Part shown: one piece after another, positions 1 to 39,440 of the stretch
Numbering within the stretch: the stretch's first letter is position 1
Layout of the letters: each line of letters starts with the position of its first letter
Assembly (NCBI GenBank): GCA_027451705.1
Contig: DAIDIT010000230.1
Span: 1-39,440 of the forward strand
Reading direction: 5' to 3'
Source of the DNA: Pseudomonadota bacterium
GTDB taxonomy: Bacteria > Myxococcota > Myxococcia > Myxococcales > JAKAPL01
Length of the DNA stretch: 39,440 nt
Position numbers and translations under genes: made by a program
Notes under the pieces: model-generated
Seen by the model: the letters and a program-made list of their open reading frames with translations, nothing else
Told to the model about the DNA's origin: nothing
The model's database searches: none

Positions 1-421
1 CGAAGGCGGCGGCGACGGCCGGCCGCACCGCGCGAGGGCTCAGGTCGAGCGCGTCCGCGGCGGCGGCGACGACCGAGTCGATCTGCTCGGGGCGGAGCGC
101 CGGCTTCGGCGGCGGTGGCTCCTCCTTCGGCACCGGCGGCGGTGGAGGCTCGGGCATCGGCGGCGGGGGCGGCACGATTCCGAGCGCGACGAGGTTCGTC
201 CTGAAGGCAGCGGCCGACTGCTCTGCGAGCTCGGGGAACTTCGGGTGGACGGCCCGGATGACGATGGGGACGTGGTCCCCATCGCTCACGCCCGCGTTGG
301 TGTTGTGCCGCTGGACCGTGCGCAGCGACGAGCCGACGAGGTCCGCGAACTCTCGGTCCCAGAGGTGAAGACGGCGGCGCGCCTCCCTTACCAGCAGCAC
401 CTGTTCGTCGTTCAAGAGCAT
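1..421 (-). CDS. helix-turn-helix protein with proline-rich linker, partial (C-terminus off the window)
   Basis: The frame is open from the start to the left edge, so only the first 140 or so residues are visible. The N-terminus (residues about 5-40, LLNDEQVLLVREARRRL then FADLVGSSLRTVQRH) looks like a helix-turn-helix with a recognition helix ending in SLRTVQRH. Roughly residues 88-112 are almost pure proline with Glu and Lys, a flexible linker. After it a new helical segment begins (ALRPEQIDSVVAAAADALDL). The start at 421 has GAAGGA about 11 bases upstream; an in-frame ATG at 433 has no properly spaced site. Function is unknown; a DNA-binding regulator is an inference from the motif only. 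Confidence 0.55.
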   Translation of the reverse strand, partial: MLLNDEQVLLVREARRRLHLWDREFADLVGSSLRTVQRHNTNAGVSDGDHVPIVIRAVHPKFPELAEQSAAAFRTNLVALGIVPPPPPMPEPPPPPVPKEEPPPPKPALRPEQIDSVVAAAADALDLSPRAVRPAVAAAF

Positions 422-486
422 GAGCGTCGGCATCCTTCGGCCCGCGGCCGGGCGCCGGCCAGGCTTGAAACGTCCCGAAAGATGCC

Positions 487-504
487 AAAAGGCCCGCCCG
501 GGCC
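487..504 (-). terminator. possible intrinsic terminator hairpin
   Basis: Read on the - strand, GGCCC-GGGC-GGGCC (491-504) forms a 5-bp GC stem followed directly by TTTT (487-490). It would end a - strand transcript arriving from the repeat side before the helix-turn-helix gene. The stem is short and the T-run is only four bases, so this is tentative. Confidence 0.3.
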
Positions 505-639
505 GCAAGGACTCGGTCGATGGCGGAGGGGACCGCGCGCCCAGACCGATTGACGCGCTCGGTGGCGGTATGGGCGTGCACATTCGATCGATCGGCGCCG
601 CTGATGGCGGCACGAGGAGGCTCGATGCGCCATTTGCCG

Positions 640-868
640 CGCCAACTGGCGGATTTAGCGGCAACGAGCCGCCCATCTGGAGGCTACAGTAGAAGCCCGC
701 CTCGACGATGCCCGGCCGCCGCGTCCCAGCGCGGTGGTGAGCGGAGCGCGAAGAGCAGGTGGTAGGCGAAGCGGCGCTGCGCTGGCGTGATGCCCGGCGC
801 GGGGTACTCCGGCTCGTCATCGATGAGCGAGCTTGCTTGGTTCTCCGAATGCGCAGTGGCGGGCGGTC
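640..868 (-). pseudogene. possible decayed coding remnant
   Basis: On the - strand a short frame reads SSLIDDEPEYPAPGITPAQ and then RRFAYHLLFALRSPP, with nearly all third codon positions G or C, like true genes here. At about position 720 the reading quality moves to another frame (GIVEAGFYCSLQMGGS), which suggests a frameshift. No ribosome site or intact start is evident. I do not recognise the family. The rest of 434-986 shows nothing I can support. Confidence 0.25.
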
Positions 869-2098
869 CTTGGGCGAGCGCACCATGCCCGCGCGCACCA
901 CTCCGGCGAGGCGCGTAAAGCCGCGGACCAAGTTTGCGGTGCACTCCCCCGGGGTGGTGGAGAATCCACTAGGGGTACACAGCCCCTGCCCGGCGACGTG
1001 CGCAGTGTGCCCCGCGATGCAAGGCCAATGGCCTGGAATCACGAGGAGATGTCCCGCGACGTCACGGCGCTGCCCCGCATGCTCGCCGCGTCGACCTGCC
1101 GGGGACCATGGTTGCCCCGCGGCGCGCCATGGACCGCGGGCGACTGTACCCCGGTGCCCCGCCGCGCGCGCCCGACGCCCCGCGACGTGACCGGGCTGCC
1201 CCGGCGGGATCGCCCGGCGACGCCGCTCGCGTCCCGGGTGCCCCGCGACGTGACCGGGCTGCCCCTCCAACGTACCGACCTGCCCCGGCAATGTACCCAG
1301 GTGCCCCGCGACGTGTCCGGGCTGCCCCGGCGTGTGATGGGAATGCCCCGCGGTGCGAACTGGGTGGCCGCCCGACGGACCTTTCTGGCCCGGCCGGCTA
1401 CCCAGGTGCCCCGCGCGATCACGATCCTGCCCCATCCTGCTGCGCTGCTGCCCCAGCGCGTCACCGAACTGCCCCGCTGCACCGCCCGACTGCCCCGCGA
1501 TGCAGTCGGGTTGCCCCGCCTCGCAAGCAAGCTGCCCTCCCAGGGCACCTGGCTGCCCCGGCCTTGGACCCAGGCGCCCCGCGCCGCGACCCTGCCGCCC
1601 CGGCGCGCGATACGAACGCCCCGCGACGCGAGAGAGCTGCCCCGCCGGCGTACCTTCCCGCCCCGGCGATGCACCCAGGTGCGCAGCCCGATCACCGTCC
1701 TGCCCCGCGACGCCACGTCACCGCCCCAGCGTGTCACCGGGCCGCCCCGCGGCGCCGTCTCACCGCTCCGCGATGCGGTCGAGCCGCCCCGCCTCGCGAG
1801 CGAACTGCCCCTTCAATGTACCCGTGAGCCCCGGCTTCGTACCACAATGCCCGGCGGAGTTGCCGAGCAGCCCCGCCGCGCATCTGCGGTGACCCGACGT
1901 GGAGCCCAGGTGCTCCGCCGCGCCATCGGGTCACTCGAGCCCGCGTTCGACCGGCCCCGTAACTCTGTCGGGATGCCCCGCGACGGCCTCCCGCGGCCCC
2001 AGGTCGCAGCGAAGCTGACCCCCGAGGACACTGCGCTGGCCCGGCCTGCAAGGACGCCGGCCCGCGGCGTGAGAGCGCTGCCCCGGAGTCCTCCCTGA
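833..2098 (+). CDS. hypothetical heptapeptide-repeat ORF spanning the 21-bp array; translation doubtful
   Basis: A 421-codon frame opens with TTG at 833 and its stop (2096-2098) falls inside the last unit of the 21-bp array, so the array is open from end to end in this frame. The product would be a heptapeptide repeat of the form L-P-R-x-x-x-x (for example LPRDVTG, LPRCTAR, LPRDAVG), very rich in Pro and Arg. Against translation: there is no ribosome site before the TTG, two other frames and the opposite strand are also widely open, and the repeat proline is written CCC in essentially every unit although CCG is common in neighbouring genes. The invariance looks like constraint on DNA rather than on protein. 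I list it because an exact match of stop and array end is hard to ignore. Confidence 0.2.
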   Translation: MLGSPNAQWRAVLGRAHHARAHHSGEARKAADQVCGALPRGGGESTRGTQPLPGDVRSVPRDARPMAWNHEEMSRDVTALPRMLAASTCRGPWLPRGAPWTAGDCTPVPRRARPTPRDVTGLPRRDRPATPLASRVPRDVTGLPLQRTDLPRQCTQVPRDVSGLPRRVMGMPRGANWVAARRTFLARPATQVPRAITILPHPAALLPQRVTELPRCTARLPRDAVGLPRLASKLPSQGTWLPRPWTQAPRAATLPPRRAIRTPRDARELPRRRTFPPRRCTQVRSPITVLPRDATSPPQRVTGPPRGAVSPLRDAVEPPRLASELPLQCTREPRLRTTMPGGVAEQPRRASAVTRRGAQVLRRAIGSLEPAFDRPRNSVGMPRDGLPRPQVAAKLTPEDTALARPARTPARGVRALPRSPP

Positions 2099-2099
2099 C
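987..2099 (+). repeat. 53-unit tandem array, strict 21-bp period
   Basis: The core TGCCCCG recurs every 21 bases, for example at 987, 1008, 1071, 1113, 1155, 1197, 1239, 1281, 1302, 1323, 1344, 1407, 1428, 1449, 1470, 1491, 1512, 1554, 1638, 1701, 1974 and 2079. All these positions differ by exact multiples of 21, so no indel has broken register over 1.1 kb. The first seven bases are best conserved (the leading T is often C); the remainder is degenerate around GCGACGTGACCGGGC. Some units recur at longer range: the CGTACC-to-CCCAGG stretch at 1271 returns at 1649, 378 bases or 18 units later. A few units (1092, 1134, 1218, 1932) have lost the core. A period of 21 bp is two helical turns, placing every core on one DNA face. 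Confidence 0.9.
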
Positions 2100-2297
2100 C
2101 GCCCGAGGAACCACGGACGCTGCTCTTGGTTGCGACCGTGGCAACGTCGAACCTGGCGGGAAGGGACTCGCGGATGACCGCCGTCTCGACGGGAGCGAGC
2201 GAGATGGCCAGGCCGGCGGGGCGGCCGTTGAGTCGGGCGGCTCTTCGCGGCAACGCCAGCGTTGACGCGAATCCAGCGTGAGTCCAGACGGAGTTTA

Positions 2298-2460
2298 GTT
2301 TCCCGTGCGGCGTCGCGGTCGACGCCACGGGCAACGTCACCACGCTCGCCGGCAACGGCACGGCCGGCTACGTGGACCCTTCGCCGTCGCGGCCGACGGC
2401 AGCGGCAACGGCTACGTCGCGGACACGAGCAATCACCGCATCCGCGTCTTCCGCCGGTGA
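2298..2460 (+). pseudogene. NHL-repeat protein remnant, frameshifted
   Basis: One frame from about 2298 reads FPCGVAVDATGNV then TTLAGNGTAGYVD, the standard NHL beta-propeller signature. Near 2380 the frame breaks, and a second frame reads FAVAADGSGNGYVADTSNHR then IRVFRR and a stop at 2458-2460. The NHL hallmarks (GVAVD..GN, TLAG.GTAG, YVAD..NHRI) are unmistakable, but a unit is missing in the middle and there is no start. The stretch 2100-2297 upstream has faint similar traces (a GLADD-like stretch) but nothing I would call. NHL propellers in this kind of genome are usually secreted or surface proteins; this one is dead. Confidence 0.6.
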
Positions 2461-2469
2461 AAACGGCGG
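2451..2469 (-). terminator. hairpin after the efflux operon
   Basis: CCGCCG (2451-2456) and CGGCGG (2464-2469) pair around a 7-base loop, just beyond the stop of the last efflux gene on the - strand. There is no T-run after it, so it may be a weak or factor-assisted terminator, or chance in GC-rich DNA. Confidence 0.25.
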
Positions 2470-2478
2470 GTCCCGGCG

Positions 2479-3774
2479 TCAGCGCAGCGGCGTCGCCGTC
2501 GCCTGCTCGAGCTGGTACACGGCAGTCCAGTACGCGGCGAGGTCCTGGTGGTACTCGAGGTTGACCGCGGTGTAGGTCCGCTCGGCGTCGAGGTAGTCGA
2601 GCAGCGAGGCCGCGCCCTTCTGGTACATCAGCTCCTCGAGGTCGCGGGAGAGCTTGGCCTGGTTGAGCTCCTCGCCCTCCATCCGCCGGACGAGCTCTCC
2701 GGTGGCGCGGTAGCCGGCCCACGCGGAGCCCACGTCGGAGGCGATCTGGGCGCGCACCTTGGCCTCCTGGTCGCGCGCGGTGTCGAGGTTCGCCTCGGCG
2801 CGCTGGATCTCTCCCTGCTGCTGGTAGAACACGGGCAGGTTGCCCGAGACGCCGAGCTCGAGCGACGGAGGGGTCACGACGTAGCTGGGGAGGGCCTGGG
2901 CGAGGTAGGTGAGCGAGAGGGCGAGGTCGGGGAGGACCAGCCGCCGGGCCTGGGTGAGCAGCGCCTCGTCGGCCTTTCGGGAGGCGACCGCGGCTTCGAG
3001 GTCGGGCCGGCGCGCCTCTCCCAGCGCGAGGAGGTCGTCGGGGCTCTTGCCGGCGAGGCCCTGCGGCTCGGCGTAGGCCAGGCTTCCTGCGATCGCGAAG
3101 ACGGGGATCTTCCCGCGCGCACCGAGGAGGAACGCGAGCGCGGTCTTCGCGACGTCGAAGCCCTGGCCGGCCTGGGTGACGACCTGGTCGGCCTCGAGCT
3201 TCGCGACGGCGATCTTCGCGAGGTCGGCCTCGCTGATGTCGCCCTTCTGGTAGCGGATCTGGTCGAGTTTTAGCGTCTTCTCGTAGGAACGGTCGACGTC
3301 GCGGGCGAACTCGAGGTTGTCCTGGGCGAGCAGCGCGGCGGCGAAGGCCTGGCGGAGCTGCGACAGCTCGTTGCGTTTCAAGTCGGCGACCGACTGTTTC
3401 GCGGCGGCGAGCGCCTGGGCCGCCGCTTCGATGCGCAGCGAGCGCTTGCCGGAGAGCTGATCCTCGATCGCGGCGTTGTCGGTGACGCCCGCGGTCCAGC
3501 CCCAGACCGCAGGCGAATTGTTCGGGTTCGCGGCGCCGAAGTTCTCCGCGAAGCTGTAGAGGCCCCCCACGTTCGCGCCCGGGTTCGGGTGCGCGCCGGC
3601 CGCGGCCAGATCGCCCGCGGCGCCGCGGGCGTTCGCCTCCGCGACGAGCAGGTCGAGGCCGTGGGAAAGGAAGATGTCCTCCGCCTGGGCCAGCGTCATG
3701 GGGCTCGGGAGGGCCGGCGCCTCGAGCGGTGGTGGAGGTGCGGCGAGCGCCGCGGCGAGGAGCAGGGCGGTCAT
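2479..3774 (-). CDS. czcC: outer-membrane efflux channel, TolC/CzcC family
   Basis: This 431-residue protein is the outer-membrane exit duct of a tripartite metal pump. The N-terminus is a short signal peptide (MTALLLAAALAAPPPP) without a lipobox cysteine. The mature part begins MTLAQAEDIFLSHGLDLLVAEANARGA, the opening helix of the outer-membrane efflux repeat, and the protein shows the two expected long helical repeats (about residues 30-215 and 230-425), the second with EAARRPDLEAAVASRKADEA-like helices. Length fits the family. The start lies 3 bases after the stop of the RND gene upstream, so the two are co-transcribed and probably coupled. It is the last gene of the operon. Metal specificity comes from the RND gene, not from this one. 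Confidence 0.9.
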   Translation of the reverse strand: MTALLLAAALAAPPPPLEAPALPSPMTLAQAEDIFLSHGLDLLVAEANARGAAGDLAAAGAHPNPGANVGGLYSFAENFGAANPNNSPAVWGWTAGVTDNAAIEDQLSGKRSLRIEAAAQALAAAKQSVADLKRNELSQLRQAFAAALLAQDNLEFARDVDRSYEKTLKLDQIRYQKGDISEADLAKIAVAKLEADQVVTQAGQGFDVAKTALAFLLGARGKIPVFAIAGSLAYAEPQGLAGKSPDDLLALGEARRPDLEAAVASRKADEALLTQARRLVLPDLALSLTYLAQALPSYVVTPPSLELGVSGNLPVFYQQQGEIQRAEANLDTARDQEAKVRAQIASDVGSAWAGYRATGELVRRMEGEELNQAKLSRDLEELMYQKGAASLLDYLDAERTYTAVNLEYHQDLAAYWTAVYQLEQATATPLR

Positions 3775-3777
3775 CGA

Positions 3778-6700
3778 TCAGGCCGAGGGTAGCGCATCCA
3801 CGGCCGGCGCCGGGGGAGAAGTTCGCCAGCGCGCCTCGCTCCGGTGCGCGAGCAGCAGCAGGGGCGGCACGAGCACGCGGGGAAGGATCGCGAGCATCAG
3901 GGCGCCGCCGATCACGACCACCGCGAGCGGCTTCTGGGTCTGCGAGCCGATGGCGGTCGACAGGGCCGCGGGCAAGAGGCCGAGCATCGCGACGAACGTC
4001 GTCATCAGGACCGAGCGCAGCCGGCGCCGGTTCGCGTCGAGGATCCCGTCCACGAGCGACGCGCCGGACTGCCAGAGGCGCTGGGCGTAGGTCACGACCA
4101 ACAGTCCGTCCTGCACCGCGATGCCGAAGATCGAGACGAATCCCATGGCCGCCGAAATGCTGAAGTGGATGCGGGTCGCGAGCAGGGCGAGGATGCCGCC
4201 GGCGCTGGCGAGGGGCAGCTCGACCAGGACGATGGACATGTCCTTCCAGTTCTTGACCGAGGCGTAGACGAGCAGGGCGATCAGCAGCACGGTCAGCGGG
4301 ATGATCAGGGCCAGGCGGTGCTCGGCCTCCTGCAGCTCGTTGATCTCGCCCGCCCATTCGAGGTGGACGTTGTAGGGCAGGGCGACGTCCTTGCGGATCT
4401 TTGCCTGGGCCTCACCGATCGCGGAGGCGAGGTCGCGCCCACGGACGCTGAACTTCACCGGCACGTAGCGCTGGTTGGCCTCGCGGTAGACCATCGCGGG
4501 GCCGATCTCCTCCGAGACGTGGGCGACCTGGCCGAGCGGGATCTGGGCTCCATCCGGGGTGGCGATGAGGATCTCACGGATTCGGCTGGGGTTGGCGCGG
4601 TACTTCGGCAGCCACCGCACGACCATGTCGAACCGCTTCTCGCCCTCGAAGACCTGGGTGACGGCCTGGCCCCCGATCGCGGCCTGGACGACGGCGTTCA
4701 CGTCGCCCACGTTGAGCCCGTAGCGGGCGCAGAGCGCGCGGTCGGGCACGATGCGGAGGTCGGGCTGGCCGAGGGCGGGGAGCATGCCCAGGTCCTCGAT
4801 GCCGCGGACCTTGCCCATGATGTCGACGAGCTGCCGGCCGATCTTCTCGTCGGCGGACAGATCGGGGCCCACGACCTTGACCGAGTTCTCGCCCTTGACG
4901 CCGCTGAGCGCCTCCTCGACGTTGTCTTCGATGTTTTGAGAGAAGTTGAAGACGACGCCGGGGAACTCCGACGAGAGCTGCCGGTTCAGCGCGTCGCCGA
5001 GGCTCTCCTTGGTGACGCCGCGCGGCCATTCGTCGAACGGCTTGAGCGGCACGAAGAACTCGAGGTTGTAGAAGCCGGCGACGTCCGTGCCGTCGTCCGG
5101 GCGGCCGAGCTGGCTGACGACGGTCTTCACCTCGGGCGGGGCGCGCAGGAGTTCGCGCATCCGGCCGACGTATCGGGACGACTGCTCGAGCGACACCGAG
5201 AGCGGGAGCGTCGCGCGGATCCAGAAGTTGCCCTCCTCGAGCTTGGGCATGAACTCGCTGCCGAGGAGCGGGAAGAGCGCGACGCAGACCGCGATCGGGA
5301 TCGCGCCGATGGCGAGGGCGGTCCAGGGGCGGCGCAGCGCGGTCGCGAAGAGCGGATTGTAGAAGCGCTGCAGGGCCCGCATGACCAGGTTGTCCTCGTC
5401 CTTCAGGCTCGCGGCGGGAAGGCGGCGCGCGAGCGTCGGGGTCAGGGTCAGGGCGAGGACGATCGCGCCGCCGATCGCGAAGGCGTACGTGTGCGCCATC
5501 GGGGAGAAGATGACGCCCTCGACGCCGGTCAGGGTGAAGAGCGGCAGGAAGGCGACGCCGATGATCAGCGTCGAGAAGGCCATGGGCGCTCCGACCTCGT
5601 CGGCGGCGTCGAGGATCCGGTTCTCGGGCGATCGCCCACGGGCGGTGGCGAGCTTGTGGAAGCAGCTCTCCATCATGATGACGGTCGAGTCGATGACGAT
5701 GCCGAAGTCGACCGCGCCGAGGGAGATGAGGTTCGCCGGGGTCGCCGTGAGCACCATCAGGGCGAACGCCATGAGCAGGGCGAGCGGCACGTTGAGTGCG
5801 GTGATGAGCGCCGCCCGGAACTCGCCGAGGAACGCGAAGAGGACGACGATGACGAGGAACATCCCCTCGATCAGGTTGTGGAGGACGGTGTGGGTCGTGA
5901 CGTGGACCAGGTCGGTCCGGTCGTAATACGGCTGGATGTCCATGCCCGGCGGCAGCACGTGGTTCTCGCGGATCTGTTCGACCTTGGCCTCGACTCCCTT
6001 CAGGGTCTTGAGGGTATCGCCGCCGCGCCGCATCAGAACGATTCCCTCGACCACGTCCGGGTCGTCGTCCTTGCCCACGATGCCGAGCCGGGTCGCGTGT
6101 CCGATCGAGACGTCGGCGACGTCGCCGATCCTCACCGGCACGCCCTTCTGCTCCGCGACCGTCACGTCGCGGATGTCCTGGAGGCTGTGGACCAGGCCCA
6201 GGCCGCGCACGTCGTAGGCTTGCTCGCCGAGCGGGAGGATGTTGCCGCCGACGTTCTGGTTGGCGTTCTGGAGGGCCGAGATGAGCGGCTGGAGCGAGAG
6301 GCCGTGCCCCTTGAGCCGGTAGGGGTCGACGTCGACGTGGTACTGCCGGGTGAAGCCGCCGAAACTCGTGACGTCGATGACCCCGGGCACCTGCTTGAAG
6401 TTCTTCTCGAGAAGCCAGTCCTCGGCCGACTTCACGTCGTCGAGACCGTAGCCGGGGGCGGAGATCGTGTAGCGGTAGATCTCGCCGATGGGATTGTCGG
6501 GCGAGAGGCCCGGCTGGATGCCGTTCGGCAGGGTGACGAGCTGGAGCCGGTCGAGGACGTGTTGCTGGTCCCAGTAATAGTCGGTGTCCCAGTCGAAGTA
6601 GCACTTGATGTCCGAGAGCTGGAAGATCGAGATGCTGCGGCACAGATCGAGGCCGACCATTCCGTTGAGGCCGGTCTCGAGCGGGACCGTGACGTAGCGT

Positions 6701-6885
6701 TCGACCTCCTCGGCGCTCCAGCCCGGGGGCTGCGTGATCACCTCGATGCGCGGCTGGACGGGATCCGGGTAGGCCTCGATGTCGAGGTTCTGCCAGGCCC
6801 AGATGCCGCCGCCGACCACCAGCGCGACGAGTGCCCCGACCCAGACCGGCATGGCGAGTGCCGTGGCGACGATCTTGCGGATCAC
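3778..6885 (-). CDS. czcA: heavy-metal RND efflux pump, CzcA family
   Basis: Proton-driven inner-membrane pump of about 1035 residues, the usual size. It starts VIRKIVATALAMPVW, the first membrane helix, and continues with DIEAYPDPVQPRIEVITQPP and GWSAEEVERYVTVPLE, both hallmarks of the heavy-metal efflux branch. The proton-relay helix reads AVDFGIVIDSTVIMMES. The DFG...D......E pattern is that of divalent-cation exporters (Zn, Co, Cd, Ni) rather than the Cu/Ag type, so I infer divalent cations. Twelve membrane helices and two large periplasmic loops are visible. I chose the GTG at 6885 because AGAGGTGG lies just upstream; an ATG at 6927 would read through the hairpin at 6899-6918. It sits between the fusion protein and outer-membrane genes. 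Confidence 0.92.
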   Translation of the reverse strand: MIRKIVATALAMPVWVGALVALVVGGGIWAWQNLDIEAYPDPVQPRIEVITQPPGWSAEEVERYVTVPLETGLNGMVGLDLCRSISIFQLSDIKCYFDWDTDYYWDQQHVLDRLQLVTLPNGIQPGLSPDNPIGEIYRYTISAPGYGLDDVKSAEDWLLEKNFKQVPGVIDVTSFGGFTRQYHVDVDPYRLKGHGLSLQPLISALQNANQNVGGNILPLGEQAYDVRGLGLVHSLQDIRDVTVAEQKGVPVRIGDVADVSIGHATRLGIVGKDDDPDVVEGIVLMRRGGDTLKTLKGVEAKVEQIRENHVLPPGMDIQPYYDRTDLVHVTTHTVLHNLIEGMFLVIVVLFAFLGEFRAALITALNVPLALLMAFALMVLTATPANLISLGAVDFGIVIDSTVIMMESCFHKLATARGRSPENRILDAADEVGAPMAFSTLIIGVAFLPLFTLTGVEGVIFSPMAHTYAFAIGGAIVLALTLTPTLARRLPAASLKDEDNLVMRALQRFYNPLFATALRRPWTALAIGAIPIAVCVALFPLLGSEFMPKLEEGNFWIRATLPLSVSLEQSSRYVGRMRELLRAPPEVKTVVSQLGRPDDGTDVAGFYNLEFFVPLKPFDEWPRGVTKESLGDALNRQLSSEFPGVVFNFSQNIEDNVEEALSGVKGENSVKVVGPDLSADEKIGRQLVDIMGKVRGIEDLGMLPALGQPDLRIVPDRALCARYGLNVGDVNAVVQAAIGGQAVTQVFEGEKRFDMVVRWLPKYRANPSRIREILIATPDGAQIPLGQVAHVSEEIGPAMVYREANQRYVPVKFSVRGRDLASAIGEAQAKIRKDVALPYNVHLEWAGEINELQEAEHRLALIIPLTVLLIALLVYASVKNWKDMSIVLVELPLASAGGILALLATRIHFSISAAMGFVSIFGIAVQDGLLVVTYAQRLWQSGASLVDGILDANRRRLRSVLMTTFVAMLGLLPAALSTAIGSQTQKPLAVVVIGGALMLAILPRVLVPPLLLLAHRSEARWRTSPPAPAVDALPSA

Positions 6886-6898
6886 GCGGCCACCTCTT

Positions 6899-6918
6899 CT
6901 CCCCCGCTCGCGGGGGAG
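6899..6918. repeat. perfect GC palindrome in the czcB-czcA gap
   Basis: CTCCCCCGC-TC-GCGGGGGAG is a perfect 9-bp inverted repeat. It stands directly before the ribosome site of czcA in the 118-bp gap after czcB. It could be a REP-like dispersed element, an mRNA-stabilising hairpin that sets the pump to fusion-protein ratio, or an attenuator. Confidence 0.5.
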
Positions 6919-7003
6919 GTAATCCACGGAGTCGAAAGCGAAGCGCGGGTAGAGCCGCGGCGGCGAGGCACGAGGCCCCGCCCTGCATCGAAAGGCACGC
7001 GGG

Positions 7004-8137
7004 TCACACCTGGCTGGAGAGGAGGATGCCGCCCTCGGTGACGATGGGTTCGCCGGCCTTCAGTCCGCCCAGGATCTCGATCCAGCCATCCTCTTCGGCG
7101 CCGGTCGTGACCGGGCGGGGGGCGAACTCGAGCAGGCCGGTTTCGGTCTTGCCGATCTGGACGAAGACTATCGATTCGTCACCCAAGCGCAGAACGGCGG
7201 TCCGCGGGACCGCCAGGGCGGGCCGCTCGCCGAGCGAGACCGTCGCGGTGACGTACATCTCGGGCTTGAGCTTCTTGTCTGGGTTCTCGACCGTCACGCG
7301 CAGGTGGGCGGTGCGCGTGGTCGGGTCGAGCACGTCGCTCACGAAATCGACCCGGCCGGAGAACGTCGTGCCCGGCGAGGCGATCGACGCGATGTGGACC
7401 TCGTCGCCGGGGTGGACGCGGCCGATGTCCGCCTCGTAGACATCCGCGAGCATCCAGACACGGCCCAGGTCGCCGACCGTGAACAGCTCGTTCGCGATGT
7501 TCGCCGACGAGAGCATGCCCTGGATCTCGGCGCCCGGGTTGATGTTGCGGGCGACGACCTCGCCTGCAATCGGAGAGCGGAGCAGGTAGCTCTGGCTCAC
7601 CACGTCCCCCTGCGAGGCGTGCAGGAGCTTGATCTTGAGCTGGGCCCGCTCGAGCTCGGCCTGGGCCTTGCGCTGGTTGTCCTCGCTCTGCTCGACCGCC
7701 GCCTCGGAGGCGGCGTGGGCGCCGAGGAGATCGCGCTGCCGCTTGATGTCGTGGTTGGCCGCGATGACGTCGGCCTGTGCCTTGACGAGGTCGCTGTACG
7801 CGGAACCGAGATCCGGGCTGTCGATGAGCGCGAGGGCCTGTCCCTTCTCGACCTTCTGCCCGAGCTCGGCGTCGATGCGGGTCACCCGGCCACTGACGGG
7901 GGAAAAGACATGGGAGACGAGCAGGTCGTCGAACGCGATCTTGCCCCCGGTGATGAGCGTCTCGGACAGCGGCCGTCTGGCCGTCGTCTCGACGCGGATT
8001 TTGGCCTTGGCCACCTGGTTCGGGGATAGCCAAACCTGGCCCCGTGGGGCGGGCGAGGCCGCCGCCGGGGGATCGGGTGGGCGCCCACAGGCGAGGGCGG
8101 CAAGCGCAACGAGGGCGGCGTGTCGGGGTCGCAACAT
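7004..8137 (-). CDS. czcB: periplasmic membrane-fusion subunit of the metal pump, CzcB/HlyD family
   Basis: Adaptor linking the RND pump to the outer-membrane duct, 377 residues from the ATG at 8137. The N-terminus has a lipoprotein signal with the lipobox LAALAC followed by GRPPDPPAAASP, so it is probably anchored to the inner membrane by lipid. Next come a barrel-sandwich half (FSPVSGRVTRIDAELGQKVE), a long coiled-coil hairpin (about residues 105-185, QADVIAANHDIKRQRDLLG and then EDNQRKAQAELERAQ), the second sandwich half (RSPIAGEVVARNINPGAEI) and a beta-barrel domain with VWMLADVYEADIGRVHPGDE. I see no extra His- or Met-rich metal-binding domain. The frame continues upstream to 8221, but that part lacks a ribosome site and is not protein-like. 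It is the first gene of the operon. Confidence 0.9.
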   Translation of the reverse strand: MLRPRHAALVALAALACGRPPDPPAAASPAPRGQVWLSPNQVAKAKIRVETTARRPLSETLITGGKIAFDDLLVSHVFSPVSGRVTRIDAELGQKVEKGQALALIDSPDLGSAYSDLVKAQADVIAANHDIKRQRDLLGAHAASEAAVEQSEDNQRKAQAELERAQLKIKLLHASQGDVVSQSYLLRSPIAGEVVARNINPGAEIQGMLSSANIANELFTVGDLGRVWMLADVYEADIGRVHPGDEVHIASIASPGTTFSGRVDFVSDVLDPTTRTAHLRVTVENPDKKLKPEMYVTATVSLGERPALAVPRTAVLRLGDESIVFVQIGKTETGLLEFAPRPVTTGAEEDGWIEILGGLKAGEPIVTEGGILLSSQV

Positions 8138-8173
8138 CGGTGCGCGTTTTAGCACGAAACATGCCGTTCGTAA

Positions 8174-8204
8174 CCAGTTGATTCCACTGGCGCGAAATTT
8201 TCGC
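8174..8204. promoter_or_regulatory. paired inverted repeats upstream of the metal efflux operon
   Basis: Within the 138-bp gap before czcB are CCAGT-N7-ACTGG (8174-8190) and GCGAAA-T-TTTCGC (8192-8204), side by side. This AT-richer patch (8140-8230) is unlike its surroundings and is where the operon promoter should be. A metal-responsive repressor or activator site is plausible; no regulator gene for it is adjacent. Confidence 0.35.
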
Positions 8205-8275
8205 CGCGTGGACAGACGCACGTGTGTTTCGAAAGGATTGACGTAGCAGAGCGCCGACGCCTGCGCGCTCGATCG

Positions 8276-9979
8276 TCAACCGTGGGCCGCGCGCGCGCGC
8301 TGTCCGGACGCGGGGACGACCGTTCGGCCCGTCGCCCGCCGCTTGTCGAGTGCCCGCATCAACGCCTCGACGACCTCGGGATCGCACTGCGAGCCGGCGA
8401 GCTTGCGCAGGACCGCGCAGGCAGCTTCGAAGGCGAGCGCCTCCTGGTAGGGCCGGGTCGACGTGCACGCATCCCAGGTGTCGGCGACGTTGACGATGCG
8501 AGCGACGAGCGGGATGGACTCGCCCGACAGGCCGTCGGGGTAGCCCTTTCCGTCCCAGCGCTCGTGATGGCTCCGGACGGCCGGCGCCGCGGGGGCGAGG
8601 AACGCGACGGCGCCGACGATCGACGCGCCGATGGCCGGGTGCTCGCGCATCTGGCGCATCTCGTCCGTGGTCAGCACCGACTGCTTGAGGAGGATCCTTT
8701 CGGGGATGCCGATCTTGCCGATGTCGTGGAGGATCCCGCCGTAGTAGAGGTGCTTGAGCGTCCGATCGGGCAGCCCCAGCTCCTCTCCGATCGCGCGGGA
8801 GATGTCGGCAACGCGCTGGCTGTGGCCGCGGGTGTAGGAGTCCTTGCTGTCGATGCTGTTGGCGAGCGCCACGATCGTCTCGACGTAGCCCTCCTCGAGC
8901 GACCGGTACAAGCCGCGCGTCTCCTGGTCGTAGGCCTGGAGCTGCTTGGACATGTAATTGAAGGTGTGCGCCAGATCGCCCAGCTCGTTGCGCGCGGTCA
9001 GCGGGATCTCCGTTCCGAACTGGCCGCGGGAGATGTCGAGCGCGCCCCTCACGACCGCGCGGACCGGCCGGACGACCGCGCGGGCGAAGAGCAGGCCGAG
9101 GCCGATCGACAGCAGGAGGCCGAGGAGCAGGCCGAGGGCGCCCTCGCCCTGGACCCAGCGAACGAGCGAGAGGGCGCGCGCCCGCGGCTCGAACACCACG
9201 ACGCCCCAGCCGGTGCGCGGCACCACCGCGTAGGCCGCGATGGCGGGGACGCCCGCCGGAAGCTCCTCGGCTCGGACTTCGCCCGACGCTTCCAATGCCG
9301 CGCGTTCGCGCGCGAGCGCCGCCGAAGCGGCGGGCAGGGCCGCGCTCGCGAGTGGTCCGCGGGCGGCGAGCGGTTCACCCCCGCGGCCTAGGAGGAGCGC
9401 GCCCACGCCCTCGGTGCCGATCATCTGGCGCGCGACGAGATCCTCGATGCCCCGCAGCGAGACCGAGGCCCCCAGGTACTCCGGCGCGCCGCCCGACCGG
9501 CCCCCTGGGAGCGGCAGCGCCAGCGGAAGCGACAGGCGGCCCGACGCAGGATCCCTCCGGACGGGGCCGAAGGTCGGCCGATCGACGGGCAACAGGCCCG
9601 TGATCGCGTCGAGGGCCGCATCCTCGGCCGTGACGCCCGGTGCGGCCGCTCGGGCGTCGTGCAGCGGATGGCCCGAGGCGTCGTAGAGCGCCGCGCCATC
9701 GAGCTCCTCGCGCTGCGCGAGCAGGGTCTGCAACTCCCGCTGCCGATCCTGGGGCGAGTCGAATCCGGCGTGTCGGGCCGCGAGCGCGAGGGCGTGCACC
9801 GTGCCGTCGAGGCGGTCGGCGATTCGCAGCCGCAGGCGGTCGGCTCGCTCGCGTGTCAGTTCGCGCGCGTCCGCGAGGAGCGCACGCCGGCTGGCGATGC
9901 TCGTCACCGCGAGGAGCAGGGAGGTCGGCACCGCCGCCACTGCGAAGACCAGCAGGACGATGGCGCGGGAGAGCTTCAT
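8276..9979 (-). CDS. membrane HAMP/HD-GYP cyclic-di-GMP phosphodiesterase
   Basis: A 567-residue inner-membrane sensor. A first membrane helix (residues about 5-25) leads to an extracytoplasmic sensing region of about 240 residues, then a second membrane helix (GLLLGLLLSIGLGLLFARAV), a HAMP linker (RPVRAVVRGALDISRGQFG) and an HD-GYP domain. The HD-GYP motifs are intact: HSQRVA, HDIGKIGIP, HHERWDGKGYPDGL and NVADTWDACTSTRPY. It should therefore hydrolyse cyclic-di-GMP to GMP or pGpG. The start ATG overlaps the stop of the response-regulator gene upstream as ATGA, so the two are translationally coupled and probably act together. The frame extends far upstream, but that part belongs to the other gene's antiframe. 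Confidence 0.88.
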   Translation of the reverse strand: MKLSRAIVLLVFAVAAVPTSLLLAVTSIASRRALLADARELTRERADRLRLRIADRLDGTVHALALAARHAGFDSPQDRQRELQTLLAQREELDGAALYDASGHPLHDARAAAPGVTAEDAALDAITGLLPVDRPTFGPVRRDPASGRLSLPLALPLPGGRSGGAPEYLGASVSLRGIEDLVARQMIGTEGVGALLLGRGGEPLAARGPLASAALPAASAALARERAALEASGEVRAEELPAGVPAIAAYAVVPRTGWGVVVFEPRARALSLVRWVQGEGALGLLLGLLLSIGLGLLFARAVVRPVRAVVRGALDISRGQFGTEIPLTARNELGDLAHTFNYMSKQLQAYDQETRGLYRSLEEGYVETIVALANSIDSKDSYTRGHSQRVADISRAIGEELGLPDRTLKHLYYGGILHDIGKIGIPERILLKQSVLTTDEMRQMREHPAIGASIVGAVAFLAPAAPAVRSHHERWDGKGYPDGLSGESIPLVARIVNVADTWDACTSTRPYQEALAFEAACAVLRKLAGSQCDPEVVEALMRALDKRRATGRTVVPASGQRARAAHG

Positions 9980-10380
9980 CCGGTCGGCTGCTCGGAGCCG
10001 ATGTCCGAGAAGATCTGGCGGAGGATCTTGACGACGGCCTTCAGCCGGAACGGCTTCTCGAGGTAAGCGTCCGGCTTGACGCCCTGCACCTCGAACTGCT
10101 TGACGGTGTCTCGGGTGAGGGCCGTGACCAGCACGGTCGGGACCGGCGGGCCGTCGAGCTGCCGGAGCCGCTTGAGCGCGTCGAGGCCGTTGAGCCGGGG
10201 CATCAGCAGATCGAGGAAGACGATGTCGGGCCGGTCGTCGGAGTAGAGGCGGATCGCCTCCTCGCCGTCCTGCGCCTCGGCGACGGTGAATCCGAGGGAG
10301 CGCAGCTCGGTCGCGAGCATGGCTCGAATGAGCGCGTCGTCGTCGGCGATCAGGGCTTTTCGCAGCACTCCGGCAGCCAT
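9976..10380 (-). CDS. single-domain response regulator
   Basis: A free-standing receiver domain of 134 residues. It starts MAAGVLRKALIADDDALIR, with the acidic pocket ADDD, the phospho-acceptor Asp in VFLDLLMPRLNG, the Thr/Ala switch in VLVTALT and the conserved Lys in YLEKPF. There is no output domain. It is coupled by an ATGA overlap to the HD-GYP gene downstream, so a phospho-signal may be passed to the phosphodiesterase or used to localise it. No histidine kinase is next to it; the soluble kinase at 31214 is 21 kb away. It is divergent from the AAA+ gene at 10519 across 138 bp with no obvious operator. Confidence 0.85.
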   Translation of the reverse strand: MAAGVLRKALIADDDALIRAMLATELRSLGFTVAEAQDGEEAIRLYSDDRPDIVFLDLLMPRLNGLDALKRLRQLDGPPVPTVLVTALTRDTVKQFEVQGVKPDAYLEKPFRLKAVVKILRQIFSDIGSEQPTG

Positions 10381-10518
10381 CGGCGTCACCTCGCGCGGCA
10401 AGTCCGGTCCAACGGTCGCTCCGGGCCGCCACGGCCATGGTACCACGCCGTGAGCCTCGTCGGCGCCGCGGCCGGCGACGACCTTGCACGGCCCTCGAGA
10501 GAATGGCATGAGACACGC

Positions 10519-11991
10519 GTGAACTTCGCAGAGATGGCGGACGAGTTGGGTAAGTTCCTGGGGGCGGGATACGGCTTCGCGGCAATCGATTCGTTCGAGG
10601 AGGGCCGTGGCCTCCAACTCGTCGAGGCGGCCGCGACGAAGCTCGGACTCCCGCTGTCCACCTGGTCGGTCAGCCGCGGCATGAAGCCGCAAGCAAGCGG
10701 CCACTCGCTCGTCGATGCGCTGACCGCGCTGCGGGGTTCCGGAAAGCCGGGCGTGCTCGCGCTGCTCGGCCTGCAGATGTCCGACCTGACCGCAGTCGAG
10801 CGCCGGATGCTGCGCGAGGTGGCCGCCGAGGGACCCGCCACCGGGCAGCACGTCGTGGCGGTCGCACCGTTCGGGGACCTTCCCGACGAGCTCGTGCGGG
10901 AGGCCGCGGTCGTGAACCTGTCGCCCCCGGACGAGGGCGAACTGAAGGCGCTTCTGGAGGAGACCGCCCGGGCCGTCCAGGTCGAAGTCGGCGACGCCGC
11001 CGGGTCCGTGGCTGCGGCCAGGGGGCTCGGGCTGGAAGAGGCCCGCCGCGTCTTCCGGATGGCGCTGCGCGAAAAGGGCGATCTCACCGCGATCGTCCTC
11101 GCCGAGAAACGGCGCCTGCTGCGACGCAACTCCGCGCTCGACTGCGTCGATCTCGGTGCTGACGAGGCGGCCGGACTCGGGATCGTCGGCGGCCTCGAGG
11201 TCCTCAAGCAGTGGCTCGCCGATCGGCGCAAGTCGCTCTCGCAGGAGGCCCGGGCCTTCGGCCTGCCGCCGCCGAAGGGGCTGCTGCTCCTCGGCGTGCA
11301 GGGCTGCGGCAAATCGCTCTCCGCCAAGGCCGTCGCAGCCGAATGGCGCATGCCGCTCTGCCGCCTCGACCTCGCCGCGCTCTTCTCGGAGGACGAATCG
11401 CTCGACGCCCTCCGGCAGGCGCTCGCCTCGGTCGAGGCGATGGCCCCGGTCGTCCTCTGGATCGACGAGCTCGAGAAGGGGTTCACGGGCGTCGAGAGTG
11501 GGCAGGACGCCGGACTCGCGCGCCTGTTCGGTTGGTTCATCACCTGGATGAGCGAGCGGACGAGCCCGGTCTTCGTCGTCGCGACGGCAAACGACGTGAC
11601 CCATCTTCCCCCCGAGCTGTTGCGCAAGGGCCGCTTCGACGAGACGTTCTTCGTCGATCTGCCGGGCGAGAAGGCGAGGATGGAGATCCTGGACATCCAC
11701 CTGCGGCGGCGGGGCCGAGATCCCGGGACGTTGCCCCTCGCGTCCGTCGCGAAGCGGGCGGAGAAGCTGTCGGGATCGGAGCTCGAGCAGATGGTGGTCG
11801 GGGCGCTCCACTCGGCCTTCTCCAAGGGGCGGGAGCTCACGGGCGACGACCTCTGGAACGCGTTGCACGGGACCGTCCCCCTCTACCGGATGTACGAGGA
11901 GAAGATCCGGGCGCTTCGCGTCTGGGCCCAGGATCGCGCGCGTCCGGCGTCGCAGGACGCCAAACTGCTCGACGTCGTTCCGAAGGTCTGA
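10519..11991 (+). CDS. AAA+ ATPase, Ycf46-like
   Basis: A 490-residue protein with an N-terminal non-ATPase region (about 1-220) and a C-terminal AAA+ module. The start GTG gives NFAEMADELGKFLGAGYGF, which matches how this family begins; an ATG at 10534 is the alternative. The AAA+ motifs are Walker A GVQGCGKS, Walker B VVLWIDELEKG, sensor 1 VFVVATANDV and the second region of homology with LRKGRFDETFFVDLP. The N-terminal part looks like a degenerate P-loop fold (KPGVLALLGLQMSD, VAPFGDLPDELV). Relatives are found in cyanobacteria, plastids (Ycf46) and many bacteria, where the role is poorly known; a link to bicarbonate use has been reported in cyanobacteria. Nothing nearby fixes its job. Confidence 0.82.
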   Translation: MNFAEMADELGKFLGAGYGFAAIDSFEEGRGLQLVEAAATKLGLPLSTWSVSRGMKPQASGHSLVDALTALRGSGKPGVLALLGLQMSDLTAVERRMLREVAAEGPATGQHVVAVAPFGDLPDELVREAAVVNLSPPDEGELKALLEETARAVQVEVGDAAGSVAAARGLGLEEARRVFRMALREKGDLTAIVLAEKRRLLRRNSALDCVDLGADEAAGLGIVGGLEVLKQWLADRRKSLSQEARAFGLPPPKGLLLLGVQGCGKSLSAKAVAAEWRMPLCRLDLAALFSEDESLDALRQALASVEAMAPVVLWIDELEKGFTGVESGQDAGLARLFGWFITWMSERTSPVFVVATANDVTHLPPELLRKGRFDETFFVDLPGEKARMEILDIHLRRRGRDPGTLPLASVAKRAEKLSGSELEQMVVGALHSAFSKGRELTGDDLWNALHGTVPLYRMYEEKIRALRVWAQDRARPASQDAKLLDVVPKV

Positions 11992-11994
11992 CGA

Positions 11995-12498
11995 TCAGCG
12001 CGGCGCCGCGGTCTTGGCGTGGCGCTTGCGGGCTCGCGGACGGCCGCGCCGGGGCGCCGAATCCTCGAGCTCGAGCTCCGCGAGCTTCTGTCGGAGCGTG
12101 TTGCGGTGCAGTCCGAGCAGGAGCGCGGCCTTGCCGCGGTGGCCTCGGCAACGGTCGAGGACGAGCGCGAGGAGACCCCGCTCGACCTCCCGCATCACGA
12201 GCCCGTGCAACCCTTCGACCGGCGACTCGCCCAAGCGATCGAGCAGCGTCTCGAGCCGATCGCGCACGAGCTGTTCGAGCGGGCGCCGGCACGGGTCGAG
12301 TTGTGCGAGCAGCGACGCGTCGCAGATCTGGGCGCCCTCGGCGAGCATGCAGGCTTGCGCCGCGCTCCGTACGACGCGGACCTCGAAACCCGCCTTCTCG
12401 AGCCGATCGGCGTGAGCGGGGCGCCGGCCTTCCACGGGAAGAACGAGCGCGAGCGGAGAGGCGTCGGATGCGGATCGGGGGACGGAGGCGGCGGCCAT
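11995..12498 (-). CDS. small Fis-domain protein with degenerate receiver-like N-terminus
   Basis: A 167-residue protein. Residues about 95-140 (VMREVERGLLALVLDRCRGH and KAALLLGLHRNTLRQKLAEL) form a Fis-type helix-turn-helix as found at the end of sigma-54 activators, followed by a basic tail (RRGRPRARKRHAKTAAPR). The first 70 residues (LALVLPVEGRRPAHADRLEK then AGFEVRVVRSAAQACMLAEG) resemble the first half of a receiver domain, but no phospho-acceptor Asp or ATPase module is present. It therefore looks like an NtrC-type protein with its middle removed. It is divergent from the T2SS activator gene at 12611 and could tune it or bind the same region; that is an inference. It could also act as a plain nucleoid-type DNA-binding protein. 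Confidence 0.75.
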   Translation of the reverse strand: MAAASVPRSASDASPLALVLPVEGRRPAHADRLEKAGFEVRVVRSAAQACMLAEGAQICDASLLAQLDPCRRPLEQLVRDRLETLLDRLGESPVEGLHGLVMREVERGLLALVLDRCRGHRGKAALLLGLHRNTLRQKLAELELEDSAPRRGRPRARKRHAKTAAPR

Positions 12499-12513
12499 GG
12501 GGCGGGCTGTCTA

Positions 12514-12540
12514 CTTAGAGACCGGGCCCGGGGGTGTCAA
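12514..12540 (-). promoter_or_regulatory. sigma-70-type promoter of the Fis-domain gene
   Basis: On the - strand a perfect TTGACA (12535-12540) is followed 15 bases later by TCTAAG (12514-12519), a 4 of 6 match to the -10 consensus. A 17-base spacing would give TAAGTA. The start codon is at 12498. A perfect -35 in DNA this GC-rich is unlikely by chance, but the spacing is short. Confidence 0.45.
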
Positions 12541-12610
12541 GGCGGTGTCGGTCGCGCGACAACGCAGCCACACTTGACTTCCGGCCGACTCTCGACTCTG
12601 GTCCGGAAGG

Positions 12611-14002
12611 ATGGAGCCCGAGAGCAACGCGGCGGCTGCCGCACCGGCGGTCCTGGTCGTCGACGACGACCGGAGCAACCTCGAATCGGTCGAGCGAATT
12701 TTCGCGAAGGAGGGTTACCGCGTTCGAACGGCCGCCGACGGCAGCACGGCCCTCGAGCTGGTGCGCGCCGAGCCGCCCCAGGTCGTCGTGACCGATCTCG
12801 CGATGCCCGGCCTCGACGGAGCGGCGCTTCTCAAGGCGATCAAGGCCATCGCGCCCCAGGTCGAGGTCGTGCTGATGACGGCCTATGGAACGGTCGAGGG
12901 TGCGGTCGCGGCCATGCGGGACGGCGCATACTACTTCGTCACCAAGCCGCTCAAGCGCCACGCGGTGGTGCGAAGCGTCCGCAAGGCGCTCGAGAAGCAG
13001 GCGCTGGTCGCCGAGAACGTCCGGCTCCGCGCTCGGCTCGCCGGCCTCGAAGCTCCGGCGGGCATGATCGGCCAGAGCCCGGTCTTCCACGCGACCCTCG
13101 ACCTCGTCCGGCAGGCCGCCGCGTCCCACGCGACCGTCCTCGTCACGGGCGAGAGCGGGACCGGCAAGGAGCTCGTCGCGCGGGCACTCCACGAGCTGTC
13201 TCCGCGCGCGGAGGGGCCGTTCGTCGCGGTCAACTGCGCTGCGATTCCCGAGAGCATCCTGGAGGCGGAGCTGTTCGGCTTCGAGCGCGGCGCGTTCACC
13301 GGGGCAGTGGCGCGCAAGGAGGGTCGGTTCGAGCGTGCCAACCGCGGGACCCTGTTTCTCGACGAGGTCGGGGAGATGTCGCCCGCGGTCCAGGTCAAGC
13401 TCCTGCGCGTCGTGCAGGAGGGCGAGATCGAGCGGCTCGGCGGTAGCGGTCCGATCGACGTCGACGTCCGAATCGTCGCCGCGACCAACCGCCGGCTCGA
13501 CCAGGAGGTCAAGGCGGGCCGGTTCCGGGAAGACCTCTACTATCGCCTCAACGTGGTGGCCGTCGCGCTGCCGTCGCTGCGCGAGCGGCCGGAGGACGTG
13601 CCGCTCCTCGCCGACCACTTCCTGCGGCGCTTCTGCGAGAAGAACGGCAAGCAGCTCCTCGGCTTCACGCGGGAGGCGATGGCGGTGCTCGAAGGGTACC
13701 GCTGGCCGGGCAACGTGCGCGAGCTCGAGAATGCCGTCGAGCGCGCGGTCGTCCTGTGCCGGGGGACTGCGATCGACGTGCCGGACCTGTCGGGGCTGCC
13801 GCGCGATGCGGAGGAGAGCGGACAGGCGCCGATGGGGCGGACCCTGACCGTGCCGCTCGGGACGACGCTCGAGGAGCTCGAGGCGCAGGTGATCCGCGAG
13901 ACGCTCCGGCAGGCGCGGGGCGACAAGGCGCTGGCGGCCCAACTCCTCGGGATCTCGATTCGGACGATCTACCGCAAGATCGACCGGGACGAGGTGACCT
14001 GA
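12611..14002 (+). CDS. NtrC-family sigma-54 activator, likely regulator of the adjacent T2SS operon
   Basis: A 463-residue response regulator. The receiver (residues about 12-125) has the acidic pair in VLVVDDDR, phospho-acceptor Asp62 in VVVTDLAMPG and Lys in FVTKPLK. The central AAA+ domain has Walker A GESGTGKE, the sigma-54 contact loop GAFTGA, Walker B TLFLDEVGEM and the arginine-finger region FREDLYYRLN. A Fis helix-turn-helix closes the protein (DKALAAQLLGISIRTIYRKI). All motifs needed for phosphorylation-controlled sigma-54 activation are intact. The gene ends inside a TGACAAATTGTC palindrome, and a sigma-54 promoter for gspC lies 150 bp downstream, so I infer that it drives secretion. 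No partner kinase is adjacent. GGAAGG sits directly before the ATG, closer than ideal. Confidence 0.93.
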   Translation: MEPESNAAAAAPAVLVVDDDRSNLESVERIFAKEGYRVRTAADGSTALELVRAEPPQVVVTDLAMPGLDGAALLKAIKAIAPQVEVVLMTAYGTVEGAVAAMRDGAYYFVTKPLKRHAVVRSVRKALEKQALVAENVRLRARLAGLEAPAGMIGQSPVFHATLDLVRQAAASHATVLVTGESGTGKELVARALHELSPRAEGPFVAVNCAAIPESILEAELFGFERGAFTGAVARKEGRFERANRGTLFLDEVGEMSPAVQVKLLRVVQEGEIERLGGSGPIDVDVRIVAATNRRLDQEVKAGRFREDLYYRLNVVAVALPSLRERPEDVPLLADHFLRRFCEKNGKQLLGFTREAMAVLEGYRWPGNVRELENAVERAVVLCRGTAIDVPDLSGLPRDAEESGQAPMGRTLTVPLGTTLEELEAQVIRETLRQARGDKALAAQLLGISIRTIYRKIDRDEVT

Positions 14003-14012
14003 CAAATTGTCA
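14000..14012. promoter_or_regulatory. upstream activator site 1, TGACAA-A-TTGTCA
   Basis: A perfect 6+1+6 inverted repeat. Its first three bases are the stop codon of the activator gene. Its centre is about 174 bp upstream of the predicted gspC transcription start, in the normal range for sigma-54 enhancers. A copy lies 41 bp downstream, close to four helical turns, so dimers would sit on the same DNA face. Confidence 0.65.
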
Positions 14013-14040
14013 CCCGCGGCGGCGCCGCTCGGAACGTGGA

Positions 14041-14052
14041 TGACAAATTGTC
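14041..14052. promoter_or_regulatory. upstream activator site 2, TGACAA-A-TTGTC
   Basis: Twelve-base identical copy of site 1 with the inverted repeat intact apart from the last base. Its centre is about 133 bp upstream of the predicted start. The surrounding DNA is strongly GC-rich, so two AT-centred identical palindromes stand out. Confidence 0.65.
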
Positions 14053-14153
14053 GGGGCGCCGCCCGCACGGCCGCCTGCCCCGGTGGCACAGCGGAATGGG
14101 GATTCCGGGGGAAGGGTTCGAGTTCCGTCGTTCGTCCAGGGCGAGTTGCCGCC

Positions 14154-14169
14154 TGGCACATCGCTTGCT
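14154..14169 (+). promoter_or_regulatory. sigma-54 (-24/-12) promoter of the T2SS operon
   Basis: TGGCACATCGCTTGCT matches the consensus TGGCACG-N4-TTGCW at every defined position but one (A for G at position 7). The invariant GG (14155-14156) and GC (14167-14168) are spaced correctly. Transcription should begin near 14180, only a few bases before the chosen gspC start. A second TGGCACA at 14084 lacks the -12 element. Confidence 0.8.
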
Positions 14170-14186
14170 TTCTCGTGGGGTCGACC

Positions 14187-15137
14187 GTGTCCACCGCCCT
14201 TCAACTCGGCCTCGAACGCTACTTCTGGGCCGTCACGCTCGCGTTCCTGCTCGCGGGAAGCTACCTGTCGGCCAGGACGGTCAACCTGATCGTCGCCGAG
14301 AAGATCAGGCCGCTGCCGAAGGCCAACGCGTCGCTCGCTCCGACGTCGTCGCGACAGTCGGAATCGCCTCTGCTCTCGCCCGAGGCGTTCGCGAAGACGA
14401 TGGGCATGAAGCTGCCCGAGGCGCCCGCGCCCGCCGAGGCGACCGAGGCCGAGAAGGACAAGGCACCCGATATGTCGTCGGCGCCGGTGCGGACGAGCCT
14501 CCACTCGCAGCTCCTCGGCACCGCCCTCGCGAACCGCCCCCAGTGGTCGCTCGCAACGATCCGCGACCTCAACCAGAACCAGACCTCGGTCTACATGGTC
14601 GGCGACCAGTTCATGGGGGCGACCGTCCTCTCCATCGAGGGGCCGAACGATCAGCACCAGGACACGCCGTGGGTCATCGTGATCAACGGCGGCCACCGCG
14701 AATTCATCGACAACCAGCCATCAGGCAGCGGCAGCGGCACGATGCCCGGCTACCCGGCGGCTCCGCCGGCGACGTTCCGTCCGTCGGACCTCGGCGCGGG
14801 CATCCGGCGGCTCGACGACCGCCATTTCCAGATCGAGCGGTCGACGGTCAACAACGCGCTCGCGAACCTGAACGACCTCGCGATGCAGGCCCGCATCGTG
14901 CCGTCGTTCAAGAACGGTCAGGCCAACGGATTCAAGCTCTTCAGCATCCGTCCGGACAGCCTCTACTCCAAGATCGGGATTCAGAACGGCGACGTCATCC
15001 AGCGAATCAACGGCTACGACATGAACAGCCCCGACAAGGCCCTCGAGGCCTACACGAAGCTGCGCAACGCCGGTGCGCTCGACCTCCAGATCGAGCGCGG
15101 AGGCCAGTCCTTGAGCTATCACTATGCGATCCAGTGA
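14187..15137 (+). CDS. gspC: type II secretion inner-membrane protein GspC
   Basis: GspC links the inner-membrane platform to the secretin. From the GTG at 14187 it has 316 residues: a short cytoplasmic tail, one membrane helix (residues about 13-35, YFWAVTLAFLLAGSYL), a periplasmic linker rich in Pro, Ala and Glu, a homology region that binds the secretin N-domain (SQLLGTALANRP then QNQTSVYMVGDQFMG) and a C-terminal PDZ domain (LYSKIGIQNGDVIQRINGYD). The frame is open upstream to 14007, but the sigma-54 promoter lies inside that extension, so a start after about 14180 is required. GGGG lies 6 bases before the GTG. The leader would be very short, so the exact start is uncertain. Its end overlaps gspD by 14 bases. 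Confidence 0.9.
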   Translation: MSTALQLGLERYFWAVTLAFLLAGSYLSARTVNLIVAEKIRPLPKANASLAPTSSRQSESPLLSPEAFAKTMGMKLPEAPAPAEATEAEKDKAPDMSSAPVRTSLHSQLLGTALANRPQWSLATIRDLNQNQTSVYMVGDQFMGATVLSIEGPNDQHQDTPWVIVINGGHREFIDNQPSGSGSGTMPGYPAAPPATFRPSDLGAGIRRLDDRHFQIERSTVNNALANLNDLAMQARIVPSFKNGQANGFKLFSIRPDSLYSKIGIQNGDVIQRINGYDMNSPDKALEAYTKLRNAGALDLQIERGGQSLSYHYAIQ

Positions 15138-17697
15138 GCGGGCGGCGCTGCTCGCGCTCGCGGGCGCGGCGGCCTCTGCGGTCTGGCCGGCGCCCGCGCG
15201 GGCGCAGCAACTCGGGCAGATGCTGGCGCGACCGCCGCGGACCCGGTTCTACCCACCGCCGCGGCTGCCGACGAACATCTCGCTCGATGCGAACCGGCAT
15301 CCGCCTCCCGTGCCGGGCGGAGTCGTCGAGCCGTCGAAGGACTCGCCGGGGAGCGACCGCGTCGTCAAGAAGGATCACAAGTACCAGCTCAACTTCGACA
15401 AGGTTGAGATCGCCGATCTGGTCCAGCAGGTCGCGGACATGACGGGCAAGCTGTTCATCCTTCCGGAGAACATCCACGGCCGGATCACGCTCATCGGCCC
15501 GAAGCACGGCACGGAGTTCATCACCGCCGACGAGGTGTACGCGGCGTTCCTGGCGGTCCTGGACGCGAACAACCTCGCCATCTACCCGACCGGCAAGTAC
15601 AACAAGATCGTCGAGAAGCGTGACGCGCGGCGCAAGCCGGTGCCGACCTACCTCGCGAAGGACGAGGCCTACCCCGACACCGAGCAGTACATCACCCGCC
15701 TCTTCCGGCTGAAGCACGTCGATCCGGACAGCGTGAACCCGGTCCTCCAGGAGTTGATGGGGCCGGACGGGATGGTCCGGACCTTTCAGCCCGACCTGCT
15801 CATCGTCACCGACATGTCGCTCAACATGCACCGGCTCGAGAGCATCATCGACCAGCTCGACGTTCCGGGCAGCGGCGACGAGGTACGCCTCGTCCAGGTC
15901 GTCTACGGTGCGGCATCCGATCTCGCCGACAAACTCCAGAACGTCTTCCAGGACAAGAACAAGCGGCCCGGCTCGAGCGGGCGGCCGATGCCAATCTCGG
16001 TGTTCGGGCAGGCCGCGCCGTCCCAGGGGCAGTCGGGCCCCGAGGCGGGTGTCAGCCTCACGAAGGTCATCGCCGACGAGCGGACGAACAAGCTGATCGT
16101 CGTGGCGAGCCCGACGTCGTTCGACAAGATCGAGGAGTTCGTCCGCCAACTCGACGTGCCCGTGCCGGGAGAGGGGCAGATCCACGTCGTCTACCTCGAG
16201 AACGCCGAGGCCGAGAAGCTCTCGACGACGCTCACGAACCTCATCTCTGGAATCTCCCAGGGCCGACGGATGGGGCCGCAGGCGGGCGGCCAGCAATCGG
16301 TCTTCGAAGGGCAGGTCAAGATCAGCCCGGACAAGGCGACCAATTCGCTCGTCATCGTCGCCTCTCCGAATGACTATGGGAGCTTGCTCAAGGTCATCGA
16401 GCGGCTCGACCGGCCGCAGCGGCAGGTGTTCGTCGAGGCGGTCATCATGGAGGTCAACCTCGAGAACGACCTGAGCTTCGGCGGAGCCTCCCACTACATC
16501 GCGAACCCGACGATTCCCGGCGTCAACGGCGGCCAGCCGGTTCCGATTCCGATTGGCGGCGAGCCGTTCCCGGTGGGGCAGGGCATCAACTCGCTCTTCG
16601 GCGTCGCCGGCCTCGCCTCGCTGGGTGGCTTCCTGACCGGACTTCAGGGGCCTGCCAACGCGGCCATCGGCCAGGCGCTGGGATTCTCGCTCCCCTCGTT
16701 CTCGATTCTGGTTCAGGCGCTCGAAACCAATTCCGATGCCAACGTCATCTCGACGCCGCACATCTTGACGACCAACAACGAGGAGGCGCAGATCACCGTC
16801 GGCCAGAACGTTCCGTTCCAATCGGGATTCAGCTTCGGACTCGGTGGGCTGGGCGGACTCGGGATGATGGGTGGCCTGGGCGGGCTCGGTGGTCTGGGAG
16901 GGGTGGGTGGCCTCGGCGCGCTCGGTGGCGTCGGAGGCGTCGGAGGCCTCGGGTCTCTCGGCACGGCAGGACTTGGCGGCCTCGGAGCACTCGGCGGCCT
17001 CGGCGGCATGGGCGGCCTTGGCGCCATGGGCGGCCTTGGCGGGCTCGGAGGCGGCTTCCCCATGGGCCAGATCCAGCGGCAAAACGTCGAGCTCAAGCTC
17101 AAGCTCAAGCCGCAGATCAACGAGGGCGACTACGTCCGGCTGACGGTCGACGAGTCGACCGAGGAGATCGCGAGCACCGACCCGATCCTCGGCCCGACGA
17201 CCTCGAAGCGCGCGGCGAAGACCGTCATCGTCGCCAAGGATCAGGAGACGGTCGTCATCGGTGGTCTGATGCAGGATCGGGTGATCAAGTCGTCCAACAA
17301 GACTCCGATCCTCGGGGACATCCCCATCCTGGGATGGCTCTTCCGCTACGACACGACCAAGAAGGAGAAGGTGAACCTTCTTCTGTTCCTCACGCCGTAC
17401 ATCATCCGCGACCAGTCCGACTTCCGGAAGATCTTCGAGCGCAAGATGAAGGAGCGGCAGGAGTTCGTCGAGCGCTTCTACGGCGAATCCGCGGTCTACA
17501 CCGTGCCCATCGACTACGACCGCAAGGAGGGGCCGCTCGGGGCGATGACCGTGACCATCCGGAAGGAGCAGAGCAAGATCGAGAACGGAGGGACGGGGGA
17601 GGGAGCCGGCGAACGGCCGATTGCCCCGAGGGCGCACCGACATCCGGGCGCAGCAGTCGAGCCACCGCCTCCAGCGCCGGCTCCGAGCGGCGGTTAG
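15124..17697 (+). CDS. gspD: type II secretion secretin GspD, with a long Gly-Leu insertion
   Basis: The outer-membrane channel, 857 residues, longer than the usual 650-750. A signal peptide ends at ARAQQ (about residue 30). The N0 domain begins YQLNFDKVEIADLVQQVADM, and three N1-N3 repeats follow (ITRLFRLKHVDPDSVNPVLQ, VRLVQVVYGAASDLADKLQN, IHVVYLENAEAEKLSTTLTN). The secretin core runs VFVEAVIMEVNLENDLSFGG to ILGWLFRYDTTKKEKVNLLL. Residues 572-644 are almost wholly Gly and Leu with some Met, Ala and Val, placed between VGQNVPFQSG and QRQNVELKLKLKPQINEGD, where normal secretins have a short loop. The C-terminal tail is Pro-rich; an S-domain for a pilotin is not obvious, and no gspS is in the window. 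Confidence 0.95.
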   Translation: MRSSERAALLALAGAAASAVWPAPARAQQLGQMLARPPRTRFYPPPRLPTNISLDANRHPPPVPGGVVEPSKDSPGSDRVVKKDHKYQLNFDKVEIADLVQQVADMTGKLFILPENIHGRITLIGPKHGTEFITADEVYAAFLAVLDANNLAIYPTGKYNKIVEKRDARRKPVPTYLAKDEAYPDTEQYITRLFRLKHVDPDSVNPVLQELMGPDGMVRTFQPDLLIVTDMSLNMHRLESIIDQLDVPGSGDEVRLVQVVYGAASDLADKLQNVFQDKNKRPGSSGRPMPISVFGQAAPSQGQSGPEAGVSLTKVIADERTNKLIVVASPTSFDKIEEFVRQLDVPVPGEGQIHVVYLENAEAEKLSTTLTNLISGISQGRRMGPQAGGQQSVFEGQVKISPDKATNSLVIVASPNDYGSLLKVIERLDRPQRQVFVEAVIMEVNLENDLSFGGASHYIANPTIPGVNGGQPVPIPIGGEPFPVGQGINSLFGVAGLASLGGFLTGLQGPANAAIGQALGFSLPSFSILVQALETNSDANVISTPHILTTNNEEAQITVGQNVPFQSGFSFGLGGLGGLGMMGGLGGLGGLGGVGGLGALGGVGGVGGLGSLGTAGLGGLGALGGLGGMGGLGAMGGLGGLGGGFPMGQIQRQNVELKLKLKPQINEGDYVRLTVDESTEEIASTDPILGPTTSKRAAKTVIVAKDQETVVIGGLMQDRVIKSSNKTPILGDIPILGWLFRYDTTKKEKVNLLLFLTPYIIRDQSDFRKIFERKMKERQEFVERFYGESAVYTVPIDYDRKEGPLGAMTVTIRKEQSKIENGGTGEGAGERPIAPRAHRHPGAAVEPPPPAPAPSGG
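16837..17055 (+). repeat. Gly-Leu-coding low-complexity repeat inside gspD
   Basis: About 73 codons of the type GGL, GGM, GAL and GGV in imperfect 9-base steps (ggcctcggc-like). The same frame is kept throughout. It encodes the insertion in the secretin domain described under gspD. Such repeats can change length by slippage in multiples of 9 or 18 bases. Confidence 0.9.
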
Positions 17698-17739
17698 ACA
17701 GAGAGCTTCACGGCGCAGCCCCGCGGAGATCGAGCGAAC

Positions 17740-19578
17740 ATGGCCGGATCGATCCAGACGGAAGCAATCGCAGCGAGCGATCGGGGCGCCTCGGCCGCCG
17801 AGCGGCTGCCGGCCAGACCGGACCGCGAGGCGACCGTTCAGGTTGCGCACGGTCCGGCCTTCCTCTGCGGCCGTCCGCTCGGTCAAATCCTGTTGGAGAC
17901 GGCCGGGCTGGCCCAGGAAAAATTGGACGAGGCCCTGACGCAGCAGGCGGAGAAGGGCGGTCGCCTCGGCGAGATCCTGGTCGGCCTGAAGGCGTTGTCG
18001 GAGGAGCAGGTGCTGGCGGCGCTGGCCGTCCAACTCGACCTCCCGTTCTCGGAGCGGCTCGCGATCGACGCGATCACGCCCGAGTTGATCCGGCAGTTGC
18101 CGATCAACTTCGCGAAGCAGGCCAGGATTCTCCCGTTGCGCCGCGATGGGGACGCGATCGTCCTCGCGACTGGGGATCCGCTCGACACCGCGCTCCTCGA
18201 CGAGGCGCGGATGCTCCTCGAGGCCCCGGTCTCGCCGCACGTCGCCCCTCCGCAGGCGATCCTCGACGCCATCAACCAGGTCTACGACCGCGCGGCGAAC
18301 GAGGCCGAGCGGCTCGTGGACAACATGGCCGGCGAGGATCTCGCCAGCCTGGCTCACGAGTTGGAGGAGCCCAAGGACCTCCTCGACGCGACCGACGACG
18401 AGGCGCCGATCATCAAGCTGGTCAACTCGCTCCTCTTCCAGGCCGCCAAGGAGAGGGCGTCGGACATCCACATCGAGCCGTTCGAGCGGGAGATCTCGGT
18501 CCGTTTCCGCGTCGACGGCGTCCTCCGGGAGAAGATCAAGCCACCCAAGCGGTTCCAGAAGGCCATCGCCTCGCGCGTCAAGATCATGGGCAACCTGAAC
18601 ATCGCCGAGACGCGTTTGCCGCAGGACGGCCGCATCCGGGTCAAACTCGCCGGCCGCGACATCGACATCCGTCTCTCGACGGTGCCGACATCCCACGGCG
18701 AACGGATCGTCATGCGTCTGCTCGACAAGAGCGCCGTGCTCCTCGACCTCGAGCAACTCGGCTTCTCGCCCGACCAGCTGTCGATCATGGACTCCCTCAT
18801 CCACCGCAGCCACGGGATCATCTTGGTGACCGGGCCGACGGGGTCTGGAAAGAGCACGACGCTCTACGCCGCGCTCTCGAAGATCAATACCCCGGAGCTG
18901 AACATCCTGACGGTGGAGGACCCGGTCGAGATCCAGATCAAGGGGATCGGGCAGGTCCAGGTGAATCCCAAGATCGACCTGACCTTCGCCTCGGGGCTCC
19001 GGAGCTTCCTGCGCCAGGACCCGGACGTGATCATGGTCGGCGAAATCCGAGACCTCGAGACGGCCGAAATCGCGATCCAGGCCTCGCTGACCGGCCACCT
19101 GGTCTTCTCGACGGTCCACACCAACGACGCCCCCGGGGCCGTCACCCGGCTCGTCGACATGGGCGTCGAACCGTTTCTCGTGGCGTCGTCGCTGATGGGT
19201 AGCCTGGCGCAAAGGCTCTTGCGCGTGCTCTGCAAGGAGTGCCGCGAGGCGTACGTTCCGACCGCCGAGGCGCTCGCAGAACTGTCGCTCAGCCCCGACT
19301 CGCTCCGCGAGGCGGGCGTCGATCACCTATACCGGGAGAAGGGGTGCTCGGCCTGCAACGGCACGGGCTACAAGGGACGCGTCGGCATCTACGAGATGAT
19401 GATGGTCACCGACGAAGTCCGCCAGCTCATCCTGCGCAAGGTCGACTCGGGCACCATCAAGAAGACCGCCATCGCCCAGGGCATGCGGACCCTCATCCAG
19501 GACGGCTCGAGCAAGGTGTTGCGGGGCATCACCTCGATCTCCGAGCTCCTGTCGGTGACGCAGGAGGACATCGTCTAG
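17740..19578 (+). CDS. gspE: type II secretion ATPase GspE
   Basis: Cytoplasmic motor that powers pseudopilus assembly, 612 residues. The N-terminal part (about 45-205) is an N1E/MshEN-type domain (RPLGQILLETAGLAQEKLDE, GRLGEILVGLKALSEEQVL), which in relatives binds GspL or cyclic-di-GMP. The ATPase has ASDIHIEPFE, Walker A GPTGSGKSTT, the Asp box LTVEDPVE, Walker B RQDPDVIMVGEIRD and the His box LVFSTVHTNDA. The four-cysteine zinc element is present as CKEC and CSAC. All catalytic motifs are intact. The gene lies 42 bases after gspD, and its stop is 2 bases before the gspF start. The first 40 residues are variable, and a start further downstream cannot be ruled out. Confidence 0.96.
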   Translation: MAGSIQTEAIAASDRGASAAERLPARPDREATVQVAHGPAFLCGRPLGQILLETAGLAQEKLDEALTQQAEKGGRLGEILVGLKALSEEQVLAALAVQLDLPFSERLAIDAITPELIRQLPINFAKQARILPLRRDGDAIVLATGDPLDTALLDEARMLLEAPVSPHVAPPQAILDAINQVYDRAANEAERLVDNMAGEDLASLAHELEEPKDLLDATDDEAPIIKLVNSLLFQAAKERASDIHIEPFEREISVRFRVDGVLREKIKPPKRFQKAIASRVKIMGNLNIAETRLPQDGRIRVKLAGRDIDIRLSTVPTSHGERIVMRLLDKSAVLLDLEQLGFSPDQLSIMDSLIHRSHGIILVTGPTGSGKSTTLYAALSKINTPELNILTVEDPVEIQIKGIGQVQVNPKIDLTFASGLRSFLRQDPDVIMVGEIRDLETAEIAIQASLTGHLVFSTVHTNDAPGAVTRLVDMGVEPFLVASSLMGSLAQRLLRVLCKECREAYVPTAEALAELSLSPDSLREAGVDHLYREKGCSACNGTGYKGRVGIYEMMMVTDEVRQLILRKVDSGTIKKTAIAQGMRTLIQDGSSKVLRGITSISELLSVTQEDIV

Positions 19579-19580
19579 CG

Positions 19581-20813
19581 ATGCCCGTCTTCGAGTACAA
19601 GGGGCTCAGCGAGGCGGGCAAGTCGGTCACCGGCATCCGCGAGGCGGACAGCCCGAAGGGCCTGCGTGCGCTGCTGCGCAAGGAGGGGATCTTCCTCTCG
19701 GAGGTGACGGGCGAGAAGCAGAAGGAGGAGGCCGCCGCCAAGGGCGAGATCGACGTCAAGCGGCTCGTCGGCGGGCGCATCAGTTCCGACGACATCGCGG
19801 TCATGACCCGGCAACTCGCGACGCTGATCGGCGCCGGCATCCCGCTCGTCGAGGCGCTGACCGCTCTGATCGAGCAGGTCGACCACGAGCGGCTCAAGCG
19901 GGTGGTCTCGGCCGTCAAGCAGCGGGTCAATGAAGGATCGACGCTCGCCGACGCCATGGGGCAGTTTCCCAAGGTGTTCAACACCCTCTTCGTGAACATG
20001 ATCCGCGCCGGCGAACACTCCGGGGCGCTGCACGTGGTGCTGATCCGCCTCGCGGACTTCACCGAGGCCCAGGCCCGCCTGCGCTCGAAAGTCTGGGGCA
20101 CGATGGCCTACCCGATCATCATGGTCGTCATCGGCACGGTCATCATGGGAATCCTGATGACCGTGGTCGTCCCCAAGGTGACGGCGATGTTCCAGGACAT
20201 GAAGATGGTCCTGCCGCTGCCGACGCGGATCCTGATCTTCGTCTCGAACACGGCTCGCGACTACTGGTACCTGCTCCTGGCGGGGATGGTGCTCTCGATC
20301 TGGGGCTTCCTCGCCTACATCCGCAAGGGCAAGGGCCGCGCCTGGTGGGACCGCACCACGCTGCGGATGCCGGTCTTCGGGAAGATCATCCGGATGCTCG
20401 CCATCGCCCGCTTCTCGCGCACGCTGTCGACGCTCCTCAAGAGCGGCGTCCCGCTCCTGACCTCGATGGACATCGTCAAGGCGATCCTGACCAACACCGT
20501 CCTTTCCGGCGTGATCGAGCAGTCTCGGGAGGCCATCAAGGAGGGCCAGAGCATCGCCGCTCCGCTCCGCCGCTCCGGCGAGTTCCCGCCGATGGTCTAC
20601 CACATGGTCGCGATCGGCGAGCGGTCGGGACAGCTCGAGGAGATGCTGCTCAACGTGGCAAACGCATACGACGCGCAGGTCGAGACGCGCATGACGGCGC
20701 TCACCTCGCTGCTCGAGCCGGTGATGATCGTCGCGATGGGTGGCGTGGTCGCCTTCATCGTGATGTCGATCCTGCTGCCGATCCTCCAGATGAACACCAT
20801 GTCGGCACATTGA
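19581..20813 (+). CDS. gspF: type II secretion platform protein GspF
   Basis: Polytopic inner-membrane platform protein, 410 residues, standard length. It begins MPVFEYKGLSEAGKSVTGI, the typical GspF opening. Two homologous cytoplasmic domains carry the family motif (MTRQLATLIGAGIPLVEAL near residue 75; IARFSRTLSTLLKSGVPLLT near 275). Membrane helices are visible at about residues 172-197, 222-245 and 378-403. The start codon follows the gspE stop by two bases, which fixes it despite a much longer open frame upstream. It couples the ATPase to the growing pseudopilus. Confidence 0.96.
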   Translation: MPVFEYKGLSEAGKSVTGIREADSPKGLRALLRKEGIFLSEVTGEKQKEEAAAKGEIDVKRLVGGRISSDDIAVMTRQLATLIGAGIPLVEALTALIEQVDHERLKRVVSAVKQRVNEGSTLADAMGQFPKVFNTLFVNMIRAGEHSGALHVVLIRLADFTEAQARLRSKVWGTMAYPIIMVVIGTVIMGILMTVVVPKVTAMFQDMKMVLPLPTRILIFVSNTARDYWYLLLAGMVLSIWGFLAYIRKGKGRAWWDRTTLRMPVFGKIIRMLAIARFSRTLSTLLKSGVPLLTSMDIVKAILTNTVLSGVIEQSREAIKEGQSIAAPLRRSGEFPPMVYHMVAIGERSGQLEEMLLNVANAYDAQVETRMTALTSLLEPVMIVAMGGVVAFIVMSILLPILQMNTMSAH

Positions 20814-20827
20814 GGAGCGCGGACGCG

Positions 20828-20941
20828 ATGCAAGAGACGGCATTCGAGCGACGGCTGCGGGCCGCGGGCGCGTTCGCGGTGGTTGCGGTCGCGGGCGCGC
20901 TGGTCGCGCTCGGTCTCTGGTTGGAGGTCCCGTGGCATTGA
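20828..20941 (+). CDS. 37-residue single-pass membrane micro-protein between gspF and gspG
   Basis: A short frame lies in the gap between gspF and gspG. GAGGAG lies about 10 bases before its ATG, overlapping the gspF stop. The product starts MQETAFERRLRAAGAFAVVA, continues through a hydrophobic stretch (about residues 13-31, Ala/Val/Leu) and ends LWLEVPWH. Basic residues before the helix predict the N-terminus inside. Most other gaps in the operon are zero to a few bases, so a 150-base gap filled by a frame with a good ribosome site argues that it is real. I know of no canonical T2SS subunit of this size at this position. It might assist GspF or pseudopilin insertion; that is speculation. Confidence 0.55.
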   Translation: MQETAFERRLRAAGAFAVVAVAGALVALGLWLEVPWH

Positions 20942-20963
20942 GGCAACGAAAGGAGCAGACGTC

Positions 20964-21368
20964 GTGAGAGAGAGGCAGTGGCGAGGATCGGCCGCCCGCG
21001 GCATGACCCTCATCGAGATCATGGTGGTCGTGGCCATCCTCGGGATGATCGCCGCGGTGGTGGGAGTTGCGGTCATGGGCCGCTTCCAGGAAGCCAAGGT
21101 CCAGACCGCGCAGCTCGACATCAAGGGCTTCGGTGACGGGCTGCGGCTCTTCAAGCTCAAGCACAGCCGCTTCCCGACGACGGCCGAGGGGCTGGCGGCC
21201 CTCTACCAGGAAGGGTTCCTCGAGGGCGAGCAGAAGAAGGACCCGTGGGGCAACGACTACGTCTACGTCCAGCCGGGGCAGAAGCACCCGGACACCTACG
21301 ACATCATGTCCTACGGAGCCGACGGCAAGCCCGGCGGCGACGGCGAGGACGCCGACATCACCAACTGA
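20964..21368 (+). CDS. gspG: major pseudopilin GspG
   Basis: Main subunit of the T2SS pseudopilus, 134 residues as precursor. The start is GTG with AAAGGAG eight bases upstream. The prepilin leader ends in RG and is cleaved before MTLIEIMVVVAILGMIAAVV, with the conserved Glu at +5. Met replaces the more usual Phe at +1, which is common in GspG. The C-terminal part has the GspG-specific calcium-binding pattern (DPWGNDYVYVQPG, SYGADGKPGGDGEDADI). It needs a prepilin peptidase (GspO/PilD), which is not encoded in this window. Confidence 0.96.
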   Translation: MRERQWRGSAARGMTLIEIMVVVAILGMIAAVVGVAVMGRFQEAKVQTAQLDIKGFGDGLRLFKLKHSRFPTTAEGLAALYQEGFLEGEQKKDPWGNDYVYVQPGQKHPDTYDIMSYGADGKPGGDGEDADITN

Positions 21369-21374
21369 GGTCGC

Positions 21375-22013
21375 ATGAAGGACTCCGGCTTCACGCTGCT
21401 CGAGATCGTCATCAGCCTCGCGCTGCTCGTGATGGCGCTCTCCGTGGCGCTGCCGAGCTTCGAATCGGTGACCGGCGCGCGCATGCGCTCCGCGGCCGGC
21501 CAGCTCGCGGGATCGCTTCGCGCGCTCTACGACCACGCGGCGCTCTCGGGACAGACCTGCCGGATGGCCTTCGACCTCGACGCGCGCACCTACTGGCCGG
21601 AGTGCGCACGCGGGGCCGCACGGATTTCGTCCGTCCCCGAAGAGAGTCGCGACGGCAAGCGTTACGTCGACACGGAGGCCCAGCAGGAGGCACAGGAGCG
21701 GCTCGAGGACCTGCAGCGCGACAACCCGATCGAGGCGAAGCTCGAAGCCAAGACGCCGTTCGCCAAGTACCGGGATGAGGACGTGCAGCGCGTCCAGCTT
21801 CCCGCCGACGTGAACTTCGCGTGGATCTGGACCCCGCACCAGACGCAGAAATACACGGCGGGCGACGCCTACGTGTACTTCTTCCCGCAGGGCAACGCGG
21901 AGCGGGCCTACGTGGCCCTCGCGCACGGCGACGATTCGCTGACCGTGGCGGTGAGCCCACTGACGGGCAAGATCCGGGTCGACCCCGGAGAGGACGAGAT
22001 CCCCAAGCAATGA
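21375..22013 (+). CDS. gspH: minor pseudopilin GspH
   Basis: A 212-residue prepilin-like protein with a five-residue leader (MKDSG) cleaved before FTLLEIVISLALLVMALSV, with Glu at +5. The globular part (about 40-212) is mostly charged, with an inserted helical stretch (DTEAQQEAQERLEDLQRDN) and a beta-rich end. By position after gspG and by its leader it is GspH, although the sequence beyond the N-terminal helix is poorly conserved in this family. The stop overlaps the gspI start as ATGA, so the two are coupled. Confidence 0.85.
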   Translation: MKDSGFTLLEIVISLALLVMALSVALPSFESVTGARMRSAAGQLAGSLRALYDHAALSGQTCRMAFDLDARTYWPECARGAARISSVPEESRDGKRYVDTEAQQEAQERLEDLQRDNPIEAKLEAKTPFAKYRDEDVQRVQLPADVNFAWIWTPHQTQKYTAGDAYVYFFPQGNAERAYVALAHGDDSLTVAVSPLTGKIRVDPGEDEIPKQ

Positions 22014-22801
22014 GGCGCTCGGGCTTCACGTTGCTCGAAGTGACCGTCGCGCTCGCGATCCTTGCGCTCGGGCTCGTCGCCATCGTCGACATCAACGCCG
22101 GAGCGACACGGCTGCACGAGGCCAGTTCCCACCTGACGATGGCGACGTTGCTCGCCCGCAGCAAGATGATCGACCTCGAGGAGAAGCTGAACGAGGAGGG
22201 CTTCTCCGACTTCGACATGGAGATCGACGGGACGTTCGAGGAGGAAAAGCACCCGGAGATCCGCTGGAAGGCCCAGGTTCTCAAGCCCGACCTGACGAAG
22301 TCGGTCGAGCAGATCACCTCGCTCGTCACCGGCGCACTCGGCGGCGGCCCCAACGCGGCCGCCGGCGCAGCGGGAGGCGGCGCGCTCGCGAACAGCCCGC
22401 TCGCGTCGATGCTCGGGCAGTCCTCGTTGCTCTCGGGGATGACTTTGCCCGACGGCCTCCAGTCGCCCGCGGGGTCGTCCTCGGATGCTCCCGCAAATCC
22501 AACATCGAGTGGTCTCGGGGGCCTGCTCGGGTCCGCGGCCAGCGGGCTGATCCAATCGCAGGTACAGACGCTCGTCACTCAGATCCAGCAGGGGGTCCGC
22601 GAGATCCGACTCACGGTGTACTGGATGGACGGCGCGAAGGAGGACAGCTTCACGGTCACGACGCACCTCGTGGTCCTCCAGCCGACCGGTCCGGGCGCGA
22701 GCGCTACCGGTGCCGCGCCCAACGGGCAGTCGACGAACCCGATGGGCTCGGGTACACCGGGCCAGCCCGGAAATAGCTTCATGCCCGGAGGGATTCATTG
22801 A
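22010..22801 (+). CDS. gspI: minor pseudopilin GspI, enlarged
   Basis: Precursor with the leader MRRSG cleaved before FTLLEVTVALAILALGLVAI, with Glu at +5. The fold is that of GspI (ATLLARSKMIDLEE, then VREIRLTVYWMDGAKEDSFT), but at 263 residues it is about twice the usual size. The extra length is a Gly/Ala/Ser/Pro-rich insertion at about residues 108-180 and a low-complexity tail (about 230-263). GspI sits with GspJ and GspK at the pseudopilus tip, so the insertion would be exposed in the periplasm. Start and stop overlap those of its neighbours by four bases. Confidence 0.88.
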   Translation: MRRSGFTLLEVTVALAILALGLVAIVDINAGATRLHEASSHLTMATLLARSKMIDLEEKLNEEGFSDFDMEIDGTFEEEKHPEIRWKAQVLKPDLTKSVEQITSLVTGALGGGPNAAAGAAGGGALANSPLASMLGQSSLLSGMTLPDGLQSPAGSSSDAPANPTSSGLGGLLGSAASGLIQSQVQTLVTQIQQGVREIRLTVYWMDGAKEDSFTVTTHLVVLQPTGPGASATGAAPNGQSTNPMGSGTPGQPGNSFMPGGIH

Positions 22802-23496
22802 GGGCGGCGCCTCCGATACCTCGGGCCGCGGAGATTGGTGGCTTCACGCTCCTCGAGGCGCTGATATCGCTCGCCATCATGGCGCTGATGGGCGGGCTCA
22901 TCTGGAGCAGCTTCGGGCCGACCTACGCGCTCAAGGAGACCGTCGAGGCCCAGGCAGATCGAGACATCGAGATCCGAGGGGCGGTCAACCGCATGGCGCG
23001 CGAGATCTCGATGGCCTTCCTCTCGAACGACTACGACAAGGTGCGCTACCGGCAAATGATCACGCTGTTCGACGGGGAGCACAACGCCGGTGATCACGAT
23101 CGGCTGACGTTCACTTCGCTTTCCCACCAGCGTCTATACGAGAACGCCTTCGAGTCGGACCAGTCGCTCATCGCGTACCGGGTCGCCGAGGATCCGAACA
23201 AGCCCGGTCAGCTCGATCTGATGCGCCGCGAGAAGACGGTCCTCGACGACGAGCCCGACCACGGCGGCGACGAGGAAGTCCTCTGCGAGGACATACAGGG
23301 ACTGCGGCTCCGCTACTGGGATCAGGTGAAGAAGGAGTGGGTCGAGGACTGGAACAGCCAGGACACCGAGCGGCTCAACACCCTGCCGTTCCGCGTGCAG
23401 ATCACCCTGCTCGTGGGCGAGCCCGGCTCGGTGCCGACGCCTTACACGACCCAGGCGTGGATCTTCCTGCCCCAGCCGCTGGATCGGACCCAATGA
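22798..23496 (+). CDS. gspJ: minor pseudopilin GspJ
   Basis: A 232-residue pseudopilin of the tip complex. The start is TTG at 22798, overlapping the gspI stop, with GGAGGG about five bases upstream. The leader is longer than in its neighbours (about 14 residues, ending IGG) and is followed by FTLLEALISLAIMALMGGLI with Glu at +5. The body contains the GspJ pattern (EIRGAVNRMAREISMAFLS, LCEDIQGLRLRYWDQVKKEW, LPFRVQITLLVGEPG). The stop overlaps the gspK start as ATGA. Confidence 0.9.
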   Translation: MRAAPPIPRAAEIGGFTLLEALISLAIMALMGGLIWSSFGPTYALKETVEAQADRDIEIRGAVNRMAREISMAFLSNDYDKVRYRQMITLFDGEHNAGDHDRLTFTSLSHQRLYENAFESDQSLIAYRVAEDPNKPGQLDLMRREKTVLDDEPDHGGDEEVLCEDIQGLRLRYWDQVKKEWVEDWNSQDTERLNTLPFRVQITLLVGEPGSVPTPYTTQAWIFLPQPLDRTQ

Positions 23497-24893
23497 ACTG
23501 CGCCCCTTCCAGAGCTCGCGCCGGACGCCGGCGCGGGGTCGCTCTCCTGATGGTCATCACGGCCATCGCGATCCTGACCGCGGTGGCCGTCGAGTTCTCC
23601 TACCGCAGCCGCGTCGAGGCGCGGCTCGCCGCCAACGCTCGTGACCAGCTCCGCGCCTACTATCTGGCGCGCTCGGCGGTCAGCCTGACGCGGCTCGTCC
23701 TCCACTTCCAGCGGCAGGTCGACGCGATCCAGATCCCGAACATCGCGGGCATGCTCGGAGGCCTCCTGGGCGGCGCGGGGGGAATTCCCGGCATGCCCGC
23801 GGGCGGCATGCCGCAACTCCCGGGCGCCCTCTCGGGGGCGGCCGGCGGTTCGATGCACATCCGGCTCTGGGACGTCATCCCGGTCGACAGCGGGACGCTC
23901 CAGCTCTTCATCGGCCCGGCGGCGGATTCCCTCGACGCGGACTTCCACCACGCGGACAAGGGCCCACCGCCTCCGCCGGAGCCGCTCGGCCTGCAAGGCT
24001 TCGGCGGCCATGCGTACCGGCTGAACGCCCCGAACCGCGCCTTCGGCGACTTCGAGGGCAGCTTCCATGCCGAGGTCCACGACGAAGAGTCCAAGATCAA
24101 CGTGAACGCGGTCAACCAGCTCTCGGCCCTCGCCGCCGCGACGTCGATGGAGCTGCTGACGCTGATGCACTGGAAGGACCAGAAGTGGGACTTCCTCTTC
24201 CAGGACGACGACGACCCCCAACACCTCAAGGTGTCGCGCGAGGACGTGTTGATGAACCTCCACGACTGGATTGACGCCGACAACTCGACGTCGACCTTCA
24301 ACCCGGTGGCGCTCACCAACTTCTCCGACCCCTTCGCGACCGGTTTCGGGGACGAGGACGAGTTCTACCAGCGGCTGGACCCGCGCTACCGCGCGAAGAA
24401 CGCGCTGGACGACACCGTGGACGAACTGCACATGATCCACGGCTTCACGGACGAGTTCATGGCCGCCTTCGGCGACCGGTTCACGGTCTATTCGGCACCG
24501 ACCGCGCTGCTCAACGTGAACACCGACGACCCGGGCCAGCAGCTCGTGAACATCATCGTGGCGCTCGACACGACGCGCGATCCCTCGATCGTCCAGGAGC
24601 TCCTCGGAAGCCCGATGCTCCTCCAGACGGTCCTCGCCGAGGTCCAGATGCTCCGCTCCTTTTCGTTCCTCGGCCTCTCGGTTCAGAGCTTTCTCGCGGT
24701 CCTGACCGCGAACAAGCTGCCGGTGAACCCGTTCCTGTCGACGCCCAACAGTCCGAACGCATTTCTGGGCGACACGAGCCAGACGTTCACGATCAAGGCG
24801 ACCGGGGAAGTGGGCGACGTCGAGAGCCGGATCACCTCGGTTGTTCGCTACGACGACAACCTCGGCAAGCTGCTTTACTGGCGGGAGGAGTAG
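23493..24893 (+). CDS. gspK: minor pseudopilin GspK
   Basis: Largest pseudopilin and cap of the tip, 466 residues. After the basic leader (RAGRRRG) comes VALLMVITAIAILTAVAVEF; as is normal for GspK, the +5 Glu is absent. The large alpha-helical head is present (EVHDEESKINVNAVNQLSAL, NLHDWIDADNSTSTFNPV, VYSAPTALLNVNTDDPGQQL). Residues about 84-118 are a Gly/Met/Pro-rich insertion (MLGGLLGGAGGIPGMPAGG) after the first helix. The length is greater than the common 310-340. The start overlaps the gspJ stop by four bases. Confidence 0.93.
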   Translation: MNCAPSRARAGRRRGVALLMVITAIAILTAVAVEFSYRSRVEARLAANARDQLRAYYLARSAVSLTRLVLHFQRQVDAIQIPNIAGMLGGLLGGAGGIPGMPAGGMPQLPGALSGAAGGSMHIRLWDVIPVDSGTLQLFIGPAADSLDADFHHADKGPPPPPEPLGLQGFGGHAYRLNAPNRAFGDFEGSFHAEVHDEESKINVNAVNQLSALAAATSMELLTLMHWKDQKWDFLFQDDDDPQHLKVSREDVLMNLHDWIDADNSTSTFNPVALTNFSDPFATGFGDEDEFYQRLDPRYRAKNALDDTVDELHMIHGFTDEFMAAFGDRFTVYSAPTALLNVNTDDPGQQLVNIIVALDTTRDPSIVQELLGSPMLLQTVLAEVQMLRSFSFLGLSVQSFLAVLTANKLPVNPFLSTPNSPNAFLGDTSQTFTIKATGEVGDVESRITSVVRYDDNLGKLLYWREE

Positions 24894-24899
24894 GCGGCC

Positions 24900-26498
24900 A
24901 TGGCCATGCGGATCTGGGGCATCGACTTGGGGACGCACGCGGTCAAGGTGTGCGCGCTCCAGTCCCGATTCCGCGGCTACGCCGTGGAGCGAATCGACTC
25001 GGCTCCGGTTCGGCGCGAAGGCGAGGCCTCGCTCCTCGCCGCGCAGAAGGCGGCCCTCGCGCCGCTCGTCGGCGCTCCTCATCCGCGGCCCGACGCAGTG
25101 GTCGTGGCGCTCCCCGGAGCCACGGCGGCGACGCACTCGGTCGTGCTTCCGGCCGTCGACGGCAAGCGGCTCGAGCAGGCGCTGGCTTTCGAGATCGAAG
25201 GGCTCATCCCGTTCGAGCTTTCGGACGTCTCCTACGACCACCAGGCGATCGAACAGGCGGACGGAAAGACGAAGTTGCTCGTCGGCGTCACCCGCCGTCC
25301 CGCCCTCGACGAGCTTCTCGCCGCATTGCGCGAGCTCGGCGCGGATCCACGGACCGTCACGCTGGCGCCGCTCGCGCTGCCGAGCCTCCTCCAGGGGGAC
25401 GGCCAAGTCCTGGGCCTGCGGGGCAAGAAGGCGCGCGCCGAAGCCGCCGCCCGCGAGGCGGAAGCCGGCCTCGAGCTGATCGTGGACATCGGGCACGATC
25501 GCACCTGCGCGGCCGTCCGAGAGGGAAGCAAGGTCATCTTCGCGCGGGCCTTCGACGGAGGCGGGGCGGGCCTGACGCGCGCCGTCGCCCGCGATCTCGG
25601 CCTGGATTTCGCGGCGGCCGAAGCGCTCAAGCACGAGCGGGGTTCGTTGCTCGAGGGAGCGGATCCCGCGCTCGTCGTGCCGCTCGCCCGAGGCCTGGAA
25701 CCGATTGTCCGAGAGCTGCGGCAGATCCTCAAGCTGGTGGCCTCCCGCTCGCGACGGCCCCTGCAGAAGATCTGGTTGGGCGGCGGCGGGAGCAAGCTAC
25801 CGGGCCTCGGGGCGCTTCTCGAGCGCGAGTTCGGAGGGACCGCGGCGCCGCTCGTGCTCCCATCGCTCGGTGGAGAGGTTCCAGGTGCGCTCGAACCCTC
25901 CACCGCGCTGGCTGCTGCGCTGGCGCTCTCGGCGCATGGCCGCATGCGGTTCAACCTCCGGCGCGGGGATCAGAGCTTCCAGGGCGACTTCGCGAAGATG
26001 CGCGGCAAGCTCGGTCAGGTCGGAGCGCTGGCGGCCTCGCTGCTCTTTCTCGCCGGGGTGTGGGGCTACACCCAGATCCACGTCCTCGCCGTCCGGGAGA
26101 AGGCGATCGACGAGGCGGTCTGCGCGTCCACCAAGCAGGCGATCGGGAAGTGCCTGCGGGACATCAACGTCGCGCGCTCGAGCCTGATGGGCGGGGCGGC
26201 CTCGGGAGCGACCATTCCCCGCCTCTCGGCGCTCGACCTCCTCACCGAGACGACGAACCGCCTCGACATCGAGGGCGCGAAGATCACCGAGATGGACGTC
26301 GGCCTCCAGCAGGTCGATCTGCACGGCGAGGCGGACAGCTTCGAGACGGTCGACAAGGTCGTCGGCGCCCTCAAGGGCTGGCGCTGCTTCCAGGACGTGC
26401 AGCGGGGCCGGGTGCAGAAGGAGAGGGACGGCAAGACCGTGGAGTTCAACCTCGAAGCGCGCAACGGCTGTGCGGGCATAGGCGGTGACGGCGCATGA
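24900..26498 (+). CDS. gspL: type II secretion protein GspL, PilM-like
   Basis: A 532-residue bitopic protein that recruits GspE to the membrane. The cytoplasmic half is an actin-like ATPase fold of the PilM type (IWGIDLGTHAVKVCALQ, LELIVDIGHDRTCAAV, KIWLGGGGSKLPGLGALLE). A membrane helix follows at about residues 374-393 (GALAASLLFLAGVWGY). The periplasmic part is a ferredoxin-like domain (ITEMDVGLQQVDLHGEADS). The nucleotide-binding features are more complete than in enterobacterial GspL. GGAGGAG lies about eight bases before the ATG; a second ATG is two codons later. The stop overlaps the gspM start by four bases. Confidence 0.92.
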   Translation: MAMRIWGIDLGTHAVKVCALQSRFRGYAVERIDSAPVRREGEASLLAAQKAALAPLVGAPHPRPDAVVVALPGATAATHSVVLPAVDGKRLEQALAFEIEGLIPFELSDVSYDHQAIEQADGKTKLLVGVTRRPALDELLAALRELGADPRTVTLAPLALPSLLQGDGQVLGLRGKKARAEAAAREAEAGLELIVDIGHDRTCAAVREGSKVIFARAFDGGGAGLTRAVARDLGLDFAAAEALKHERGSLLEGADPALVVPLARGLEPIVRELRQILKLVASRSRRPLQKIWLGGGGSKLPGLGALLEREFGGTAAPLVLPSLGGEVPGALEPSTALAAALALSAHGRMRFNLRRGDQSFQGDFAKMRGKLGQVGALAASLLFLAGVWGYTQIHVLAVREKAIDEAVCASTKQAIGKCLRDINVARSSLMGGAASGATIPRLSALDLLTETTNRLDIEGAKITEMDVGLQQVDLHGEADSFETVDKVVGALKGWRCFQDVQRGRVQKERDGKTVEFNLEARNGCAGIGGDGA

Positions 26499-27046
26499 AC
26501 CGGATCCGGGACGCCCTGGCCGCCGCCGAGCAGTACCTCGCCCGCCTGTCGGCGCGCGAGCGGCTGCTCGTCGGCGCGGCGACGGCCACGTTTCTAGCCG
26601 CCGTCATCGCGGTCGGAACGCTCGCCTTCTCGCGGGCGATCCGGCGGCGGGAGGAGACGATCGAGACGAAGTCGAAGGCGCTCGCCGACATCGGCGCTCT
26701 CGCCTCGACGTACCGCGAGCGCGACATGCGGCGTCGCCGGCTCGAGGACCGGCTTCGCACGCCGGTCAAGCTGTTCACGTTCATCGACGACATCTCGAAG
26801 CAGCAGGGGGTGGAGATCGGCGACATGCAGGACCGCGGCAGCACGACCGGGTCCGACAAGATCAGCGAGTCGGTCGTCGAGTTCGACCTTTCGAAGCTGA
26901 CCCTCGACAAACTGACCGCGTTCCTCAACGCGATCGAGCACGGCCCGCACCTCGTCAAGGTGAAGAAGATCCGGGTCCGCACGCGGCTGGACGATCCCAA
27001 TTCGGTCGACGTTTCGCTCACCGTCGCCACCTACTCGATGGGCTGA
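26495..27046 (+). CDS. gspM: type II secretion protein GspM
   Basis: A 183-residue partner of GspL. A short cytoplasmic helix (LARLSARERLLVGA) is followed by one membrane helix (about residues 24-45), a coiled-coil stretch with heavy charge (about 48-85, RRREETIETKSKALADIG) and a periplasmic ferredoxin-like domain (VEFDLSKLTLDKLTAFLNAI, VDVSLTVATYSMG). Such proteins are identified as much by position as by sequence; between gspL and gspN the call is safe. The start ATG overlaps the gspL stop. Confidence 0.88.
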   Translation: MNRIRDALAAAEQYLARLSARERLLVGAATATFLAAVIAVGTLAFSRAIRRREETIETKSKALADIGALASTYRERDMRRRRLEDRLRTPVKLFTFIDDISKQQGVEIGDMQDRGSTTGSDKISESVVEFDLSKLTLDKLTAFLNAIEHGPHLVKVKKIRVRTRLDDPNSVDVSLTVATYSMG

Positions 27047-27049
27047 CCC

Positions 27050-28003
27050 GTGAAGGCGCCGAAGAAAGAGACGAAGGAGCGGATCAAGCGCGCGCTGGCC
27101 TGGTCGGCGGCCTCGACGGCGGCGACGCTGCTCTTCGTGTACCTGACCTTCCCTTGGAACGCGGTGCGGCAGCGGATCGAGGACGGACTGTCGTCGTCCC
27201 TGCGCGGACCGGACGGCTCGACTTTCGTCGTGAGCGTGGGCGAGCTGAAACCGAGTTGGTTCACCGGCGTCGTCGTGAAGCGACTGGTGATCGTCAGCCG
27301 CGACCCGGCGGCCCCGCCGGACGTTGCCGCGTCGACGCTCGTCGTGCCCGAACTGGACGCGCGGCTCGAGCTGTGGCCGCTGCTGCGCCGGACTCCGACG
27401 ATCGACTTCACGGCGAAGCTGACGGCCGGCGAGGTCGTCGGGCAGGTGCGGCTCGGCAAGAAGGACGAAGGGCTCACGCTGAACGTCTCGCGGGTCGACC
27501 TGGGCAAGGCGCACGACCTCCTTACGGTCGCCGGACGGCTGATCGGGGCAGACCTCGGCGCGCTGGACCTCGGTGGCGCCTTCACGGCGCGGGCGGCGCT
27601 GGCCTTCCGTGGCGGCGACGTCACGACGCTCGAGGGGACGCTCCAGGCTGGGCTCGATCAGGCGGTCATCAAGGGCGGCAAGGTGGGGGAATACGACCTG
27701 CCGCGGGTGGCGCTCGGCAAGGTGGACCTCGGAGTGCTGGCGGGCGGCGGCAAGCTGGACGTGCGCAAGCTGACGATCCAGGGCGACGACGTCGACGTGG
27801 GCAGCGACGGGCTTGCGCTGACGCTGAACCGAAACTTCGGCTTCAGCATGCCCCACGGCAAGCTGCGCGTGCACTTCGGGGCGGATCTCCTCAAGCGGAT
27901 CCCGTACCTGGGCCTCGGCTTGTCGGCACTTCACCCGCCCGACCGCGACGGCAGCTACAGCCTCTCGCTCTCCGGCACCCTCCGGAACCCGAGGTTCATG
28001 TAG
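27050..28003 (+). CDS. gspN: type II secretion protein GspN
   Basis: A 317-residue protein (GTG start) with one N-terminal membrane helix (about residues 15-36, ALAWSAASTAATLLFVYLTF) and a long beta-rich periplasmic part made of repeated strands (LDLGGAFTARAALAF, GTLQAGLDQAVIKGG, LGVLAGGGKLDVRKLTIQGD), the AsmA-like architecture of deltaproteobacterial-type GspN. GspN is absent from many T2SS and its precise role is unclear. It closes the operon: the next gene is 76 bases on, after a hairpin. Confidence 0.88.
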   Translation: MKAPKKETKERIKRALAWSAASTAATLLFVYLTFPWNAVRQRIEDGLSSSLRGPDGSTFVVSVGELKPSWFTGVVVKRLVIVSRDPAAPPDVAASTLVVPELDARLELWPLLRRTPTIDFTAKLTAGEVVGQVRLGKKDEGLTLNVSRVDLGKAHDLLTVAGRLIGADLGALDLGGAFTARAALAFRGGDVTTLEGTLQAGLDQAVIKGGKVGEYDLPRVALGKVDLGVLAGGGKLDVRKLTIQGDDVDVGSDGLALTLNRNFGFSMPHGKLRVHFGADLLKRIPYLGLGLSALHPPDRDGSYSLSLSGTLRNPRFM

Positions 28004-28020
28004 CGACGGCCGGGCAGGCG

Positions 28021-28044
28021 AGAAGGCGCCCGCAAGGCCCTTCT
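28021..28044 (+). terminator. hairpin after the T2SS operon
   Basis: AGAAGG-C-GCC pairs with GGC-CCTTCT around CGCAA, giving nine base pairs with one bulged C. No T-run follows. It stands 18 bases after the gspN stop and before the next gene, so it is a candidate operon end or mRNA-protecting hairpin. Confidence 0.4.
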
Positions 28045-28079
28045 GCGACGTCATGGTCTCGCAGTAGAGTGCGCCCCCT

Positions 28080-29711
28080 ATGCGACCCGAGCCCCTCCCC
28101 CTCGTCGCCTACTTCTGCATGGAGTACGGCCTCCACGAAGAGCTGCCCATCTACGCGGGTGGCCTCGGCGTCCTGGCCGGCGACTACATCAAGTCCGCCG
28201 GCGACCTCCGGCTCCCGCTCGTCGCGGTCGGGCTCCTATGGCGAGGCGGCTACAGCCACCAGCACATCGGGGCGGACGGCCAGCCGATCGACTCCGACGA
28301 CGCGCGCGACGTCGCCCACCTCCTGAAGCCGACGCTCAAGGAGGTGTCGGTCACCGTCGAGGGGCGGGAGGTCAGGTGCCAGATCTGGCAGGTGGACCGC
28401 TCCGGCAACGCCCCGCTCTACCTCCTCGAGCCGGTGAACGAGCAGGACCGCTGGATGACCCGGCGGCTCTACGGAGGAGCGGAGCACGAGCGGGTCATCC
28501 AGGAGATGATCCTGGGGATCGGCGGCGTCCGGGCCCTGCGGGCGCTGGGCCTGTCCCCCGACGTCTATCACTTCAACGAGGGCCACGCCGTCTTTGCCGG
28601 GCTCGAGCTGATTGCCGACCAGATGGCCGCGGGCAAGAGCTTCGAGACGGCATGGGCCGAGGTCCGATCGCAGATCGTCTTCACGACGCACACCCCCGTC
28701 GAGGCCGGCAACGAATCGCATCCGCTCGATCTGCTCTTGGGGCTGGGCGCCAACCGGAGCGTCCGGCGTGAGGACATGGCGCGCCTCGGCGGGGAGCCGT
28801 TCAACATGACGGTCGCCGGGCTGCGGCTCGCGAGCCGTGCGAACGCCGTCTCGGACCTTCACGGGGACACCGCGCGCGAGATGTGGCGGCACGTCGGGGA
28901 CACCGCGCCCATCGTGGCGATCACGAACGGTGTCCATCCCGGAACCTGGCAGGACCCGCGCATCCGCCTCGCGCTGCACGGCGGCGACCTCTGGGAGACC
29001 CACCGCGAGCTGAAGGAGGAGCTCCTGCACGAGGTCGAGCGGCGGACCCGGGTCCGTCTCCGGCCCGATGCGCTCCTCGTGGGCTTCGCGCGCCGCGCCG
29101 CGGCCTACAAGCGGAGCGACCTCATCCTGCGCGACCCGTCGCGCATCGGCCCGTGGCTCGAGCGGGGCGACGTCCAGCTCCTCTTCTCGGGCAAGTGCCA
29201 CCCGCAGGACGAGGCCGGGCGGATGCTGGTCGCGAACCTCGTCCAGGCCGTGCGGCGCTACCCGAAGTCGGCCGTGTTCCTCGAAGACTACGATCTGCGG
29301 CTGGGACGTCTTCTGACCCGCGGTTGCGACATCTGGCTCAACAATCCGCGGCGGCCGCTCGAGGCGAGCGGGACGAGCGGAATGAAGGCCGCGATGAACG
29401 GCGTGCTCAATCTGAGCGTTCTGGACGGCTGGTGGCCGGAGGGCTGCCAGCACGGCGTCAACGGCTGGCAGATCGGCGACGGACGGAGCGAGGCGGACGC
29501 GCGGGTCGGGGACGACCGCGACCTGGCGGCGCTCTACGAGACTCTCGCCAAGGATGTCCTGCCGGCCTTCGGTGACCGCGCGCACTGGTCGCGGATGATG
29601 CGCGCCTCGATCGAGATGGCGCAGTGGGGTTTCTCGTCCCACCGGATGGTCCGAGACTACTTCTACAGCCTTTATCGCGTTCCCGCCGTCGGCCAGGCGA
29701 TGGCGGTCTGA
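28080..29711 (+). CDS. glgP: alpha-glucan (glycogen/maltodextrin) phosphorylase, short form
   Basis: Pyridoxal-phosphate enzyme releasing glucose-1-phosphate from alpha-1,4-glucans; 543 residues against about 700-850 for most relatives. It begins at VAYFCMEYGLHEELPIYAGG and LGVLAGDYIKSAGDLRLPLV, which in longer members comes after an N-terminal domain of about 100 residues, so this is the trimmed bacterial form. The catalytic region is intact: YHFNEGHAVF, FTTHTPVEAGNE, GFARRAAAYKRSDLIL and the cofactor lysine in EASGTSGMKAAMNG. There is no ribosome site before the ATG, and TAGAGT (28065-28070) could serve as a -10, so the transcript might be nearly leaderless. I see no functional tie to secretion. 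Confidence 0.9.
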   Translation: MRPEPLPLVAYFCMEYGLHEELPIYAGGLGVLAGDYIKSAGDLRLPLVAVGLLWRGGYSHQHIGADGQPIDSDDARDVAHLLKPTLKEVSVTVEGREVRCQIWQVDRSGNAPLYLLEPVNEQDRWMTRRLYGGAEHERVIQEMILGIGGVRALRALGLSPDVYHFNEGHAVFAGLELIADQMAAGKSFETAWAEVRSQIVFTTHTPVEAGNESHPLDLLLGLGANRSVRREDMARLGGEPFNMTVAGLRLASRANAVSDLHGDTAREMWRHVGDTAPIVAITNGVHPGTWQDPRIRLALHGGDLWETHRELKEELLHEVERRTRVRLRPDALLVGFARRAAAYKRSDLILRDPSRIGPWLERGDVQLLFSGKCHPQDEAGRMLVANLVQAVRRYPKSAVFLEDYDLRLGRLLTRGCDIWLNNPRRPLEASGTSGMKAAMNGVLNLSVLDGWWPEGCQHGVNGWQIGDGRSEADARVGDDRDLAALYETLAKDVLPAFGDRAHWSRMMRASIEMAQWGFSSHRMVRDYFYSLYRVPAVGQAMAV

Positions 29712-29733
29712 TCGCGTCGGCAGTCGCGTCTTC

Positions 29734-30729
29734 TCAGCTCTTTCGCCGACGCCGGCGCAGGCGAAGAGTCGCGAGCAGCAGGAGCAGGGCAGGGGAGCCG
29801 CCCCCCGTCGCGCAGTTCCCGATTCCTCCCGTCACCTCGATCGTGCGCGCGTCCCCCGCGAGGTCGAAGAGGTTGACGATCTGCGTCGCCGTCCCCTTTG
29901 GATAGACGTGGCAGATGGCGGTGACGTCGTCGGCCTTGAGCGTCCGCTTCGTCGTCTCGCCCGGCGTCGCGGAGGCGAACATGACGCCCGCCTCGAGCGC
30001 CGGCGTACACGGCGGCGCGCCGGCGTAGCCGCAGTTGTGATCGAGGCCGATGAAGTGGCCGACCTCGTGGGTGACCGTGTTCTCGACGTCGCTCGTACCC
30101 GCGAGGGGAGTCGCGGTCTCCGCCGAGAAGTCGAAGCCGCCCGGCGGCGGCGCGTCGTTGACCTCGATGTCGGCGTCGACGAGGGTGCCGTCGTCGGACG
30201 AATAGGTGGTCGTCGTCAGCGCAACGGCCTCGGCACCGTGGGAGAAGCAGGCGTAGAGGCCGTCACAGGAGTCGTCCGACCAGCACGGGTCGCTCGGCGG
30301 AACGACCTGATCGCAGAGCTGCGGCTGGAAGAGGACCATGTTCGTGTTCGTGGCTCCGGGCGTCGTGTCGAAGCCGACCTCTCGGGTCGCGACGTCGCCG
30401 TCGAGCGGCAGGTGCAGGTCGGTGCAGCCCGGGCCGCCGTCGGTGCCACCCGCGTTCTGCCACGCGAGGAACGACGCTTCGACCGCCGACTGGCATTTCG
30501 CGAGGTAGGTCGCCGCGTCCTCACCGGCGGCCACCGCTTCGGGCGGCGGCACTCCACCGTCGAGACCCGGCCGAAGCGCACAGTCGGACTGGATCACGTG
30601 GCCGACCCGGCGCTCCGGCCACCAGAGAAAGTGGTGGCCGTCCGCAGTTCGCGTGCGGACGAAGGCGGAGGCACGGGCTGCACAGCCGACCGCTGCCATC
30701 GCGCACGCGCATCCGAGGAGCGATCGCAC
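29734..30729 (-). CDS. secreted matrixin-like metalloprotease with MYXO-CTERM-like tail
   Basis: An export-type protein of about 331 residues. The signal peptide (RSLLGCACAMAAVGCAARASA) precedes a Cys-rich N-region. The catalytic motif HEVGHFIGLDH is the metzincin zinc site HExxHxxGxxH, with the Met-turn probably in AGVMFASATPGE. The preceding segment (ALTTTTYSSDDGTLVDADIE) is typical of myxobacterial members. The C-terminus reads GNCATGGGSPALLLLLATLR and then a run of Arg: a Cys, a hydrophobic helix and a basic end, as in MYXO-CTERM sorting signals, which are associated with export through the T2SS. A start at GTG 30729 gives a clean signal peptide; an ATG at 30795 is possible. It converges on the phosphorylase gene. 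Confidence 0.8.
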   Translation of the reverse strand: MRSLLGCACAMAAVGCAARASAFVRTRTADGHHFLWWPERRVGHVIQSDCALRPGLDGGVPPPEAVAAGEDAATYLAKCQSAVEASFLAWQNAGGTDGGPGCTDLHLPLDGDVATREVGFDTTPGATNTNMVLFQPQLCDQVVPPSDPCWSDDSCDGLYACFSHGAEAVALTTTTYSSDDGTLVDADIEVNDAPPPGGFDFSAETATPLAGTSDVENTVTHEVGHFIGLDHNCGYAGAPPCTPALEAGVMFASATPGETTKRTLKADDVTAICHVYPKGTATQIVNLFDLAGDARTIEVTGGIGNCATGGGSPALLLLLATLRLRRRRRKS

Positions 30730-30905
30730 GCCCGGAAGCTTAGCAGACAGGCGGGTCGAGCCGGCCCGCGAGGTGACCGGCGCGGAAACTCCCATGCGCG
30801 ACCGGGAGTTGCGAGGGGTACTTGACTGGACTCCCCCGGGGGTGTACGAGGGCGCCCACTTCGCGCGGAACCGTAGGTCGCTGGAGGGTCCCAACGGCGT
30901 CGATG

Positions 30906-30979
30906 GGCCCCGTAGCTCAGGCGGATAGAGCAACTGTTTCCTAAACAGTAGGCCGCGCGTTCGAGTCGCGCCGGGGCCA
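30906..30979 (+). tRNA. tRNA-Arg, anticodon CCT
   Basis: Full cloverleaf in 74 bases. The acceptor stem GGCCCCG pairs with CGGGGCC, with discriminator A at 30979. The D arm is GCTC-AGGCGGATA-GAGC. The anticodon stem ACTGT/ACAGT encloses TTCCTAA, anticodon CCT, reading AGG. The variable loop has five bases, and the T arm is GCGCG-TTCGAGT-CGCGC. The CCA end is not encoded. Confidence 0.97.
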
Positions 30980-30987
30980 CTTCCCTT

Positions 30988-31122
30988 TTGTCCACAGGCT
31001 TTTCCACAGCGCGGGCCCTGCACTTGGCAGCCCGACGGGTGGGATCTCGAAAAGGAACGTCAATTCAGCTTCTTGGGCGAGGGTGCGACCCGAATCTCCC
31101 CCCTGCCTGGGAATGTGGATAA
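30988..31122. promoter_or_regulatory. cluster of three DnaA-box-like sites
   Basis: TTGTCCACA (30988-30996) and TTTTCCACA (31000-31008) lie 12 bp apart on the + strand, each one mismatch from TTATCCACA. TGTGGATAA (31114-31122) is a perfect box on the - strand. They fill the otherwise gene-free stretch 30980-31213 between the tRNA and a histidine kinase. No dnaA, dnaN or clear AT-rich unwinding element is nearby. Confidence 0.5.
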
Positions 31123-31177
31123 CCTGTGCCCGGCTTGGGTTCTGACGATGCCTCTTCCTCCGCCGTTGTCGGCCACT

Positions 31178-31183
31178 TATAAT
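31178..31183 (+). promoter_or_regulatory. -10 element of the histidine kinase gene
   Basis: A perfect TATAAT stands 30 bases before the start codon at 31214. The region 17 bases upstream (TTCCTC) is a poor -35. The predicted start of transcription is near 31190. Confidence 0.5.
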
Positions 31184-31213
31184 CCCTAGCGCACTGCGCC
31201 AAACCCTCCGACC

Positions 31214-31987
31214 ATGGCCAACAAGGAACCCGGCGAGCAGGTCTCCGCCGCCGATCAGGCGGCCTTTCTGCACAGCGTCGCACACGAGCTGTCGACGCCG
31301 CTCACGCCCATCGTCGGCTACGTGAAGATACTGCTCTCGCGCAAGCTCGGGCCGCTCACCGAGCAGCAGGCGAGAGTGCTCGAATCGGTCGGACACAGCG
31401 CCGATCACCTCTCCCAGATCATCGACAACCTCGTCGACTTCGCCGACCTCGAGGCGGGGCGGTCCGAGATCCACCTGCGGCCGGTCGATCTCGCGGTGCT
31501 CGTCGATCGCTGCCTCGAGGAGGTCCGGCCGCAGGCACGCGCCAAGCGCCTCACGGTCGAGAAGATCCTGCCGCAGACCCTGGCGGTCGACGCGGACGAG
31601 ATCAAGATCCGACAGGCGATCCAGAACCTCCTCGACAACGCCCTCAAGTTCTCGCCACACGGCGGCGTGCTGCTCGCGGAGATGGTGCGGAAGGCCGACC
31701 GCGTCGAGCTGTCGTTCTACGATCAGGGCGCGGGCATGGACGCAGGGGCGCTCGAGCTCCTCTCGCGTCCCTTCCTCCACGCGGCGACGGCCTACCCGGC
31801 CCGCAAGCCGGGTGCCGGGCTCGGTCTTCCGGTCGCGCGCAGCATCGCAGAGGCCCACGGCGGCGGCCTGGTTGCCGAGAGCCCGCCGGGATCGCAGCCG
31901 CTTGCGCCGACCCACCTGTTCGCGGGGACTCGTGTCGCCCTCGTCCTGCCGATCCACGGCGGGAACGCGGACGACGGTCGGCGGTGA
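31214..31987 (+). CDS. soluble sensor-less histidine kinase
   Basis: A 257-residue kinase core without membrane helices or an input domain. The phospho-acceptor His lies in FLHSVAHELSTPLTPI, and the dimerisation helices run to about residue 85. The ATP-binding domain has N box IQNLLDNALKFSP, G1 DQGAGM and G2 KPGAGLGLPVARSIAEAHGG. All catalytic motifs are intact. With no receiver partner adjacent, it is a candidate donor for either of the orphan response regulators in this window (9976-10380 and 12611-14002); that pairing is a guess. Its signal must come from a partner protein or from the 20-residue N-terminus. Confidence 0.88.
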   Translation: MANKEPGEQVSAADQAAFLHSVAHELSTPLTPIVGYVKILLSRKLGPLTEQQARVLESVGHSADHLSQIIDNLVDFADLEAGRSEIHLRPVDLAVLVDRCLEEVRPQARAKRLTVEKILPQTLAVDADEIKIRQAIQNLLDNALKFSPHGGVLLAEMVRKADRVELSFYDQGAGMDAGALELLSRPFLHAATAYPARKPGAGLGLPVARSIAEAHGGGLVAESPPGSQPLAPTHLFAGTRVALVLPIHGGNADDGRR

Positions 31988-32062
31988 ACGGAAGCGCCTC
32001 TGCCGGCACGCCGCCTGCTCTGCGCCTTGACCGGGCGCCTGCGTTCGCGGTAGGCAGGCCAA

Positions 32063-33142
32063 ATGACTGCGGGCGCTCAGCGTGCGGGTCGCGTCGTCGC
32101 CGCGCTCTCGGGTGGCGTCGATTCTTCGGTCGCGGCGGCCCTCGCGCAGGAGACCGGAGCAGAGCTGGTCGGGCTCACGCTGCGGCTGCATTCCGCTCCG
32201 TCATCGGAAGGCCGCGGCTCGTGCTGCGCGCCCGAGGACATCGCGGACGCGCGGGCGGTGGCGCGCCAACTCGACTTCCCGTTCTACGTCCTCGCCGCCG
32301 AGGATCGTTTCGAGCGGCACGTCGTCGGCCCGTTCGTCCAGGCCTACCTGGAGGGCCAGACGCCGTTGCCCTGCGCCGCGTGCAACGCGAGGTTGAAGTT
32401 CGGCCACCTGCTCCGGCGCGCCCGCGCGCTCGGCGCGCGGCTCGTCACCGGGCACTACGCCCGCGTGCGGCGCGGCACGGACGGGACCTACCGCCTGCTG
32501 CGCGCCGCCGACCGGTTGCGCGACCAGAGCTACTTTCTCTACGGGCTTGGCCAGGAGGCGCTCGCCGCGATCGACTTCCCCGTCGGGGAGTTGACCAAGG
32601 CGCAGGTCCGCGTCGAGGCCGAGCGCCGCGGGCTGCACGTCGCGCGGAAGCCCGACTCGCAGGAGCTGTGTTTCGCGGCCGGGGACTACGCGGCCTTCGT
32701 CGAGTCCCGCGCGACCTCGCGCCCCGCCCCCGGGCCCATCGTCGACTCGGAGGGCCGGAAGGTGGGCGAGCACCGCGGCCTCCACAGGTACACGGTCGGA
32801 CAGCGGCGCGGCCTGCCGGTCCTCGGCGGCCGGCCGACGTTCGTGCGGCGCCTGGATCCCGAGCTGGGAACGATCGAGGTCGTGCCCGAGGGCGGCCTCG
32901 ACCGGAGCGAGATCGAGCTTTCGCGGACGAGCTGGCCCGCGGGGATGCCCGCGCAGCCGTTCGAAGCACTGGTTCGGGTGCGGCACCACCACGTCGGCGA
33001 GGTCGCGACCGTGAGCCCGGCGTCCGGCGGCCGAGCGCACGTGCGCTTCCGCACGCCCGTCCGTGCGCCGGCACCGGGCCAGGCGGCGGTGTTCTATCGG
33101 GACGAAGAGCTGGTCGGCGGCGGCACCATCCTGCCCGCCTGA
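32063..33142 (+). CDS. mnmA: tRNA-uridine 2-sulfurtransferase MnmA
   Basis: Cytoplasmic enzyme that thiolates U34 of Glu, Gln and Lys tRNAs; 359 residues, normal length. The PP-loop ATP pyrophosphatase motif is SGGVDSS (residues 16-22). The catalytic cysteines are Cys104 in PLPCAACN and Cys203 in SQELCFA. Other family marks are CCAPEDIADAR, VTGHYARV, RDQSYFLYGL and YTVGQRRGL. The product is a housekeeping enzyme; the gene is preceded by 75 bases without a clear promoter after the kinase gene, so read-through from it is possible. Confidence 0.97.
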   Translation: MTAGAQRAGRVVAALSGGVDSSVAAALAQETGAELVGLTLRLHSAPSSEGRGSCCAPEDIADARAVARQLDFPFYVLAAEDRFERHVVGPFVQAYLEGQTPLPCAACNARLKFGHLLRRARALGARLVTGHYARVRRGTDGTYRLLRAADRLRDQSYFLYGLGQEALAAIDFPVGELTKAQVRVEAERRGLHVARKPDSQELCFAAGDYAAFVESRATSRPAPGPIVDSEGRKVGEHRGLHRYTVGQRRGLPVLGGRPTFVRRLDPELGTIEVVPEGGLDRSEIELSRTSWPAGMPAQPFEALVRVRHHHVGEVATVSPASGGRAHVRFRTPVRAPAPGQAAVFYRDEELVGGGTILPA

Positions 33143-33157
33143 GATGGAGGAATCGGC

Positions 33158-33961
33158 ATGAACGTTGCTTCGCGCAGGGCTCTCATCGGCATCCTCGGGG
33201 CGGGATTGGTCTCCGGCCTGGCCGCCGCGGAAGAGGTCTCGGCGCAGGCGCCGACGACCGCGCAGGCGCTTGCGGCGTACCCGCAACGGCTCGCGGATCG
33301 GCCCCTCGCCATCGGCAAGGGGCTGGCCGAAGGGGAGATCGACGGGTCGTACCTGTTCGGCCTCGGAGGCTCCGAGGTGCCCGAGGTCCGCTACGGGCTG
33401 ACCGACCAGCTCGAGCTCGACTTGCTCGGAGTCCGCTTCATCGTGAGCGAGGACGGCCGCTACTTCCCGGGAATGGCCATCCGCCTCCAGCTCCACGACC
33501 TCGCCTACGGGCCGATCGCGGGCGACGTCTACCCCTATCCGTACCTGCGGCCGGGCGCGACGGTCGACTTCCGCGACCGCCTTCCGTACCACCTGACCGC
33601 CGAGGGACACGTCGGGTACGTCGTCTCGCTCGCGGGGGGCAATTACACGAACGGGCAGGGGGCGATTCCCGCGGGCAACATCGAGTCGTCGGAGCTCGTT
33701 CCAATGAGCGTGGATCTTCAGTGGAGCCCGCTCGACGTCGTCTCCCTCCAGTGGACCGGCGGCTACGTCTACGATCTGCTCGGGTCATATCCCCTCCAGG
33801 CCGTCAACGGCTCGGACCAGACCGATCTCTACACGCGGGTCGACGCCGTCTGGACACCGACCAACCGGCTCGACGTGAAGCTCTTCTTCGTCGCGAACTG
33901 GTTCGACGCCCCGATCGCCTTCGTGCCGCAGGTCGGCGCCGGAATCGCCTACCGGCTCTGA
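33158..33961 (+). CDS. exported protein, probable outer-membrane beta-barrel
   Basis: A 267-residue protein with a signal peptide (RRALIGILGAGLVSGLAAAE, cleavage near VSAQA). GGAGG precedes the ATG at good spacing. The mature part alternates polar and hydrophobic residues with many aromatics at strand ends (VRYGLTDQLELDLLGVRFIV, YHLTAEGHVGYVVSLAGG, VSLQWTGGYVYDLLGSY, RLDVKLFFVANWFDAP) and ends in GIAYRL. That pattern fits an 8- to 12-strand barrel. I do not recognise a family. The gene follows mnmA by 15 bases, perhaps in one transcript. Confidence 0.65.
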   Translation: MNVASRRALIGILGAGLVSGLAAAEEVSAQAPTTAQALAAYPQRLADRPLAIGKGLAEGEIDGSYLFGLGGSEVPEVRYGLTDQLELDLLGVRFIVSEDGRYFPGMAIRLQLHDLAYGPIAGDVYPYPYLRPGATVDFRDRLPYHLTAEGHVGYVVSLAGGNYTNGQGAIPAGNIESSELVPMSVDLQWSPLDVVSLQWTGGYVYDLLGSYPLQAVNGSDQTDLYTRVDAVWTPTNRLDVKLFFVANWFDAPIAFVPQVGAGIAYRL

Positions 33962-33967
33962 GCGGTC

Positions 33968-34873
33968 TCAGCGGTCGATCAGCGCCAGCGGCTCGGGGTG
34001 GGCTGCGTCGCACCTGGCGCGGCTCATGCGCAGGGTGTTGAAGGCCCAGCCGATGTCTCCGTCCGGTGCGACGAGGATCAGACCCGCCTCGCCGGAGGTC
34101 CTGCGGGTCAGCTCGGCCACCGCGATCTCTGCGGCCTCGGTCGCCCCGTGCCCGGCGCGAAGGAGAGCGACCGCGTGGCGCGCGAGCGTCACCTTGAGGA
34201 TCGCCTCACCCTGTCCGGTACAGGAGGCCGCCCCCGCGAGGTCGTCCGCGTAGGTGCCGCCGCCGATGATCGGCGTGTCGCCGACGCGGCCGGGGAGCTT
34301 GAAGAGCAGGCCGCCGGTGCTGGTCGCGGCGGCGACGTGTCCGTGGGAATCGGCGGCGACCGCGCCGACGGTGCCGTGCTGGGCAGCGGCTTCGGGCGGC
34401 CGCTCGTGCCGGCGCCGTTCCGCCTCGGCCTCCCAGCGCGCCCGCTGGCGCTCGGTGATCAGCTCGCGGGGGTCGATGCTCGGGATGCCCCGCCGGATCG
34501 CGAAACGGCGCGCCCCGTCGCCGACGAGGAGGACGTGGGTGCCGTCGCGGCGAACCTCCTCGGCGACGAGCACGGGGTTGCGGAAGCCGGAGAGCGCCCC
34601 GATCGCGCCCGCCGAGAGATCCGCCCCCCACATCACCGAAGCGTCGTTCTCGACCGTGCCGTCGGCGCCGAGCACGCTGCCGGTGCCGGCGTTGAAGCGC
34701 GGATCGTCCTCGAGGCAGCGCACCGCGGCGAGCACCGCGTCGAGCGCCGAGCCTTTCGACGACAGCTTCGCGAAACCTTCGGCGGCCGCCTGCCGGACGC
34801 CCTCGAGCGCCTCGGGGACTGCGTCGTCGCCGTAGATCCCCGCCCCGCCGTGCACGACGATCGCAGGTCTCAT
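33968..34873 (-). CDS. isoaspartyl peptidase / L-asparaginase (plant-type, Ntn hydrolase)
   Basis: A 301-residue proenzyme that cleaves itself before a Thr and then removes isoaspartyl residues from peptides or hydrolyses asparagine. The N-terminus AIVVHGGAGIYGDDA and the substrate-pocket region FNAGTGSVLGADGTVENDAS are diagnostic. The nucleophile is Thr168 in QHGTVGAVA; GGLLFKLPGRVGDTPIIGGG and YADDLAGAASCTGQGE complete the site. It is cytoplasmic as no signal peptide is present. It is divergent from the thymidylate kinase gene across about 70 bases. The frame continues upstream of the ATG, but the family starts here. Confidence 0.93.
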   Translation of the reverse strand: MRPAIVVHGGAGIYGDDAVPEALEGVRQAAAEGFAKLSSKGSALDAVLAAVRCLEDDPRFNAGTGSVLGADGTVENDASVMWGADLSAGAIGALSGFRNPVLVAEEVRRDGTHVLLVGDGARRFAIRRGIPSIDPRELITERQRARWEAEAERRRHERPPEAAAQHGTVGAVAADSHGHVAAATSTGGLLFKLPGRVGDTPIIGGGTYADDLAGAASCTGQGEAILKVTLARHAVALLRAGHGATEAAEIAVAELTRRTSGEAGLILVAPDGDIGWAFNTLRMSRARCDAAHPEPLALIDR

Positions 34874-34885
34874 GGGCCGGGAACC

Positions 34886-34903
34886 TACCACGACCGCGTG
34901 GTA
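34886..34903. promoter_or_regulatory. inverted repeat between divergent genes
   Basis: TACCACG-ACCG-CGTGGTA, a 7-bp perfect inverted repeat, lies in the short divergent gap between the isoaspartyl peptidase and thymidylate kinase genes. It overlaps TATAGA (34902-34907), a possible -10. It could be an operator for one or both genes. Confidence 0.35.
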
Positions 34904-34945
34904 TAGAGCAGGAATGAGTTGGAACCGACCGGCGGCGGGCCTGCG

Positions 34946-35635
34946 ATGACCCGCCGATCCCCTCGCGCCCGGACGACCGCGGCCCCCCCTGCGGCGGGGA
35001 AGAGGGGGAATAGAGGGAGGTTCGTGGTCATCGAGGGGCTCGACGGAGCCGGCACGACGACGCAGACGGCAGAACTCGTCCGCAGGCTCGCGGAGCGGGG
35101 TATCGCCGCCGAGGCCACGGCGGAGCCGAGCCGCGGCCCGGTCGGCGCGCTCATCCGGCTCGTCCTGGGCCATCGGCTCGGCGGCGGGGGCGGCCGGCCC
35201 TTCGATCGGGCCGCGCTCGCGCTCCTGTTCGCGGCCGACCGACTCGACCACGTCGCCTCGGAGATCGAACCCCACCTCGTGGCCGGACGGTGGGTGGTCA
35301 GCGACCGCTATGCCCTCTCGTCCCTCGCCTACCAGGCACTCGATCTGCCGCAGCCATTCGTCGAAGCGATCAACGCGCGGGCGCCGCGGCCGGACCTGAC
35401 GCTCTTCCTCGACGTGCCGGCGGACGTGGCGCTGGGGCGGAGGCAATCCGAGCGGGCGAACCTCGAACTGTTCGAGCAGCTCGACCTCCAACGCCGGGTG
35501 GCGACCGCCTACCGCAAGGCGTTCGGGCGGCGGGGCGTGGTCGGCCCCGCCGTGAAACTCGACGGCCGCCGTCCGATCGCCGAGGTCGCCGACGCCATCG
35601 AGCGCGAGGTCACGCGCCGCTTCTGCGCGATTTGA
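34946..35635 (+). CDS. tmk: thymidylate kinase with Walker A Lys replaced by Thr
   Basis: dTMP kinase of about 229 residues. The P-loop reads VVIEGLDGAGTTTQ, where the usual motif is GAGKTT: the ATP-binding Lys is Thr (ACG for AAG). The other motifs are intact: TAEPSRGPVGALIR, FAADRLDHV, VVSDRYALSSLAYQ, LTLFLDVPADVAL and a lid-like RRQSERANLELFE. In many P-loop kinases the lysine is essential, but variants of this loop occur in some dTMP kinases, so activity may remain. I chose ATG 34946; a TTG at 34919 with AGGA upstream is an alternative. A basic N-terminal extension of about 24 residues precedes the P-loop strand. Confidence 0.85.
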   Translation: MTRRSPRARTTAAPPAAGKRGNRGRFVVIEGLDGAGTTTQTAELVRRLAERGIAAEATAEPSRGPVGALIRLVLGHRLGGGGGRPFDRAALALLFAADRLDHVASEIEPHLVAGRWVVSDRYALSSLAYQALDLPQPFVEAINARAPRPDLTLFLDVPADVALGRRQSERANLELFEQLDLQRRVATAYRKAFGRRGVVGPAVKLDGRRPIAEVADAIEREVTRRFCAI

Positions 35636-35689
35636 TTGGCTGTTCAGAGAGCGTACGTCCTCGAACTGGACGGGGACCGAGCTTCGTGG

Positions 35690-35718
35690 TTGTCTGGGGT
35701 GGACGCGATCGCTACACT
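35690..35718 (+). promoter_or_regulatory. sigma-70-type promoter of the PocR-domain activator
   Basis: TTGTCT (35690-35695) and TACACT (35713-35718) are spaced by exactly 17 bases, each matching 4 of 6 consensus bases. Transcription would start near 35725, 22 bases before the GTG at 35747. This supports that start over a TTG at 35636. Confidence 0.5.
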
Positions 35719-35746
35719 CGAGCGTTCACAGCCTGGACACCTCATC

Positions 35747-37336
35747 GTGATCGATCCCTCCCGATTCGAAGACCTCCTCATCGTCCGAAAGATCAAGGAG
35801 AAGATCCGGAAGTGGTGGCGGATCGAGATCTCCTTCGCGGACGCCACCGGCTTCGTCGTCGACCACAAGAAGGGGGTCGTGATCCCGCCGCACAGCCGGT
35901 TCTGCGAGGCGTCGCTCGGCTGCCGGGAGGGGTTCGGCCGCTGCAACCGCTCCATCGAGAAGGCCGTCCGCGACCTCGCGGGCCAGAAGGAGATGAAGGC
36001 CGTCCTCGTGGACCAGTGCCACATGGGCTTCCACATCGTCGCCTGCCCGGTGATCACCGACGAGAAGTTCCACGGGGCAATCTTCGCCTGCGGCTTCCTG
36101 CGGGACGACGCCAAGGCCGATCGTACGAAGCTGATCCCGGAGAACGCGCGCGCCGAGGGGCTGGCGGTCGACGCGCCCGAGGCGGCCTATGTCTCCGTGC
36201 CGAGCCTGTCGGCGCGCGACATGGACTACTTCCAGGACCTGCTCGAGACCACCGTCGAGGAGATCGTCGAGTTCTCGCGGACCGTCGAGTCGAAGGAGGC
36301 CCGCATCGCCCAGCTCAACCGCGAGCTGGGCGGCCGCTACCAGTTCGGCAACATCGTCGGCAAGTCGCCCGCGATGCAGCGGCTGTTCGGGGTCCTCGAG
36401 AAGGTGGTCGACAGCGAGAGCACCGTGCTCGTCACCGGCGAGAACGGCACGGGCAAGGAGCTGATCGCGCGCGCCCTCCACTACAACGGGCCGCGCAAGG
36501 ACAAGCCGTTCGTCGTGCAGAACTGCTCGGCCCTCAACGACAACCTCCTCGAGTCCGAGCTGTTCGGCCACGTGAAGGGCTCGTTCACCGGGGCGATGCG
36601 GGACAAGCAGGGGCTCTTCCGCGTGGCGCACGGCGGGACGTTTTTCCTCGACGAGGTCGGCGACATGTCGCCGGCCATGCAGGTCAAGCTCCTGCGCGTG
36701 CTCCAGGAAGGGACGTTCCTCCCCGTCGGCGGCACCAGCCCGGTCCAGGTCGACGTGCGCATCATCGCCGCGACGAACCGCAACCTGAAGGAGATGGTCC
36801 AGCGGCGCGAGTTCCGCGAGGACCTCTTCTACCGGCTCAACGTGCTCAACATCGAGGTGCCGCCGCTGCGCGCGCGGAGCGAGGACATCCCGATCCTCTG
36901 CGACCACTTCCTCGCCCGGCACGCCACGAAGTCCGGCAAGGCCGCGAAGGTGCTCTCGCCGCAGGTCCTCGCCCGCTTCTTCGAGTACGCCTGGCCCGGG
37001 AACATCCGCGAGCTCGAGAACGAGATCGAGCGGCTCGTCGTCCTCGCGGGCGACCGGCTCGACGTCGGCGCGGACCTCCTGCCGGCCAGCTCGGCGCACT
37101 TCGCCGGCAACGACGGGCGCGACCTGACGCGCTTCAAGGAGAAGGGGAACCTCGGCGAAGCCGTCTCGGCGCTGGAGCAGGAGATGATCCAGCAGGGGCT
37201 CATCGCGACCCACTGGAACAAGACGCGCCTGGCCGTGCAGCTCGGGGTGAGCCGGACGACGCTCATCAAGAAGATCAAGGAGTACGGGATCGACGACGGC
37301 GGGCCCGAGGTGGACGCGGGCGACGCGGAGGCGTAG
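35747..37336 (+). CDS. PocR-domain sigma-54-dependent activator
   Basis: A 529-residue enhancer-binding protein without a receiver. The N-terminal sensory domain (residues about 5-160) is PocR-like, with [20 protein letters not shown] then [15 protein letters not shown]; five cysteines (53, 59, 66, 91, 100) stand out. A helical linker ([20 protein letters not shown]) leads to the AAA+ domain with Walker A GENGTGKE, the sigma-54 loop GSFTGA (Ser for the usual Ala), Walker [11 protein letters not shown] and [10 protein letters not shown]. The Fis helix-turn-helix is at the end ([20 protein letters not shown]). PocR domains sense small organic ligands such as diols or related compounds, so this should respond to a metabolite rather than to a kinase. 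No sigma-54 promoter is evident next to it. Confidence 0.92.
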
Positions 37337-37339
37337 GCG

Positions 37340-38095
37340 ATGGGCGGGCCGGAAGGGCAGGGGGCGGACCTGAGCGCGGGCGTTGTCATCATCGGCAACG
37401 AGATCCTGTCGGCCAAGGTCGAGGACGAGAACGGGCCGTGCCTGCTCAGGCGGCTGCGCGAGCTGGGCGTCGAGACCCGCCGGCTGCTCACCGTCGGCGA
37501 CGAGATCGACGAGATCGTCTGGGCCATCGGCGCGCTCAGGCGGAGCGTCGACTGGATCATCACCACGGGCGGCGTCGGCCCGACGCACGACGACGTCACG
37601 GTCGCGGCCGTGGCCAAGGCGCTCGGGCGCCGGGTGGTGCGGTCGGACGATCTCGTCCGCCTCGTCGAGCGACACTACGGGCCGGGCGTGGAGGAGGCGG
37701 CGTACCGGCTCGCGGACGTCCCGGAGGGTGCCGAGCTGGTCTTCCAGCCCGGGGTCTGGATCCCCGCGGTCGTCGTCGAGCGGATCGCGCTCCTGCCTGG
37801 CGTCCCGCAGCTCTGCCGCATCCAGCTCGAGGCGCTGACGCCGCGGCTGCACGGTCGGCCGTTCACGCTCCGCGCGGTGTACGTGAGCGCCGGCGAGCCG
37901 GCGATCGCCGCGGCCCTCGACGTGGTCGCGGAGGCGCACCCGGCGGTCGCGCTCGGCAGCTACCCCCGGTTCGACCGGGAGGCGGACCACAAGGTCAAGC
38001 TGACGCTCGAGTCGCGCGACGGCGCGGCTGTGGCGGCGGCACTCGCGGACCTGCTCGCCCGCCTCCCCGCGGGCTGCGTCCTGCGCCAGGAGTAG
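37340..38095 (+). CDS. CinA-N / MoaB-like molybdopterin-binding domain protein
   Basis: A 251-residue single-domain protein of the MoCF/CinA N-terminal family. Features are VVIIGNEILSAKVEDENGP, the phosphate-binding ITTGGVGPTHDDVT and LLPGVPQL. It lacks the C-terminal amidase domain of full CinA, matching the short form found in many bacteria and related to the eukaryotic FAD synthase N-domain. Its substrate is not clear; competence/damage-inducible protein A and nucleotide pyrophosphatase are the usual labels. It starts 3 bases after the PocR activator stop, so the two are co-transcribed, which may mean that they share a pathway. Confidence 0.85.
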   Translation: MGGPEGQGADLSAGVVIIGNEILSAKVEDENGPCLLRRLRELGVETRRLLTVGDEIDEIVWAIGALRRSVDWIITTGGVGPTHDDVTVAAVAKALGRRVVRSDDLVRLVERHYGPGVEEAAYRLADVPEGAELVFQPGVWIPAVVVERIALLPGVPQLCRIQLEALTPRLHGRPFTLRAVYVSAGEPAIAAALDVVAEAHPAVALGSYPRFDREADHKVKLTLESRDGAAVAAALADLLARLPAGCVLRQE

Positions 38096-38104
38096 GGGTC
38101 GGGT

Positions 38105-38131
38105 CGCCTCGCGCCTCCGCGGCGCGAGGCG
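38105..38131. terminator. strong bidirectional hairpin between convergent genes
   Basis: CGCCTCGCGCC (38105-38115) pairs perfectly with GGCGCGAGGCG (38121-38131) around TCCGC: 11 GC-rich base pairs. It lies midway between the converging stops at 38095 and 38150. There is no T-run on either side, so termination may need a factor. Confidence 0.55.
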
Positions 38132-38149
38132 GCCTTCGAAGACCGCGGG

Positions 38150-38995
38150 CTACTTCCCGATCTCGGCCCAGCGTTCCTTCAGCTCGGCCGGCGACCACAT
38201 GCCGGATTCCTTGGTGACTCCCTCGGTCTCCTGCATCCGGTAGAGGAAGACCTTGCGGCCGTGGACGCCGACGATCTGGCCGGTCACGTCCGCGGCGAGG
38301 TCGCTCGCGAGGAAGGCCGCGACCGGGCTGATGAACTGCGGCCCCAGGTCGTCCTTCTTCGCGCCCGCCATCATCGGCAGGTCCTCGGTCATCCGGGTGA
38401 CCGCGACGGGCGCGACCGCGTTGACGGTGACGCCCATCTTGGCGAACTCGAGCGCCGCGACGCGGGTGAGCGAGTAGATGCCGCCCTTCGCCGCCGCGTA
38501 GTTGCCCTGGCCGAAGTTGCCGATCAGGCCCGAGAGGCTCGTCGTGTTGACGATGCGGCCGCCCTTGCCCTGGACCTTCATCTGGCGGGCGACGACCTGG
38601 GTGCAAAAGAACGTGCCCTTGAGGTGGACGTCCAGGACGAGGCTCAGATCCTGGTCGCTCATGTTGACGATCGTCCGGTCGCGCAGGATGCCCGCGTTGT
38701 TGACCAGGACGTCGACCTTGCCGAACTTCGAGAGCGCGCTCCAGAGGATGCCGTCGGCGCCCTCGCGCGTCGACACGCTGTCGTAGTTCGCGACGGCCTC
38801 GCCGCCCGCGGCCTTGATGTCCGCGACGGTCTTTTCGGCCATCTCGCCGCCCTTGCCGCCGCCGTGCCGGTCGCCGCCGAGGTCGTTGACGACGACCTTG
38901 GCGCCGGCCGAAGCGAAGTAGAGCGCGTGCTCGCGGCCGATGCCGCCGCCCGCGCCGGTGATGATCGCAACCTTGCCCTCGAGTAGCTTTGCCAT
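38150..38995 (-). CDS. short-chain dehydrogenase, MFE-2 (3-hydroxyacyl-CoA dehydrogenase)-like
   Basis: A 281-residue NAD(P)-dependent oxidoreductase. It has the cofactor loop TGAGGGIGREHALYFASAGA, NNAG (VDVLVNNAGILRD), the catalytic Ser in NTTSLSGLIGNFGQG and YxxxK as YAAAKGG. The segment VVVNDLGGD followed by a Gly-rich stretch, and EAVANYDSVS, are characteristic of the dehydrogenase part of peroxisomal multifunctional enzyme 2, so a role in fatty-acid or steroid side-chain beta-oxidation is likely. There is no hydratase or carrier domain; the protein is free-standing. The C-terminus (RKVFLYRMQETEG, SPAELKERWAEI) is also of this subgroup. No other beta-oxidation gene is in the window. Confidence 0.9.
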   Translation of the reverse strand: MAKLLEGKVAIITGAGGGIGREHALYFASAGAKVVVNDLGGDRHGGGKGGEMAEKTVADIKAAGGEAVANYDSVSTREGADGILWSALSKFGKVDVLVNNAGILRDRTIVNMSDQDLSLVLDVHLKGTFFCTQVVARQMKVQGKGGRIVNTTSLSGLIGNFGQGNYAAAKGGIYSLTRVAALEFAKMGVTVNAVAPVAVTRMTEDLPMMAGAKKDDLGPQFISPVAAFLASDLAADVTGQIVGVHGRKVFLYRMQETEGVTKESGMWSPAELKERWAEIGK

Positions 38996-39080
38996 TTGTG
39001 CTCCGCTGGTTGGAAACCGCGGGCACGCTACCCGAGGGCAAGGCGCGGCGCAAGGCCGCCGGCCTCGCGCGTGGGATCCG

Positions 39081-39203
39081 CTACTTCTGCGCCTTCGGCT
39101 GCTTCTTCTGGGCGCAGATCGGGCAGAGAGTCTGGGTCCCGACCTTCACCGCCCGCTGCTGATCGATCATCGCTCCGCACTGGTCGCAACGCACTTGGGC
39201 CAT
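39081..39203 (-). CDS. 40-residue zinc-ribbon protein
   Basis: A very small protein starting MAQVRCDQCGAMIDQQRAVK, with a second CxxC in TLCPICAQKK; the two CxxC knuckles 20-odd residues apart form a rubredoxin-like zinc site. A basic Lys/Gln tail ends it. AGGAGG is placed 7 bases before the ATG at 39203, which fixes the start; a longer frame from 39263 is not supported. Such proteins may bind nucleic acid or a partner; the function is not known. The ribosome site is part of a hairpin. Confidence 0.75.
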   Translation of the reverse strand: MAQVRCDQCGAMIDQQRAVKVGTQTLCPICAQKKQPKAQK

Positions 39204-39205
39204 CT

Positions 39206-39223
39206 CGGCACCTCCTGGTGCCG
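39206..39223 (-). promoter_or_regulatory. hairpin enclosing the ribosome site of the zinc-ribbon gene
   Basis: On the - strand CGGCACC-AGGA-GGTGCCG forms a perfect 7-bp stem with a tetraloop. The loop plus the next two bases are AGGAGG, the ribosome-binding site. Folding would hide half of it, suggesting control of translation by structure or by a binding protein. Confidence 0.45.
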
Positions 39224-39275
39224 TCAGCTTGGGCATCGCCGCGGGAGGCGCCAAGCCGCCCAAGTCGGGGTCCCC

Positions 39276-39440
39276 GCGGAGGCGGACGGCTTTGCCGGCC
39301 GACGGGCGGAGGCCGACGGAGGAGGCCGAAGCATCGGAGCGGAGGCGGACGGCTTTGCCGGCCGACGGGCGGAGGCCGACGGAGGAGGCCGAAGCATCGG
39401 AGCGGAGGCGGACGGCTTTGCCGGCCGACGGGCGGAGGCC
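39276..39440. repeat. 63-bp tandem repeat running off the right edge
   Basis: GCGGAGGCGGACGGCTTTGC begins at 39276, 39339 and 39402, exactly 63 bases apart, and the copies visible are identical across the repeated part. The window ends in the third copy. On the + strand one frame is an open 21-residue repeat (RRTALPADGRRPTEEAEASE). With no start seen it may be intergenic satellite DNA or the edge of a repetitive gene. The gap 39224-39275 shows nothing else. Confidence 0.85.

What the first reader, a model, noticed from the sequence alone, without database searches (positions are those of the whole stretch)
987..2099. 53-unit DNA array in perfect 21-bp register with an invariant GCCCCG core
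Seen directly: cores at 987+21n from n=0 to n=52 without one indel, although the 14 bases between cores have diverged strongly. Loss of sequence identity without loss of spacing implies selection on spacing. Two explanations compete: a helically phased protein-binding array (all cores on one DNA face, as for a centromere-like, nucleoid or decoy site), or a heptapeptide-repeat protein (L-P-R-x4) whose stop falls in the last unit. The repeat proline is always CCC while CCG is common in nearby genes, which favours the DNA explanation. I know of no described element of this form.
Basis: partly seen in the sequence, partly recalled or inferred. Interest (0 to 1): 0.78.

Follow-up and report, generated by a model that had tools for sequence, protein, structure and literature searches.

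The report
Family-wide 21-bp phased intergenic DNA arrays
A little-studied family of Myxococcales bacteria carries many non-coding DNA arrays that repeat every 21 base pairs (two turns of the double helix); their letters drift but their spacing hardly changes, which suggests that the spacing itself is kept for a reason still unknown.

Summary
The array is real: about 50 units of 21 bp, window 987 to about 2020 and, more weakly, to 2099. The core is not invariant: 29 of 53 units hold GCCCCG exactly, all 29 at 988+21n, none out of register. It is not a heptapeptide gene: a 77%-identical copy elsewhere in the genome has four stops in the LPR frame, dN/dS is 1.0, and no frame is open in both copies.

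Across 1,009 bp the two copies differ by 233 substitutions and no indel, while a flank shared with another copy has 5 indels per 29 substitutions. The core diverges half as fast as the spacers.

The array is not isolated. Intergenic 21-bp arrays, mostly of unrelated unit sequence, occur in all three genomes of this family examined (4-18 seen per sample; 12-32 arrays per Mb) and were absent from samples of eight other Myxococcales families. In 38 arrays, 695 of 700 unit spacings are exactly 21. Arrays are missing at orthologous loci, so they turn over quickly.

Best reading: dispersed non-coding repeats under a DNA-level constraint on helical phase, probably scaffolds for a phased nucleoprotein (inferred). 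Chief rival: a MITE-type minisatellite like BrickBuilt, its spacing kept by its amplification.

The parts
987..2020 (.). main 21-bp phased array, core GCCCCG at 988+21n, about 49 units
   Evidence: ungapped homology to C266
2021..2099 (.). weaker terminal units, less constrained (C266 has a 1-bp slip and an extra stretch of about one unit near here; C90 diverges from about 2020)
1280..1810 (.). higher-order duplication inside the array: period 273 bp (13 units), 1.9 copies, 73% match, no indel
899..986 (.). left flank ('leader') shared with the copies on C266 and C172
2100..2217 (.). right flank ('tail') shared with the copy on C266
689..898 (-). remnant of the C-terminal part of a REP-associated tyrosine transposase gene (frameshifted); its homology stops at 898, where homology to C266 begins
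   Evidence: intact relatives match NF047646 and PF01797
2479..3774 (-). right neighbour: outer membrane efflux protein (OEP), followed by an AcrB/AcrD/AcrF transporter gene; not part of the element
   Evidence: its orthologues in G001 and G002 have no adjacent array

Best explanation
The array belongs to a class of intergenic, non-coding, dispersed DNA repeats found in all three sampled genomes of this Myxococcales family. Shown by sequence: units recur at exactly 21 bp; the spacing persists through large substitution loads and with different unit sequences; arrays change by whole units; whole arrays are copied to other sites; the window array is not a protein gene. Inferred: 21 bp is two helical turns at 10.5 bp per turn, so every unit presents the same DNA face, and the arrays serve as phased scaffolds for a DNA-binding protein or nucleoprotein filament of low sequence specificity (a chromosome-organising, anchoring or titrating role). 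Selection then removes insertions and deletions that break the phase, while base changes outside a short preferred core are tolerated. Single sites are dispensable, so arrays come and go between species.
For: Zero indels with 233 substitutions between the window array and C266, against 5 indels with 29 substitutions in the window-C172 flank, p = 2.6e-5. Core columns diverge 13.2% against 27.1% elsewhere, p = 1.4e-6, also at G/C sites alone. 695 of 700 spacings are 21 in 38 arrays with 4,221 differences from consensus. Array pairs: 1,010 mismatches and 6 non-21 gaps; non-array repeats in the same-genus genome: 263 mismatches and 104 gaps (66 substitutions and 20 indels as distinct events). 27 of 50 intergenic short-period arrays in the family have period 21, none 20 or 22; no intergenic 21-bp array in samples of eight other families. 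Coding excluded for the window array.
Against: No binding protein is identified. Predicted curvature, 10-11-bp sub-periodicity and dyad symmetry show no signal. Most arrays share no motif, and only the window array shows even a marginally concentrated core. Array positions are not conserved between species. Most periods seen are multiples of 3, so a coding origin of some arrays cannot be excluded.
Confidence: 0.5

Rival explanations
1. The arrays are the variable cargo of dispersing, non-autonomous mobile elements (a minisatellite carried by a MITE-like element, as in BrickBuilt of Porphyromonas gingivalis). They spread through intergenic DNA, and their 21-bp spacing is kept by the amplification or copying machinery rather than by any use to the host.
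For: Copies of the window array at four sites in one genome; the unit 899-2217 abuts a broken transposase gene at 898; one G001 array type lies on at least seven contigs; several G001 arrays touch or lie near an abundant repeat with inverted ends or the end of a repeated sequence at contig ends; sites are not conserved; BrickBuilt precedent (PMC4596501).
Against: No terminal inverted repeats bracket the window array. The repeat near G001 arrays is common (59 hits in 620 kb), so closeness may be chance. Window and C266 keep unit-by-unit correspondence over 48 units, so copying alone does not explain the lack of indels after 23% divergence.
Confidence: 0.3
2. Ordinary neutral minisatellites produced by replication slippage, with no constraint on spacing.
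For: Whole-unit copy-number changes (C90 lacks 13 units; gaps of 21 and 42 between G001 arrays); arrays absent at orthologous loci.
Against: Indels are far rarer than in flanks and in non-coding repeats of a same-genus genome. One length dominates across mostly unrelated sequences. No isolated 21-bp duplications were found that would mark a slippage preference for 21.
Confidence: 0.1
3. A heptapeptide-repeat (LPR-x4) protein encoded at 833-2098.
For: A 421-codon open frame in the window copy; 21 bp is seven codons.
Against: Four stops in the same frame of C266, dN/dS 1.01, no third-position bias; no Pfam match; no coding signal to the gene caller.
Confidence: 0.03
4. REP-type palindromic repeats or RNA hairpins moved by the associated tyrosine transposase.
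For: Transposase remnant beside the array; a few arrays have units with good dyad symmetry (L082, L099); slight excess of self-folding (mean z -0.56, SE 0.21).
Against: No significant dyad symmetry overall (combined p 0.09) and no arm covariation (mean z -0.29); Rfam gives no family above its threshold.
Confidence: 0.04

Closest known systems
BrickBuilt, a minisatellite-bearing MITE of Porphyromonas gingivalis (PMC4596501)
   Same: Intergenic, dispersed, tandem direct repeats of about two helical turns (23 nt) without spacers, with leader and tail segments
   Different: Here no bracketing inverted repeats were found, the period is 21, many unrelated unit sequences share that period, and units diverge strongly while spacing holds
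Plasmid iterons (recalled, not tested against a library)
   Same: Tandem direct repeats of roughly 20 bp, spaced by about two helical turns
   Different: No replication initiator gene is linked to the array here, there are many arrays per chromosome, and their sequences are unrelated
Partition (centromere-like) repeat arrays such as plasmid parC (recalled)
   Same: Phased direct repeats that load a DNA-binding protein
   Different: No partition gene pair was found beside the array; many scattered sites with high turnover
REP elements with their tyrosine transposase
   Same: Intergenic, dispersed; a REP-type transposase remnant adjoins the array
   Different: No conserved palindrome in the unit
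Bacterial VNTR minisatellites
   Same: Tandem arrays that change by whole units
   Different: One period dominates across unrelated arrays and non-unit indels are nearly absent

Membership tests
Heptapeptide-repeat protein gene | Reading frame conserved and under purifying selection between copies | tested here: not met
   four stops in C266, dN/dS 1.01
BrickBuilt-type MITE minisatellite | Tandem direct repeats without spacers, intergenic, many dispersed copies | tested here: met
BrickBuilt-type MITE minisatellite | Terminal inverted repeats bracketing the array | tested here: not met
   no convincing inverted pair brackets the window array
BrickBuilt-type MITE minisatellite | Target-site duplications | not tested
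   exact ends are not defined for enough copies
REP element | Conserved palindromic unit | tested here: not met
REP element | Associated REP-type tyrosine transposase | tested here: inconclusive
   a broken remnant adjoins the array in the window and in C172, but not in C266
Plasmid iteron origin | Linked replication initiator gene | tested here: inconclusive
   none among the eight neighbouring frames scanned with Pfam; the whole window was not annotated
Helically phased protein-binding array | Unit spacing conserved beyond sequence | tested here: met
Helically phased protein-binding array | A protein binds it in phase | not testable with these tools
   needs pull-down or footprinting

The most novel reading that the evidence does not exclude
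A bacterial family uses many scattered intergenic arrays (tens to about a hundred per genome, extrapolated from samples) as sequence-tolerant scaffolds spaced at two helical turns for a chromosome-organising protein: a spacing code rather than a sequence code.
Probability: 0.3. Interest if true: 0.9.

Novelty: new variant of a known kind. Interest (0 to 1): 0.68.

Why it matters
Selection on spacing without selection on most of the sequence can rarely be shown in non-coding bacterial DNA. This family offers dozens of arrays in which it can be tested, and the question whether 21 bp reflects helical phase or amplification mechanics becomes a simple experiment (21 against 20 or 22 bp). It also warns that long open frames over such arrays can be mistaken for repeat proteins.

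Tried and rejected
Heptapeptide gene: rejected. Hairpin/REP: not supported. Intrinsic curvature by a dinucleotide wedge model and 10-11-bp sub-periodicity: no signal. A core motif shared across arrays: GCCCCGCGA recurs in several arrays, but most of those were fetched with that pattern, so the sharing is largely a selection artefact; no consistently concentrated core elsewhere. The TIGR04563 ribbon-helix-helix protein as a dedicated binder (its gene adjoins the C79 array): present in all seven Myxococcales genomes tested, so not array-specific. A general generator of 21-bp duplications: no isolated 21-bp duplications found. The one genome-contig scan hit 21-bp repeats in two Streptomyces, a Gordonia and a planctomycete; not followed further and taken as unrelated. 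Literature searches found no description of such arrays.

Full report
WHAT WAS CHECKED. The window is contig C230 of a draft genome (3.59 Mb, 267 contigs, 70% complete). Two relatives in its order have genome lengths (5,013,479 and 4,350,553 bp) that I remember as those of Anaeromyxobacter dehalogenans and Vulgatibacter, so I call the order Myxococcales; this rests on memory. The window's own family (f1) also holds G001 (same genus) and G002 (same family).

THE ARRAY. Units run at 21 bp from 987. GCCCCG occurs 29 times inside 987-2099, every time at 988+21n, against at most 3 in one register in shuffles. A path search that allows register shifts finds 52 units and 51 spacings, all 21. The core is not invariant: 24 of 53 units deviate, some completely. 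A 273-bp segment (13 units) is present nearly twice at 73% identity without indels.

COPIES IN THE SAME GENOME. The array has a nearly full-length homologue on C266 (77%) and partial ones on C90 (93%) and C172 (96%), both cut by contig ends. C90 passes from unit 33 straight to unit 47, a difference of exactly 13 units. Homology between window and C266 covers 898-2217. Position 898 is also where a truncated REP-associated tyrosine transposase gene ends on the left (689-898, minus strand), so about 899-2217 behaves as one dispersed unit. The window and C172 share the transposase remnant; no remnant was found beside the C266 copy.

NOT A PROTEIN. In the LPR frame C266 has four stops, substitutions are spread 70/89/77 over the codon positions, and dN/dS is 1.01; no other frame is open in both copies.

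SPACING IS CONSTRAINED. Window and C266 differ at 233 of 1,009 aligned array positions with no gap; the window-C172 flank has 29 substitutions and 5 gaps, Fisher p = 2.6e-5. The six core columns diverge 13.2% against 27.1% elsewhere, p = 1.4e-6, and the difference holds at G/C sites alone. Just past 1995 C266 shows a 1-bp slip, so the right end is less constrained.

IT IS A FAMILY-WIDE PHENOMENON. I sampled 1.24 Mb from the three f1 genomes and 0.73 Mb from eight other families of the order. Period 21 is the commonest short period in G001 and G002 and second to 15 in G000 (17, 32 and 12 arrays per Mb in G000, G001 and G002). By my gene caller 27 of 50 intergenic short-period arrays in f1 have period 21, with none at 20 or 22; the other families gave no intergenic 21-bp array and two genic ones. 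Unit sequences mostly differ between arrays, though some form dispersed sets: one G001 type lies on at least seven contigs, and matches to it occur only in G001, G002 and G000 among 60 genomes, apart from one weak hit in G052. Higher-order periods of 42, 63 and 84 bp are common. Across 38 arrays (two of them genic; several chosen by motif or homology rather than by sampling) 695 of 700 spacings are 21, three are 42 or 63 and two are 22, with 4,221 differences from consensus. Pairs of homologous arrays show 1,010 mismatches, 2 gaps that are multiples of 21 and 6 others, 4 of which come from one doubtful 72% alignment. Copies of an abundant non-array element in G001 show 263 mismatches and 104 gaps, or 66 substitutions and 20 indels counted as distinct events. 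These comparisons are not independent, so the p-value printed there is nominal.

TURNOVER. The OEP orthologues of G001 and G002 have no array beside them. A dusB homologue has an array upstream in G002 but not in G001; a mutS2 homologue has one downstream in G001 but not in G000 or G002 (gene names are mine, from the translated sequences). Array sites are therefore not conserved.

WHAT THE UNITS DO NOT SHOW. No excess of intrinsic curvature and no 10-11-bp sub-period, no significant dyad symmetry or arm covariation, no Rfam family above its threshold, no consistent codon signal. A small excess of self-folding (mean z -0.56, SE 0.21) is noted without weight. A concentrated core reaches p = 0.045 only in the window array among 19 tests, so it is marginal there and absent elsewhere.

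INTERPRETATION. Exactly 21 bp is two helical turns. Spacing that outlasts sequence, in many arrays of unrelated sequence, is what one expects if units must lie on one face of the DNA, and I take a phased nucleoprotein scaffold as the likeliest use (inferred; about 0.5). The strongest rival is that the arrays are cargo of dispersing elements, like the 23-nt minisatellite of the BrickBuilt MITE (PMC4596501), with spacing kept by the copying process. The transposase remnant, the copies and the non-conserved positions favour it; the lack of inverted ends and the unit-by-unit correspondence between window and C266 speak against it. Iterons and centromere-like arrays are functional analogies recalled from general knowledge, not memberships.

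LIMITS. The f1 genomes are drafts, and many G001 arrays touch contig ends, so densities are probably lower bounds. Arrays were found by their regularity. The gene caller is rough and was trained on f1 codon usage. Only parts of each genome were sampled, the other families lightly, and the family is represented by three genomes.

Noticed in passing
window 2280-2460: The sequence reads like a degraded NHL-repeat gene fragment (by eye from the sequence; not searched against a library).
   Followed up: no
window 39276-39440: Perfect 63-bp tandem repeat (2.6 copies, 100% match) at the contig's right end; 63 is three times 21, so it may be another array of the same class.
   Followed up: no
L102, L100, L203 and others (G001): A very abundant interspersed element of about 140-230 bp with inverted ends (59 hits in 620 kb), some copies directly beside 21-bp arrays.
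   Followed up: partly
L117:1-126, L110 end, L204 end, L205 start (G001): An identical 125-126-bp sequence at the ends of about ten contigs, probably the end of a repeated insertion element, in three cases directly next to a 21-bp array.
   Followed up: partly
L099:4760-5023 (G001), L136 and L137 starts (G002): An 85-bp tandem repeat, apparently 21+21+21+22, of very similar sequence in two genera.
   Followed up: no
L020:834-919 (G034), L021:767-935 (G013): Short tandem repeats containing CTGGTGCCGGAGTCAG lie directly upstream of REP-associated transposase genes.
   Followed up: no
L017:1-201 (G000 contig C79): A young array with unit TTGCCCCGCGACGGGAGGTGG begins within about 30 bp after the stop codon of a TIGR04563 ribbon-helix-helix gene.
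   Followed up: partly

What the first reader, a model, noticed from the sequence alone, without database searches (positions are those of the whole stretch)
16837..17055. 73-residue Gly-Leu repeat in the beta-domain of the secretin
The insertion lies between VGQNVPFQSG and the QRQNVELKLKLKPQIN strand, a short loop in known secretins. In a 12- to 16-mer channel it would add a ring of over a thousand Gly/Leu residues at the channel wall or mouth, perhaps a gate or membrane-contact collar. The repetitive DNA suggests the length can vary.
Basis: partly seen in the sequence, partly recalled or inferred. Interest (0 to 1): 0.55.

Follow-up and report, generated by a model that had tools for sequence, protein, structure and literature searches.

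The report
Stretched Gly-Leu gate in bacterial secretin
The outer-membrane gate of this bacterium's protein-export channel carries a long glycine-leucine loop exactly where the loops of known channels meet and close the pore, and its relatives share a nearly charge-free version of varying length, which suggests a soft hydrophobic plug rather than a random expansion.

Summary
Residues 572-644 of an 857-aa GspD (window 16837-17055) are 43 Gly, 17 Leu, 4 Met, 4 Ala, 3 Val, 1 Ser, 1 Thr. Alignment to solved secretins puts the insert at the tip of the central gate loop, not at the membrane wall or apical mouth; it replaces about XcpD 476-481, which include tip residues T477 and S480. The window gate is 97 residues, against 28-34 in all 11 non-myxobacterial GspDs measured. 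In 116 gates (114 from Myxococcota genomes) lengths run 32-97 (median 53), and 8 of 4,494 tip residues are charged. The window's family has the longest (97, 94, 90). A gspD tree needs 7 changes for gates of 60 aa or more, so long gates recurred. The window DNA is no more repetitive than synonymous controls, but its same-genus relative is. The genome's PilQ-like and Tad-like secretins have gates of about 22 aa. Best reading: fifteen flexible, uncharged Gly/Leu loops form a soft hydrophobic seal inside the channel. Location is well supported; mechanism is inferred. A link to lipidated MYXO-CTERM cargo is weak after correction for phylogeny. New variant of a known kind.

The parts
15124..17697 (+). 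gspD, type II secretion secretin, 857 aa
   Evidence: TIGR02517 529.9 bits, above cut-off; Secretin, Secretin_N and GspD N0 Pfam domains; Foldseek best match PulD 6hcg, E 3.8e-26
16801..17091 (+). central gate loop, first pivot G560 to second pivot position E656, 97 aa
   Evidence: alignment to XcpQ/XcpD 5wln and other solved GspDs with the gate limits printed for XcpD; coordinates
16837..17055 (+). Gly-Leu insert at the gate tip, residues 572-644, 73 aa
   Evidence: phmmer alignment breaks here, window 570-641 facing 5wln chain 442-447
16786..16821 (+). predicted beta strand leading into the gate, residues 555-566
   Evidence: AlphaFold2 C-module model, low overall confidence (similar)
17071..17118 (+). 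predicted beta strand leaving the gate, residues 650-665
   Evidence: AlphaFold2 C-module model, low overall confidence (similar)
17089..17091 (+). second gate pivot position, Glu656 in place of the usual Gly
   Evidence: E or D in 92 of 116 gates
14007..15137 (+). gspC (start codon uncertain)
   Evidence: NF041515 GspC_delta 283.9 bits, above cut-off
17740..19578 (+). gspE, secretion ATPase
   Evidence: Pfam T2SSE 491.3 bits, MshEN
19575..20813 (+). gspF
   Evidence: TIGR02120 483.9 bits, above cut-off
20883..21368 (+). gspG, major pseudopilin
   Evidence: TIGR01710 111.3 bits, above cut-off
21375..28003 (+). remaining gsp genes, H-I-J-K-L-M-N in order
   Evidence: GspN TIGR04411 above cut-off; H, I, J, K, L and M matches are below the curated cut-offs and rest partly on gene order

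Best explanation
The 73-residue Gly-Leu stretch is the expanded tip of the central gate loop of a GspD in a full gsp operon. In the presumed 15-mer, fifteen such loops project into the lumen of the inner barrel. Being rich in Gly, with an aliphatic residue about every third position and no charge, they are inferred to stay flexible and to stick weakly to each other. They would form a soft hydrophobic plug, by my estimate 17-21 A thick in an 80-90 A lumen, that seals the channel against small molecules and parts around folded cargo of different sizes. The loop is kept by selection on composition (Gly plus aliphatic, almost no charge) more than on exact sequence or length, and its length drifts by in-frame gains and losses. 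Shown: location by homology, composition, length range across species, near-absence of charge, recurrence of long gates. Inferred: 15-mer, disorder in the assembled channel, cohesion, sealing role.
For: Location: the phmmer alignment to 5wln stops at chain residue 441 (window 569) and resumes at 448 (window 642), i.e. XcpD about 476-481, with T477 and S480, the tip residues whose cross-linking shows they meet in the lumen. Length: 97, 94 and 90 aa in the window's family; 32-97, median 53, in 116 gates; 28-34 in 11 outside GspDs. Composition: 110 of 116 tips have no D/E/K/R/H, 8 of 4,494 tip residues are charged; 6 of 7 outside tips measured the same way have at least one. Specific to GspD: the PilQ-like and Tad-like secretins of the same genome have gates of about 22 aa. 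Recurrence: 7 changes for gates of 60 aa or more, 5 for Gly+Leu of 0.65 or more, on a tree built without the gate columns. Window DNA shows no excess repeats over synonymous versions while residues are kept: against L006, 54 of 69 aligned gate residues agree and 28 of those 54 use another codon. Insert predicted unstructured in both AlphaFold2 models. Published: the gate must move for secretion, seals when cross-linked, and its pivot mutant is non-secreting and bile-salt sensitive.
Against: No direct evidence of function, oligomer number or disorder. AlphaFold2 models are poor (mean pLDDT 54 and 49), so 'unstructured' is weak evidence. The triplet spacing in the window could mean an ordered structure. 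The same-genus copy L006 does have DNA-level repeat excess, so slippage contributes. Gate alignment between repeats is uncertain, which inflates codon differences. The very low Gly of some relatives (e.g. L100, 0 of 23 insert residues) shows that Gly-Leu itself is not required for a working gate, only low charge. Outside Myxococcota only Pseudomonadota could be sampled.
Confidence: 0.5

Rival explanations
1. Neutral low-complexity growth at a tolerant loop tip: the gate tip is flexible, slippage in GC-rich DNA adds Gly-rich units, and nothing selects for them.
For: Gate length varies and is indel-rich (13 gap columns in the gate against 11 in the 481 aligned residues before it and none after, window against L006). 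L006 has DNA repeat excess, P 0.008. Insert GC 77% against 70% for the window.
Against: Charge is almost absent in 116 gates over 31 or fewer families' worth of divergence (8 of 4,494 tip residues), whereas base-shuffled inserts carry 15.6 charged or stop codons on average. Window, L007, L131, L127 and L041 show no repeat excess. Long gates recur on the tree.
Confidence: 0.25
2. The gate is adapted to lipid-tailed or hydrophobic cargo: myxobacterial type II secretion carries MYXO-CTERM proteins, predicted to be lipidated, to the cell surface, and an uncharged gate eases their passage.
For: MYXO-CTERM proteins depend on the T2SS and are predicted to be lipidated (PMC11980579, passages). 6 matches in the window's genome, some in 171 of 195 phylum genomes. 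Gate length against MYXO-CTERM number: genus-level rho 0.43, p 0.00065; phylogenetic regression p 0.039 per Mb, 0.088 for raw number.
Against: Family-level p 0.12-0.14; independent pairs not significant; several tests without correction. Family f6 has intermediate gates and few or no MYXO-CTERM matches, G071 has 16 matches and a 32-aa gate. Klebsiella pullulanase is a lipoprotein carried by a T2SS with a short-gate PulD (28 aa).
Confidence: 0.12
3. The triplets fold into an ordered Gly-rich structure (polyglycine II-like helices) that makes a rigid collar or lid.
For: 20 of 23 L/V/M spacings are exactly 3 in the window; period-3 P 0.001 in the window and 0.006 in L006. Polyglycine II folds are recalled, not tested.
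Against: Only 9 of 112 gates have period-3 P under 0.01. The gaps between window and L006 are 3, 5 and 5 residues, which breaks a triplet register. Both models show no structure there.
Confidence: 0.1

Closest known systems
Central gate of type II secretins (XcpQ/XcpD 5wln, PulD 6hcg, E. coli K-12 GspD 5wq7)
   Same: Same place in the protein, same flanking strands, same first pivot Gly
   Different: 97 aa instead of 28-31; tip almost all Gly and aliphatic without charge; second pivot Gly replaced by Glu
Top (cap) gate of Vibrio-type GspD
   Same: An optional added loop that increases watertightness in the channel (published)
   Different: Lies in the apical region, another segment; the window's apical region is 65 aa by my motifs, below the published 80-residue mark (motifs not identical), and apical length does not track gate length
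Gate 1 loop of phage f1 pIV
   Same: A disordered loop pointing into the pore centre
   Different: 15 unresolved residues there against 73 extra residues here
Elastin-like hydrophobic domains
   Same: Gly-rich with aliphatic residues and no charge; 16 overlapping XGGZG motifs with X, Z in L, V, M, A; such sequences are described as disordered and self-associating
   Different: No proline in the insert; loops tethered at both ends in a channel; self-association not tested

Membership tests
Type II secretion secretin GspD | GspD family score over the curated cut-off | tested here: met
   TIGR02517 529.9 against 351.35 bits
Type II secretion secretin GspD | N0, Secretin_N and Secretin domains in order | tested here: met
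   PF21305, PF03958 (3 stretches), PF00263
Type II secretion secretin GspD | Lies in a gsp operon | tested here: met
   C, D, E, F, G and N clear; H to M weak matches in the expected order
Type II secretion secretin GspD | Central gate bounded by two pivot glycines | tested here: inconclusive
   First pivot Gly present (115 of 116 gates); second is Glu here and E or D in 92 of 116
Type II secretion secretin GspD | 14-15-mer double-walled barrel | not testable with these tools
   Only single chains could be predicted
Vibrio-type (top-gated) GspD | Apical region of 80 residues or more | tested here: not met
   65 aa between my boundary motifs, which are not the paper's exact motifs
Elastin-like cohesive disordered domain | Self-association (coacervation) | not testable with these tools
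   Composition only
Polyglycine II fold | Unbroken triplet register kept among relatives | tested here: not met
   Period 3 significant at 0.01 in 9 of 112 gates; gaps of 3, 5 and 5 between window and L006

The most novel reading that the evidence does not exclude
Myxobacterial type II secretins replace the short central gate by a charge-free, Gly/aliphatic disordered mesh whose length is tuned by lineage: a cohesive, deformable barrier, comparable in principle to elastin or to the nuclear-pore mesh, that keeps a very wide pore tight while letting folded, even lipid-tailed, surface proteins through.
Probability: 0.3. Interest if true: 0.78.

Novelty: new variant of a known kind. Interest (0 to 1): 0.55.

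Why it matters
How a secretin stays watertight while passing whole folded proteins is an open question, and the gate tips are the part that the structures resolve poorly. A natural series of gates from 32 to 97 aa with almost no charge offers a direct test of whether gate length and hydrophobicity set leakiness and cargo range. If the plug reading holds, it would be a bacterial channel sealed by a soft cohesive mesh rather than by an iris of short loops.

Tried and rejected
Membrane-contact collar and apical mouth: rejected because the aligned position is the central gate, and gate length does not track apical length (r 0.09; 97 of 118 gates measurable).

Recent DNA slippage in the window copy: no excess over synonymous versions. 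L006 has one, so slippage is not rejected for the lineage.

Ordered triplet helix as a conserved fold: period 3 significant at 0.01 in only 9 of 112 gates.

MYXO-CTERM cargo link: genus-level correlation, mostly lost under phylogenetic control; kept as a weak rival. The counts are lower bounds, since at most 37 candidates per genome were scored. Four genomes without a match were not listed there; I took G188, G189 and G191 to be among them because they are absent from the listing.

Structure: two AlphaFold2 jobs gave poor models; the Foldseek search confirms the family but cannot place the insert. No oligomer model was possible.

Rows dropped: L043 (E. coli) and L120 (unknown bases inside the gate) were left out of the count of 116. 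L120 was still in the table of 112, where 105 of 112 had no charge. The 116 include L038 and L039, MAGs titled only 'Deltaproteobacteria bacterium' and 'bacterium'. The sample is not random: best matches, my choice of 60 listed places and 8 contig hits; some Myxococcota families (for example f13, f15, f16, f20-f25) are not in it. The MYXO-CTERM tests used 110 of 118 gates and 58 genera. The 7 outside tips leave out the solved structures.

Prior reports: searches (listings and abstract starts only) showed no title or abstract on this gate in myxobacteria. The library does not hold most subscription papers, so absence from print is not shown.

Full report
What is there. The window lies in a genome of 3.59 Mb in 267 contigs, 69.7% complete. 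It splits the Pfam Secretin match into two. A separate same-genus genome and a same-family genome carry the same kind of insert, so it is unlikely to be an artefact of one assembly.

Where it lies in the channel. phmmer against solved structures breaks at the insert: in XcpQ/XcpD (5wln) chain residue 441 faces window residue 569, and chain residue 448 faces window residue 642. The paper on XcpD gives its central gate as residues 466-496, between two pivot glycines, with T477 and S480 at the tip (PMC10550240, passages). Chain 432-462 also spans 31 residues and starts and ends on the matching glycines, so I take the paper's number as chain number plus 34 (inference). The window gate is then G560 to E656, 97 aa. 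Gates are 28-31 aa in the solved GspDs whose alignments I read (5wq7, 5wln, 6i1x, 6hcg, 5w68, 5zdh), and 30-34 aa in six alphaproteobacterial plasmid GspDs. Counting K-12 GspD once (28 aa; L043 and 5wq7 agree) and 5w68 and 5zdh as one gate sequence, these are 11 outside GspDs with gates of 28-34 aa.

The gate across relatives. All 60 of 60 relatives searched have a GspD match, and 191 of 195 phylum genomes match the GspD family. From 133 loci I extracted 118 distinct gates. Leaving out E. coli and one gate with unknown bases, 116 remain: length 32-97, median 53, 111 of 116 at 40 aa or more. The window and its two family members have the longest usable gates, 97, 94 and 90. Of the tips, 110 of 116 have no D, E, K, R or H; 8 of 4,494 residues are charged; Gly is 31%, Leu 17%, Ser 14%, Ala 10%. 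Six of seven non-myxobacterial tips measured in the same call hold at least one charge. The PilQ-like and Tad-like secretins of the window's genome have gates of about 22 aa, read by eye. On a quick maximum-likelihood tree of 67 rows without the gate columns, the window family is sister to family f6, whose six rows have gates of 42-58 aa with Gly+Leu of 0.13-0.46; gates of 60 aa or more need 7 changes, and Gly+Leu of 0.65 or more needs 5. That tree joins two long branches at the outgroup, so its base is unsure, and change counts do not tell gain from loss.

Selection or slippage. The window insert's DNA has no more exact repeats than random synonymous versions; L007, L131, L127 and L041 likewise show none; L006, the same-genus copy, has about twice as many 12-mer repeats as shuffles (43 against 21.7, P 0.008). 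Between window and L006, 54 of 69 aligned gate residues agree, with 13 gap columns; codons differ at 28 of 54 identical residues, against 121 of 393 before the gate and 42 of 141 after it. Misalignment of repeats inflates the gate figure. Base-shuffled inserts would carry 15.6 charged or stop codons on average. I read this as selection on composition with drift in length, slippage supplying variation in at least one lineage.

Order or disorder. L, V or M stand every third residue in 20 of 23 spacings in the window, but only 9 of 112 gates show period 3 at P under 0.01. Two AlphaFold2 runs on 9 sequences leave the insert unstructured, at low overall confidence. Elastin-type sequences are described as disordered and self-associating because of their high Pro and Gly (PMC5703643, passages). 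The window insert has 59% Gly and no Pro, so the analogy is partial.

How it would work. Fifteen copies give 1,095 insert residues, about 106,000 cubic angstroms by residue volumes that I recalled, a slab of 17-21 A in a lumen of 80-90 A; half the contour of each loop, about 131 A, reaches past the axis. The 90 A inner-barrel width is that of phage pIV (PMC8563730, passages). Published work shows that the XcpD gate must move for secretion, seals when cross-linked, and that its pivot mutant is non-secreting yet bile-salt sensitive. I infer a soft uncharged plug in place of an iris of short loops.

Cargo. Myxobacterial MYXO-CTERM proteins use this system and are predicted to be lipidated (PMC11980579, passages). 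The window's genome has 6 matches, and 171 of 195 phylum genomes have some. Gate length correlates with their number among 58 genera (rho 0.43), but not at family level (21 families, p 0.12-0.14) nor in independent pairs, and phylogenetic regression gives p 0.039 and 0.088, without correction for several tests. I leave this as a lead.

Known or new. Of the papers I looked into, those that treat secretin gate diversity dwell on the apical top gate; the XcpD paper's main text holds neither 'Myxococc' nor 'deltaproteobacteria', nor does the pilotin paper PMC3542185. Six searches gave no title or abstract on this gate. It is a GspD by the tests made, with one pivot glycine replaced, and so a new variant of a known kind.

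Noticed in passing
17089-17091, and 116 gates: The second gate pivot, Gly in the outside GspDs, is Glu here and E or D in 92 of 116 gates. Loss of one of two 'conserved' pivots may go with the longer gate.
   Followed up: partly
L006 (same-genus relative): DNA of its gate is more repetitive than synonymous shuffles (43 against 21.7 12-mer repeats, P 0.008), unlike the window copy: a sign of recent repeat gain.
   Followed up: partly
L100 and L101 (genome G022): Two gspD copies in one single-contig genome, with gates of 42 aa (no Gly in the 23 insert residues) and 52 aa.
   Followed up: no
16504-16698: The window's apical region also holds a Gly/Leu-rich stretch (NSLFGVAGLASLGGFLTGLQGP); whether it meets the gate loops is unknown.
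   Followed up: no
39276-39440: A perfect tandem repeat of period 63, 2.6 copies, at the right edge of the window.
   Followed up: no
1177-1810: Long degenerate tandem repeats, period 21 and period 273 with 1.9 copies.
   Followed up: no
15007-19326 (-): A 1,439-aa open frame opposite gspD and gspE, probably a by-product of high GC and codon bias.
   Followed up: no
Phylum survey, family f6: Several f6 genomes in one contig (G013, G034, G025, G022) have no MYXO-CTERM match, against the published statement that all examined Myxococcota genera carry it; only up to 37 candidates per genome were scored.
   Followed up: no
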